43,032 bases of DNA from a virus, in IMG/VR virus record IMGVR_UViG_3300045284_000097, positions 1-43,032 of that record; one strand, 5' to 3'. The notes under the pieces were generated by a model. That model did no database searches and was not told the origin of the DNA. It saw only the letters and a program-made list of their open reading frames with translations. Below, piece by piece: positions 1 through 43,032 of the stretch; the first letter of the stretch is position 1, and each line of letters opens with the position of its first letter. The translations under genes and the position numbers were made by a program.

Positions 1-127
1 TGGCCAAGACGGTCAAGAAGGTCGGGAGCGAGGCGGAGCTGCGGAAGTGGCTGGCGACGGGCCAGTGGTTCGAGACGCCGGGCGATCTCGTCGAGCGGGC
101 CAAGGGGCTCCAGCGGGACATCGAAGT
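1..127. repeat. Terminal direct repeat, left copy (circular assembly overlap)
   Basis: These 127 bases are identical to 42906-43032. The repeat lies inside one open reading frame that continues unbroken when the two ends are joined. An exact 127-base overlap is the usual signature of a de Bruijn assembler closing a circle with k=127. It is therefore better read as circularity than as a biological terminal repeat. Confidence 0.95.
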
Positions 128-341
128 GGCGGCGGCGCATCGGGCCTACGAAGATCGGAACATGGGGGCCGGCGCGCGGCGCGAGATCGAGGCGTTCGAC
201 GACGCGGCGGACGGGTTCGTCGCGGAAGTGCCGGAGATGAAGCGGAAGCCGAAGGGGCGGACGGTGACAACGGAGGCGGCGATCAAGGCCGCGGGAGGAT
301 TGCATGGCGACAGGCAAGCAGCAGGCCGCGGCAAGCGGTAA
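3..341 (+). CDS. Neck/head-associated protein, C-terminal part (gene wraps the ends)
   Basis: This is the 3' part of the gene starting at 42599; the joined product is about 215 residues and ends at the TAA at 339-341. The visible part contains a short motif around SEAELRKWLATGQWFETPGD followed by a charged helical tail rich in Lys and Arg. The next gene carries a similar mini-motif (VEDKAAHDRLLETRADLDWAESPAD), so the two neighbours look like relatives. Its position between head proteins and the gp4-like adaptor suggests a virion or head-completion role, which is inference. It overlaps the next gene by 38 nt. Confidence 0.75.
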   Translation, partial: AKTVKKVGSEAELRKWLATGQWFETPGDLVERAKGLQRDIEVAAAHRAYEDRNMGAGARREIEAFDDAADGFVAEVPEMKRKPKGRTVTTEAAIKAAGGLHGDRQAAGRGKR

Positions 342-813
342 CCAGGAGAACGCGGCGGCGCGGGCCGCTCGGGAACAAGCGGCGCGTGAACGCGCGGAGC
401 GGGAACGGGTCGCGGCGGCCCATGGCGAGCAGGCGGACCCGGCGGACGTCGCGGCGGACGAGCAGGATGCGGAGGCCGCCGACGCGGAGTTTGGAGAGCG
501 CGAGCCGGGCGACTACGACGGCAAGCAGCACTATCCCAAGGCGCTGTACGGCAAGTACCCGGACGGCACGGTGGTTGTCGAAAAGGTCGAGGACAAAGCC
601 GCGCACGATCGCCTGCTCGAAACGCGGGCCGATCTCGATTGGGCGGAGTCGCCGGCCGATCATGGGCTGGAGACGGCGCCGGGCGGGACGCCGATCGAGT
701 CGTCGAAGCACGCGGGCATCATCGGCACGGTGAACGCGGAGACGGGCGTCGCCGAGACGGTGGCGCAGCGACAGGCGCGCGAGTCCCGCGAGCCGCAGGC
801 CGCGAAGAAGTAG
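304..813 (+). CDS. Putative virion-associated protein, Ala/Glu-rich
   Basis: The product has 169 residues. The ATG at 304 follows a good GGAGGA ribosome site about six bases upstream. The first 65 residues are a low-complexity Ala/Glu/Arg segment, probably helical. Residues 70-125 hold a compact motif beginning YPKALYGKYPDGTVVV and ending DWAESPAD. A motif of this kind (YPxxLY, then a conserved Trp and Pro) recurs in many phage structural gene clusters, from my knowledge of such genomes. It is followed by a terminator, so it closes the transcription unit that starts upstream in the head genes. No enzymatic motif is visible. Confidence 0.75.
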   Translation: MATGKQQAAASGNQENAAARAAREQAARERAERERVAAAHGEQADPADVAADEQDAEAADAEFGEREPGDYDGKQHYPKALYGKYPDGTVVVEKVEDKAAHDRLLETRADLDWAESPADHGLETAPGGTPIESSKHAGIIGTVNAETGVAETVAQRQARESREPQAAKK

Positions 814-819
814 GACGGT

Positions 820-833
820 CGTACGATCGTACG
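820..833. promoter_or_regulatory. Perfect 14-bp palindrome
   Basis: CGTACGATCGTACG is a perfect palindrome seven bases after the stop codon of the preceding gene, touching the left arm of the terminator hairpin. It could be a protein-binding site or an extra RNA hairpin. No second copy was noticed in the window. Confidence 0.45.
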
Positions 834-861
834 CCCGGCGGCATGACGTCGCCGGGCGTTT
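831..861 (+). terminator. Rho-independent-like terminator
   Basis: CGCCCGGCG (832-840) pairs perfectly with CGCCGGGCG (850-858) around a nine-base loop and is followed by TTT. The T run is short, so termination may be partial. It separates the head genes upstream from the tail adaptor gene at 880. Confidence 0.7.
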
Positions 862-879
862 CCTCGGGAGGTGCGGCGC

Positions 880-1620
880 ATGACGTGGCGCGATCTGATC
901 AAGCTGGCGCTACAGGATCTCCGCATCTACGGAGCCGTCGGGAACGTGTCGGCGGAAGATGAGGCACTGGCGACCGCGCATCTCAATGACTGGCTCGACG
1001 CGCAGCAGAACGATATGTCGGCCGTCTCAGAGATTCGGCGGACCACCTGGGTACTGACGGCGGCGGCCTCCTACGCGGTCGGTATCGGCGCGGCGGTCAA
1101 CGTGCAACGGCCGGTCAGTCCGCAGGCGATCGCCGGGGTCGGGTATATCGATAGCAGCCTGACAGGCTCACCGGAACTCGCGCTCAATCCGCCGCTCACT
1201 CCCTCGGAGTGGCAATCGATCGCCTACAAGAGTTTCTCGTCGCCACAGCCGGCCGGCTGGTACTACGAAGCGACCATGCCGACAGGGACGCTCTCGCCGT
1301 ATCCGGTCCCGTCGTCGGGAACCTTGCAGGGCGTGATGTATTCGGCGGTGTCGGTGGCGGAAGTCACGAATCTGGCGGCCGTGCTGGCGCTCCAGCCGGG
1401 GATGCGGTTGTGGCTGCGGAAGGCGCTCAAGATCGAGCTGGTCGATCCGTTCCGGGTGCCAGTCGGCGAGCAGACGCTGATGCGATGGAAGCAGGAGCGG
1501 GACGATGCGGCGGCGAACGTGGGACGCATGAACGAGCGGCTCGAAGAAGTCTCCTTCGGTGCGGCCGGGGCGCTGTTCGGCGGTCGGCGCAGTCCAGGCA
1601 ATCTATACAGTGGTCAGTAG
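880..1620 (+). CDS. Head-to-tail adaptor, P22 gp4-like
   Basis: The product has 246 residues. The ATG at 880 is preferred over the GTG at 871 because GGGAGG sits at 866-871 with normal spacing to 880. The N-terminus (MTWRDLIKLALQDLRIYG, then SAEDEALATAHLNDWLDAQQ) matches the helical start of the P22 gp4 tail accessory factor family, which binds beneath the portal ring and closes the DNA-filled head. A middle Pro/Ser-rich part precedes a C-terminal helical region. It lies directly before the gp10-like gene, as in P22. The assignment rests on motif recall plus gene order. Confidence 0.85.
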   Translation: MTWRDLIKLALQDLRIYGAVGNVSAEDEALATAHLNDWLDAQQNDMSAVSEIRRTTWVLTAAASYAVGIGAAVNVQRPVSPQAIAGVGYIDSSLTGSPELALNPPLTPSEWQSIAYKSFSSPQPAGWYYEATMPTGTLSPYPVPSSGTLQGVMYSAVSVAEVTNLAAVLALQPGMRLWLRKALKIELVDPFRVPVGEQTLMRWKQERDDAAANVGRMNERLEEVSFGAAGALFGGRRSPGNLYSGQ

Positions 1621-3084
1621 ATGATCTATCCCGGCTTTATCGGGGCCAGCGGGAAGCTCCTCGGGCTGATCGCGGACATGTCGCGCATGGTGAATCTCTA
1701 CCTGGAGAAACGCACGCTGACTGGGCGGCCGGCGCTGTATTCGTGGCCGGGGCAGACGGCCTTCGCGACAACACCGGGGAGCATCGGCGGGCGGGCGGCA
1801 TTCCAGATGAACGGGCGGACGCTGTTCCTGATGGGCGGGGATCTCTACGATCTCTCGGCAGCCGGGGTGCCGACGTTGCGGGGCTCGGTGCCGCAGGATG
1901 GTGCGCGCGGCTACATCACGATGAACGGCGCGGCCGGAGCGCAGGCGCTGATCGCGAGCGCGACGAATGCCTATGTGTTGAACCTGACGACGAACGTCTT
2001 GTCGGCGGCGGTGTTGACGGGCGCGGCACATCAGATCGGCTATCTGGACGGCTACGGCATCGCGTTCGATCGGGTGCTGTCGCGGATCCGGCTGTCGAAC
2101 CTGAACGATTTCCTGACCTGGGATCCGACGCAGTTCCTGGGCCGGAACGATGCCCCGGATAACTGGCTGGCGATGTGTGTCAACGCGCCGGATGTCTGGC
2201 TGATCGGCGAGCAGACCGGCTGCGTGCTCTACGATGCGGGTTCGTTTCCGTTTCCGCTGGCGGTACGGCCGGGGTTGCAGTTCGCGTGGGGCATTGCGGC
2301 GGCCGATTCGATCGCAGCGGCGGGCGACTCGGTGCTGTGGGTGTCGCGCAATCGGGACGGTGAAGGGATCGTCGTGCGGGCGCAGGGCTATGTGCCGCAA
2401 CCATTCTCCAGTGCCGCGTTGGAGACGGCGATCGCGCGCTATGCGCGAGAAGCGCGGATCGACGATGCCGAAGGGCTCGGGCTCCAGTGGGAAGGGCATT
2501 CGTTCTACGTGCTCCGGTTTCCCTCAGTGCCGGCGACGTGGTTCGCGGACCTGACCACCGGCGAGTGGGGCGAGCTCGGGGCCTGGAATGCGCCGCTCGG
2601 GCGGTTCGACGCGTGGCGGGCGCGGGTGCATTGCCTCGCGTTCGATCGGCATCTGGTCGCGGATAGCGGGTCATCGGTGATCGCGTTCCTGGACATGGCG
2701 AGTTCGGTCGAGGCGGACGGCTCGGCGATGCGGCGGCTGCGGATCCCGCCGTCGTTGCTGGCGCATGACGGGCGGCCGATCATCGTCGATCGGTTGCGGC
2801 TGCTGATGCAGACCGGCATGGGGACGCAAGACGGACAGGGCGCGGCGCCGGTGGTGCTGCTGCGGGAGTCGGAGGACTACGGGCAGACGTTCGGGGCGGA
2901 GCGGCAGGCGTCGCTCGGGGCGGTCGGCAAGACGTGTACGGAAGTGCTGTTCACGCGGTCCGGGCAATTCATTACGGGCTACGTGCCGGAGATCGTGATT
3001 ACCGATCCGGTGCCGGTGCGGATCGTGGGTTGTGATATCGAAGGGGACAATCTCGGGATCCAGCAGCAGGGCGTGCAGCTATGA
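1621..3084 (+). CDS. Tail hub / packaged DNA stabilization protein, P22 gp10-like
   Basis: The product has 487 residues and starts immediately after the previous stop. P22 gp10-family hallmarks are visible: an early NLYLEKRTLTGRPALYSWPG segment, then IRLSNLNDFLTWDPTQF, APDVWLIGEQTGCVLYDAG and a region ending DSVLWVSRNRDGEG. These form a repeated beta-propeller-like fold in the family. In P22, gp10 binds gp4 and carries the needle and tailspikes, sealing DNA in the capsid. Length is close to the family norm of roughly 470 residues. It overlaps the next gene by four bases (ATGA). Confidence 0.88.
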   Translation: MIYPGFIGASGKLLGLIADMSRMVNLYLEKRTLTGRPALYSWPGQTAFATTPGSIGGRAAFQMNGRTLFLMGGDLYDLSAAGVPTLRGSVPQDGARGYITMNGAAGAQALIASATNAYVLNLTTNVLSAAVLTGAAHQIGYLDGYGIAFDRVLSRIRLSNLNDFLTWDPTQFLGRNDAPDNWLAMCVNAPDVWLIGEQTGCVLYDAGSFPFPLAVRPGLQFAWGIAAADSIAAAGDSVLWVSRNRDGEGIVVRAQGYVPQPFSSAALETAIARYAREARIDDAEGLGLQWEGHSFYVLRFPSVPATWFADLTTGEWGELGAWNAPLGRFDAWRARVHCLAFDRHLVADSGSSVIAFLDMASSVEADGSAMRRLRIPPSLLAHDGRPIIVDRLRLLMQTGMGTQDGQGAAPVVLLRESEDYGQTFGAERQASLGAVGKTCTEVLFTRSGQFITGYVPEIVITDPVPVRIVGCDIEGDNLGIQQQGVQL

Positions 3085-3593
3085 CGGTGATCGCGTCGCC
3101 GCCAACGCAGGACAGCGTGATCGAGCTCGATCCGCGCGATCCGGAGCGCCGGTCGCCGTTCATCCTAGCGCGCGTGTGGATCGTGTGGCTGCTCCAGTCG
3201 TTGATTCCGCGGATCTCGGCGTCGCCGGAGGTGCTGACGTCGAACAAGGAATACGCGAATCAGAGCACGTCACTCGGAACGACCTCGATCCCTACCGGGA
3301 TCCTCGCGGCGGGGGCGTACCGGGTCGAGTACACCCTGCGGGTCACGGTGGCCGATGGCGTCTCGAGCTCGGTGCAGCTGGCGATCGGGTGGACGGATAG
3401 CGCGGGGGTGGCGCTGACGCAGAACGCGGCGCCCTTGGCGGCGGATAATGTCACGGTGGTGCAAACGGGCGGGCTCCGGGTGGCGATTGCGGGTAACTCG
3501 ACGATCACGTTCAATACGACGTATGCGTCGAACACGCCTGGGAAGATGCGGTACCGGCTCCAGTTCTCGGTGACGCGGATCGGGCCGGTATGA
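3081..3593 (+). CDS. Beta-rich virion protein at the tail-needle gene position
   Basis: The product has 170 residues and its ATG overlaps the preceding stop. Residues 25-45 (RSPFILARVWIVWLLQSL) are hydrophobic and amphipathic. Residues 55-170 alternate polar and hydrophobic residues with TITFNTTY and RLQFSVTRIG strands, as in a beta sandwich. The gene occupies the position of P22 gene 26, the tail needle, but I see no long coiled coil, so it is not an obvious gp26 homologue. It could be a short fibre, a plug or a knob on the hub. The NFNTTY-type strand resembles the C-terminus of the fibre encoded at 10067. Confidence 0.7.
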   Translation: MTVIASPPTQDSVIELDPRDPERRSPFILARVWIVWLLQSLIPRISASPEVLTSNKEYANQSTSLGTTSIPTGILAAGAYRVEYTLRVTVADGVSSSVQLAIGWTDSAGVALTQNAAPLAADNVTVVQTGGLRVAIAGNSTITFNTTYASNTPGKMRYRLQFSVTRIGPV

Positions 3594-4042
3594 CGCTGCG
3601 CGATGCGACGAGCGCGGACGCGGCGGAGATCGAGCGCATGGGGCTCCGGTTCCTGAGTGACGAGGGGCCGTATCGCGGCCGGTTCAAGACGTCGCCGGAG
3701 GCGTTGCGGCGGCTGCTCGAGCTGATGCTGCGGCCGACGGCGTTGGCGTTGGTGCTGGAGGCGGAGCCGGGGCGCCTGGTCGGGATGTTCGGCGCGTTCC
3801 TGTTCGAACATCCGATTACCGGGCAGCGGGTCGCTTCGGAGCTGTGCTGGTGGGTGGATCCGGAGGCGCGCGGGGCCTCGGTGAAGGCGACGTCGATGGT
3901 CCAGGTAGCGGTCCGGTGGGCGCAGGATGCGGGCGCGGAGTGGTTCGAGGTGATCGCGCCGAATGAACGGATTTCGGCGTTTTACGAGCGGATCGGGTTC
4001 TATAAGGCGGATACTCACCATGTCAAGGTGCTGACATCATGA
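3590..4042 (+). CDS. GNAT-family N-acetyltransferase
   Basis: The product has 150 residues. It shows a GNAT layout: TLRDATSADAAEIERM start, a central strand (ALALVLEAEPGRLVGMFGAF), WWVDPEARGASVKATSM in place of the acetyl-CoA pyrophosphate loop, and the closing segment NERISAFYERIGFYKADTHH. Enzymes of this family move an acetyl group from acetyl-CoA to an amine. Here the gene overlaps its neighbours by four bases on both sides within the tail and ejection operon, so it is expressed with virion proteins. The substrate is unknown; it could modify virion or host proteins. The CoA loop is not a textbook Q/RxxGxG/A, so activity is not certain. Confidence 0.85.
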   Translation: MTLRDATSADAAEIERMGLRFLSDEGPYRGRFKTSPEALRRLLELMLRPTALALVLEAEPGRLVGMFGAFLFEHPITGQRVASELCWWVDPEARGASVKATSMVQVAVRWAQDAGAEWFEVIAPNERISAFYERIGFYKADTHHVKVLTS

Positions 4043-4887
4043 CGATCAACGGATTCCAGCTCGAAGCGCGGCACGGCACGCGGGGGCGCGTGTGGGAGGC
4101 GGCGCCGTGGGAACGGTTCGAGGCCCGGGGCGTGATTGCCACGGCGATCGCGTTGGCGGCGCTGACGGCGGCAGCCGGGGCGGGCGGGGCGGTCGCCTCG
4201 GGAGCGATTGGCGCGCATGCGGCCGGGTCGGCGGCGAATACGGCAGCCGGGGCGCAGACGGCGGCCATGCAGACGCAGCTGCAGGCGGAGCGCGAGGCGA
4301 CGGCGGCGCAGACGGCGGCCAGTGACAAGCAGCTGGCCTATAACACGCAACAGGCGGCGCTGGCGCGGCAGGACGCGGAGACGAACCGCGAAGGGGATTA
4401 CGCCTCTTGGGCGGCGCGGGAGGGGCGGCTCGGGACGATTGGCGAGGCGCTCGGCCTGCCGGCGCGGCAGATCCCGGCGTTCCGGCCGCTCGGCGCGGAT
4501 CCGTCGGCGGGCGGGTCGAGTGGCGCTCCGGTCTCGGCGGCGACGTTGCCGAAGCAGGGCGAAGTGGATTGGACGGCGGCGCCCGATAAGCTTGGGCAGC
4601 AGCTCACCGGGTATTTCACGTCGCGCGGCGTCAATCCGGGCGAAGTGCCGTACTGGGTGAGCAAGGCGGCGGAGTTGGTGCAGCGGGGCCAGCAGCTCAA
4701 CGATCCGGCGTATGCGGACAAGCGGCTGGCGGCGGCCGATGTGTTCGGCGCGATCGGCGGGCGTCCGGCGGCGGCGCCGGCTGGCTCGATCGCGTCGATG
4801 ACGCCGGGCTATCAGGCGCCGCTGACTCCGCCGGTCATGGCGGCGCAGGCGCCGGTGCCGGGGTCGATTCGGGCGCTGGCCGCCTAG
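4039..4887 (+). CDS. Putative ejection (internal virion) protein
   Basis: The product has 282 residues. An N-terminal leader is followed by a hydrophobic Ala/Gly stretch (residues 32-65, ATAIALAALTAAAGAGGAVA) and then a Gln/Ala-rich helical segment with the pattern QTAAMQTQLQAERE. The C-terminal half is Pro/Ala/Gly-rich. This composition and the location after the tail hub match P22 gp7-type proteins, which enter the host membrane and periplasm with the DNA. There is no enzymatic motif. It is the first of four consecutive candidates. Confidence 0.72.
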   Translation: MTINGFQLEARHGTRGRVWEAAPWERFEARGVIATAIALAALTAAAGAGGAVASGAIGAHAAGSAANTAAGAQTAAMQTQLQAEREATAAQTAASDKQLAYNTQQAALARQDAETNREGDYASWAAREGRLGTIGEALGLPARQIPAFRPLGADPSAGGSSGAPVSAATLPKQGEVDWTAAPDKLGQQLTGYFTSRGVNPGEVPYWVSKAAELVQRGQQLNDPAYADKRLAAADVFGAIGGRPAAAPAGSIASMTPGYQAPLTPPVMAAQAPVPGSIRALAA

Positions 4888-4897
4888 GAGACCACAG

Positions 4898-5713
4898 ATG
4901 GCGATGGCAAACGATGATCCGTGGAACACGCCGGTCGATCCGAGTGATCCGGCGGCGGGAGGCGGGACGGCGCCGGCCGGTGATCCGTGGTCGGCCGATG
5001 AGCGCGGCCAAGCGCAGCAGTGGGCGCAGGACTATGTGACGTCGCATCAGATCCCGGCGTCCTGGGGCAACGCGGACGATCTCGCCAACATCTATCTGCG
5101 GGAGCGACGCAACGGGGCGACGCATGACGCGGCGCTGGCGACGATGCAGAACGGGCCGAACATCAACGGGTGGGCGCAATATGCGGCGCCGACTCCAGGG
5201 GCTCCGGCGCCAGCGTCTCAGCCTCCTGCGGCGGCTCCGGCGCCTGGTGGGGGCGGCGGGACGATCGCGCCGATTACCGGCACGCCGGATTGGTTCCCCA
5301 AGGCACCGACACCGAATCTGCCGACGTTCACGCCGGCTGCGCCGTACCACGATCCGAACTACGCGGACGCGTTGAACGATCCGGGCTATCAGTTCGAGGC
5401 GAGCGAAGGGCAGCGGGCGCTGGAGCAGTCAGCGGCAGCGCGGGGCGTGCTCAATGGCGGCGGGACGCTCAAGGATGTCAGCGCGTGGGGGCAGAACTTC
5501 GCCGCGCAACGCGTGAACGATGTGCGCGATCGGTCGGTGAATAACTACCTGCTCAACTACCAGACGCAGACGGCCGATCCCTACAAGTACGCGTACCAGA
5601 ATGCGCTCGACACGTTCAACGGCAACTACGGAACGTGGCAGACGAACCTGCAGGCGGCGCAGCGGTACGAGGAAGATGTGTGGAACCGGCGGCTCGCAGT
5701 GGGGATGGGCTAG
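4898..5713 (+). CDS. Putative ejection (internal virion) protein
   Basis: The product has 271 residues. The ATG at 4898 follows AGGAGA at proper spacing. Residues 1-45 are Pro/Asp/Ala-rich. A middle linker of Ala/Pro repeats (PASQPPAAAPAPGGGGG) joins a C-terminal domain with DPNYADALNDPGYQFEASEG and SVNNYLLNYQTQTADPYKYA. The latter (Tyr/Asn-rich helices ending in a Trp) recalls a short domain often found in phage internal or tail-associated proteins; that is recall, not a search result. The operon context between two other ejection candidates supports a virion role. Confidence 0.68.
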   Translation: MAMANDDPWNTPVDPSDPAAGGGTAPAGDPWSADERGQAQQWAQDYVTSHQIPASWGNADDLANIYLRERRNGATHDAALATMQNGPNINGWAQYAAPTPGAPAPASQPPAAAPAPGGGGGTIAPITGTPDWFPKAPTPNLPTFTPAAPYHDPNYADALNDPGYQFEASEGQRALEQSAAARGVLNGGGTLKDVSAWGQNFAAQRVNDVRDRSVNNYLLNYQTQTADPYKYAYQNALDTFNGNYGTWQTNLQAAQRYEEDVWNRRLAVGMG

Positions 5714-5721
5714 GGGGCCGC

Positions 5722-7479
5722 ATGGCTGTATACCAATACGCCCCGTACGAAAATCGGTTTGCCGGGTCGATCTCGGACATTCTCGCGCGACGCGGAGACA
5801 TCGCGGCAGCCGCGGCGCAGCGGGCCGGGGTGATCCTGTCGAGCGGGACGCGGGCGATCGGGGACATCCAGGCGCACGGACAGGAGCAGGCCGGGCAAGC
5901 GATGGCCAGCGCGGTCGGTGGGGCGACGCATGCGGTCGGCCAGATCCCGGCGCAGGCGGCAGCACAGACGGCGGCGACGCAGGAATCCACGCTGCGGCAG
6001 GGCGCGATTGACGATCGAGCGCGGCAAGCGGCGGACCTGAAGGCGCTGGATCAGGCGTATCAGGCGAGCGGCGGCAACCGGGACGCGATCATCAATGCGC
6101 TGCCGGGGCATCTCCGGGGCAAGGTGGCGGCGGATTTCGAGACGTTCGACAAGGCGCACGCGGAAGCCGCGGAGCTGCAGCAGAAAGCGGACGCGGCGAA
6201 AACGTCGGCGTTCGCATCGGCGGGCATGGCGATCCGCGGGCATGGCTACGATCCGACGGCGGCGCAGATCACGATTTCCGACATGAAGCGGAAGTACGCG
6301 CAGGACAAGCCGGCGCTGGCGCAGCTCCAGCAGTTCGAGGAGGCGCTGCAGGCGAATCCGTCGCCAGAGACGGTCAAGGCGATGATCGATCCGATCCTGC
6401 AGGCCGATCCCAAGACGCGCGAGGATCTCCAGAAAGAAGCGGCGGACGCAGAGACGAAGCGCGAGCATGATCTCGCGGATACGGCGCGCAAGGCGACGCT
6501 GACGGAACAGCAGAAGCGCGATGAGCAAACGGCGAAGGATGAGGACGCGCGGCGGATCCTCGAGGGCCGGCGCGTGGTGGCGGAGGAGGCGAACGCGCGC
6601 ACGGCGGGCTCGCGTGAGAAGCGGGAGCAGGCCGTCTACGATCAGACATACGGGCAGGGCGGGACGAATCCGGACGGGACGCCGAAGGCGATCCCGATCT
6701 CGGCGACGGCCAAAGCGATCAGCGAGTACAAGATCGCGCCGCTGTCGCCGCGGTCGATGGCGAGCGGCGCCGGCAAGGCGCTGATGGAGCAAGTCATGGC
6801 GGCGAATCCGTCCTATGACGCGACGCAGTTCCCGACGCGCCAGAAGATGCGGATCGGGTATACCTCGGGGCAGCAGTCGCAGCAGCTCGGCTCGCTGAAC
6901 ACGGCGATCGAGCATCTCGGGGTGCTCGACGAGATGGCCAAGGGGCTCGACAATGGGAGCTTCAAGCCGGGGAACGAGTTGTACAACCGGGTGGCGACGC
7001 TGTTCGGCAGTTCGGCGCCGACGAATTTCGCCTTCGCGCGGGACATCATGAGCGGCGAGCTGGCAACCGCCATGAAAAAGAGCGGCGCCACGGACAGCGA
7101 GATCGAGAAGGTCACGAAGTCCTTGGACGGGGCCGGGAGTCCGAAGCAGCTCAGCGACGCGATCCGGGTAGTGGCGTTGCCGATGATCGGCGGCAAGGCG
7201 TCGACGATGCAGCAGCAGTATCGGGCGGTGATGGGCGAACAGGATCCGTTCTCGGTGTATACCCCGGGGGCGAAGGCGGTGCTGGATCGGTTCGGGGCGA
7301 GCCATGAGCCGGCGGCGCCGGGTGGGGGCGGGAAGGGTGGCGGACCGGGCGTGGTCGCGGCTCCTGGGGCGGCTCCAGCCGTCCGGCAGGGCTATGTCCG
7401 TGTGGTCGGGCCGAACGGGGAGTCGGGCCAGATGCCCGCTGGCGGGGCGCTGCCGCCCGGCTGGAAGGTCGTCCAGTAG
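5722..7479 (+). CDS. Putative ejection protein, long coiled coil
   Basis: The product has 585 residues from the ATG at 5722, which follows AGGGGG; an upstream in-frame extension to 5635 is rejected because it overlaps the previous gene. The first 60 residues (QYAPYENRFAGSISDILARR) precede a long Ala/Gln/Lys/Glu helical region to about residue 330, consistent with coiled coil. The region GNELYNRVATLFGSSAPTNF, with DIMSGELATAMKKSGATDSE after it, looks globular. The tail is Gly/Pro-rich and ends VVGPNGESGQMPAGGALPPG, a short motif that I recall from phage internal proteins. P22 gp20 is the positional counterpart. The stop overlaps the next GTG start. Confidence 0.75.
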   Translation: MAVYQYAPYENRFAGSISDILARRGDIAAAAAQRAGVILSSGTRAIGDIQAHGQEQAGQAMASAVGGATHAVGQIPAQAAAQTAATQESTLRQGAIDDRARQAADLKALDQAYQASGGNRDAIINALPGHLRGKVAADFETFDKAHAEAAELQQKADAAKTSAFASAGMAIRGHGYDPTAAQITISDMKRKYAQDKPALAQLQQFEEALQANPSPETVKAMIDPILQADPKTREDLQKEAADAETKREHDLADTARKATLTEQQKRDEQTAKDEDARRILEGRRVVAEEANARTAGSREKREQAVYDQTYGQGGTNPDGTPKAIPISATAKAISEYKIAPLSPRSMASGAGKALMEQVMAANPSYDATQFPTRQKMRIGYTSGQQSQQLGSLNTAIEHLGVLDEMAKGLDNGSFKPGNELYNRVATLFGSSAPTNFAFARDIMSGELATAMKKSGATDSEIEKVTKSLDGAGSPKQLSDAIRVVALPMIGGKASTMQQQYRAVMGEQDPFSVYTPGAKAVLDRFGASHEPAAPGGGGKGGGPGVVAAPGAAPAVRQGYVRVVGPNGESGQMPAGGALPPGWKVVQ

Positions 7480-10070
7480 TGGCCGGGCAGACCCTTCCGG
7501 CCGGGTTTATCCCTGACGTAGCGCCTCCTGGGGCCGTCCAGGGGGCCAAACCGGCGGGGTTCATTCCGGATGGGTTTATCGCGGATCCGGCGCCGGATTT
7601 CCGGTCGAGCAACGATCCGGCGCAGGCGACAGCGTTGGCGGCGAAGCAACGGGCCGACGATGCGGCGGCCGAGGCGGCGAAGCGGCCGTCCTGGCTCCAG
7701 TTGGCCGGCGAGGCGGTGAAGGGGTGGGGCGCCGGGATGAATCCGCTGCCGCTCCTGAAGGCGATGTATGACGATGTCTCCGGGCAGTTCTCGCAGGCGA
7801 TCCAGGACGCGAAGGACGGCAACTTCGGCAAGATGGCCGGCTCGGCTGCCGGGGTGGTCGGGTCGCCGAGTCACGTCCTGCTCGAATCGGTGATCGGCTC
7901 GCACTGGCAGCAGTTCGTCAAGGCCAAGAAGGCGTACGACGCTGGAAGGTATTCAGAGGCGGCCGGGTATACGACGGCGGGGATGGTGCCGCTGCTCGGG
8001 CCGCTGGCGGCGCATGCGGGCGAGGAGATCGGGACAGGGGATCCGCGGACGATGGCGCGGGGCGTCGGCACGGCGGCGGCAGCGCTGGCGCCAGAGTCCG
8101 GGCTGCGGATCGCCGGCAAAGCGCTTGGGGCGGTGTCGGACGTCGGACGGTCGATCGCCGGGGGCGGTCGGCTCAATCCGCTGGAGGAGGCCTCGAACGC
8201 GTTCGCGCGGGAACACGATATCCCGTTGGACGCGGCGACGGCGACGGGTTCGAAGGTGGCGCGAGCGGTGCAGAAGCGGGTGGCGAACTCGATGGGCGGA
8301 GAGGGTGCGGCCGCCGATATGATCACGGCGCAGCGGGAGGCGCTGGCGCGGACGGGTGACAAGCTGGCGAACGAAGCGAACGGCGTCGAAACGGTGACGC
8401 CGGAGTGGACGAAGTGGAACGATCTACGCTCGCGGCGCGCGTCGATGATGGCGAAGCAGAATCCGGGGATGTCGGCGGGCAAGCTGAATGCCGATGCGAT
8501 GGAGTTTGCGGGGCCGGAGCCGGAGAAGTTCACAACTGAGGGTCCGTCGGTCAAGGCGATCGACGCGGGCGAAGGCGTGCGGGGCACGATCCGGACGCTG
8601 ATTACCAATCTGCACGATATGGCGACGAAGGCGTACGGCGAGCTGCGGAAGGCGGAGGCGTCGTCCGCGAATGCCGATACGGTCCCGATCGAGCCGGCGC
8701 CGGTTGATGCGGTCCCGGACTGGCAAAAGCGGCAGCTCCGGCGGATCGTGCATGAGATGGACGCCTCGGGGTATACGGCCGGGCATCTCCAGGACGCCGA
8801 AGCCGGTGATCTCGGGGTCGGCAGCTCCGGCAAAATCTACAATCCGCGGACCGGCGGAGCGGCGGTGTTTCACGATATCCAGGATCACGGCGGGGCCGGG
8901 TTGGACCGTGGCGAGCTCCAGCATGAGATCGAGGTGTATCTCGGCGGGGGCGCAGAGACAGCGGGCGTCAAAGGGGCGCTGGAAGTGGCGCGGCGGCGCT
9001 ACGTGGGCGATGCGAAGCTGTCGGCGCCGGAGCTGCCGTCCTCCGCGTTCGATGTGCCGACGAAGTATGAAGGCGCGCGGGAGTTGTCGCGGCAGATGGC
9101 GATGGCAGTGGATCTGACGGATGTGAAGGCGGCGCTCCGGCCGATCCGGGACCGCATGGCGGCCGGGGCGGACATTGCGCCGCTGATGGGGCCGAAGGCG
9201 GACGCATTCCGGGCGCTGACGCGGATCATCGATGGGCCGAACCATGCGCCGCTCTCGGTGGTGGATGAAGCGCTCGGCGACCTGAAGGCACTGGCGCGCG
9301 GCGGCAAGAACGGGCCGGCGTTGCCGGAGCTCCGGACGGCGGGCGCGGGGACGGCGGCGTATGCCGTGTCGCGGCTCGATGCGATGGTCCGGGCGCGAGC
9401 GGCGCAGGCCGGGCCGGGCGTGCTTGCGGCGCTCGAGGAGGGCCGGGCAGCCACCCGCGAGAAGGTGGCCGCTGGCGATCTGTTCGAGACGTTGCGCGAG
9501 GAGCCGGTGCAGGCGTTCGAGCAGCTCACGGCGCCGGGCGACAAGGGGATCAATCTGCTGCGGTCGATCCGGGACGTGGCGCCGACGCAGATGATGGACG
9601 TGGCGCGGGCGTGGCTGGAGAAGCAGCTCGATCTGGCGCAGCAGGAGGGCGGGTTCGGCCACGCGGATAAGATGTGGGCGAATTGGCAGGCGATGGGCAA
9701 GCAGACGAAGCAGATCCTGTTCTCGGCGCCGGGGCAAACGCAGGCGCTCGATCGGTTCTTCCTCCTGGCGAAGCGCATGGCCGAGAATCCGAATCCCTCG
9801 GGTACGGCGCATACGCTGACGGCGCTGAATGTCGGCTCGGTGCCGGTGATGGCGGGGCTGGCGAAGATGCTGTATACCAAGCGCGGCGTGGATGCGCTGA
9901 CGACGTGGTTGTCGGCCGGGCAGGCTACACGCGGCGCGTCGGCGGGCGCGGGGGCAGGCTCAGCAGCTCGCGCGGCAGCGTGGTTGGGCGTGCGGGCCGC
10001 GGCGCAGCGGGCGGGGTGGTCATTGCCGGCGCAGGCGCCACTCGCGGCCGACGCAGATGAGGGACGATGA
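7479..10070 (+). CDS. Large ejection (internal virion) protein
   Basis: The product has 863 residues and is the largest protein in the window. The GTG at 7479 overlaps the TAG of the preceding gene by one base. The N-terminus repeats PAGFIPD at residues 7-13 and 25-31, with DGFIADP after it, and then becomes amphipathic helix. Ala/Gly-rich hydrophobic patches occur at about 120-200 and 790-840, suiting membrane insertion. P22 gp16 is the positional counterpart. I see no lysozyme or transglycosylase active site. The last gene of the ejection block, it overlaps the fibre gene by four bases. Confidence 0.75.
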   Translation: MAGQTLPAGFIPDVAPPGAVQGAKPAGFIPDGFIADPAPDFRSSNDPAQATALAAKQRADDAAAEAAKRPSWLQLAGEAVKGWGAGMNPLPLLKAMYDDVSGQFSQAIQDAKDGNFGKMAGSAAGVVGSPSHVLLESVIGSHWQQFVKAKKAYDAGRYSEAAGYTTAGMVPLLGPLAAHAGEEIGTGDPRTMARGVGTAAAALAPESGLRIAGKALGAVSDVGRSIAGGGRLNPLEEASNAFAREHDIPLDAATATGSKVARAVQKRVANSMGGEGAAADMITAQREALARTGDKLANEANGVETVTPEWTKWNDLRSRRASMMAKQNPGMSAGKLNADAMEFAGPEPEKFTTEGPSVKAIDAGEGVRGTIRTLITNLHDMATKAYGELRKAEASSANADTVPIEPAPVDAVPDWQKRQLRRIVHEMDASGYTAGHLQDAEAGDLGVGSSGKIYNPRTGGAAVFHDIQDHGGAGLDRGELQHEIEVYLGGGAETAGVKGALEVARRRYVGDAKLSAPELPSSAFDVPTKYEGARELSRQMAMAVDLTDVKAALRPIRDRMAAGADIAPLMGPKADAFRALTRIIDGPNHAPLSVVDEALGDLKALARGGKNGPALPELRTAGAGTAAYAVSRLDAMVRARAAQAGPGVLAALEEGRAATREKVAAGDLFETLREEPVQAFEQLTAPGDKGINLLRSIRDVAPTQMMDVARAWLEKQLDLAQQEGGFGHADKMWANWQAMGKQTKQILFSAPGQTQALDRFFLLAKRMAENPNPSGTAHTLTALNVGSVPVMAGLAKMLYTKRGVDALTTWLSAGQATRGASAGAGAGSAARAAAWLGVRAAAQRAGWSLPAQAPLAADADEGR

Positions 10071-11347
10071 AAGGGATCTCGATGAGGAGAAGCAGCACGA
10101 TCGCGGCGGCGGTGATTGTGGGCATGGGGCTGATGGTACCGCAGGCGCTCGCGCAAGGCTCGCTGACGCCGACAGCCTATCAGACAATCCAGGACAGCAA
10201 TGGCATTCCGATCGTGGGGGCGTGCATCTGGACGTACCTGGCGGGCACCTCGACGCCGACGGCGACGTATACCGCGAAGTTGGCGACGGTGCCGAATACG
10301 AATCCGATCATCACGGATAGCGCGGGGCAGTTCGTCGCGTACTTGCTGCCGGGCCAGTCCTATAAGTTCGTGTTTGAGACGGCGTGCGCGCCTCCAGCGC
10401 ATGGGGCGGTGCTGCGGACGCAGGATGGGATCGACGCGACGTTAGGGACGTTTAGCGCGGCCGTGGTCGGGGATGAATCGGTGACGATTCGGAATACCAC
10501 GCCCGGGGTCGCGAATCGCGCGGTGTTGTTCGTCGGGAACGATACATCGGCGACGCTCGGCACGCTGGCGGCGCACTCCAGCACGTTCACGACGTTGGGG
10601 GCGGCGATTGCGAACGGCGTCAAGCTGACATCCAGTGGTGTCGGTGGGCTCTCGCTCCAGGCGTCCGATGCGACGGGGATCATTCATTTCTTCACCGGGA
10701 CGGGGACGGTTGAGCGCGGGCAGATCACGGCGGCTGGGCTGTTCAACTGGTCGACGTTCGGCGCGCATCAGTTCACCTCGGGCGCGGTCGGCGTGAATAC
10801 GCTTACGGTGGCGAACACGTCAGCGGGCGCTGGGAACTCGGCGCGCGCGTCGGCGGCGAGCGATACGGTGACGAGCGTGATGGACGCCTACAGTTCGACG
10901 TGGACGACGGTCGGCGCGCAAGTGCAGGCGGGGACAATGTTCTCGGGGAACGGGGTGGGCGGGGTATCGCTGGCGGCGTTCAATGCGGCCGGGGCCGTGC
11001 GGATCTACACCGGGAGTGGGACGCTGCGCGCGACGTTCGACGCGGCGGGGAACTTCAACCTCGGCTCGACGAACATTATGGACAGTCCAGCGGTGCCGAC
11101 CTCCAGTGGCGTGACGGGAGGTACGATCACGGTGACCGGGCGGGCCACTGCGTTTCGGGCCGCGGTGACATCGGGGACCGTGACGAGTTTCAGTGTCAAT
11201 TTCAATACGACCTATACGACGAAGCCGGTCTGTGTGGCATCGGGGGATGGTGGGCCACCGAAAACGATCTCGTCTACGACAGATGTCACGGTCACGATGT
11301 CGCCTGGAGCCGTCACAGAAGTCAACGTACTGTGCCGTGGCTTTTAA
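10067..11347 (+). CDS. Fibre/tailspike-position protein with Sec signal peptide
   Basis: The product has 426 residues from 10067, or 421 from the ATG at 10082, which has the better ribosome site (AAGGGA). Residues 6-30 form a textbook signal peptide: two Arg, the hydrophobic core IAAAVIVGMGLMV and an ALA-type cleavage site before QGS. The mature part begins with a domain (AYQTIQDSNGIPIVGACIWT, then LPGQSYKFVF) typical of phage tail-fibre N-termini. Repetitive beta segments follow, and the C-terminus (VNFNTTYTTKPVCVASGD, final VNVLCRGF) resembles two other secreted proteins of this phage. The location after the ejection genes is the tailspike slot of P22. A signal on a virion fibre is odd. Confidence 0.8.
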   Translation: MKGISMRRSSTIAAAVIVGMGLMVPQALAQGSLTPTAYQTIQDSNGIPIVGACIWTYLAGTSTPTATYTAKLATVPNTNPIITDSAGQFVAYLLPGQSYKFVFETACAPPAHGAVLRTQDGIDATLGTFSAAVVGDESVTIRNTTPGVANRAVLFVGNDTSATLGTLAAHSSTFTTLGAAIANGVKLTSSGVGGLSLQASDATGIIHFFTGTGTVERGQITAAGLFNWSTFGAHQFTSGAVGVNTLTVANTSAGAGNSARASAASDTVTSVMDAYSSTWTTVGAQVQAGTMFSGNGVGGVSLAAFNAAGAVRIYTGSGTLRATFDAAGNFNLGSTNIMDSPAVPTSSGVTGGTITVTGRATAFRAAVTSGTVTSFSVNFNTTYTTKPVCVASGDGGPPKTISSTTDVTVTMSPGAVTEVNVLCRGF

Positions 11348-11616
11348 TGCGTGGCCTTCTCGCGTTCGCCCTGCTGATCCTGACGCCGCCGGTCCTCTCC
11401 GATCTGGATCGGGCGCAGGCGGAGAAGCACCAAGTACAGATCCAGCTCCTGAGTTGTCAGGCGCAACTCGTCGAGGCGCAGCTCGCGGCGCAGAAGGCGG
11501 CACTCACTGAGCAGCAGGCGAAGCTGGAGCAGCGGTTCCGCGAGATCCTGAAACCGGCGGAGGGGGACGTGTTCGATTGGGTCAGTTTGACGTGGCGGCC
11601 GGCGGGCAAGCCATGA
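11347..11616 (+). CDS. Small exported/membrane coiled-coil protein
   Basis: The product has 89 residues. ATG at 11347 overlaps the previous TAA by one base. MRGLLAFALLILTPPVLS is a signal peptide or N-terminal anchor. Residues 20-65 form a Gln/Ala/Glu helix with heptad-like spacing, and the last 20 residues contain two Trp. The architecture resembles an inner-membrane spanin subunit or a small periplasmic coiled coil, and the genes that follow look like a lysis cluster. No lipobox is present. Function is inferred only from shape and place. Confidence 0.65.
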   Translation: MRGLLAFALLILTPPVLSDLDRAQAEKHQVQIQLLSCQAQLVEAQLAAQKAALTEQQAKLEQRFREILKPAEGDVFDWVSLTWRPAGKP

Positions 11617-12188
11617 GCGGCGTGTGGCTCGCTCTCGTCGCCTTGTTGCAGATCATCGGGCTGGCGCTGGTGCAGGCGATTATGCAGCAGCGGGCGGCGA
11701 GGCTGGCCGCGCAGCTCAAGAGCGCGGAAAAGCAAGAGGATTGGCGCCGGCAGGACGCGGTGGCCGAGAAAGCCGCGATGGCGGCACAGCTGCTCCTGCA
11801 GGCGCAACGGGACACCATCACGCGCACCGATGAGGTCGCCCGGATCGCCGCCGAAGCCGACGCGCGGGTACGGGCACAACTGACCGCGATCATGGTGCAG
11901 GGGAAAGAGATCCACATCCTGGTCAATAGCGACATGACGGCAGCGCGGACGGCGGAGCGCGACTCCCTGCGGCTCTTGGTGCTCTCGCTGAAGAACGGCT
12001 ACGATCTGAGCGTCAAACTCGGGCTGACGCTGAGCGGGAGCGAGCAGGACACGATCGTGGCGTTTGAGAAGCGGATCACGGAGCTGGATCAAATCCTGGC
12101 GGACCGGCACGCGGCGCAGTTGTCCGTGGAGGCGGAAGCGGCAACGACGAAGGCGGCGGCGATGAAGGCGGCATCGGTCGTCTCATGA
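11613..12188 (+). CDS. Membrane-anchored coiled-coil protein, lysis region
   Basis: The product has 191 residues. ATG at 11613 overlaps the previous TGA (ATGA), which favours it over the upstream TTG. Residues 4-24 (VWLALVALLQIIGLALVQAI) form one transmembrane helix; the rest is long Ala/Gln/Glu helix. A segment KEIHILVNSDMTAARTAERD is recognisable: an HxLVNSxMTAA motif occurs in many phage proteins of unknown function near lysis genes, from memory. A role as membrane-tethered lysis accessory or spanin-like protein is possible. Confidence 0.7.
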   Translation: MSGVWLALVALLQIIGLALVQAIMQQRAARLAAQLKSAEKQEDWRRQDAVAEKAAMAAQLLLQAQRDTITRTDEVARIAAEADARVRAQLTAIMVQGKEIHILVNSDMTAARTAERDSLRLLVLSLKNGYDLSVKLGLTLSGSEQDTIVAFEKRITELDQILADRHAAQLSVEAEAATTKAAAMKAASVVS

Positions 12189-12400
12189 CGCGGCTGCCGG
12201 TCGTCCGGCTGAGCGATCCGCAACGGGACGCGATCCGCAAGTTCCTGAAGAAGCGGGCCGACGGCATGGCCGTGATCGTCATGTGGGTCGGGCTGCACTT
12301 CATGTCGCCGTCGGTGGGCTGGCGGGAGGTGGCGGGCGTCGCGATTCTGGTCTGTGCGGGCGGTCTGATGCAGTGGCGGTTCGACAACGAGAGTTCATAA
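12185..12400 (+). CDS. Candidate holin-like small membrane protein
   Basis: The product has 71 residues and its ATG overlaps the previous TGA. A basic N-terminus (residues 10-26, RDAIRKFLKKR) precedes two hydrophobic segments, AVIVMWVGLHFM and EVAGVAILVCAGGLM, separated by a short turn. Size, charge pattern and two membrane spans fit class II holins, which make holes in the inner membrane. There are other small membrane proteins nearby, including the gene at 14105, so the true holin cannot be told from sequence alone. Confidence 0.65.
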   Translation: MTRLPVVRLSDPQRDAIRKFLKKRADGMAVIVMWVGLHFMSPSVGWREVAGVAILVCAGGLMQWRFDNESS

Positions 12401-12411
12401 AGGATTAGTTC

Positions 12412-12690
12412 ATGATGACGAAAGTGACCGTCCTCCGTGGCGATAACTGGCAGCCGTTCATTCTGGAGGCGCAGCTCGAAACCAATGCCGACGGTTCGGT
12501 GAGCTTCAAGCTGCCGTCGGGGAAGTACGCCGGACAGGATCCGACCGCCTACGGGCTGCGTGCTGACGGGCCGGCGACGCAGCAGTACCAGCGCGCAACG
12601 CTGGAGGGGTCGGTGGTGACGTTCCTCCCGCATCCGGACTATCCGGCCTTCGTGTATGTGATCGGGCGGGGGAAGGTTTACCCTTCGTGA
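12412..12690 (+). CDS. Small beta-rich protein of unknown function
   Basis: The product has 92 residues. It has two consecutive ATG codons at 12412 and 12415 after AAAGGA. The sequence alternates strands: TVLRGDNWQPFILEAQLE, VSFKLPSGKYAG, AFVYVIGRGKVYPS. This suggests a small beta barrel. I do not recognise a family. It sits between the holin-like gene and a larger unknown protein. Confidence 0.65.
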   Translation: MMTKVTVLRGDNWQPFILEAQLETNADGSVSFKLPSGKYAGQDPTAYGLRADGPATQQYQRATLEGSVVTFLPHPDYPAFVYVIGRGKVYPS

Positions 12691-13610
12691 GTTCGGCAGC
12701 AGCGGTCGCGGCGGCGTGCGGAAGCATCAGCGCGAAAGCGCCTATAGCGCCTCGGATCTATCGTGGGGACATGGGGCTCTTCATCGACGGGGCGCCTGAT
12801 GTCGGGGCGGGCGGCGCAGCGAACCTCGTCCTGTCGTTCATGTACCCCCGGTATCCGCCGGAGTTTCGCGCCGCGATCCGCCATGCCTGGAAAGCGCGGC
12901 ACTCGCTCGACGTGCTCTTGTCGTGGCAGGACGATGCAGCCTATGGGATCAGGCTCGGTCCGTGCGTGGCGATTCGACAGGAGTTGTGTGACGAGGGTTT
13001 CCGTCCGTGCGAGTGGATGTCCTCCAAGGACTACATGCGGGCGGCCGGGGCGAGAGATAACGCGCCGCTCGCCTTGCAAATCCTCGAGCCGACGTTCGCG
13101 GCGTTCCTCCGTACGGACTGCATCTCCCGCTACTGCGTGGGCGGGGAGCTGGACCTGTGGAACACCTACGACTCCTTGCAGGCGATGATCGACGCGATGG
13201 CGCCGCGAGTGATTGCGATCGGGCGTACGTTGGACGTGCATTTCTCGACCAATCGGGCGGACTGGCGACCGGATCATCCCGGCTCGACGTTCGCGGACTA
13301 CTGGAACCCGAATCAAGGCAAGCTCTCCGGGCTCTGGTTTCAGGCGGACTCCGAGGCGAGTGATGCGAATCTGCAAGCCGAGATGGTTCCGATTCTCGAA
13401 CGCTTCGCTGGGAACGATGGCGTCGTGCCGGATTCGGGTTTCGGGCATCCGTTCGATTGCCATGCGGTGGAGATTAGCCTTCAGAAGATGTTCAATGGCG
13501 GAATGAGCCAAGCAGAGTGCGATCGACGTGGCCGGGTGCTGCTGGCGACACCGCCGCAGGGCGGACCCGCGGGGATCGTCTCGGTGATGGGCAGCGGGAA
13601 CGGACAGTAA
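12687..13610 (+). CDS. Unknown protein, possible TIM-barrel-like fold
   Basis: The product has 307 residues from a GTG that overlaps the previous TGA; GGGGGAAGG lies about ten bases upstream. Later starts, such as the ATG at 12771, are possible because the first 25 residues are low complexity. Segments such as RYPPEFRAAIRHAWKARHSL, DVLLSWQDDAAYG, LDVHFSTNRADWRPDHPG and LSGLWFQADS look like alternating helices and strands with buried Trp and Asp, as in glycoside-hydrolase-like phage proteins. I cannot assign catalytic residues. Its place among lysis genes would suit an envelope-acting protein. Confidence 0.62.
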   Translation: MSSAAAVAAACGSISAKAPIAPRIYRGDMGLFIDGAPDVGAGGAANLVLSFMYPRYPPEFRAAIRHAWKARHSLDVLLSWQDDAAYGIRLGPCVAIRQELCDEGFRPCEWMSSKDYMRAAGARDNAPLALQILEPTFAAFLRTDCISRYCVGGELDLWNTYDSLQAMIDAMAPRVIAIGRTLDVHFSTNRADWRPDHPGSTFADYWNPNQGKLSGLWFQADSEASDANLQAEMVPILERFAGNDGVVPDSGFGHPFDCHAVEISLQKMFNGGMSQAECDRRGRVLLATPPQGGPAGIVSVMGSGNGQ

Positions 13611-13613
13611 GGT

Positions 13614-14117
13614 ATGCGCCGGATCGTGGAACAGGTGCTGCCGGCGGCGTATGCGTTGTTGCCGCGCGAGTTGCGGACGCCGGAAGCGGCACGACTGATC
13701 CTGGCCGTCGGGGCGCACGCCTCCGGGTTTCATGTGCGGCGGCTGGCCTATGCGAGTCCCAAGCGGGGGTATTGGTTGCTCGGGGTCGATCAGGTGGCGG
13801 AGGTGCTCCGGTTCTCCAAAGGGCGCGGCCCGCTGGTGAATGCCGCCCGGGAGCTCGGGTATGGGATTCTGACGATGGAGCGGGTCGTGCTCCAGGCGGC
13901 GCTCGAACATAACGATTGCCTCGGGTTCGTGGTGGCGCGGTGCCTGCTGCCGCCGGCTGTCGAGGCGCTCCGGGGCGCGGGCGAGGCGTGGGCGCTGTAC
14001 CGGGAGCTGTGGGCGCCGACAGGCACGGCGGCTGACGGCTCGAGATGGGCGGCGCACTACGAGGCGGCTGGCGTGGCGTTGGCAACGGATGAAAGGATGG
14101 CAACATGCCGCGATTGA
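13614..14117 (+). CDS. Lysozyme-like fold protein, candidate degenerate endolysin
   Basis: The product has 167 residues. It resembles a phage family I recall with an N-terminal AIGxQESRF-like motif, a GYWQF segment, a central AL.xND helix and a C-terminal WxxY.xxWxPG segment. Here the counterparts are LAVGAHASGFHVRR, RGYWLLG, AALEHNDCLGFVVARCLL and WALYRELWAPTG. In lysozyme-like members the Glu before Ser would be catalytic; this protein has Ala in its place. It sits between holin-like genes. Either catalysis uses another residue or the protein is a non-enzymatic relative. The family match is from memory. Confidence 0.55.
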   Translation: MRRIVEQVLPAAYALLPRELRTPEAARLILAVGAHASGFHVRRLAYASPKRGYWLLGVDQVAEVLRFSKGRGPLVNAARELGYGILTMERVVLQAALEHNDCLGFVVARCLLPPAVEALRGAGEAWALYRELWAPTGTAADGSRWAAHYEAAGVALATDERMATCRD

Positions 14118-14311
14118 AGGCGTTCCTGTGGCGTCTGGTGTACGTGGTGATCGTGGTGGCGATTCTGGCATTCGTGGTCCCGCTGGTATTCGAGATGCTC
14201 GGGATCGGGTTTCCGTCGGGGCCGGCGCTGACGTTGCTGAAGTTCGCGCTGGCCTGTCTGGTGGTGCTCTATCTCTTTTTGGGCGACGTGCCGCCGTATA
14301 CGCCGTTCTGA
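14105..14311 (+). CDS. Candidate holin, two transmembrane helices
   Basis: The product has 68 residues. ATG at 14105 follows AAAGGA. MPRLKAFLWR is a basic N-terminus; VYVVIVVAILAFVVPLVF and LTLLKFALACLVVLYLFL are strong transmembrane segments separated by a Gly/Pro turn. It overlaps the lysozyme-like gene by 13 bases, so the pair looks like an endolysin-holin unit. It competes with the gene at 12185 for the holin or antiholin role. Confidence 0.68.
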   Translation: MPRLKAFLWRLVYVVIVVAILAFVVPLVFEMLGIGFPSGPALTLLKFALACLVVLYLFLGDVPPYTPF

Positions 14312-14318
14312 GGGGACC

Positions 14319-14738
14319 ATGACGATCGGAGCGATCCTGTTGGCGGTGGTGTTGGCGACGGCGGCGCAGTTCGATCGCGCGGGCCGGGCGTGCTTCGCGG
14401 CGCTTCGGGATTTCCAGGTGATCGAGCTGCGCGAAGTGCAGGCCCATCACGCCTGGCCGACGGAGGCGCAGCACCAAGAGATCGCGGCCAAGCTGGCGAT
14501 CGCCTATGAGGGGGTCGCGGACAGCCTGCCGCTCGGGGTCAACTTCGTGCAGGGGCACCCACAGGCGGTCTCGTGGCTGCGGTCGGTGAATGTGGCGGTG
14601 GGGGCGCTGAGTGGGCTGGTCGGGCCGTTGGCGCCGAAGGACGCGCGGCAGACGGTCCAGACGGTGCAGGACCGCTTCGCGGCGCTCTTGGCGCTCTATC
14701 CGGTGGGCACCATCGACGAGCACCCGCCGATACGCTGA
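14319..14738 (+). CDS. Small protein with N-terminal membrane or signal segment
   Basis: The product has 139 residues. ATG at 14319 follows GAGGGG. MTIGAILLAVVLATAAQF looks like a signal peptide or anchor. The rest is helical and contains EVQAHHAWPTEAQHQEIAAK and FVQGHPQAVSWLRSVNVAVG. I do not recognise the family. It is the last gene before a small non-coding gap, hence probably the end of the lysis unit. Confidence 0.65.
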   Translation: MTIGAILLAVVLATAAQFDRAGRACFAALRDFQVIELREVQAHHAWPTEAQHQEIAAKLAIAYEGVADSLPLGVNFVQGHPQAVSWLRSVNVAVGALSGLVGPLAPKDARQTVQTVQDRFAALLALYPVGTIDEHPPIR

Positions 14739-14742
14739 CGGT

Positions 14743-14776
14743 TATTGTTGACAATGGGCACGGACTAAGCGATCCT
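14743..14776 (+). promoter_or_regulatory. Candidate promoter/operator before the recombination block
   Basis: TTGACA lies at 14748-14753, with GATCCT 17 bases downstream as a weak -10. The -35 sits in ATTGTTGACAAT, an inverted repeat (ATTGT, two bases, ACAAT), which could be an operator. A very similar arrangement, TTGATA, 17 bases, TAGCCT, occurs at 17967-17995. The -10 is poor, so an activator or a phage-specific factor may be needed. Confidence 0.4.
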
Positions 14777-14817
14777 CTGTCTCGCGGTCGGGACGGCCGC
14801 GAGGAGCAGGGGGCCAG

Positions 14818-15171
14818 ATGGTTGCCGAAAAGATCGACCTCGAGGAGATCGCATCGTCGAATCTCGCGGCGATCGGCTACAACGATCGGAAGCGGATTGC
14901 CGGGCTGCGGTTCAAGTCGGGCGAGATCTTCCACTATGCCGATGTCCCGGCGGAAGTGTTCGCGTCGTGGTATCTCGCGGAGTCGCGTGGGAAGTTCTAC
15001 GCGGCGAACATCCGGGGGCAGTACCGGGGCGAGAAGATGACGGGGAGGTGTCCGCAGTGCGGCGATCGTCCGGGGTGGATCGGCGAATGCTGTGAAAGTT
15101 GCGGCTGTGCGAACTACGCAGCCGACGTCAGGAGGGCGACAGATGCGTCTGATTCCGCTGACGGCCGGTAA
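14818..15171 (+). CDS. KTSC-domain protein with C-terminal zinc ribbon
   Basis: The product has 117 residues; the ATG follows GAGCAGGGGG. Residues 12-70 match the KTSC domain: SSNLAAIGYNDRKRIAGLRF, a KSGEIFHYADVPAEVF core and a KFYAANIRGQYRG end. Residues 76-100 hold paired cysteines (CPQC, CC, CGC), likely a zinc ribbon. KTSC proteins are linked in the literature to RNA polymerase- or nuclease-associated functions but have no settled role. First gene after the 14743 promoter candidate. It overlaps the HNH gene by 29 bases, unusual in this compact but mostly 1-8-base-overlap genome. Confidence 0.8.
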   Translation: MVAEKIDLEEIASSNLAAIGYNDRKRIAGLRFKSGEIFHYADVPAEVFASWYLAESRGKFYAANIRGQYRGEKMTGRCPQCGDRPGWIGECCESCGCANYAADVRRATDASDSADGR

Positions 15172-15652
15172 GTCCGCTATCGTCGACGACGATGTATACG
15201 CTGCGATGAGTAGATTCAAATGGTGGGCGAAGAAAACAGAGCGGAAGGGACGGACCGTATGGCATGCGGTCAGGCAGGTGTCGCGACGGTCGATTTACAT
15301 GCACCGAGAGATTGCCGGCGTTGGTGTCGATCGCGAGATTGACCATAGGAATGGTGACGGTCTAGACAATAGGAAAAAGAACCTACGCGCGTGCTCGCAT
15401 CAGCAGAACATGGCGAATAGACACTCAGTACATGCGCGTTCAGGCGTGCTCGGCGTGTGTTTCATTTCGAGGCTGAAGTCTAAACCGTGGTCGGCGGTGA
15501 TCATGGTTGGTTACAAAAAGTACCATTTGGGCTACTTCGCGACGAAGGCAGAGGCATCTGAAGCGCGACGATCGGCGGCGTTCAGGGCATTCGGAGAGTT
15601 CGCGGCAGAGGCTAAAGGGGGTGGGAACGATGGGACGGCCGGCAGTCTTTAG
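15143..15652 (+). CDS. HNH homing endonuclease with AP2 DNA-binding domain
   Basis: The product has 169 residues. ATG at 15143 follows AGGAGG. Residues 53-92 hold the HNH motif (MHREIAG, EIDHRNGDGLDNRKKNLR, SHQQNMANR), with His and Asn in the metal site. Residues 100-153 form an AP2-type DNA-binding domain ending YHLGYFATKAEASEARRSAA. This combination is typical of free-standing homing endonucleases in phages. Local DNA is less GC-rich than its neighbours and uses codons such as ATA, AGA and TTA more, suggesting recent arrival. The start is inside the KTSC gene. Confidence 0.88.
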   Translation: MRLIPLTAGKSAIVDDDVYAAMSRFKWWAKKTERKGRTVWHAVRQVSRRSIYMHREIAGVGVDREIDHRNGDGLDNRKKNLRACSHQQNMANRHSVHARSGVLGVCFISRLKSKPWSAVIMVGYKKYHLGYFATKAEASEARRSAAFRAFGEFAAEAKGGGNDGTAGSL

Positions 15653-15860
15653 AGGGAAGGATGTCCAGTCGCGGCCGATTCAGGGAATCATGACGCCGGC
15701 CGGGTTGAAGGCATTCGAACAGGCACGGCGCGAACTCGGCAAGCTGTATGCGGCGGTGACGGGACGAACGATCGCGCAAGTGTCGGACGGGGACACCGCG
15801 GAATTTTTGGCGCGAGGTGCCGAGGAGACGCGGAAGTACCTGGAGGAGCGGAAACGCTGA
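15630..15860 (+). CDS. Small helical protein, unknown
   Basis: The product has 76 residues. The ATG at 15630 follows AAAGGGGGTGGG and lies within the 3' end of the HNH gene. The sequence (IMTPAGLKAFEQARRELGKL, then EFLARGAEETRKYLEERK) is helical and charged, with a GxK start that might bind DNA. A resemblance to small phage proteins or ribbon-helix-helix domains is weak. It precedes the ERF gene. Confidence 0.6.
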   Translation: MGRPAVFRGKDVQSRPIQGIMTPAGLKAFEQARRELGKLYAAVTGRTIAQVSDGDTAEFLARGAEETRKYLEERKR

Positions 15861-15876
15861 TCGCTAGGGGGGTGGG

Positions 15877-16743
15877 ATGTCGAAGAAGCGCATGGCAAAG
15901 GCGGGTGGGCTGATGCGGCGTGCGGCGGCGGTGGCCTCGGCGGTGGTGGAGAATCCGGTCGGGGCGCTCGGCGTGTTCGAACGGCTGGCGCTGGATAAGC
16001 GGCTGACGGTGGAGAAGCTCGGCGAGCTGATTCGGTTGCAGTCGGTGATCCTCGAGCGGAACGCGCGGTCCGCGTTCGAGGCGGCGTACGCGGCGATGCT
16101 GGATGACATTCCGCGGATCAAAAAGAATGGGGCGATCCTGAACAAAGCCAGAGAGGTGCAGAGCCGCTATTCGCGCTATGAGGACATCCGGGCGATCGTC
16201 GATCCGATCCTCAAGCGGCACGGGTTCCACGTCCACACAAAAACAGAGTGGCCGTCGGACGGGATCGCGGAGGTGGTGGGCTCGCTGGTGCATCGGGAGG
16301 GGCATACGCGGGAGTCACGGTTCCGGGCAGCAGCCGATGCGAGTGGCGGGAAGAACGCGATCCAGGGGCTCGGCTCCGCGGTGCAGTACGGGCGGCGCTA
16401 CACGCTGAAGGATCTGCTCTCGATTGTCGAGGAAGGCGTGGACGATGACGGGCAGACGGCGGGCGCGTCCCGTCGTCGGGAACCTGAGGTGGTGCCGGCT
16501 CGAGCGCCGATGCCGGAGCCGGTGCAGGACGCGAACGAGCCGATTACACAGAAGCAGCGGCAGCGGTTCGCGATGATCCTGAAGTCGAGCGGGCGCAATA
16601 TCGAGGACGTGCGCGCATGGCTGAAGCGGGCGTATGGGATCGAGTCGTCGGCGGCGATCACGCGGGCCAGCTACGATGACATCTGCACGGTGCTCAGTTC
16701 GTCGCGAGCGTTGCCGATGAGGGATCCTGGCGAAGAAGGCTAG
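15877..16743 (+). CDS. ERF-family single-strand annealing protein
   Basis: The product has 288 residues. The segment LQSVILERNARSAFEAAYAA is followed by LDDIPRIKKNGAI, YSRYEDIRAIVDPIL, GFHVHTKTEW and QGLGSAVQYGRRYTLKDLLS. This is the ERF core, ending in the GSAxxYxRRY signature. Such proteins anneal complementary single strands during phage recombination, usually with an exonuclease, here probably the next gene. Residues 200-285 form a separate C-terminal domain (PITQKQRQRFAMILKSSGRN) resembling a helical module seen at the end of other ERF and RecT-type proteins. Confidence 0.92.
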   Translation: MSKKRMAKAGGLMRRAAAVASAVVENPVGALGVFERLALDKRLTVEKLGELIRLQSVILERNARSAFEAAYAAMLDDIPRIKKNGAILNKAREVQSRYSRYEDIRAIVDPILKRHGFHVHTKTEWPSDGIAEVVGSLVHREGHTRESRFRAAADASGGKNAIQGLGSAVQYGRRYTLKDLLSIVEEGVDDDGQTAGASRRREPEVVPARAPMPEPVQDANEPITQKQRQRFAMILKSSGRNIEDVRAWLKRAYGIESSAAITRASYDDICTVLSSSRALPMRDPGEEG

Positions 16744-16753
16744 GGGGTTGGTG

Positions 16754-17317
16754 ATGCCGTTCCGATATGACGATTCCGACCATTCGTACTGGCTGGACGG
16801 GCAACAGGTACCAAGCATTACGCAGATGATCGAGAGGGCTGGCCTGGTCGATTCAACCTGGCTCACGCAGGCGAGCCGGGCGCGCGGGACGGCCGTACAT
16901 GCGCTGACGGCCAGCTACGATCTCGGCGCGATCGAGCGGCCAGCGGCGTGTGCCTCACCCTATAAGGGCTATCTGCTGGCGCATGTGAAGGCGGTCGGGA
17001 TCATGCGGCCGGAGTTCGTGGCGGTCGAGGAGCCGCGGCTGCACTCGCGGTATCGGTTCGGCGGGCGTCCGGATCGGGCGATGCTGTACAACGGACTGGC
17101 CGGGGTGCTGGAGATCAAAACGGCTGAGCCGTCGAAGGCGCACGAAGTCCAAACGGCTCTCCAGGCCGTGCTGGAGTCGGAGCGGTTCGAGCTGCCGGCG
17201 GAGGCGCTTGGGCGGTTCTGTCTGTATCTCAAGCCGGACGGGAAGTTCAGACTTGAGGAGCATACGAGGCGCCGGGATTTCGACACGGCGTATAGGCTGA
17301 TCCGGGAGCAATGCTGA
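16754..17317 (+). CDS. PD-(D/E)XK exonuclease-like protein
   Basis: The product has 187 residues from the ATG at 16754, chosen because TAGGGGG lies six bases upstream; TTG and GTG codons at 16748-16751 are too close. Motifs: ARGTAVH (residues 43-49), GRPDRAML with Asp107, and GVLEIKT with Glu120 and Lys122. These are the order and spacing of RecB/Cas4-type nucleases. Paired with ERF directly upstream, it probably makes the single strand that ERF anneals, as lambda Exo does for Beta. No Cas4-type cysteine cluster is seen. Confidence 0.88.
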   Translation: MPFRYDDSDHSYWLDGQQVPSITQMIERAGLVDSTWLTQASRARGTAVHALTASYDLGAIERPAACASPYKGYLLAHVKAVGIMRPEFVAVEEPRLHSRYRFGGRPDRAMLYNGLAGVLEIKTAEPSKAHEVQTALQAVLESERFELPAEALGRFCLYLKPDGKFRLEEHTRRRDFDTAYRLIREQC

Positions 17318-17535
17318 CGCAGATGCGCCGTATCTGGTCGGAGTGGCGGCGACGACGTGAGTACGATGGCGTCGATCTGATGAAGTTGATCCGGCGGGTG
17401 TGGGAAGGGGTGGAGGATGACGTTTGCGACGAATTTCAAGGAGCCGAAGGGGTCGGCAAAGGTCGAGCGGCTGATCCGCCGGCTGGCGCTGAAGGCGGCA
17501 GAGGACAAGAGCAAGGCGGAAGTCCGAAGGCGTGA
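17311..17535 (+). CDS. Possible small basic protein overlapping the next gene
   Basis: The product would have 74 residues, starting at an ATG that overlaps the nuclease stop. Residues 1-36 (MRRIWSEWRRRREYDG, then LMKLIRRVWEGVED) are amphipathic and Arg/Trp-rich. The second half overlaps the HNH-like gene at 17417 by 119 bases and has low-complexity composition. It fills an otherwise empty 99-base gap, which is its main support. Confidence 0.3.
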   Translation: MLTQMRRIWSEWRRRREYDGVDLMKLIRRVWEGVEDDVCDEFQGAEGVGKGRAADPPAGAEGGRGQEQGGSPKA

Positions 17536-17935
17536 CAAGCGGTGCCGGTTTCCACAATGCGGTTGTCGGCAGTTCGGGCTCCGGCTGGAAGTAAGCCACG
17601 CGGTCCACAAGGGAGCCGGCGGGAACCCCAAGGGCGAGCGGTCGGCGCCGGATCTAATGGTCTACGTGTGCTCGGCGCGGCATCGGGAGAACCGGATGGC
17701 GATCGACCGTGGGACGGTGCGCTGGCGTCCGCTGACGGCAGAGGGGGCAAACGGGCCGATCGCCTGGGAGATCGACGGAGAGGCATTGCAGCCGTTCGTG
17801 TTGGTGGGGCGTCCGGCAGTGTTCCTGCCGCATGGGTGGGTCGAGGTCGCGCGGGAGTCAGCGGTCGGGGTGTTGGCGCCACTCGCGGACTGGCAGCGTC
17901 AGACGCTCCGGCATCTCGCGGCAATGCGGATCTGA
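17417..17935 (+). CDS. HNH-like zinc protein
   Basis: The product has 172 residues. Residues 38-60 contain KRCRFPQCGCRQFGLRLEVS with clustered Cys, followed by HAVHKGAGGNPKGERSAPDL and VYVCSARHRENR. This is an HNH-type layout with the Cys pairs binding structural zinc, and His residues in the HAVHKG and RHREN positions for catalysis. C-terminal residues 95-172 add a helical and strand-rich extension. It closes the first recombination transcription unit. A nicking or repair-related role is plausible. Confidence 0.78.
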   Translation: MTFATNFKEPKGSAKVERLIRRLALKAAEDKSKAEVRRRDKRCRFPQCGCRQFGLRLEVSHAVHKGAGGNPKGERSAPDLMVYVCSARHRENRMAIDRGTVRWRPLTAEGANGPIAWEIDGEALQPFVLVGRPAVFLPHGWVEVARESAVGVLAPLADWQRQTLRHLAAMRI

Positions 17936-18040
17936 AAAATAAATCGATCGGTCCTGTCGATTGTTGTTGATAACAGAACAGAGCTGATCTAGCCTGCGTG
18001 TGCGTCGGGCGGGATTCCTGGCGCGGAGGGGTTGGACAAC
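17936..18040 (+). promoter_or_regulatory. Intergenic promoter region
   Basis: This AT-rich gap (AAAAATAAATCGATCGG) includes an inverted repeat AATCGA/TCGATT at 17943-17962. TTGATA lies at 17967-17972, with TAGCCT 17 bases later. The segment aligns without gaps to the element at 14743-14776, so both may be driven by the same factor. GGAGGGG at 18025-18031 serves the ATG at 18041. Confidence 0.45.
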
Positions 18041-18298
18041 ATGCGTAGCAAGATGATCGGGCGGGATCAGCGGGACGCGGCGTTCGCGCGGGCGCAGGCG
18101 ATTCTCCGGCCGGAGGTGGTGCCGTATGCGTCGGTCACGATCGTCAAGGCCGACGGTACCGAGGTGGTGGTAGGGGAGCAGATCTCTTGTGGTTGCTGTC
18201 GTGGTCCTATTGGCGATCGGTGCTGCTGCTGGAATCATCGGGATGAGCCACGCGGGATCTTCGTCAAGACGTGTACGCGGCATGGAGCGGGCCGATGA
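18041..18298 (+). CDS. Small cysteine-rich protein
   Basis: The product has 85 residues. ATG at 18041 is preferred over TTG at 18032 because the GGAGGGG site would abut the latter. The N-terminus is basic and helical. The second half holds CGCCRGPIGDRCCCWNH and CTRH, a likely zinc-binding cluster. I recognise no family. It overlaps the next gene by four bases (ATGA). Confidence 0.65.
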   Translation: MRSKMIGRDQRDAAFARAQAILRPEVVPYASVTIVKADGTEVVVGEQISCGCCRGPIGDRCCCWNHRDEPRGIFVKTCTRHGAGR

Positions 18299-18495
18299 AG
18301 GCGCCAACGCACTACATCCCGCCGTTTACGCGGGTGAACGGTCGGCAGCAGGAGACGGTGTGCGGGCTGTGGATCCGCGAGCGGGAGTTCTCGCGGGAGC
18401 CGACGTGTGCGCGGTGTCAGGCGTGGCTGGTGCAGTCGGCGGTCGAGGACGCGGAGACGGCGAAGGGGTTCGGTCTCACGGAAGGGGTGAAGTGA
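18295..18495 (+). CDS. Small zinc-binding protein
   Basis: The product has 66 residues from ATG at 18295, which overlaps the preceding TGA. It has TVCGLW and TCARCQAWL, a CxxC-type arrangement, with a HY near the start. Proteins of this size with HxxxxxTxCG...CxxC are common and uncharacterised in phage early regions. Its TGA shares one base with the ATG of the pentapeptide gene. Confidence 0.65.
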   Translation: MKAPTHYIPPFTRVNGRQQETVCGLWIREREFSREPTCARCQAWLVQSAVEDAETAKGFGLTEGVK

Positions 18496-19340
18496 TGGCC
18501 ATACGCACGATCGTCAATCGCTGGTCCGGTACGGTGCTATGGAGCGGGGAAGCGACAAGTGCGAAGGATGCGCTCCGGCAGGCGAGGGCGGCCGGCTCGA
18601 ACCTGCGCGGCTCGGACCTGAGCGGCTCGGACCTGCGCGACTCGGACCTGCGCGGCTCGGACCTGAGCGGCTCGAACCTGCGCGGCTCGGACCTGCGCGA
18701 CTCGGACCTGCGCGGCTCGGACCTGCGCGACTCGGACCTGAGCGGCTCGGACCTGAGCGGCTCGGACCTGAGCGGCTCGAACCTGCGCGACTCGAACCTG
18801 CGCGACTCGGACCTGCGCGACTCGAACCTGCGCGGCTCGGACCTGAGCGGCTCGGACCTGAGCGGCTCGGACCTGCGCGGCTCGAACCTGCGCGACTCGG
18901 ACCTGCGCGACTCGGACCTGCGCGGCTCGGACCTGCGCGGCTCGGACCTGCGCGGCTCGGACCTGCGCGACTCGAATCTGAGCGGCTCGGACCTGCGCGG
19001 CTCGGACCTGCGCGACTCGGACCTGCGCGGCTCGGACCTGCGCGACTCGGACCTGCGCGGCTCGGACCTGCGCGACTCGGACCTGAGCGGCTCGGACCTG
19101 AGCGGCGACAAGATCGCGGCAGCGGGCGAAGCCGCGACGCGATCGGACGGGTACGAGTTCCGCGCGTTCGTGCTCCAGGCTGGTGGGATCAAGATCAAGG
19201 CGGGCTGTCGATGGTTCACGCCGGAGGAGGCGCGGGCGCATTGGACGGCAACGCGTGGCGGGACGCGGTTGGGCGATGAGTCGCTGGCGATCGTGGAGCA
19301 TCTGGAACGCATGGCGGCGATCGCGGCGGTGGTCCGATGA
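18495..19340 (+). CDS. Pentapeptide-repeat protein
   Basis: The product has 281 residues. Residues 34-203 are 34 uninterrupted five-residue repeats with consensus (G/D)-S-(D/N)-L-(R/S). This is a right-handed quadrilateral beta helix of the A(D/N)LXX class in which Ser replaces the usual Ala. Residues 1-33 form an N-terminal cap (IRTIVNRWSGTVLW). Residues 215-281 form a separate domain (FRAFVLQAGGIKIKAGCRWF, then THWTATRGG-like and GDESLAIVEHL). Some family members mimic DNA and protect gyrase; nothing here proves that. The uniform repeats point to expansion by slippage. Confidence 0.9.
   Translation: MAIRTIVNRWSGTVLWSGEATSAKDALRQARAAGSNLRGSDLSGSDLRDSDLRGSDLSGSNLRGSDLRDSDLRGSDLRDSDLSGSDLSGSDLSGSNLRDSNLRDSDLRDSNLRGSDLSGSDLSGSDLRGSNLRDSDLRDSDLRGSDLRGSDLRGSDLRDSNLSGSDLRGSDLRDSDLRGSDLRDSDLRGSDLRDSDLSGSDLSGDKIAAAGEAATRSDGYEFRAFVLQAGGIKIKAGCRWFTPEEARAHWTATRGGTRLGDESLAIVEHLERMAAIAAVVR
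18594..19103 (+). repeat. Tandem 15-bp repeats, 34 units
   Basis: Units of 15 bases with consensus GGCTCGGACCTGCGC or GACTCGGACCTGAGC encode the pentapeptide tract. Only a few positions vary: codon 1 GGC/GAC, codon 3 GAC/AAC, codon 5 CGC/AGC. The near identity predicts length variation between isolates and makes assembly of this stretch uncertain. Long open frames in the other five frames here are by-products of the repeat. Confidence 0.95.
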
Positions 19341-20341
19341 AGGCCGCGAAGAAGGCGGCGGAGGTGATCGACGTCGGGCCGGTGCTCTCGGAAGATGAGG
19401 CACTGACCATCACGGACGGCCGGGCGATCGCCGGGTGGGTGCAGGGGCTCTGGCAGTTCTTCGGCACGGCGTTGGAGCTCGAACAGGCGGCACAGTCCAC
19501 GCTGGTGGAGGCTCGGCGGCTCCAGGCGCCGAAGGATGCGGCAGGCGACGTCGCGATCCAGAAGTTCATCAAGCGCACGACAGAGGACCGCAAGACGCTG
19601 GAGGCGCATTGGGACATTACGGCGGTGATCCATCGGTTCCACCGGCGGCTGACGAGCAAGCGGGACATCGGGGCGAAGGCGTTGGAGGAGGCGAACGCAA
19701 TCGGCAACCGGCTGCACAATGCCTATGTCGAGGCAGAGAAGCGACGGGCACAGGAGCAGGAGCGGCGCGAGCGCGAGGAGCGGGAGTTCCTGGCCCGGCA
19801 AGAGCGCGAGGCGGAGCTGGCGCAGCTCGAGGCCGCGGCCGTCGCGGCTGAGGAGTCGTCGCCGGACCTGTCGGCGCGCGAGACGGTGTTCGTCGATCAG
19901 TTCGTGGCGTGCGGCAGCGGGCAGATCTCGGCGCGGATCGCCGGCTACAAGGATCCGTTGGCGTCGGCGGCGCGGCTCTTGTCGAGCGCCAAGATCCAGA
20001 TGGCGATCAAGGCGAAGCAGCAGGCGGCGACGATCCGCCGGCAAGTGGTCGCGAAGGCCGCGGCGCCGGTGGTGGTCGAGCATGTGGAGGTGCGGCCGGC
20101 GATCGAGCGGGCGGCCGGGATGTCGGATCGGACCACCTGGGGCGGTGAAGTGCTGGACGAGCGCAGCTTGATGACGGCCTTCCTGGGGTGTGCGCCGGAG
20201 GATTACAAGAATCGCTTCGGGATTCCGGCGGACCTGTTCATGGTCAATCCGGTCAAGCTCGCGGAGTACGGGCGCTCGCTGCATGAACGGCTCGACGGGT
20301 GGCCTGGGGTTCGCCATACGAAGAAAACGAGGGCGGTCTGA
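19337..20341 (+). CDS. Coiled-coil protein with TerS-like helix-turn-helix
   Basis: The product has 334 residues; ATG overlaps the previous TGA. Residues 1-130 are helical (GWVQGLWQFFGTALELEQAA). Residues 133-170 are an Arg/Glu-rich coiled coil (RREREEREFLARQEREAELA). Residues 176-235 resemble the N-terminal helix-turn-helix of the Terminase_2 small subunits: ETVFVDQFVACGSGQISARI, then AGYKDPLASAARLLSS. The C-terminus (GIPADLFMVNPVKLAEYGRS) ends in a basic tail. The true TerS candidate is encoded at 28886, so this may be a related DNA-binding protein used in replication or recombination. It lies just before the helicase gene. Confidence 0.7.
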   Translation: MKAAKKAAEVIDVGPVLSEDEALTITDGRAIAGWVQGLWQFFGTALELEQAAQSTLVEARRLQAPKDAAGDVAIQKFIKRTTEDRKTLEAHWDITAVIHRFHRRLTSKRDIGAKALEEANAIGNRLHNAYVEAEKRRAQEQERREREEREFLARQEREAELAQLEAAAVAAEESSPDLSARETVFVDQFVACGSGQISARIAGYKDPLASAARLLSSAKIQMAIKAKQQAATIRRQVVAKAAAPVVVEHVEVRPAIERAAGMSDRTTWGGEVLDERSLMTAFLGCAPEDYKNRFGIPADLFMVNPVKLAEYGRSLHERLDGWPGVRHTKKTRAV

Positions 20342-22182
20342 TGAGCGATCTGATCATCCGGCCCTATCAACGGGAGGCGCTGGAGGCCACGGCGAAGGCC
20401 TTAATCGATCAGGGGCAGAATCGTCTCCTGTGGCGCATGAGTACCGGTACAGGGAAAACCTTCTGCTTTGCGCAGCTGCTGAAGCAGCCGCGGATCGCGG
20501 GCTGGCTGGCGCAGTTTCCGAAGCGTGGGGCGTCGATGTTGGTGGTGGCCCATCGGGACGAGCTGCTTGATCAGGCCGCGCAGACGATCCGGCGCGAGAA
20601 TCCTGGGCTGATGGTGGACATCGAACAAGGGGAACGGCGATCGAGCCGGTACGCCGATGTAATCATCGCGTCGATTCAGACGCTCGCGGCGCGCAAGTAC
20701 GCGCGGCTCACCATGCTCTTGGAGCGCCATACGTTCCGGATCGTGGTGTACGACGAAGCCCAACATAGCGCGGCAGCCACGTATCGGACGGTGTTGGCGC
20801 GTCTCGGGTTCTTGCCGAAGGCGGACGAATCCGACTCGAGTGAGATCGAAGCGGCGACGCATGACGATGTGGCGCTGATGACGCAGGCGCTCGAAGGGTG
20901 GGACGCGATCGCGCCGAAGGATCGGCTCCTATTGGGCGTGACGGCGACGCCGAACCGCACCGACGCGATCGGACTCGGCTGCGTGTTTCAGGTGATTTGC
21001 TACAACTTCGAACTCAAGACGGCGATCGATCAGGGCTATCTGGTGCCGATCGTGCCGTGGGTGATTGAAACCTCGGAGAGTCTCGACGAGGTGCGGATCA
21101 CGCATGGCGAGTTCAATCAAAAGGATTTGGCCGAATCGGTCAACACGGAGCGGCGGAACGCGCTAGCGGTCGAGTCATGGAAGCTGCACGCGCCGGGCCG
21201 GTCCACGATCGCGTTTACCGTCGATGTGCAGCACGCGCACGATCTCGCGGCGACGTTTCAGCGCGGCGGCATCTCTGCTGCGGCTGTCTCGGGCGAGACA
21301 CCGAAGGTGGAACGTCGGGAGGTCTTGAGCGCGTACACGAAGGGCAGCGTCCAGGTAATCGCCAACTGCATGATCTTCACGGAAGGGACCGATCTCCCGC
21401 GGACGTCGTGTATCCTCGGCGCCAAACCGACGAAAAGCCCCACGCTGTTCGAACAAATGGTCGGCCGCGGCTTGCGCACGTACCCCGGTAAAGCCGATTG
21501 CATCGTGATCGACATGGTGGACATCGCGCGGAAGCACTCCCTCCAAACAGCGGCGCAGCTGTACGGGTTGCCGCCTGGGCTCATCACCAAGGGCGAGGAG
21601 CTCGAGATGCTCCGTCGGAAGATCGATGATCTGCGCGACAAATACAAGACGCTCGATCTTGGGGCGCTGGTCGGCCGGTTTACGCTCCAGGAGCTGCTCG
21701 ACCGGGCGACGACGTTTGACGTGTGGGCGATCCCGTCGCTTGGCGCGTTCGGGGTGGGTCGGCAGTTCAACTGGATCAAGACGGGGCCGGATACGTTCCG
21801 GTTGCAGTATCCGTGGGCCGATGGCACAGAGGTGCTGGAGGTGTCGCGCGATCTCCTGAGCAAGTGGCAGATCGTGTGTACGTTGAGGCCGTCGGCGAAC
21901 GAGAAGGGCCTCCGGCCGCCGGCACGGCAGCGCACGCTGGCGACCGGCGTCGCAACGGAGGACTCGGCGGCAGGACTCGCGGAGGCGTTCATCCTCCAGG
22001 AGCGGGGATCGGTGGCGAAGATGAAAACACCAGATGCGCCGTGGCGGTTGGGGCGGGCGTCGGTGAAGCAGCTAGAGCTGCTGGCGCGGTGGCGCGTGCC
22101 GCATAATCCCAAAGCGATTACGAAAGGGGAGGCGTCGGATCTGCTGGATCTGGCGGCGTCTCGGCGGCCGGTGCGGCGGTGA
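20341..22182 (+). CDS. SF2 DEAD/DEAH-type DNA helicase
   Basis: The product has 613 residues. Motifs in order: Q-like RPYQREALEA, Walker A STGTGKT (34-40), motif Ia VAHRDELLDQ, DEAQH box (138-142), motif III TATPNR (201-206), motifs IV-V (FTEGTDLPRTSC) and motif VI QMVGRGLR (372-379). This is the layout of phage SSL2/UvsW-like and type-I-HsdR-like helicases. ATP-driven remodelling of branched DNA would suit its position with ERF and a nuclease. Residues 440-613 form a C-terminal extension with YPWADGTEVLEVS and a final helical KQLELLARWRV module. ATG overlaps the previous TGA by one base. Confidence 0.92.
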   Translation: MSDLIIRPYQREALEATAKALIDQGQNRLLWRMSTGTGKTFCFAQLLKQPRIAGWLAQFPKRGASMLVVAHRDELLDQAAQTIRRENPGLMVDIEQGERRSSRYADVIIASIQTLAARKYARLTMLLERHTFRIVVYDEAQHSAAATYRTVLARLGFLPKADESDSSEIEAATHDDVALMTQALEGWDAIAPKDRLLLGVTATPNRTDAIGLGCVFQVICYNFELKTAIDQGYLVPIVPWVIETSESLDEVRITHGEFNQKDLAESVNTERRNALAVESWKLHAPGRSTIAFTVDVQHAHDLAATFQRGGISAAAVSGETPKVERREVLSAYTKGSVQVIANCMIFTEGTDLPRTSCILGAKPTKSPTLFEQMVGRGLRTYPGKADCIVIDMVDIARKHSLQTAAQLYGLPPGLITKGEELEMLRRKIDDLRDKYKTLDLGALVGRFTLQELLDRATTFDVWAIPSLGAFGVGRQFNWIKTGPDTFRLQYPWADGTEVLEVSRDLLSKWQIVCTLRPSANEKGLRPPARQRTLATGVATEDSAAGLAEAFILQERGSVAKMKTPDAPWRLGRASVKQLELLARWRVPHNPKAITKGEASDLLDLAASRRPVRR

Positions 22183-22934
22183 ATGATCGGCCGCTCGCGA
22201 TAGATTTGTACGCAGGCCTAGGCGGCTGGACCGAGGGGTTGATGGCCGAAGGGTATCGCGTGGTGGGGTTCGACAATGAACGGCACGTCTACGGCGAGGC
22301 GCGCTATCCCGCGCAGCTCGTGGTGCAGGATGTGCTGACATTGCACGGGCGGCAGTTCAAAGACGCGGCGTTGATCGTCGCCAGTCCGCCGTGTCAGGGG
22401 TATTCGTATCGCGCGATGCCGTGGAAGCGAGCGAAGGCGTTGCCGCCGCCGGATAACACGCTGTTTGAGGCGTGCTTTCGGATTCAGCGGGAAGCGTGCG
22501 ACGCGGCGGGGCATCACATCCCGCTCGTGGTGGAGAACGTGCGTGGCGCGCAGCCGTTCGTCGGCCGAGCGAAGTATGTTTACGGATCGTTCTTTCTGTG
22601 GGGTGACATTCCCGCGTTGATGTTGAGTGCGCGCAGGTTAGCGAAAGTTGGCGGCATTACGTTCAACGGCTACGGGACACCGGGCTATAAACCTGGCGTC
22701 GGCGGTTGGTTTGGGAACTACGCCGAGCAGAAGGAACGCGCGACGGAGGGTATCAAGCAAGGCGGCGACTGGTTCAACGCATCACAGCCGAGCATTTCGA
22801 GAATGCGCAGCAGCAAGAGCAGTGCGCGCAAAGCCGCCTCCGCGCACATCGCGAAGATCCCCTACGAACTCGCGCGGCACATCGGGCGCGCGTGGTGGCC
22901 TGGGGAGCGAGGGCCGCTAGGGGGAGGGGGTTGA
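22179..22934 (+). CDS. C5-cytosine DNA methyltransferase
   Basis: The product has 251 residues from a GTG that overlaps the helicase stop (GTGA). Motif I IDLYAGLGGWTEGL, the catalytic PCQ (residues 70-73, in ASPPCQGYSYR) and ENV (119-121) are clear. A canonical QxRxR motif and a large target-recognition domain are not obvious, and the protein is shorter than the usual 330 or more residues. The C-terminal YELARHIGRAWWPGE suits motif X. It would methylate cytosine C5 in DNA, probably to protect phage DNA from host restriction. The target sequence cannot be read from the protein. It is the last gene before the long non-coding region. Confidence 0.87.
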   Translation: MNDRPLAIDLYAGLGGWTEGLMAEGYRVVGFDNERHVYGEARYPAQLVVQDVLTLHGRQFKDAALIVASPPCQGYSYRAMPWKRAKALPPPDNTLFEACFRIQREACDAAGHHIPLVVENVRGAQPFVGRAKYVYGSFFLWGDIPALMLSARRLAKVGGITFNGYGTPGYKPGVGGWFGNYAEQKERATEGIKQGGDWFNASQPSISRMRSSKSSARKAASAHIAKIPYELARHIGRAWWPGERGPLGGGG

Positions 22935-22944
22935 TCTCTGCGGA

Positions 22945-22960
22945 GGAGGGGCGTAGAGTG
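22945..22960 (+). repeat. 16-bp intergenic repeat, copy 1
   Basis: GGAGGGGCGTAGAGTG is identical to 28465-28480. At the second copy the sequence forms the ribosome site and GTG start of a gene; here the GTG opens only a three-codon frame, so it may be a relic or a leader. Confidence 0.8.
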
Positions 22961-22970
22961 CGCCTATGAT

Positions 22971-22988
22971 GTTCTCCTAAAAGAGAAC
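22971..22988. promoter_or_regulatory. Operator-like inverted repeat
   Basis: GTTCTC and GAGAAC are perfect 6-bp arms separated by CTAAAA. It could be a repressor site. On the minus strand the same bases read GTTCTCTTTTAGGAGAAC directly after a GC-rich hairpin, so part of it may instead be a terminator U tract. Confidence 0.45.
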
Positions 22989-23060
22989 GCGGCCGGCTCT
23001 GGTGTGGGATCAGAGTCACGGCCGCTAACATCGTCTGACTGTGATCGGCAGCCGACGAGC
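22979..23060 (-). ncRNA. Possible small minus-strand RNA
   Basis: On the minus strand, TACAAT (complement of 23068-23073) could be a -10 box, giving a start near 23060. The transcript would be about 80 nt, containing the strong hairpin and ending in TTTT at 22982-22979. No matching -35 is visible and no coding frame is implied. This would be the only leftward transcript in the genome. Support is purely from pattern. Confidence 0.25.
22989..23025 (-). terminator. Strong hairpin, terminator-like on the minus strand
   Basis: GCGGCCG (22989-22995) pairs with CGGCCGC (23019-23025), and CTCTG (22997-23001) pairs with CAGAG (23011-23015) around a nine-base loop. On the + strand no T run follows. 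On the - strand the hairpin is followed by GTTCTCTTTT, so termination of leftward transcription is favoured. Confidence 0.5.
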
Positions 23061-23368
23061 TACGTCTATTGTAGCTTGATCCCGCCTGTTCGTTCCCATT
23101 CCTCGATGTTCGTTACGTTCTCCGGTCAAGTCATTAGCCGGTGCCGGTCGTTTGACCCCGTTGTGTAAAGGGTCGCTGACCGGGCGGATCTGTGGTCGGG
23201 GCGCGTCTCCACCAGCAATGGCAAGGGCGCGGCGTGAGAGGGGTCGCCAGCGGGCGATCGGACGCGGGGGAGGGGGATGGTAGCCGGATCGCCGGGTGCC
23301 CTCCAGAAGGCCACAGGACGCGGCGTATGTCACTTTACCGAAGCGACCGACGGGTATACGGCAAACAT

Positions 23369-23393
23369 GTAGGGTTTTTATACAAAGCCCTAC
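23369..23393. promoter_or_regulatory. Hairpin in the long non-coding region
   Basis: GTAGGG (23369-23374) pairs with CCCTAC (23388-23393). Inner T-G and three T-A pairs extend the stem to about ten, with a TATAC loop. There is no T run after it, so it looks like a leader RNA structure or binding site rather than a terminator. Confidence 0.45.
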
Positions 23394-23498
23394 TGGTACA
23401 AGTTGAGGACATATCTCCCCCTAGGGGATCCCCCCACTTGCCGGCATCCAGAGGGAGCGAGGGGAGGGGGCCTGGAGCACTATTGGGGTTAGAGAGTT

Positions 23499-23515
23499 GG
23501 TTCCCGTCGTCGGGA
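23499..23515 (+). repeat. 17-bp intergenic repeat with hairpin, copy 1
   Basis: GGTTCCCGTCGTCGGGA is identical to 28429-28445. TCCCG and CGGGA can pair around TCGT. It lies 18 bases upstream of the ATG at 23534. Confidence 0.8.
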
Positions 23516-23533
23516 CTAGAGGGGGTGGGGCGA

Positions 23534-23740
23534 ATGGCAGAGAAAGGTTCGATGGAGTCGCGCACGAAGCGGCAGTACCGGCCCGACTGGCAGGGGAAGT
23601 GTCACAACTGCGGGTGTTCGCCTACGGTGCCGGTCTCTGGCCTGTGCGGGCCGTGTCACTTCGGGAAAGCGTCCACGGTTGGCGGTGGCTGGTGGGACGA
23701 AGGCGCGGACGCATTCGACGACGAGGCCCTTGATGACTGA
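23534..23740 (+). CDS. Small zinc-finger protein
   Basis: The product has 68 residues. ATG at 23534 follows AGAGGGGGTGGGG; an in-frame extension upstream to 23326 or 23192 is rejected on codon use. It contains CHNCG and CGPCHFG, a four-Cys zinc ribbon, with a basic N-terminus (SRTKRQYRPDWQGK) and an acidic tail. It may be a replication or transcription accessory protein. It overlaps the next gene by eight bases. Confidence 0.68.
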   Translation: MAEKGSMESRTKRQYRPDWQGKCHNCGCSPTVPVSGLCGPCHFGKASTVGGGWWDEGADAFDDEALDD

Positions 23741-24242
23741 AGGGGCGGAGAAGCTCCCGTCAGGGACCGCAGGCAAGATCCGGAAGCTGATCGAGGTAGC
23801 GCGCGAGCGGGAGGCGGAGCTGGCGGTGGTGCTCCGGGAGATCGAGATCCTGATCAACGGGGGCGAGGGGATCGGGACGTTGCTGAAGCAGGCGGAGGCG
23901 GCGTTCGGGCTGGCCTGGTCGACACGGTATCCAGGGGCCTACGTGTGGCAGTACGCGAAGGATCGCCCACATCTCAAGCGGCTGATCGTCTCGCTCGGGA
24001 TCGAGGAGTTGGAGGCGCGGTTCGGGCGCTACGTTCGGAACAGCGATCCGTTCTTCACCGGGCGCCGGCATCCGTTCGGGACGTTTGTCGCGACGGTGAA
24101 TCAGCACGCAGGGGCCGGAACGGCGCCGGGCGGAGACGAGGATCTGGAGCTGACGGCGCCTACGGACTGTCAGCACGATCCGCGATGCCTGACGGATACG
24201 CAGCATACGCAGCGGAAGCTGCGTGACGTGCGGGGGCAATGA
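23733..24242 (+). CDS. Putative replication-associated protein
   Basis: The product has 169 residues. Residues 1-50 form a helical, coiled-coil-like start (KIRKLIEVAREREAELAVVL). Residues 60-130 contain WSTRYPGAYVWQYAKDRPHL, then KRLIVSLGIEELEARFGRYV and FFTGRRHPFGTFVATVNQHA. That D-x-K-x-L then Y...F-F...F...N pattern occurs in the C-terminal part of many phage replication proteins encoded before a DnaB-type helicase, from memory. The DnaB gene lies two genes downstream. It may be the helicase loader or an initiator fragment. Confidence 0.65.
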   Translation: MTEGAEKLPSGTAGKIRKLIEVAREREAELAVVLREIEILINGGEGIGTLLKQAEAAFGLAWSTRYPGAYVWQYAKDRPHLKRLIVSLGIEELEARFGRYVRNSDPFFTGRRHPFGTFVATVNQHAGAGTAPGGDEDLELTAPTDCQHDPRCLTDTQHTQRKLRDVRGQ

Positions 24243-24260
24243 AAGGGAAGGACGAAGGCC

Positions 24261-24665
24261 ATGTTTCACGTTCCTGAAGCCACGCGCATTCGGACACACC
24301 CGCTGCTCGGCTCCACTACTGCCGATGGCAATAACGGCGCGTTCGATCTGGAATCGTGCGAGCCCGGGTGGCGGTTGGCGCTGATCGTGTCGGACGGTGC
24401 CGATCCCACGGTTCCGGAACCGTGGGAACACGTCAGCGTTCATGCCTATAAGGAGGCAGGGCTGGCGGTGCGCGAACGGACGCCGACGTGGAAGGAAATG
24501 TGTTTCGTGAAGCGGCTGCTGTGGGATGCCGAGGACGTAGTGATGCAGCTGCACCCGCGCGAGTCGGAGTACGTGAACTGTCACCCGAATACGCTGCATC
24601 TGTGGCGTCCGATCAACGCGGAGATCCCGACGCCGCCATCGTATTTCGTGGGACCGACAGTGTGA
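24261..24665 (+). CDS. Conserved phage protein, DUF7694-like
   Basis: The product has 134 residues. Its second half (WEHVSVHAYKEAGLAVRERT, PTWKEMCFVKRLLWDAEDVV, MQLHPRESEYVNCHP, LHLWRP) matches a conserved family in which WEHVS...PTWEEMCF and HP...YVN...LHLWRP are invariant. No biochemical role is known for it. It often sits among replication or early genes. The TGA overlaps the GTG of the helicase gene. Confidence 0.78.
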   Translation: MFHVPEATRIRTHPLLGSTTADGNNGAFDLESCEPGWRLALIVSDGADPTVPEPWEHVSVHAYKEAGLAVRERTPTWKEMCFVKRLLWDAEDVVMQLHPRESEYVNCHPNTLHLWRPINAEIPTPPSYFVGPTV

Positions 24666-26089
24666 CGCGGGCAGCGACGGCGCCACGGCATCCGGTCGAT
24701 GACGCGGAGCGGATGCTGCCAAACAGCATCGACGCAGAGCGGGCTGTGCTCGGCGCTATTTTGCTTCACAATGACTGTTACGAACAGGCTGCACCGATCG
24801 TGGCGGCGGAACATTTCTTCAGAATCGCGCATCGGCTCATCTATGCGGCGATCGATCGGCTCTTGGAGTGGAAGGACGGCACGGTCGATCTGGTGACGTT
24901 GCGCGAGGAACTTGGGAAGCGCGGCGAGCTGGAGGAAGTCGGCGGGCCGGCGTATATCTCAGCGCTGATCGATGGGGTGCCGCGGTCCACGAACATCGAG
25001 CAGTACGCGCGGATCGTGCGCGAGAAGGCGCAACTCCGGACGCTGATCGCGGCCGGGAACAAGATCGTGAGTGCCGCCTACGAGGCGGAGGAGTCGCCCG
25101 CAGTGATCCTGGCGCAAGCCGATAAGGCGATCGTGGAGCTCCAGGCGGGGAATGGTACGTCGCGGACCGTCTCGCTGATCGATTCGAGCGCCGGGCTGCT
25201 GGCCGATCTGGAGTATCGGGTGGCGCACCGGGGCGAGATCCTCGGGTGTCCCTCGGGGTTCGCGTCGATCGATGAGATTACGTTCGGGTGGCAGCCGGGC
25301 GATCTGATCGTGCTCGGTGCGCGTCCCTCGATCGGGAAGTCGAGTTTCGCGGTAAATTCGGCGACGGCGAGCGCGAAGATCGGCAAGCGGGTGGCGCTGT
25401 TCTCGCTGGAGATGCGGCGGAAGCAGTTGGAGTACCGGATGCTGTCGAGTCTCTCCGGGGTGCCGTTGCCGCGGATCTTGAGTGGGTGTGTGATGGCACC
25501 GGACTGGCCGGCGTTGGCCGCGGCGGTGTCGGCGATGCACGCGCTCCCGTTCCACATCAACGATCAGGCCGGGCTGACGATAGGCGAGATCCGGGCCGAG
25601 TGCCGGCGGATCAAATCCGAGGAGGGCTCGCTGGATTTGGTGATCATCGACTACGTGCAGCTGATGGGCGGCATGTTGGAGGATCGCCGGGCGAATCGGA
25701 ACGATCAGATCGCGGACACGTCGAGGCGGACCAAAACGCTCGCGGACGAACTCGGGGTACCGATCCTGCTGCTGTCGCAGCTCTCCAGGGCGAACGAGAA
25801 GCGGCCGGATCCGCGGCCGAAGCTGTCCGACCTCCGGGAGTCAGGATCGCTGGAGCAGGACGCCGATATTGTGGGGTTCCTGCACCGGAAGAACCATCGG
25901 GAGGGCGGGCTCACGTATTTCATCATCGAGAAGCAGCGGCAGGGGTCGACGGGAACACTCAAGCTCTCGCTGGATCGGGATCTGGTGCTGTTCACGGATG
26001 CGCCGGACCTGGCGGAGCCGGTGGAACCGAAGCGAACGAAGAAAAGCGAGCCGGTAGAAGAAAAGGATCGGTATCGGACTGATTCTTAG
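24662..26089 (+). CDS. Replicative DNA helicase, DnaB-like
   Basis: The product has 475 residues from the GTG at 24662, which overlaps the preceding TGA. The N-terminal domain begins LPNSIDAERAVLGAILLHND and includes GGPAYISALIDGVPRSTNIE. The RecA-like core has Walker A GARPSIGKSS (219-228), the SLEM motif, Walker B LVIIDYVQLM (326-335), LSQLSR (371-376) and SGSLEQDAD (394-402). The full two-domain structure is present, so it should form a hexamer and unwind DNA at the fork. It is the main replication gene recognised; no DNA polymerase is encoded, so the phage probably uses host polymerase. Confidence 0.96.
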   Translation: MTRAATAPRHPVDDAERMLPNSIDAERAVLGAILLHNDCYEQAAPIVAAEHFFRIAHRLIYAAIDRLLEWKDGTVDLVTLREELGKRGELEEVGGPAYISALIDGVPRSTNIEQYARIVREKAQLRTLIAAGNKIVSAAYEAEESPAVILAQADKAIVELQAGNGTSRTVSLIDSSAGLLADLEYRVAHRGEILGCPSGFASIDEITFGWQPGDLIVLGARPSIGKSSFAVNSATASAKIGKRVALFSLEMRRKQLEYRMLSSLSGVPLPRILSGCVMAPDWPALAAAVSAMHALPFHINDQAGLTIGEIRAECRRIKSEEGSLDLVIIDYVQLMGGMLEDRRANRNDQIADTSRRTKTLADELGVPILLLSQLSRANEKRPDPRPKLSDLRESGSLEQDADIVGFLHRKNHREGGLTYFIIEKQRQGSTGTLKLSLDRDLVLFTDAPDLAEPVEPKRTKKSEPVEEKDRYRTDS

Positions 26090-26090
26090 C

Positions 26091-26096
26091 TACAAT
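26091..26096 (+). promoter_or_regulatory. Candidate -10 box (TACAAT)
   Basis: TACAAT follows the helicase stop by one base, within GCTACAAT. The same eight bases occur on the minus strand at 23068-23075. No clear TTGACA is found 16-18 bases upstream. If active it would start the transcript for the genes from 26114 onward with a very short leader. Confidence 0.3.
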
Positions 26097-26113
26097 GCGC
26101 GCGGGGGTGGTGT

Positions 26114-26332
26114 GTGGAAACAGGCATCTATCGCAAAATCGAAGGGCGTACCGGCGTCGGGATGTTCTACCAGTTCCTGCTGTTGGCGCGTGAGCACACG
26201 ACAGGTGAACAAGCCGTGGTCTACATCCCGCTGCGCGTCGAGCCTGAATGGGCTGGCACCGTGCGGCCCTGCTATATGCCGCGGGCGGCGTTTGAGCGGA
26301 AGTTCGAATACGTGGGAGAAGGATTGCCATAA
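26114..26332 (+). CDS. DUF1653-like small protein
   Basis: The product has 72 residues from a GTG after GGGGGTGG. The layout GIYRKIEGRTGVGMFYQFLL, then EHTTGEQAVVYIPLR and VRPCYMPRAAFERKFEY, matches DUF1653: Y.H.KG...V...A.H..T.E..VVY..L...LWVRP...F. The family fold is a small beta barrel of unknown role. It overlaps the RuvC-like gene by one base. Confidence 0.72.
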   Translation: METGIYRKIEGRTGVGMFYQFLLLAREHTTGEQAVVYIPLRVEPEWAGTVRPCYMPRAAFERKFEYVGEGLP

Positions 26333-26988
26333 TGTCCCTAATTTTCATAGGAGTGGATCCGGGACAGTCGGGCGGCATCGCGGTCATTCATCCGGACGAA
26401 GTGCGGGTGCATTCGATTCCGGGGACGGATCGCGAGCTGCTGATGCTCCTGGCGGGCTATCGGTCGGTGGTCGATCGGGCGCCGGGCGGGTTTCGGCCGG
26501 TTGCGTTCGCGATGCTGGAGCGGGTGTGGGGCATGCCGGGGTGGGGCGCGCGCAATTTCAAGTTTGGGCAGTCATACGGGGCGCTCCGGATGGCGTTGGC
26601 GGCGCAGCGGATCCCGTTCGAGGAGGTGCTGCCGCAACGGTGGCAGAAGGCGATGGGGATCGTGTATCCGAAGGGGCCGGGCCGCCGGGACAAAAACATC
26701 ACGAAGCAGCGGGCACAGGCGTTGTTCCCGCAGTTGGCAGTCACGCATTATGGCGCCGATGCGCTGATCATCGCAGAGTTCTGCAGGCGTCTGCATGGAG
26801 TAGCGAATGGCGAAAAAGAAGGGCGGAAAGAAGCCAGCGGCGAAGAAGGGCAAGCCGGCCAAGGTCAAGCGAGGCCCGCGATCAGCGACGTTGCCGGGCA
26901 TGGGGAAGGTGCGCAATCACCGGCTCGACAATCTCGCGGAAGCGATCGCGGAAGATCGGCAGCGGATGGCGAGCGCGCGAGCCGATGA
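26332..26988 (+). CDS. RuvC-like Holliday-junction resolvase with overprinted tail
   Basis: The product has 218 residues. Residues 1-157 form the RuvC/RNase-H-like domain: IFIGVDPGQSGGIAVI (Asp9), AMLERVWGMPG (Glu63) and YGADALIIAEF (Asp143). Between these lie the SYGALRMAL and LPQRWQKAMGI segments typical of phage resolvases. It would cut branched DNA before packaging. From residue 159 the frame overlaps the gene at 26807 by 182 bases; this tail (Gly/Glu/Arg/Ser-rich) looks like a shadow of the other gene and is unlike the family, which normally ends near the third acidic residue. Confidence 0.85.
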   Translation: MSLIFIGVDPGQSGGIAVIHPDEVRVHSIPGTDRELLMLLAGYRSVVDRAPGGFRPVAFAMLERVWGMPGWGARNFKFGQSYGALRMALAAQRIPFEEVLPQRWQKAMGIVYPKGPGRRDKNITKQRAQALFPQLAVTHYGADALIIAEFCRRLHGVANGEKEGRKEASGEEGQAGQGQARPAISDVAGHGEGAQSPARQSRGSDRGRSAADGERASR

Positions 26989-27229
26989 GCAGGGATCGAT
27001 CCAGGCGGCGTTGCGGGAGATGAAGGCCAAGAAGCTCGGCGCGTACAAACATGCCGGGGTCGAGTTCGCATTCGTGCCGGGCGAGGACAAGTTGCGTGTG
27101 CGGCTGACGAAGGACGCGGAGGATAGCTCGCAGGCGTTCGAGGCGTCGGGCGACGACGAAGCCCCGGACGCGGGCGACGGTGACGCGGAAGGCGCAGAAG
27201 ATCAGGCGGCCGGCGACGAGGCGTTCTAG
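26807..27229 (+). CDS. Conserved phage protein, Lys-rich start and acidic tail
   Basis: The product has 140 residues. The N-terminus (MAKKKGGKKPAAKKGKPAKV) is strongly basic. Residues 35-100 (RNHRLDNLAEAIAEDRQRMA, then AGVEFAFVPGEDKLRVRLTK) match a conserved phage family with a helical hairpin then KYRHAGVELxxVPGxDKLRVR, from memory; a DNA- or protein-binding role is possible. The C-terminal 30 residues are acidic. Its family resemblance makes this frame, rather than the RuvC tail, the authentic one over 26807-26988. Confidence 0.78.
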   Translation: MAKKKGGKKPAAKKGKPAKVKRGPRSATLPGMGKVRNHRLDNLAEAIAEDRQRMASARADEQGSIQAALREMKAKKLGAYKHAGVEFAFVPGEDKLRVRLTKDAEDSSQAFEASGDDEAPDAGDGDAEGAEDQAAGDEAF

Positions 27230-27231
27230 TC

Positions 27232-27882
27232 ATGGCGAAGCGGCCGTCCGATCTCGCGCGTCGGCAGGAAACCTTCTTCTTCGATGAGCGGCCGATGGAG
27301 CTCGACGGGTTCCATCTGAAGGCGCGATCGATTGAGGTGATCGGACGGCCGACGCTGGCGCAGTTTGCGGCGGCGTTGGATTTCGCGCTCGGCTGTGGTG
27401 ACGGGTCGCCCTATTGGATAGGCGAACTCTGGAACTACGGTGAAGGCCGGGCCGACTGGCGCGACAAGCTGGAACAGTCGATCCGGTCGCAGTCGGCGTA
27501 TACACACAAATCGTTGATCAACCTGGGATACATTGTGCGGAATACCTCCGCGAAGGCGCGCGATCTGGCGCCGTCGGTCGGGCATGTCTCAGAGGTGGCG
27601 GCGCTCGAGCCGGAGGAACAGGTCGAGTGGATGGAGCGATCGGCGTCGGAGGGGCTCACAGTGCGCGAGCTGCGGCAGGAGATCAAGACGGCGCGGCGAC
27701 GGAAGGTGATCGACGGGCAGGCGGACAGCATGCACACGGTCGAGGTGACGGTGCGGCTAGAGATTGAAGCGGCCAGTTCAACGCAGGCCGAAGATGACGC
27801 CTGGGGGTTGGTGCGCATGGCGGTGGGGGGGATTGCCTCCGCGAAGGTGATCGCGGCGCATGCGAAGGGGGTGAAGGGATGA
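27232..27882 (+). CDS. ParB-like/DNA-binding phage protein
   Basis: The product has 216 residues. The ordered segments GSPYWIGELWNYGEGRADWR, SLINLGYIVRNTSAKARD, APSVGHVSEVAALEPEEQVE and MERSASEGLTVRELRQEIKT belong to a widespread phage protein resembling the DNA-binding half of ParB/Noc-type proteins. The last segment is helix-turn-helix-like. The C-terminal 60 residues contain HTVEVTVRLEIEAASS. It might act in replication or in transcription control. It overlaps the next gene by four bases. Confidence 0.7.
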   Translation: MAKRPSDLARRQETFFFDERPMELDGFHLKARSIEVIGRPTLAQFAAALDFALGCGDGSPYWIGELWNYGEGRADWRDKLEQSIRSQSAYTHKSLINLGYIVRNTSAKARDLAPSVGHVSEVAALEPEEQVEWMERSASEGLTVRELRQEIKTARRRKVIDGQADSMHTVEVTVRLEIEAASSTQAEDDAWGLVRMAVGGIASAKVIAAHAKGVKG

Positions 27883-28427
27883 AGCGCAGCGACGCGGAGC
27901 AGCTGATCGCGCTGATTACGAAGCTGGCGGAGCCGGACGGCGGTAAGCTCGATCGGCCGCATCAGCCGTACAACGCGGAGCAGAAGGCAGAGATCGCGAA
28001 GATCGCGGCTGCGACGGAATTTCCAGGGCCGAATCTGTCGGCTGCGGCGGTCGATTTCGAAGTGCTCTATCAGAAGATCAAGCGGCGGCTGCTCGATGAT
28101 CTGAAGGTCGATCCGGTGTTCGTGAAGCTGTTGGCGACACAGCCGGAGATCATGGTGGAGATCGAGCCGCGGGTGGTCGAGATGGAGGGATCGAGTCTGA
28201 AGGGGCGGATCGCGCGGCTGATGGCGGCCGGGTTCTTCAAGGAGTCGAAGAAGTCGGGCACGGTGCGCGGCGAGCTGGCGCGGACGGGCAGCGATCCGGG
28301 GAGCGGCGGTCGACTGTCGGAGGCGCTGAACGAGTACGTGAATACAGGCTTTCTGACGCGCGAGGGGGACGGCTATACGCTGGCGCCGGGCGTCAAGGTG
28401 TCGGAGAAGGTGCTGGAGGTCGTGTAA
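27879..28427 (+). CDS. Unknown protein, possible winged-helix at C-terminus
   Basis: The product has 182 residues. It is Lys/Glu/Ala-rich and helical. Residues 115-180 (SLKGRIARLMAAGFFKESKK, then LNEYVNTGFLTREGDGYTLA and KVSEKVLEV) look like a winged-helix pair with two helices and a strand hairpin. I do not recognise a named family. It is the last gene of the replication block; the 17-bp hairpin repeat begins two bases after its stop. Confidence 0.6.
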   Translation: MKRSDAEQLIALITKLAEPDGGKLDRPHQPYNAEQKAEIAKIAAATEFPGPNLSAAAVDFEVLYQKIKRRLLDDLKVDPVFVKLLATQPEIMVEIEPRVVEMEGSSLKGRIARLMAAGFFKESKKSGTVRGELARTGSDPGSGGRLSEALNEYVNTGFLTREGDGYTLAPGVKVSEKVLEVV

Positions 28428-28428
28428 C

Positions 28429-28445
28429 GGTTCCCGTCGTCGGGA
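28429..28445 (+). repeat. 17-bp intergenic repeat with hairpin, copy 2
   Basis: GGTTCCCGTCGTCGGGA is identical to 23499-23515. It begins two bases after the TAA of the gene ending at 28427 and lies 32 bases upstream of the GTG at 28478. A conserved short stem-loop before a gene start suggests a shared regulatory site. Confidence 0.8.
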
Positions 28446-28464
28446 TTCGATGGCAAGTCGAGCC

Positions 28465-28480
28465 GGAGGGGCGTAGAGTG
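28465..28480 (+). repeat. 16-bp intergenic repeat, copy 2
   Basis: GGAGGGGCGTAGAGTG is identical to 22945-22960. It supplies the Shine-Dalgarno and GTG start codon (28478-28480) of the gene at 28478. Confidence 0.8.
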
Positions 28481-28714
28481 AAACAGATGTCGAAGCGGAA
28501 AGTACCAAAAGCGCCGGATCTACCGTTACGCGCGCGGCGCTATATGAGCATGAAGGATCTCGCGCATCTCCGGCGCCGTGGGCAGGTGCGTATACGCGGC
28601 CTGCCGGCGAACGTGGCGCGGTCCTTCGATCCGATCCTCCAGGCGGAGATCGAGTTCGTTGGGGTAGCGGACGACGATCCACGGCTGAATACAGTGGAGC
28701 TGTTCAAGCTGTGA
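28478..28714 (+). CDS. Small basic protein, unknown
   Basis: The product has 78 residues from a GTG preceded by GGAGGGG at good spacing, both inside the shared 16-bp repeat. ATG at 28487 is the alternative. The sequence (RARRYMSMKDLAHLRRRGQV, then RGLPANVARSFDPILQAEIE) might be a helix-turn-helix. It overlaps the next gene by four bases (GTGA). Confidence 0.6.
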   Translation: MKQMSKRKVPKAPDLPLRARRYMSMKDLAHLRRRGQVRIRGLPANVARSFDPILQAEIEFVGVADDDPRLNTVELFKL

Positions 28715-28896
28715 GCAACAAACGGAGGCGGTTCAAGGCGAAGCGGCTCCGGCGTCGCTGCGAGCGCTGTGGGCGCCGGATTCGGGACCATCGAGGCGTT
28801 GATCTGCCGGCGATCATCAGGGCGGCAGCGCGGGAGATGGCGCGGCGGCTCGATGCTGAAGCGCTGGCAATGGCGGCAGAGATCTATGGGAAGTAA
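28711..28896 (+). CDS. Small basic Cys-containing protein
   Basis: The product has 61 residues from a GTG that overlaps the preceding TGA. RRRFKAKRLRRRCERCGRRI contains a single CxxC. The rest is an Ala-rich helix (AAREMARRLDAEALAMAAEI). It overlaps the start of the TerS-like gene by 11 bases. A nucleic-acid-binding role is suggested by charge only. Confidence 0.5.
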   Translation: MSNKRRRFKAKRLRRRCERCGRRIRDHRGVDLPAIIRAAAREMARRLDAEALAMAAEIYGK

Positions 28897-29434
28897 GGCG
28901 CTCAGTCCGAAGCACGCGCGCTTCGTGGCCGAGGTGCTGATCGATTTGAACCCGACGCGGGCATACAAGGTCGTCTATGGCGTGGGGCAGCGCGTCGCAG
29001 AGGTAGCAGGGCCGCGACTGATACGGAATGTTGCCGCTGTCGCGATCGCGGTGGCTGAGGGCAAGCAGCGGCAGGTGGCGGGTTCTGAATTGTCGGCGGC
29101 GCGCATCCTCGAGGAGCTGCGGCGGTGTGCGCTGGCGGATCGGACGCGGATCCTAGACTGCAAGACGGTGGCGGATTTGCGGGCGCTGCCGGATGAATTG
29201 CGGGCGATTGTGCAGGATTTCGAGGTGTTCGAGGCGAATATCGCAGGCGTGCGGGACGGCAAGACGGATCGGGTGCGCCGGGTGCGGACGGTGCCCAAGA
29301 CGCAGGCGATCGAGATGCTGGCGAAGCATTTCAAGCTGTTGACGGAGGTCTCGGAGCTCCAGGCGTCGGATGAGTTGCTGGCGCGGCTGGATCGGGGCCG
29401 GGAACGGAACGCGGCGCGCGGCCGGAAGAAGTAA
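28886..29434 (+). CDS. Terminase small subunit (Terminase_2 family)
   Basis: The product has 182 residues from the ATG at 28886. The N-terminal LSPKHARFVAEVLIDLNPTR, then AYKVVYG and PRLIRNVAAVAIAVAEGKQR, fits Terminase_2: LTxKQxxFVxEYLxDLNxTxA...A..LL.N..V...I. The usual AGYS is replaced by VVYG. A middle region AARILEELRRCALADRTRIL and a basic tail (RLDRGRERNAARGRKK) complete it. TerS recognises the phage DNA for packaging. The TerL gene is 1.9 kb downstream, separated by about seven small genes, which is unusual spacing. Confidence 0.82.
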   Translation: MGSKALSPKHARFVAEVLIDLNPTRAYKVVYGVGQRVAEVAGPRLIRNVAAVAIAVAEGKQRQVAGSELSAARILEELRRCALADRTRILDCKTVADLRALPDELRAIVQDFEVFEANIAGVRDGKTDRVRRVRTVPKTQAIEMLAKHFKLLTEVSELQASDELLARLDRGRERNAARGRKK

Positions 29435-29436
29435 GG

Positions 29437-29519
29437 TGTATACAGGCTGGCCTGTCGAGGCGTAGGCTGTATACAGCGTGCGCTATCAAATCTGGATGAC
29501 GGACCGTGCAGTGTATACA
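29437..29519. promoter_or_regulatory. Three TGTATACA operator-like sites
   Basis: TGTATACA, an 8-bp palindrome, occurs at 29437-29444, 29468-29475 and 29512-29519. The middle site is a 10-bp palindrome (CTGTATACAG). The first two are in the gap after TerS, the second ending two bases before the GTG at 29478, and the third is inside that gene. I found no other TGTATACA in the window, although GTATAC alone is common. Confidence 0.6.
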
Positions 29520-29762
29520 GCCTTGCGGGCGCGGGCTCGGGCGGAGTCGGTCAGCGTCGGGGCGCTGGTCGCGCGGCTGTGCGCGGGCGCTTTGGGGGTG
29601 TCTGCGCCGATGAAGGCGGGTCGAGCGCGCAGGGTCGCGCCGGTGGCTGCGGCGACCGTCGAGCCGATGTGTTCTCGGTGCGGGCATCCGGCGCGGGTGC
29701 ATAGCAAGAGCGGCTGCGTTGCGGGGTGTTCATGCGCGTGGCGGCCAACCGTGAAGGGGTGA
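29478..29762 (+). CDS. Ribbon-helix-helix-like regulator with zinc ribbon
   Basis: The product has 94 residues. The N-terminus (RYQIWMTDRAVYTALRARAR, then AESVSVGALVARLC) fits a ribbon-helix-helix: one strand and two helices. The C-terminus holds CSRCGHPARVH and CVAGCSC, a zinc-binding cluster. The GTG at 29478 has no good Shine-Dalgarno and immediately follows a TGTATACA site; another lies within codons 12-14. This suggests autorepression, with the protein blocking its own promoter and start. Confidence 0.6.
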   Translation: MRYQIWMTDRAVYTALRARARAESVSVGALVARLCAGALGVSAPMKAGRARRVAPVAAATVEPMCSRCGHPARVHSKSGCVAGCSCAWRPTVKG

Positions 29763-29766
29763 AGAC

Positions 29767-29856
29767 ATGGTGTTCTTGGTCGAGGTGGTGTTCGGGCTCT
29801 ACCTGTTGACGTGCGTGGCATGTGGGATCCTGAGTTGGTGGCCGAGAGAACGATAA
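29767..29856 (+). CDS. 29-residue single-pass membrane microprotein
   Basis: The ATG at 29767 follows AAGGGG eight bases upstream and lies four bases after the preceding TGA. The predicted peptide (VFLVEVVFGLYLLTCVACGI, then LSWWPRER) is one transmembrane helix with a Trp pair and basic end. It is too short for most gene finders. Good spacing, ribosome site and non-random hydrophobicity support it; function is unknown. Confidence 0.5.
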   Translation: MVFLVEVVFGLYLLTCVACGILSWWPRER

Positions 29857-29872
29857 CGGAGAGGAGTCTGAA

Positions 29873-30127
29873 ATGGCGCAGGCGTTAGGGCATCTGGATC
29901 TGGTCGCGAGCATCTGTCATGCGGCCAATCGGGCGTACGCGCTCGGCATTGGCGAGGATCCAGCAAAAGTGTATCCGGAGTGGAGCGGGACGCCGGAGGA
30001 GATCCGAGAGTCGGCGCGCGTCGGGGTTCGAGCGGCGTTGGACGGGGCGACGCCGGAGGCTCTGCACGAATGGCGGTCCGGTTGGAGGGCGATCGGCGGA
30101 AGCCGACGCTGGGCCGGAACGCGGTGA
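29873..30127 (+). CDS. RyR-domain-like phage protein
   Basis: The product has 84 residues. The ATG at 29873 follows AGAGGAG. LVASICHAANRAYALGIGED, then EWSGTPEEIRESARVGVRAA, matches the phage version of the RyR domain (I..VCHEANRAY...GD.S...W...P...R.SA..GV). Phage RyR-like proteins are uncharacterised; in other contexts the domain may bind nucleotides. The usual C-terminal WVYG motif is missing and the end is a frame-shadow-like RRWAGTR. Confidence 0.72.
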   Translation: MAQALGHLDLVASICHAANRAYALGIGEDPAKVYPEWSGTPEEIRESARVGVRAALDGATPEALHEWRSGWRAIGGSRRWAGTR

Positions 30128-30264
30128 CGTTCTGGTCGGCGTTCTATGCGACGGCGGATTCCACGGTTGAGTCTCGCGGGAATACGGGGCACGGGTGGCC
30201 GGCGCCGGTCGGGTCGATTGGCCTGGCGCTGGCGCTGCGGGCGCGCGTGGTGCGGGGGCTGTGA
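30070..30264 (+). CDS. Possible small protein overlapping the RyR gene
   Basis: The product has 64 residues. ATG at 30070 follows GGAGG by ten bases and overlaps the RyR gene by 58 bases; its TGA overlaps the next ATG by one base (TGATG). It contains LGRNAVTFWSAFYATADST and ends in an Ala/Leu/Arg helix. The tight coupling to the next gene supports it, but the composition is only moderately convincing. Confidence 0.45.
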   Translation: MAVRLEGDRRKPTLGRNAVTFWSAFYATADSTVESRGNTGHGWPAPVGSIGLALALRARVVRGL

Positions 30265-30464
30265 TGAGTCGACGATATCTCTTTTCATCGGTGTCGGACG
30301 CGGAGCACGCGATCGTCACCGCGAAGGCGAAGGCGGCGGGTGTCTCGGTCGCTCAGTGGTTGCGGTACGTCATCAATCGGGAGCTATTCGAGGAGGACGA
30401 ATCGCAGGAACTCCTGCGTGAACCGCTGCAAGGTCGCCCGAAGCGAGCGGCCGATGCCGAATGA
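30264..30464 (+). CDS. Ribbon-helix-helix-like small protein
   Basis: The product has 66 residues from the ATG at 30264. The segments YLFSSVSDAEHAIVTAKAKA and AGVSVAQWLRYVINRELFEE fit a ribbon-helix-helix or MobC-like fold: strand, helix, short turn with GVSVAQWLR, helix. Such proteins are dimeric DNA-binding repressors. It may have its own target site. It overlaps the next gene by 11 bases. Confidence 0.62.
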   Translation: MSRRYLFSSVSDAEHAIVTAKAKAAGVSVAQWLRYVINRELFEEDESQELLREPLQGRPKRAADAE

Positions 30465-30660
30465 TCCGATCGAGCCGGCGCTGGTGGTCTGCGAGTGCGG
30501 CGATCTCCAGACGTTGCATCGGTTCGGGGCCGGGGCGTGTCTGCGCGTGCGTCGCGGGGTGCCGTGCGAGTGTCCGAAATATCGGGAGGCGGTGACGGTA
30601 CCGGCGGCGGGGGGTGGGCCGTCGTTGGTCGATCAATGGACGGTGAAGCCCAATGCCTGA
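30454..30660 (+). CDS. Small zinc-ribbon protein
   Basis: The product has 68 residues. VVCECGDLQTLH, CLRV and CECPKYRE give five Cys plus a His, typical of a small phage zinc ribbon. A Gly/Pro-rich tail follows. Start at 30454 overlaps the previous gene, and its TGA overlaps the MazG-like gene start by eight bases. Confidence 0.6.
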   Translation: MPNDPIEPALVVCECGDLQTLHRFGAGACLRVRRGVPCECPKYREAVTVPAAGGGPSLVDQWTVKPNA

Positions 30661-31315
30661 CGTGACCCGACTCCGCGCCCTCGCACGCATCGGGGCTGAG
30701 GTTCATCATTGGGATGACCAAGCCAACATCAACGAGCGGGACGCGCACAGCGGTGCTCCGCACGAATGTCCACATCCTGATTGTCTGCTCGTCCGTGAGG
30801 CGGTCAACGATGGTCCATCGAACAGCACCGACGAGCACCTGATGCTGAATGCCTACGGACGACGTTGCTACGAAGCGGGAATCGCTTCCGTCCGTGAGGC
30901 GGTGGCCCCTCCGTCGCAGGAATTGACGTTCGACACGTTCAGTTCGGTGAATCGCCAGCGGTGTGAAAGCCCGAGCGGGTTCAACCATGCGCTGGCGAGC
31001 TGGTCTACGTCGGACTGGTTTCTTGCGGTGGTTGGAGAACTTGGTGAGGCTGCGAATATCGCGAAGAAATTGAACCGCGTCAGGGATGGAGTTCCCGGCA
31101 ACAAGGAGTCCGCCGACGCGCTACGCGACAAACTGCGCCGAGAACTGGGCGATGCGTTCGTCTACCTCGATTTGCTGGCGCAGTCGCTCGGCGTCAGCAT
31201 CGGCGCGGCAGCGGTCGAAGTGTTCAACGATAAATCCGCCGAACTCGGCTGTCCGATTAGCTTCCCTCTCGCGCCCCGCGTCGAACCGGCCACGCCGGAG
31301 GAGAAGCCGGCCTGA
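30653..31315 (+). CDS. MazG-like nucleotide pyrophosphohydrolase
   Basis: The product has 220 residues. The C-terminal domain (residues 105-195) has WFLAVVGELGEAANIAKKLN, then LRRELGDAFVYLDLLAQSLG. This is the all-alpha NTP-PPase pattern with ExxE and ExxD metal ligands. It would hydrolyse (d)NTPs or alarmones such as ppGpp, as MazG is thought to do in phage infection. The N-terminal 95 residues (HECPHPDCLLVREAV) have possible metal ligands. Its DNA seems less GC-rich than its neighbours. TerL starts immediately after its TGA. Confidence 0.82.
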   Translation: MPDVTRLRALARIGAEVHHWDDQANINERDAHSGAPHECPHPDCLLVREAVNDGPSNSTDEHLMLNAYGRRCYEAGIASVREAVAPPSQELTFDTFSSVNRQRCESPSGFNHALASWSTSDWFLAVVGELGEAANIAKKLNRVRDGVPGNKESADALRDKLRRELGDAFVYLDLLAQSLGVSIGAAAVEVFNDKSAELGCPISFPLAPRVEPATPEEKPA

Positions 31316-32836
31316 ATGGGGCGAGCGGCAGACATTGGGCGCGAGGCGCTCCGGCAGGATCCGGCGCATCTCGAAAAGGCACTCATCGATCTCTGTGCCG
31401 ACTGTTACGCCGATCCCTTGCGGTTCGTGGTCGAGGCGTACGACTGGCCGATCAACGGGCGGCCGGGTCCGGATCCCTCCTGGCAAGTGGGCGAGCTCCA
31501 GTATATCGGCGAGGAAGTGCAGGCGCGCGGGTTCGACGGCGTGCATGCGGTCGAGCCGATCCGCGGGGCGATTAGCTCCGGACATTCTGCCGGGAAGAGC
31601 GCTTTGCTGGCCTGGATCGAGAATTGGCTGATGTCGACGCGTCGCAACGCGCAGGGCTCGGTGACAGCGAACACCGATGATCAGCTCCAGTACAAGACAT
31701 GGGCAGCGATCCAGGTGTGGGCGGCGCGGTGCATCACGGCGCATTGGTTCACGATCAACGCGACGATCCATTTTCGGAAGGGACATCGGGCGTCTTGGTT
31801 CTGTGTGCCGCTGCCGAACAATGAAAGCAAGTCCGACGCGTTCCAGGGGCAGCATGCGCCGACGTCCACGTCGTTCTATCTGGTCGATGAGGCCTCGGGG
31901 CTCGGGCCGAAGATTGCGGCGGCGATCGAGGGCGGCATGACGGACGGCGAGCCGCATGCCTATCTGACGGGGAACATGGTCCGGAATACCGGGCTCTTTT
32001 ACGAGTCGGTGTTCGGACGGACGCGCGTCCGCTGGCATCCTCAGGTGGTCGATACACGCAGGACCGCATCTCCCCCACCGATCATCGCGCAGTGGCGCGA
32101 GGACTACGGCGAGGATTCCGATTTCTTCCGGGTGCGCGTGTGCGGGCTGGCGCCGCGGGCCTCGGAGCTCCAGTACATCGATAAGGAGCGGGTCGATCTA
32201 GCGCGAGCGCGGACGCAGCCGCATCTGCCGGCGGATCCGCTGGTGGCCGGGTTCGACGTCTCTGGCGATGGGTCGGCCTGGAACGTGATTCGGTTCCGGC
32301 GCGGGTTGAATGGGCGGGTGTTGCCGCCAATCCGGATGCCGGGGGGCTCGGATCCGGATCGGTCGAAGCGGGTGGCGTTGTGCGCGGAGCTGCTGAGCGA
32401 TACGCGGCCGGAGCGGCAGATCGCGGCGATGTTCATCGATACGGCGTTCGGCGCGGCGATCGCGGCCACGCTCAAGATGATGGGCTTCGAGAATGTGATC
32501 GAGGTGAACTTCGGCGGCGAGTCGGCGGACGCGCATCAGGCGAACGCGCGAGCATACATGTATGCGCGGGCGAAGGAGTGGCTGCTCTACGGCTCGATTC
32601 CCGATGAGGATCTCCTGTGTGAGCAGTTGATCCTACCGGGCTATCACATCAACAAGGCGGGCAAGCTCCTGATCGAATCGAAGGCCGATCTCCAGAAGCG
32701 CGGCGAGCGGTCGCCGGATGATGGGGACGCGTTCGTGTTGACGTTTGCGCAACCGATCGCGCCGCGGAAGCAGCGGCCGGCGCCGGGGTACGGGCCGCGG
32801 GCGCCGATTGGCAAGAGTTCGTGGATGGGGGCGTGA
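31316..32836 (+). CDS. Terminase large subunit, TerL
   Basis: The product has 506 residues. The ATPase has Walker A SSGHSAGKSA (87-96), Walker B FYLVDEA (187-193) and a TGN coupling motif (218-220). The nuclease domain has the acidic residues FDVSGDG (313-319), FIDTA (383-387) and SPDDGDA (466-472). It cuts and pumps DNA into the prohead through the portal. Together with a P22-type portal and coat, it implies headful packaging and permuted ends. Translation is probably coupled to the MazG-like gene. Confidence 0.95.
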   Translation: MGRAADIGREALRQDPAHLEKALIDLCADCYADPLRFVVEAYDWPINGRPGPDPSWQVGELQYIGEEVQARGFDGVHAVEPIRGAISSGHSAGKSALLAWIENWLMSTRRNAQGSVTANTDDQLQYKTWAAIQVWAARCITAHWFTINATIHFRKGHRASWFCVPLPNNESKSDAFQGQHAPTSTSFYLVDEASGLGPKIAAAIEGGMTDGEPHAYLTGNMVRNTGLFYESVFGRTRVRWHPQVVDTRRTASPPPIIAQWREDYGEDSDFFRVRVCGLAPRASELQYIDKERVDLARARTQPHLPADPLVAGFDVSGDGSAWNVIRFRRGLNGRVLPPIRMPGGSDPDRSKRVALCAELLSDTRPERQIAAMFIDTAFGAAIAATLKMMGFENVIEVNFGGESADAHQANARAYMYARAKEWLLYGSIPDEDLLCEQLILPGYHINKAGKLLIESKADLQKRGERSPDDGDAFVLTFAQPIAPRKQRPAPGYGPRAPIGKSSWMGA

Positions 32837-33094
32837 ATGGTGCCGATCGTCAAGGTGAATGCCGCCGGGCCGCGGGTGGTGGCGCGCGTCACGTTCCTGG
32901 TCGAAAGTGAAAATGGCGGCGAGACGCTCTCGATCGGCGAGTCGGATCTGGATGTGCAGATGGTGTCGCTGATGCCGCCCACGGAATATGCGGTGCGGCA
33001 TCTGTGGCCGGCGTTCATCGAGGCGGCGAACGCAGCGAAGGTGACGCTTCCGCGGCTCTACGATGAGCTGGTCGCGAAGCCGTGGCAAAGCTGA
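32837..33094 (+). CDS. Small unknown protein
   Basis: The product has 85 residues and its ATG follows the TerL stop directly. The sequence VARVTFLVESENGGETLSIG, then QMVSLMPPTEYAVRHLWPAF, suggests strands followed by helix. I do not recognise it. Position between terminase and portal suggests a late gene. Confidence 0.6.
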   Translation: MVPIVKVNAAGPRVVARVTFLVESENGGETLSIGESDLDVQMVSLMPPTEYAVRHLWPAFIEAANAAKVTLPRLYDELVAKPWQS

Positions 33095-33116
33095 CGTATA
33101 CTCCGAGGCACGCATC

Positions 33117-33527
33117 ATGCCTGATCTGACGGTGCCGGAGTTGCTGGAGCAATCGCGCGCGGCGCACGACGAGTACCGATCGAATCTGCCGCGCATGGCG
33201 GCAGCCGGGGGTGGGGCGATCGCGGCGGTCGGTGGCGATGTGGTCAAGGCGGCCGGAGCCCTCGAGCGCGCGGCGTCATTGCGGAAGCAGGCGTACGACC
33301 TCGATCCGGATCGGACGGATGACGCCTGGACGATCGACGCGGCGCTGACGGGCGGGCCAGATGTGCTGTTGACGTGGTACGCGGAGCATCTGGCGCGCGA
33401 GGATGACGCGGTGTCGCTGGCGGCGCGGCGGATCGCCAAGCGCGAGGCGCCGATCGACGCGGAGCCGCCGATTGCAGAGCCGCCGATCGTGGTGGATCCG
33501 CCGATCAAGCCGGGTGGGGTGGGCTGA
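33117..33527 (+). CDS. Unknown protein with Pro-rich tail
   Basis: The product has 136 residues from the ATG at 33117. It is helical and acidic (VPELLEQSRAAHDEYRSN). The end carries EPPI/DPPI repeats (residues 118-131), a short proline-rich tail. Its TGA overlaps the next ATG by one base. I do not recognise a family. Confidence 0.58.
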   Translation: MPDLTVPELLEQSRAAHDEYRSNLPRMAAAGGGAIAAVGGDVVKAAGALERAASLRKQAYDLDPDRTDDAWTIDAALTGGPDVLLTWYAEHLAREDDAVSLAARRIAKREAPIDAEPPIAEPPIVVDPPIKPGGVG

Positions 33528-33670
33528 TGCTCTCATGTTTCCGGTGCGGTGCTTGGGCCTGCGTGCGAAGCGATCTCGGTGCCTATTGTCTGCATTGCTG
33601 GTTCGTCCGCGTGATCGCGATGCGACAGGTGGGGCGCTACTCGCCGGCTCCTGATCGGAGCGTGAACTAA
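33527..33670 (+). CDS. 47-residue zinc-binding microprotein
   Basis: This short gene starts at ATG 33527, overlapping the previous TGA, and stops at TAA 33668-33670, whose last base begins the next ATG. MLSCFRCGAWACVRSDLGAY, then CLHCWFV, has a CxxC and a CxxC/H arrangement. The double start/stop overlaps on both sides and four paired cysteines make it credible despite its size. Confidence 0.6.
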   Translation: MLSCFRCGAWACVRSDLGAYCLHCWFVRVIAMRQVGRYSPAPDRSVN

Positions 33671-34203
33671 TGGGACGCGAGGAACAGGCCAAAGCGGAGC
33701 GCGCGGAGTTGCGGCGTGCCGTGGTCGACGAAGCCCTCGGGCGGGTGTCGGAGCTCGAGGAGAAGATCGCCGCGCACAAGAAGATCATCAACCGGCAAGG
33801 TGTCGCGATGGAGGCGATGGCGAACGCGATCACGGCGTTCAGCCGGGATGTGATGGCGTTGCAGGCAGAGGCGCGGCGGCCTCGGGGTTGGCGGCGGTTG
33901 GTGGCATACATCCGAGGCGTGGCGGCAGAAGTGCGCGAGGAGCAGGTGCTCGCGGATCGGCGCGCGGCGGTCAAGGCTCGGGGGACGGTGACGATCACGC
34001 GGGCGCCGGAGCTGGAGCCAACGGAGATGCTGAAGCCGGCGGAGGCGCCGCCACGGCCGAGTCATCTGCACCAGTACGAGAAGGACGGGCCGTTCCTGTA
34101 TCGCTGCACGGTCGAGGGGTGTGGGCGGCGGGCGTCGATGGATGAGATCTCGGCGGAGTCGGCGTATTTGCTGAAGGTGGCGGCCGGGTCAACGGAGCAC
34201 TAG
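33670..34203 (+). CDS. Coiled-coil protein with C-terminal zinc site
   Basis: The product has 177 residues. Residues 1-60 form a charged coiled coil (SELEEKIAAHKKIINRQG). Residues 130-160 contain HLHQYEKDGPFLYRCTVEGC, a His/Cys cluster common in phage neck-region proteins. The portal gene begins one base after its TAG. It might assist terminase-portal interactions; this is inference. Confidence 0.6.
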   Translation: MGREEQAKAERAELRRAVVDEALGRVSELEEKIAAHKKIINRQGVAMEAMANAITAFSRDVMALQAEARRPRGWRRLVAYIRGVAAEVREEQVLADRRAAVKARGTVTITRAPELEPTEMLKPAEAPPRPSHLHQYEKDGPFLYRCTVEGCGRRASMDEISAESAYLLKVAAGSTEH

Positions 34204-36690
34204 ATGGCCGACGAGTACGACGCCAGCGCGGGGGAGCCGGAGCCGGACGAAGAGAACGAACCGTCCGAACCGGATTACAGCTCGAAGGGCGCGGCAGGCG
34301 ATCATCAGCTGGCGCTCGAACGGCTCCAGGTAGCGGCGTCGGCGGTATGGCGGCAAGCGGAGCGCGAGAAGGCGGCGCTGCGATATCAAGTGCCGGCGCT
34401 GATGTGGTCGACGGACGCGAAAAGCTGGCGCGCGGGCGAGGATCTCGGCGGCGGGATCGTGATGCCGGATCGCCCGATGATTGCGATCCCGAAGATCGAG
34501 CAGGCGGTGCGGCTGGTGCTCAACCAGGAGCGCGCGGCGCATCTCGGCGTGACGTTTCATCCGGAGTCGGAGACGGCGGAGGATGAGACGGCGGAGACGA
34601 TGACCGGGCTGTATCGGCAGATCGATCGCGAGTCGCGGGCGGGGCTGGCGCGGTCCTGGGGGTTCAATCGGGCCGTGAAGGCGGGCCGCGGCGCGTGGCG
34701 GGTCGTGACGGAGCCGGCGGCCGACTACGAGCAGACGAAGGATCAGAACATCCGGATCAAGCGGATTCTGTATCAGGATGCGGTCTACTTCGATCCGTTC
34801 GCGACGGAGCCGGATTTCTCGGACGGCGAGCACGCGTTCGTGCTCGAGTGGGTGTCGTGGGCGAAGTACAGGCAGCTCTACAAACGGGTAAAGAAAACGA
34901 ACGCGGAGACGGGCAAGGTTGAGGATCTGCCGTCGGCGTTGGCGGAGATGTCGGATGGCGATCTGACGAAGCTGGCGGAGGATGCGCCGGAGTGGATCCG
35001 CGGCGAAGGCGAGGCCCGGGCGGTGCTGGTGGCGGAGTACCTCTGTATCGAGCGGCGGCCGAAGGCGGCACGCGAGGCCAAGAAAGCGGGTTGGCTGGCC
35101 GATGAGCAGCGGCGGACGCGCTCGCGGTGGATGAACGCGGTGGAATTCATGAACGACGCGATCATCCACGCGGCCTATATTCCGGTGATACCGACGATCG
35201 GTGAGGAGCTGATCCCGTTCGACAACGAGCGGCGATGGGTCGGGATGTACGAACCGAACACGGACGCGCAGAACGTGTTCAACTACGCGGCGAGTAACGC
35301 GGTCGAGTCGATGGCGCAGGAGCCGCGCTCGACGTGGGTCATTGCGGAAGGGCAGGAAGTCGGCCATGAGCGCGAGCTGCTGCTGGCGAACATCCGGAAT
35401 TTCCCGTATGTCCGGTACAAGCCGACGGCGCTCGGCGATCATCTGGTGCCGGAGCCGAAGCGGACGCAGGTCGATAGCTCAAAGCTCGGCATGTCGATGG
35501 AGATGCTGAGCATGGCGGATCAGTGGATCCACTCGGGGACGGCGTTCTTCGAACCCTCGCTCGGCAAAAGCTCGCCGAACGTGAAAACGAAGGGTGGGAC
35601 GCTGGCGCTCCAGCAACAGGGGGATCAGAGCAATTCGCACTGGCTCGACAACCAGGCGGAGCTGTCGATGCAGTACGAAGCGCGGGTGATCCTGTCGATG
35701 ATTCCGTTCTACTACGATCGGCCGGGGCGGACGGCGCGCGTGCTCGGGGCGGAGGATAAGGATTCCAAGCCGGTCATTCTCAACCGGCCGTATGAGATGC
35801 AGGGTAAGCGCCCGCGAGCGTTGCCGTTCGGGACGCCGGAGGAGAAGCGGGCAGCGTTGGCGCGGGTGTCCGATCCGAATGACGCGGCGACGCTGCACAA
35901 TCTCCGGAACGGCGGGGTCTACGGGCTGACCGTCGAAGTCGGCAAGGGGTACAAATCGCGCGTCGATCAGGGCGCGGACGAACTCGGCCAGCTGTTCCAG
36001 GCGGAGCCGCAGTTGTTTCAGCTGCTCGGCGATATCTACCTGCGGTTCCGGGATTTCCCGGGCCACGAAGAAGCGGCCGACCGCATCCACAAGATGTTGC
36101 CGCCACAGCTCCAGGATCAGCAGGACGGGCAGGATCCAAAGATCCAGCTGGAGCAGGCGAAGCAGGCGCTCCAGGCGATGCAGGCGAAGCTCCAGGAGCT
36201 GGAGCCGGAACGGATGAAGGCACAGACGCAGCAGTTGATCGCGAAGCTCAAGTCGGATACGGACAAAGCAATCAAGCTCGCCGATGTGCAGATCCAGATC
36301 ATGAAGGATGCGACGTCGGTGGCGGTGGCGGAGATCGGCGCGATGGCGAAGGGTGTGCAGTCTGCGGATCTGGAGACGATGAAGGCGGCGGCGCTGGCGA
36401 CGCAGCATGCGTCCGATCATGTGGAAGCGGCGAAGCAGCGGGCGCATGAAGCCGGGATGGCGGCGGCGGCGGCGCTCGGCGGACAGGTGGCGTCGGAAGC
36501 CGATCATCAGCGCGGGCTGGAGGCCGGCGACGCGGCGCATCAGCAGGCGCTGGAGCAGGGCGCGGCGGCCGGCGATCAAGCGCGCGCGACGCAGGCGGAA
36601 GGGGCGCAGCAGGGACAGGAGGCCGCAGCGCAGGCTGCGGAGCTAGCGCCGGCTGCGCCGGCTGGCGGCGAGGCGGACACAGGAGGGTAG
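34204..36690 (+). CDS. Portal protein, P22-like
   Basis: The product has 828 residues. Recognisable portal segments: MIAIPKIEQAVRLVLNQERA, WGFNRAVKAGRGAWRV, YQDAVYFDPFATEPDFSDGE, WVGMYEPNTDAQNVFNYAAS and GGTLALQQQGDQSNSHWLDN. Residues 640-828 are long Gln/Ala helices (QAKQALQAMQAKLQELEPE), the equivalent of the P22 portal barrel. It forms the dodecameric ring through which TerL packs DNA and to which the gp4-like adaptor binds. Length exceeds P22's 725 residues mainly through the C-terminal helical tail. Confidence 0.93.
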   Translation: MADEYDASAGEPEPDEENEPSEPDYSSKGAAGDHQLALERLQVAASAVWRQAEREKAALRYQVPALMWSTDAKSWRAGEDLGGGIVMPDRPMIAIPKIEQAVRLVLNQERAAHLGVTFHPESETAEDETAETMTGLYRQIDRESRAGLARSWGFNRAVKAGRGAWRVVTEPAADYEQTKDQNIRIKRILYQDAVYFDPFATEPDFSDGEHAFVLEWVSWAKYRQLYKRVKKTNAETGKVEDLPSALAEMSDGDLTKLAEDAPEWIRGEGEARAVLVAEYLCIERRPKAAREAKKAGWLADEQRRTRSRWMNAVEFMNDAIIHAAYIPVIPTIGEELIPFDNERRWVGMYEPNTDAQNVFNYAASNAVESMAQEPRSTWVIAEGQEVGHERELLLANIRNFPYVRYKPTALGDHLVPEPKRTQVDSSKLGMSMEMLSMADQWIHSGTAFFEPSLGKSSPNVKTKGGTLALQQQGDQSNSHWLDNQAELSMQYEARVILSMIPFYYDRPGRTARVLGAEDKDSKPVILNRPYEMQGKRPRALPFGTPEEKRAALARVSDPNDAATLHNLRNGGVYGLTVEVGKGYKSRVDQGADELGQLFQAEPQLFQLLGDIYLRFRDFPGHEEAADRIHKMLPPQLQDQQDGQDPKIQLEQAKQALQAMQAKLQELEPERMKAQTQQLIAKLKSDTDKAIKLADVQIQIMKDATSVAVAEIGAMAKGVQSADLETMKAAALATQHASDHVEAAKQRAHEAGMAAAAALGGQVASEADHQRGLEAGDAAHQQALEQGAAAGDQARATQAEGAQQGQEAAAQAAELAPAAPAGGEADTGG

Positions 36691-36694
36691 CACC

Positions 36695-37054
36695 ATGCAT
36701 TTTGACTGGCGCAAGTTTGCAAAGATCGCCGAATTGGTCGGGCCGATCGCGCTCGCGGCGGCCGGGGTGCCGCCGACCGCGACGGCGTTGGTGATTCATG
36801 GGATCCAGATCGCGGAACAGGTCGGCGAGGCCAAGGGGCTGAACGGCGCGCAGAAGAAAGAGATCGCAATGGACGCGGTGACGACGGGGCTGGCGGCCGT
36901 CAACGCGGCGAGGCCGGGCACGGTCAGCGTGCCGGAGCTGACCGGCGTGGTCAGCGAGGGGATCGATCTGACGGTGAAGGCTATCCAGGCCGGGAAGAAC
37001 ATCCCGCTGTCGCCGGAGATGCTGCCGGGTCAGGTGCAGGGCGGCCCGATCTAG
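36695..37054 (+). CDS. Small helical phage protein, possibly membrane-associated
   Basis: The product has 119 residues. ATG at 36695 follows AGGAGGGT. It contains KIAELVGPIALAAAGVPPTA, a hydrophobic stretch, then LNGAQKKEIAMDAVTTGLAA and an amphipathic end. The KG.xKK..A.DAV..G..A.N pattern occurs in small phage proteins, some annotated as holin-like; that label is uncertain here, since it lies amid head genes. Confidence 0.6.
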   Translation: MHFDWRKFAKIAELVGPIALAAAGVPPTATALVIHGIQIAEQVGEAKGLNGAQKKEIAMDAVTTGLAAVNAARPGTVSVPELTGVVSEGIDLTVKAIQAGKNIPLSPEMLPGQVQGGPI

Positions 37055-37132
37055 GGGCAGCGCGGGTAATCTGCAAAGATCTCGCCGTTGGGCGTATAGT
37101 GGCTACGCGGCTCACGGTTTCTGGAGGTGGTG

Positions 37133-37600
37133 ATGGTGACACGGCGCGCATTCATGGGCGGGCTGTTGGGTGTGGTGGCGGCGTTGGCGGTGACGCCAGC
37201 GATCGAGGCCTCGCCGACTGCGGCGCCGGCCGTACCCCTGGAGACGGGCGGCGAGGCGTTGCAGGTCGGGGATGTGTTCACGATCCAAGGCCGGTATGCG
37301 GTCAATCCGATCACGCACAAGTCGACGGGCGTGCTTCAGCGGTTCGTCGTGACGCAGACGACATCGGCGAAGGCCATCGCGGCGTCGCCGAACAATGCCT
37401 GGAGTTCCGACAAGAAGGGTGTACGGCCGCTGTTCTATCCTCCGATGGTTGGGGCGGGTGAATATCAGAACGTCACCGATGCGTCGCCGTTCCAGGCGTC
37501 GGACATCCAGCCGGGCGTGTGGCTGCCGACGGGGGTGACGTTCCATCCGGAGGCGTTCTCGATGACGATGCAGCCGTTGGCCGTTCGGGTGCTGCATTGA
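37133..37600 (+). CDS. Tat-signal protein carrying a stand-alone coat I-like domain
   Basis: The product has 155 residues. ATG at 37133 follows GGAGG. Residues 1-26 form a twin-arginine-type signal: TRRAFMGG, a hydrophobic core and a cleavage region near IEAS. Residues 44-148 are clearly homologous to residues 252-354 of the coat protein at 40093: GDVFTIQGRYAVNP matches GDVFTIGAGATGVFAINP, LQRFVVT matches LQQFVVT, FYPPMVGAGEY matches IYPPIIATGAY and FHPEAFSM matches FHPSAFVM. The region is the inserted domain of P22-type coats. A separate exported copy is unexpected. A TATAGT at 37095 might serve as its promoter. Confidence 0.85.
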   Translation: MVTRRAFMGGLLGVVAALAVTPAIEASPTAAPAVPLETGGEALQVGDVFTIQGRYAVNPITHKSTGVLQRFVVTQTTSAKAIAASPNNAWSSDKKGVRPLFYPPMVGAGEYQNVTDASPFQASDIQPGVWLPTGVTFHPEAFSMTMQPLAVRVLH

Positions 37601-37881
37601 AGGGCCGGGCGCAGGCGGGGTCGATCCGGGCGATGGCAGCGGCGAACGATCCGCGTGTGGGCGGCGGTGGTGAGCGCCGGGCGGACGTGGCGATCCGGCG
37701 AGCGAACGATCCGCGGGTCGTACCGGACCGTGGCGCGACGCGGCAGATGGCGGCAGCCAACGATCCGCGGGTGACATCCGGGAAGGCGTCCACGGCGGCG
37801 CGGGGTCGAGCCGACGATCCGAGGGTCGGCACGCATCCGGGCCGTAATCTGGGGAAGTTCTTACATCGGGGGAAGCGATGA
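37597..37881 (+). CDS. Small basic protein with DPRV repeats
   Basis: The product has 94 residues if the TTG at 37597, which overlaps the previous TGA, is used; an ATG at 37633 would give 82. The motif DPRV occurs four times (AAANDPRV, RRANDPRV, AAANDPRV, GRADDPRV), spaced 16-22 residues, in a flexible Arg/Gly-rich background. The end is GRNLGKFLHRGKR. Short linear repeats of this kind suggest binding to a repeated partner such as the capsid or portal ring. I recognise no family. It overlaps the next gene by four bases. Confidence 0.55.
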   Translation: MKGRAQAGSIRAMAAANDPRVGGGGERRADVAIRRANDPRVVPDRGATRQMAAANDPRVTSGKASTAARGRADDPRVGTHPGRNLGKFLHRGKR

Positions 37882-38240
37882 AGCGAACGATCGCGGCGCT
37901 CGTGATGTGTCTCGCGCTGGCGGCCGTGGCGCTGCAGGCGGTGTCGTTCATTTCGTTCGAGCAGCTCACGGTGGCGGCGTCGTCTACGCCCTTCACGGCA
38001 GCGAAGGTCGAGCCGGATCTGTCGGGCGGGTCGCGGCAGGCGGACACGGCGCAATGTCGGCTGGAGGTGGCGGAGATTCGCTACACGATCGACGGGACGC
38101 CGCCGACTGCGGCGGTCGGTACCCTGCTGGAGATCGGCGATGTGCTGGTGATCAGCGGGCACGATTCGATCATGCGATTTCGCGGGTTTCGGACAGGGGC
38201 CTCGTCGGGGATTCTTGATTGTACGTACTCGGCCAAGTGA
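37878..38240 (+). CDS. Exported/anchored capsid-decoration-like beta protein
   Basis: The product has 120 residues. Residues 1-25 (MKRTIAALVMCLALAAVALQ) are a signal peptide or membrane anchor. Residues 55-120 hold VAEIRYTIDGTPPTAAVGTL, LEIGDVLVISGHDSIMRFRG and a final LDCTYSAK. This is a widespread small phage virion domain (xRYxxDGTxPTAxxGxxL...GDxxxI...IxxFRxIR), usually cytoplasmic and lacking a signal, from memory. It probably forms a beta sandwich. The added signal is odd. Confidence 0.75.
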   Translation: MKRTIAALVMCLALAAVALQAVSFISFEQLTVAASSTPFTAAKVEPDLSGGSRQADTAQCRLEVAEIRYTIDGTPPTAAVGTLLEIGDVLVISGHDSIMRFRGFRTGASSGILDCTYSAK

Positions 38241-38893
38241 TGAAGGCTAGAACGCGCTGGATCGCGGTCGCGCTGACGCTCGGGCTGAGCGCTGTGGTGA
38301 TCGCGCAGCCGCCGGCTACGATCACGCCCGCGCTGGCTGGTGTCGCGTCGCTGTTGACGTTCGGAGCGCCGGTCGATACCGGGATCAGCAGGACGGCGGC
38401 GGGGACGGTGGCCGTTGGCAACGGCACGCAGGGCGATACGAGTGGCACCCTCGTTGTCCTCAATTTACTTGCGACCGGGAACATCTCCACGAGCACCGGG
38501 GGGGCCTTTACCTGGAACAGCATCACCAAGTCCGCGATCCGCAGTTCGTCCGATGGCGTCATGTCGTTCGAGAACCTCGGGTCCACCACCGGATCCAAAA
38601 TCAAGGTTGACGCGCTGCCGACGGTGGCCTCGGGCTTCGGCACGTCCCCGGCTGTCACGGCAGGGAGCACACCCTTCGCCGGCTCGATCAACGTCGGGAC
38701 AGGCGCGCCGGGCACCGGCGGGGTGATCAACTTCAACGGCACGGCTTTTCCGTCGGCGCCGTTCGTGGTCTGTCAGGATGATTCCTCGCTCTTGGTGGTG
38801 CGCTGCACGGCGACAACGACGCAGATGACGATCGCGGCTACGGCGTTGACGGCCAGTGACGTAGTGTCGTGGATCGCCATAAGTAGCAAGTGA
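38240..38893 (+). CDS. Secreted fibre-like protein
   Basis: The product has 217 residues from the ATG at 38240, which overlaps the previous TGA; the TTG at 38219 is less likely. Residues 1-22 (MKARTRWIAVALTLGLSAVV) are a Sec signal with cleavage near VIAQ. The middle has repeats of GNGTQGDTSGTL and STGGAFTWNS type, seen in phage fibres. Residues 155-217 (VINFNGTAFPSAPFVVCQDD, then MTIAATALTASDVVSWIA) share a fold with the C-termini of the proteins at 10067 and 42014. Confidence 0.72.
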   Translation: MKARTRWIAVALTLGLSAVVIAQPPATITPALAGVASLLTFGAPVDTGISRTAAGTVAVGNGTQGDTSGTLVVLNLLATGNISTSTGGAFTWNSITKSAIRSSSDGVMSFENLGSTTGSKIKVDALPTVASGFGTSPAVTAGSTPFAGSINVGTGAPGTGGVINFNGTAFPSAPFVVCQDDSSLLVVRCTATTTQMTIAATALTASDVVSWIAISSK

Positions 38894-38904
38894 CGTAAGG
38901 GCCT

Positions 38905-40041
38905 ATGGAAAACGGCTACGCGACGGCGAGCGACGGCGCGGTCACAGTCGATTCGAACACCGGATCGACCGACGATCTGCAGCAGGAGCTTGCGTCGGAA
39001 GTGTCGGTCGTCGAAGCGGACGGGCGCCGGAGTTCGAAGGCTGCCGAACCGACGCTGACGGTCGATGATGCGGAGGCCGGCGGCGGGGCGGCTCCGGTGG
39101 AGTCGCGCGAGGCGGCGCCGGCCGGGAAGGGCAAGCGGCAGAGCATCCAGGCGCGGATCGACGCAATCACGGCGGAGAAGTACACGACAGCGCGCGAGCG
39201 GGACGCGGCGGTCAAGGAGCGCGACACGCTGCGGGAGGAACTCGCGGCGCTGAAGGCGGGTAAGGCGGACGGCAAGGTGGAACCCGCAGCCGGCGAGGCG
39301 GGGAAGGCAGCGGCCGAGACCACTCAGCCGGTGCCGAAGGAGACGAAGGTCGGCGGGGTCGATGTCAACGCGGCGAAGTTTCCGAAGTACGCCGAATGGC
39401 TCCAGCAGGGCAATGACGGCGAGCTGGAGGATTGGGTCGACGCGCGGGACGCCTGGAAGGACGCGCGGGCCGCTGCGACGGCGGCGATCGAGTCGGAGCG
39501 CCGGGAGCAGTCGACGCGGTTTACGGCGGTGGCGGCCACGTTCAACGAACGCATGGCGCCGGTGCTGGAGGCCGATCCGAAGTTCTACGAGCGGATCGAT
39601 CCACGGCTGACGGACACGCCGGCCATGTCGGCGCTGCCGAAGGGCACGAAGCCGACGCTGGCGAACTTCCTGGTCGAGCAAGTGATCAAGTCGGAGCATC
39701 CCAAGGAGCTGATGGAGCATTTGTCAGACAAGACGGTCGTTCAGCGCATCGCCACGCTGCAACCTGGAGACATCATCCGGGAATTGACGAAATTCGAGCT
39801 CACCCTCGGCGGAGCGACCGAACGCAAATCAGGCCCGGTCGCCGGAGCATCAGACGATGATGACGACGAAGTTGTCGCGGCTGCCGCCAGTTCGATCAGT
39901 CGCGCGCATCCCCCGGCTAAGCCTGTCCGCGGGTCGTCGCATGAGCATGTCTCGCCGGATGATGAACCGGGCGAAGATGCTTCCGACGATGAGTGGTACC
40001 GCTGGCAGAAGAAGCAAGATGCCAAAGCGGCGCGGGCCTAG
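38905..40041 (+). CDS. Scaffolding protein
   Basis: The product has 378 residues, rich in Ala, Glu, Asp and Lys. Residues 75-115 form a coiled coil (YTTARERDAAVKERDTLREE). Residues 160-290 are helical with FPKYAEWLQQGNDGELEDW and ANFLVEQVIKSEHPKELMEH. The C-terminus is first acidic (ASDDDDDE) and then ends EWYRWQKKQDAKAARA, a basic Trp-containing tail like the coat-binding tail of phage scaffolds. Gene order portal-scaffold-coat supports it. It would direct procapsid assembly and exit before or during packaging. Confidence 0.85.
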   Translation: MENGYATASDGAVTVDSNTGSTDDLQQELASEVSVVEADGRRSSKAAEPTLTVDDAEAGGGAAPVESREAAPAGKGKRQSIQARIDAITAEKYTTARERDAAVKERDTLREELAALKAGKADGKVEPAAGEAGKAAAETTQPVPKETKVGGVDVNAAKFPKYAEWLQQGNDGELEDWVDARDAWKDARAAATAAIESERREQSTRFTAVAATFNERMAPVLEADPKFYERIDPRLTDTPAMSALPKGTKPTLANFLVEQVIKSEHPKELMEHLSDKTVVQRIATLQPGDIIRELTKFELTLGGATERKSGPVAGASDDDDDEVVAAAASSISRAHPPAKPVRGSSHEHVSPDDEPGEDASDDEWYRWQKKQDAKAARA

Positions 40042-40092
40042 TCGGGCGCATCTCCTCACGGTCAATTAGCCGGCGGCACGGTCGAGGGGCCG

Positions 40093-41316
40093 ATGCCGAA
40101 CACAATCCAGACGCCGACATGGATGGCACGTAAGGTGCTCATGGTCGCGTCGAATACGATCCGGTTCGTCGGCGCAATCACGAAAAAACTGTCGGAGGAT
40201 TTCATCGCCGAGGGCGTGAAGCTCGGCGCGCAGATCAACGTCCGACTGCCGCAGCGCTTCACCACCACCAAGGGCCAGGCGATCCAGATGCAGGCGCTGG
40301 TCGATACCCTGGTGCCGATCACCATCACGGATCAGGCGAACATCGCGTGGGGCTGGTCATCGTTCTCTGGGACGCTGGAGATCCAGGACGCGGAGGATCG
40401 GTACATCGAGCCGGCCGGGATCCAGCTGGCGAACACGTACGACGCGGACGGGTTGGCGCGGTGCTATCAGGATGTGTTCTCGGTCGAGGGCACGCCGGGC
40501 ACGATCCCGAACGCGAACAGCACGTACCTGAACGCGGCGGCCAGGCTGACGAACTTCGCGGCACCGCAAGGGCCGCGGCGGGCGCTGGTCAATGCGCTGA
40601 TGCGCGCGGCGATCGCCAATGCGAATCTGTCACTGTTCAATCCGCAGGCGCAGATTAGCAAAACTTGGACGAACGGCATGTGGTCCGGGGCGGCGCTGTC
40701 GTGGGATCAGTGGTACGAGGACGTGAACGTGTTCCCGCACGTCGTCGGGCCGCTCGGGGGCACGCCGACGGTGAACGGCGCGAACCAGACCGGGCTGTCC
40801 TTGATTACGCAGGCGTGGACGGCGGCGGCGGCGCTCCGGCTCAAGAAGGGCGACGTGTTCACGATCGGCGCGGGCGCGACGGGCGTCTTTGCGATCAATC
40901 CGCAGAACTACCGCTCCACGACGCAGCTGCAGCAGTTCGTCGTGACGGCGGATACGAGCTCGAGCGCTGGCGGCGCGGCGACGATTCCGATCTATCCGCC
41001 GATCATCGCGACGGGCGCGTATGCGACGGTCGATTCGCTGCCGGCCTCGGGGGCGACGATCAACGTGTTCGGCGCGGCGAATACGGTGACGCCGCAGGGG
41101 CTCGGGTTCCATCCGTCGGCGTTCGTGATGGCCTCGGCCAATCTGATGATGCCGAATCAGGGCAAGGCCAAGCGCGTCCGGATGAAGGATATCTCGATGG
41201 CGCTGCGCTTCTGGGAAGGCTCGGACATCATGACGGATCAGCATCCGTCACGGTTGGACGGGATCTACGGTTTTAAAACACAGAGGCCAGAATTCTCAGT
41301 AAGATTCGCAAGTTGA
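40093..41316 (+). CDS. Major capsid (coat) protein, P22 gp5-like
   Basis: The product has 407 residues. It begins MPNTIQTPTWMARKVLMVAS and has the HK97-fold E-loop and spine segments (INVRLPQRFTTTKGQAIQMQ, then ALVDTLVPITITDQANIAWG). Residues 252-354 (KGDVFTIGAGATGVFAINPQ to FHPSAFVM) correspond to the inserted I-domain of P22-type coats, and the remainder (RVRMKDISMALRFWEGSDIM, then DGIYGFKTQRPE) closes the A-domain. Length is close to P22 gp5 (430). No maturation protease is encoded nearby, which fits P22-type assembly. It shares its I-like domain with the gene at 37133. Confidence 0.9.
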   Translation: MPNTIQTPTWMARKVLMVASNTIRFVGAITKKLSEDFIAEGVKLGAQINVRLPQRFTTTKGQAIQMQALVDTLVPITITDQANIAWGWSSFSGTLEIQDAEDRYIEPAGIQLANTYDADGLARCYQDVFSVEGTPGTIPNANSTYLNAAARLTNFAAPQGPRRALVNALMRAAIANANLSLFNPQAQISKTWTNGMWSGAALSWDQWYEDVNVFPHVVGPLGGTPTVNGANQTGLSLITQAWTAAAALRLKKGDVFTIGAGATGVFAINPQNYRSTTQLQQFVVTADTSSSAGGAATIPIYPPIIATGAYATVDSLPASGATINVFGAANTVTPQGLGFHPSAFVMASANLMMPNQGKAKRVRMKDISMALRFWEGSDIMTDQHPSRLDGIYGFKTQRPEFSVRFAS

Positions 41317-41338
41317 CAAGGGAAGGAGGTACAGCATC

Positions 41339-41995
41339 ATGGCAACTCTCGCAACGCTTTCTGCGGCACAGGGCATCAACGATCAGACGCTCCTGTTGTC
41401 CGCGCTGACGGGTGTGATCACGGGCGGATATCTGCTGATCGATGGCGAAGTCGAAAAGGTGCTCGGTCTGGTGCCGGCGGCGGCCACGACGCCGGTGTCG
41501 GTGCTGCGCGGGCAGGAGGGCACGTTCAATCAGGCCCATCCGATCTCGGCGCAGGTGAAGGTGTGCGCCGGCATGACGGCGCTGACGCCGGGTGACTTCG
41601 GCGGCTTGGCAGGGACGCCGGGGGCATTCCAGATTCCGATTCCGCCGATTCCGGTGACGGAGCGCCGGTCGTACTCGGCGGCCGGGGCCATCACGCTGCC
41701 GTCGATCGGCAATCACATGATCGCGGAGCTGAACGGCGCGGTGGCGCTCGCAATGACGCTGGCGAATCCGTCGATCGCGCAGGACGGTTCGCGGCTGGTG
41801 ATCTCCGGCAACGGCCAGGCAGCCCATACGGTGACGTATGCGGCCGGCTTGGGCAACGTCGGCGCGACGGCGGACGTGCTCACGTATGCGGCCGGTCAGG
41901 CGCAGTCGGTCGAGCTGATCGCCTCGGGCGGGTTCTGGCAGAACACGTCGATCGTGGCGGGCGCGGCCACGCTGGCCGGTCCGGGTGCGGCGTAA
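41339..41995 (+). CDS. Head-associated/fibre-like structural protein
   Basis: The product has 218 residues. A strong AAGGAGG lies upstream of the ATG at 41339. The sequence is beta-rich and Ala/Gly/Thr-rich (LLLSALTGVITGGYLLIDGE, then VEKVLGL and VLRGQEGTFNQAHPI). The LLRGxxGTxxxxH segment is common in phage head-decoration or head-fibre proteins, from memory. The C-terminal half resembles a fibre knob (VTYAAGLGNVGATADVLTYA). No signal peptide. Confidence 0.68.
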   Translation: MATLATLSAAQGINDQTLLLSALTGVITGGYLLIDGEVEKVLGLVPAAATTPVSVLRGQEGTFNQAHPISAQVKVCAGMTALTPGDFGGLAGTPGAFQIPIPPIPVTERRSYSAAGAITLPSIGNHMIAELNGAVALAMTLANPSIAQDGSRLVISGNGQAAHTVTYAAGLGNVGATADVLTYAAGQAQSVELIASGGFWQNTSIVAGAATLAGPGAA

Positions 41996-42013
41996 TTCGG
42001 AAGGATACGCACA

Positions 42014-42586
42014 ATGAACAACTTGCTGTCTCGGCGGGGCGTGTGGCTCGGGGCGCTGTTGCTGGCGGTGTGCGGCGCGTTGGGCGCAGCGATCGCCGAG
42101 GCGCAGGTCCAAACCAGTACGGGCGGAGTGTTCCAGCCCTTGCTGTCGTACGTGGTCGAAGGCGTCTGGACGTTCAAGGGCGCGGCGCCGCTCAAGTTCG
42201 AGGGCGCGACGAACGACGGGATCGCGATGACGATCGCGGTCCCGGATCCGACGGTGGCGGGTACGCTGACGCTGCCGTCGGCGACGGGCGGGGTACCCGT
42301 GGTGCTGGATTGCGGCGCGACGGGCGTCGGGAACCAAACGTGTGCGCCGGTCACAGCGACGGCGGCGACGAAGTTCTACGTGGGCACTTCGACGCTGGCC
42401 ACGAATGCGGCCGTGATCACGTTCCCGACGGCATTCGCGGCGATCACGTCCTATCAGTGCATCGGGCAGGACATCACGACGCGAGCCAATCCGGTGCAGA
42501 TGATCTCGACCTCGACGACGACGGCGACGATCACGAATACCACCGGCGCATCGGACGTGATCAACTGGATCTGTGCCGGGTACTGA
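42014..42586 (+). CDS. Secreted fibre-like protein
   Basis: The product has 190 residues. Residues 1-31 form a signal peptide (SRRGVWLGALLLAVCGALGA, with AEA before QVQ); SRRGVW also resembles a twin-arginine motif. The mature part has beta strands and two Cys. The C-terminal 60 residues (VITFPTAFAAITSYQCIGQD, then ATITNTTGASDVINWICAGY) align with the end of the 38240 protein: VI(T/N)F...AF, a Cys, then ASDV(I/V)xWI. It lies between head genes. A receptor-binding or surface-display role is speculation. Confidence 0.72.
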   Translation: MNNLLSRRGVWLGALLLAVCGALGAAIAEAQVQTSTGGVFQPLLSYVVEGVWTFKGAAPLKFEGATNDGIAMTIAVPDPTVAGTLTLPSATGGVPVVLDCGATGVGNQTCAPVTATAATKFYVGTSTLATNAAVITFPTAFAAITSYQCIGQDITTRANPVQMISTSTTTATITNTTGASDVINWICAGY

Positions 42587-42598
42587 AGGAGAGTGGTG

Positions 42599-43032
42599 AT
42601 GGAGACGGAACTCGGCGAACGGCTCCGGCGCTTGGAGATGGAGCTGGAAGCGCTCCAGCGGATCAAGACGCAGGAGGATTATGACGAAGGGGCGCGGCTG
42701 CACGCGCTCCACAACGCGCCGTGGGTCAAAGGGCAGTACTCGCATCTGGAGTTCCAGCCCTACACGTTCCAGGCGTTTCCGATGGCGATCTACGGCGTCG
42801 GCTACCTCGAGGCGCGGCGGGACCGGGACGCGGCGGACCTGATCCCGGCGTTCGGCCAGGTCGATACGGAGCGGGCGCAGGCGATCCTGGTGGCCGATCG
42901 CGAGCTGGCCAAGACGGTCAAGAAGGTCGGGAGCGAGGCGGAGCTGCGGAAGTGGCTGGCGACGGGCCAGTGGTTCGAGACGCCGGGCGATCTCGTCGAG
43001 CGGGCCAAGGGGCTCCAGCGGGACATCGAAGT
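42599..43032 (+). CDS. Neck/head-associated protein, N-terminal part (gene wraps the ends)
   Basis: ATG at 42599 follows AAGGAGAG. The joined gene continues at base 128 and encodes about 215 residues. The N-terminus is a coiled coil (GERLRRLEMELEALQRIKTQ). Residues 44-80 (KGQYSHLEFQPYTFQAFPMA, then IYGVGYLEARRDRD) carry an FPMAIY motif like YPKALY in the neighbour at 304. The role is probably virion assembly or neck, inferred from position before the terminator and gp4-like gene. Confidence 0.75.
   Translation, partial: METELGERLRRLEMELEALQRIKTQEDYDEGARLHALHNAPWVKGQYSHLEFQPYTFQAFPMAIYGVGYLEARRDRDAADLIPAFGQVDTERAQAILVADRELAKTVKKVGSEAELRKWLATGQWFETPGDLVERAKGLQRDIE
42906..43032. repeat. Terminal direct repeat, right copy (circular assembly overlap)
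   Basis: Identical to bases 1-127. Removing one copy leaves a circle of 42,905 bp and restores the gene that begins at 42599. Confidence 0.95.

Follow-up and report, generated by a model that had tools for sequence, protein, structure and literature searches.

A stand-alone coat I-domain protein with a probable export signal in a P22-like phage

What does a P22-like phage do with a second, free-standing version of the I-domain of its own coat protein, and why would this version begin with an export-type signal? We examined this question in the window, the whole 43,032-nucleotide stretch of DNA that was analyzed (IMG/VR virus record IMGVR_UViG_3300045284_000097). The two ends of the window (1-127 and 42906-43032) are identical over 127 bases, and the phage contigs L001 and L191 span the join; thus, the window probably represents an entire genome that was assembled as a circle.

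Sequence, fold and descent of the I-domain protein

The gene in question lies downstream of the portal gene and upstream of the coat gene, in the following surroundings.

34204 to 36690, plus strand: portal protein (PF16510, 2.4e-93)
36695 to 37054, plus strand: upstream gene of 119 aa with weak holin-family matches (PHROG 2609, E 0.007; PHROG 608, E 0.018)
37123 to 37127, plus strand: Shine-Dalgarno GGAGG, 5 nt upstream of the ATG of the I-domain gene
37133 to 37600, plus strand: gene of the stand-alone I-domain protein, ATG start, 155-aa product, recognized by its coat match, a shuffle test and orthologs in L001 and L084
37211 to 37597, plus strand: mature I-domain-like part, residues 27-155, with a fold match over residues 33-131 (AlphaFold2, Foldseek, VIA-align)
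37597 to 37881, plus strand: small basic ORF downstream of the I-domain gene, with ANDPRV repeats and a TTG start that overlaps the I-domain gene stop
40093 to 41316, plus strand: coat protein of the P22 gp5 type (Pfam PF11651, 1.9e-19; PHROG 283, 8.6e-58)
40840 to 41130, plus strand: coat residues 250-346, the counterpart of the stand-alone protein (BLASTP)

A shadow ORF was ruled out by the GC content at the three codon positions (0.63/0.51/0.83), which is as in other genes, together with the conservation of the frame, and an assembly artifact was ruled out because the gene is flanked by the same neighbors in contigs of separate samples. A consensus search found no promoter for the I-domain gene itself. 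The 155-aa product has no HK97-fold shell domain, so the I-domain is not inserted in a coat here.

The first-pass annotation of this locus had aligned residues 44-148 of the small protein with residues 252-354 of the phage's own coat, and this alignment is borne out: by BLASTP, residues 43-144 match coat residues 250-346 with 37% identity (53.5 bits, E 2e-13), and the shared blocks that it listed (GDVFTI, NP, LQxFVVT, YPP and FHPxAF) are all found in the stand-alone protein. The local score against the coat is 136, compared to 34 +/- 5.5 (maximum 70) when the mature part was shuffled 2,000 times (z 18), and a profile comparison was also significant, in that a two-allele profile matched 28 coat I-domains over residues 41-150 (hhalign probability 99.3, E 4.5e-20). 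Thus, BLASTP, the shuffle z and the profile-profile match together indicate that the resemblance to the coat is real and far beyond chance. Against family models, the protein matched PHROG 283 ("major head protein") at 6e-6 and scored 14.8 bits with Pfam P22_CoatProtein (PF11651), under the 24-bit gathering cut-off. The sequence match begins at about the second I-domain strand of the coat, the first strand being unrecognizable by sequence, and on its C-terminal side it extends beyond the I-domain into the next coat strand (FHPEAFSMTMQPL); thus, the stand-alone domain was not cleanly excised.

We modeled the protein with AlphaFold2 from 35 aligned sequences taken from the window and loci. The model was middling (mean pLDDT 68.5), with ten-residue means of 74-91 over residues 41-130 and poorly modeled stretches in the first 37 residues and the last 25 residues (pLDDT 50-63). 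Foldseek nevertheless ranked the CUS-3 I-domain and CUS-3 coat at the top, followed by the P22 and Sf6 coats (E 0.012, probability 1.00), and VIA-align gave Z of 4.2-7.0 over 76-79 residues with the P22, CUS-3 and Sf6 coats, compared to at most 2.2 with unrelated chains. In this comparison, model residues 33-131 correspond to P22 gp5 223-344, which is the whole I-domain, and the model puts residues 33-41 at the first I-domain strand. The predicted structure thus supports the kinship with the coat domain that the first reading had proposed, and the protein as modeled has the I-domain beta-barrel fold. When the I-domain of the phage's own coat was modeled likewise as a control, it reached Z of up to 12.9 to Sf6 and P22, compared to 7.0 for the stand-alone protein; thus, the stand-alone barrel is weaker or reduced. 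From the sequence and predicted fold, we consider it virtually certain that the stand-alone protein descends from a coat I-domain.

We also observed that the own coat I-domain (40726-41178) resembles the second domain of the T5 distal tail protein pb9 (Z 8.3) and is matched by PHROG 1302 (4e-8), suggesting that coat and tail proteins share a barrel. This pb9 domain was matched by the coat I-domain control, whereas the stand-alone protein matched coat families instead.

In a tree of I-domains, the stand-alone pair formed a separate branch (100/100) that is long and of unsure position. The suggestion that the gene is a duplicated coat fragment is refuted in one respect: a recent copy of the phage's own present coat is rejected (sisterhood with that coat alone, AU p 0.0096), while sisterhood with the wider own-coat clade (L002-L005 coats) is allowed (AU p 0.14). 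The branch may reflect an old split, fast-running evolution, or a source in the coat of another phage.

Alleles and absence among sister phages

Orthologs of the I-domain gene are found in the same gene order in contigs from other samples (L001, 1420-1848; L084, 2911-3339). The ortholog's product is only 68% identical to the window protein (32% difference), with indels that are all multiples of three, whereas the coats of the phages bearing the two alleles are 99.5% identical. The second allele keeps the twin-arginine-type signal.

We compared the window with L001 for rates of change. The dN/dS was 0.086 for the coat and 0.56 for the I-domain gene, compared to 0.21 and 0.38 for neighbor genes with similar dS; within the I-domain gene, it was 0.31 for the signal, 0.79 for the mature part and 0.90 for the loops (residues 75-132). 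Over the whole gene, purifying selection is detected (synonymous versus nonsynonymous, p 0.012; dS 0.40), while the mature-part value of 0.79 is indistinguishable from 1, such that diversifying selection and weak constraint are not separable there. Based on the occurrence of two alleles among three contigs, each from a separate sample, the frame-preserving indels and the p value of 0.012, we conclude that this is a real gene, and it is very probably functional.

The gene is also missing from a sister phage. L191 has DNA 93-96% identical to the window and a coat 99% identical to its coat, and it matches the window over 33837-37136 and then from 37602 onward, such that precisely the I-domain ORF is missing and the slot's ribosome-binding site and ATG open into the small downstream ANDPRV-repeat ORF. 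We judged this absence at the slot and its sequenced surroundings in L191. Direct repeats that might explain the exact absence were not seen by eye around the slot. The gene is thus a dispensable, optional cassette, which L191 may have lost or the other phages may have gained. In L002, whose coat is 85% identical, the scaffold follows directly after the portal with no I-domain gene in between. The ANDPRV-repeat ORF itself is kept in both L084 and L191, with varying numbers of repeat copies.

These results bear on whether the gene might be a decaying by-product, a coat fragment that recombined behind a signal and is now drifting without function. While the mature-part dN/dS, the indels in the loops and the absence from L191 would all suit such a fragment, the frame has been kept in two alleles at a dS of 0.40 under detectable purifying selection, the signal and core blocks are conserved, and the long separate branch implies long persistence; we therefore regard decay as very improbable. 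Moreover, the strong divergence of the alleles in phages whose coats are nearly identical argues against a partner that is the coat and for one that is variable or weakly constraining, and the precise absence from a sister phage together with the allelic diversity is more in keeping with an accessory than with a structural role. The first-pass proposal of a decoration subunit is weakened for the same reason, since a 32% difference between the alleles stands against nearly invariant coats to be bound.

A probable Tat signal and other signal-bearing late proteins

The N-terminus of the I-domain protein and four further late proteins of the window carry predicted signals.

37133 to 37210, plus strand: predicted twin-arginine-type signal, residues 1-26, with TRRAF, hydrophobic GGLLGVVAALAV and a possible cleavage site IEA/S
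37878 to 38240, plus strand: signal peptide joined to a protein family whose members in other phages, also located between portal and coat, have no signal at the start
38240 to 38893, plus strand: signal peptide; two Cys in the mature part
42014 to 42586, plus strand: signal peptide with SRR; four Cys; end weakly like Gp53-like_C (E 0.16)
10067 to 11347, plus strand: signal peptide ahead of a tail-fiber-type N-terminus; four Cys

We called these signals by inspection of the sequence and an ad hoc heuristic rather than by a trained predictor. The N-terminus of the I-domain protein (MVTRRAFMGGLLGVVAALAVTPAIEA) combines T-R-R-x-F with a core of moderate hydrophobicity and a plausible -3/-1 cleavage site, and the Tat consensus (S/T-R-R-x-F ahead of a hydrophobic stretch) is present in both alleles as TRRAF and GGLLGVVA. 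Moreover, 20 of the 26 signal residues are identical in the other allele, even though its synonymous sites have changed a great deal (dS 0.57), and the signal's low dN/dS is significant (p 0.04). The NCBIfam TAT model TIGR01409 gave 14.3 bits (E 0.04) on the window allele, short of its cut-off of 16.7, and no match on the other allele. Thus, the twin-arginine-type signal that had been proposed stands as to its motif, which is kept in the second allele, and falls short in the TAT model; we consider the N-terminus a probable Tat signal, and the protein is likely to be exported. The window protein has no Cys, and hence no lipobox Cys of the kind seen in Llp; a mature part without Cys suits a protein that folds in the cytoplasm.

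Alternatively, the protein might be cytoplasmic or internal to the virion, and its hydrophobic N-terminus might serve something other than export, for instance as a membrane-active leader at ejection or lysis. The subthreshold TIGR01409 score and the weak holin-type matches of the upstream neighbor are in line with this alternative. We consider it quite unlikely, given that all three signal regions and the -3/-1 site are present at the N-terminus, and that the proteins at 37878-38240 and 10067-11347 carry signals newly set before families that lack them elsewhere.

Relatives of those two proteins begin at the start of the mature part, with the signal absent. The Cys residues after the signals number 2, 2, 4 and 4 in the four proteins, in the order listed above, and most signal-less relatives of the fiber-type protein have no Cys in the matched part, while several have one or two. 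By the ad hoc heuristic, 5 of 12 genes in L001 were signal-like, compared to about 5% in other loci, although one of the five is a doubtful holin-like gene. The presence of signals on four non-lysis late proteins supports the view that this phage lineage may export them. More broadly, and only tentatively, the lineage might route a virion-surface-type set (the coat domain, the portal-region family and the fiber-type protein) outward through fused signals, such that the coat domain would cross by Tat in folded form and act, or join virions, outside the cytoplasm.

As a separate observation, the region of the second of these proteins (38219-38893) is only 78-82% identical among otherwise near-identical phages (the L001, L084 and L191 copies), which makes the portal-scaffold interval a variable spot.

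Possible roles and known systems

Our preferred reading, somewhat short of probable, is that the gene encodes an exported accessory I-domain protein of a P22-like phage that acts outside the cytoplasm as a decoy or blocker. We infer export, route, partner and effect as follows. A coat I-domain would have been separated from the HK97-fold shell and have acquired a twin-arginine-type signal; its barrel would fold in the cytoplasm and then cross the inner membrane, most likely by Tat, such that the protein would reside in the periplasm until lysis releases it into the medium. It would there meet a partner that differs between hosts or competing phages, and as a free coat-surface domain it might occupy whatever binds the coat of progeny phages after release or of a related phage on arrival. 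The dispensability of the gene, its two alleles and its failure to vary in step with the coat incline us toward a decoy or blocker. Adsorption of P22-type phages is by the tail, so there is no known receptor for the coat to be decoyed, which counts against a decoy. Taken by itself, the specific role of decoy or blocker is doubtful.

The strongest alternative is a virion accessory that joins late: the protein would be exported with the other four signal-bearing proteins, kept in the periplasm, and added as an optional capsid decoration during or after lysis. We are aware of no decoration protein that leaves the cytoplasm before it attaches, which counts against this alternative, as does the 32% difference between alleles, which is unexpected for a protein that binds coats as similar as these. 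Conversely, the fiber-type protein and the portal-coat-region family suggest that virion-surface parts are routed outward, and a loop of the I-domain contributes to contacts between coat subunits (PMC9965877). The decoration proteins phage L Dec, T4 Hoc and T4 Soc are likewise small, dispensable and related to the capsid surface, and the review that covers decoration proteins describes no export signals for them (PMC7602432). On balance, we consider a late-joining virion part unlikely.

A second alternative is receptor masking or superinfection exclusion, in which the protein would stay in the envelope, with the signal as an uncleaved anchor, or lodge in the periplasm. Phage exclusion factors in general, such as T5 Llp and lambda-type morons, are alike in kind, and the I-domain gene is small, dispensable, allelic, signal-bearing and present or absent between sister phages. 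This gene sits in a late structural block, which is less usual for exclusion genes, and the window allele lacks both a lipobox Cys and a promoter-like site of its own; we find exclusion distinctly unlikely. Among known signal-bearing accessory envelope proteins, T5 Llp and lambda Lom, the latter encoded near or among the tail genes (PMC12309495), resemble the I-domain protein in their signals, but neither is derived from a coat domain.

The I-domains of P22-type coats (P22 gp5, CUS-3 and Sf6; PDB 6mnt, 8skg and 2m5s) have the same sequence blocks and barrel as those found or predicted here, whereas the stand-alone protein is not inserted in a coat, has an export-type signal and includes, at its C-terminal end, the coat strand that follows the I-domain. 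The P22 I-domain sits within the A-domain as an insertion, and its D-loop shifts slightly on maturation (PMC9965877); isolated P22 and CUS-3 I-domains fold by themselves (PMC11243222). An analogy from outside phages can also be drawn. Hepatitis B e-antigen is a capsid-derived viral protein secreted via a signal sequence. It shares no homology with the I-domain protein, comprises nearly the whole core protein, and is a product of the same gene in an animal virus.

The first-pass annotation knew of no phage system of this type, and our searches bear this out for the collections covered. No other stand-alone I-domain appeared among the tblastn matches listed from 50,697 phage records, where the convincing matches either bore a coat or major head protein annotation or were hypothetical proteins, which we take to be coats based on identical position and score in near-identical phages. 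Likewise, none was found in 36 viral records (searched whole), in 80 and 79 coat loci, in 23 bacterial-genome loci, or in plasmids, which held one P22-type capsid at E of about 1. Among the matches listed from the phage, viral, plasmid and bacterial collections, scanned by short peptide patterns, which distant copies may escape, I-domains outside coats were only this gene and its orthologs. A literature search, in which subscription journals were thinly covered, found neither an exported coat domain nor a Tat signal in phage structural proteins. Thus, a known domain is found in a new, stand-alone and apparently exported setting.

If the export is real, a tailed phage exports part of its own shell protein, as a free domain, beyond the cytoplasm, and either something outside recognizes the phage coat or virions are finished outside the cell; to our knowledge, neither has a precedent among tailed phages. 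A ready comparison is offered by the two alleles and by the natural pair of phages with and without the gene, and the pattern of signals newly fused to virion-type proteins, with the extra Cys of the fiber-type protein, is directly searchable in other phages.

Elsewhere in the window, we noted a predicted tRNA-Pro (cgg) at 7374-7466, within the end of the ORF at 5635-7479, and an ORF at 18189-19340 that is rich in SDLRGSDLRD-type repeats and resembles pentapeptide-repeat proteins.
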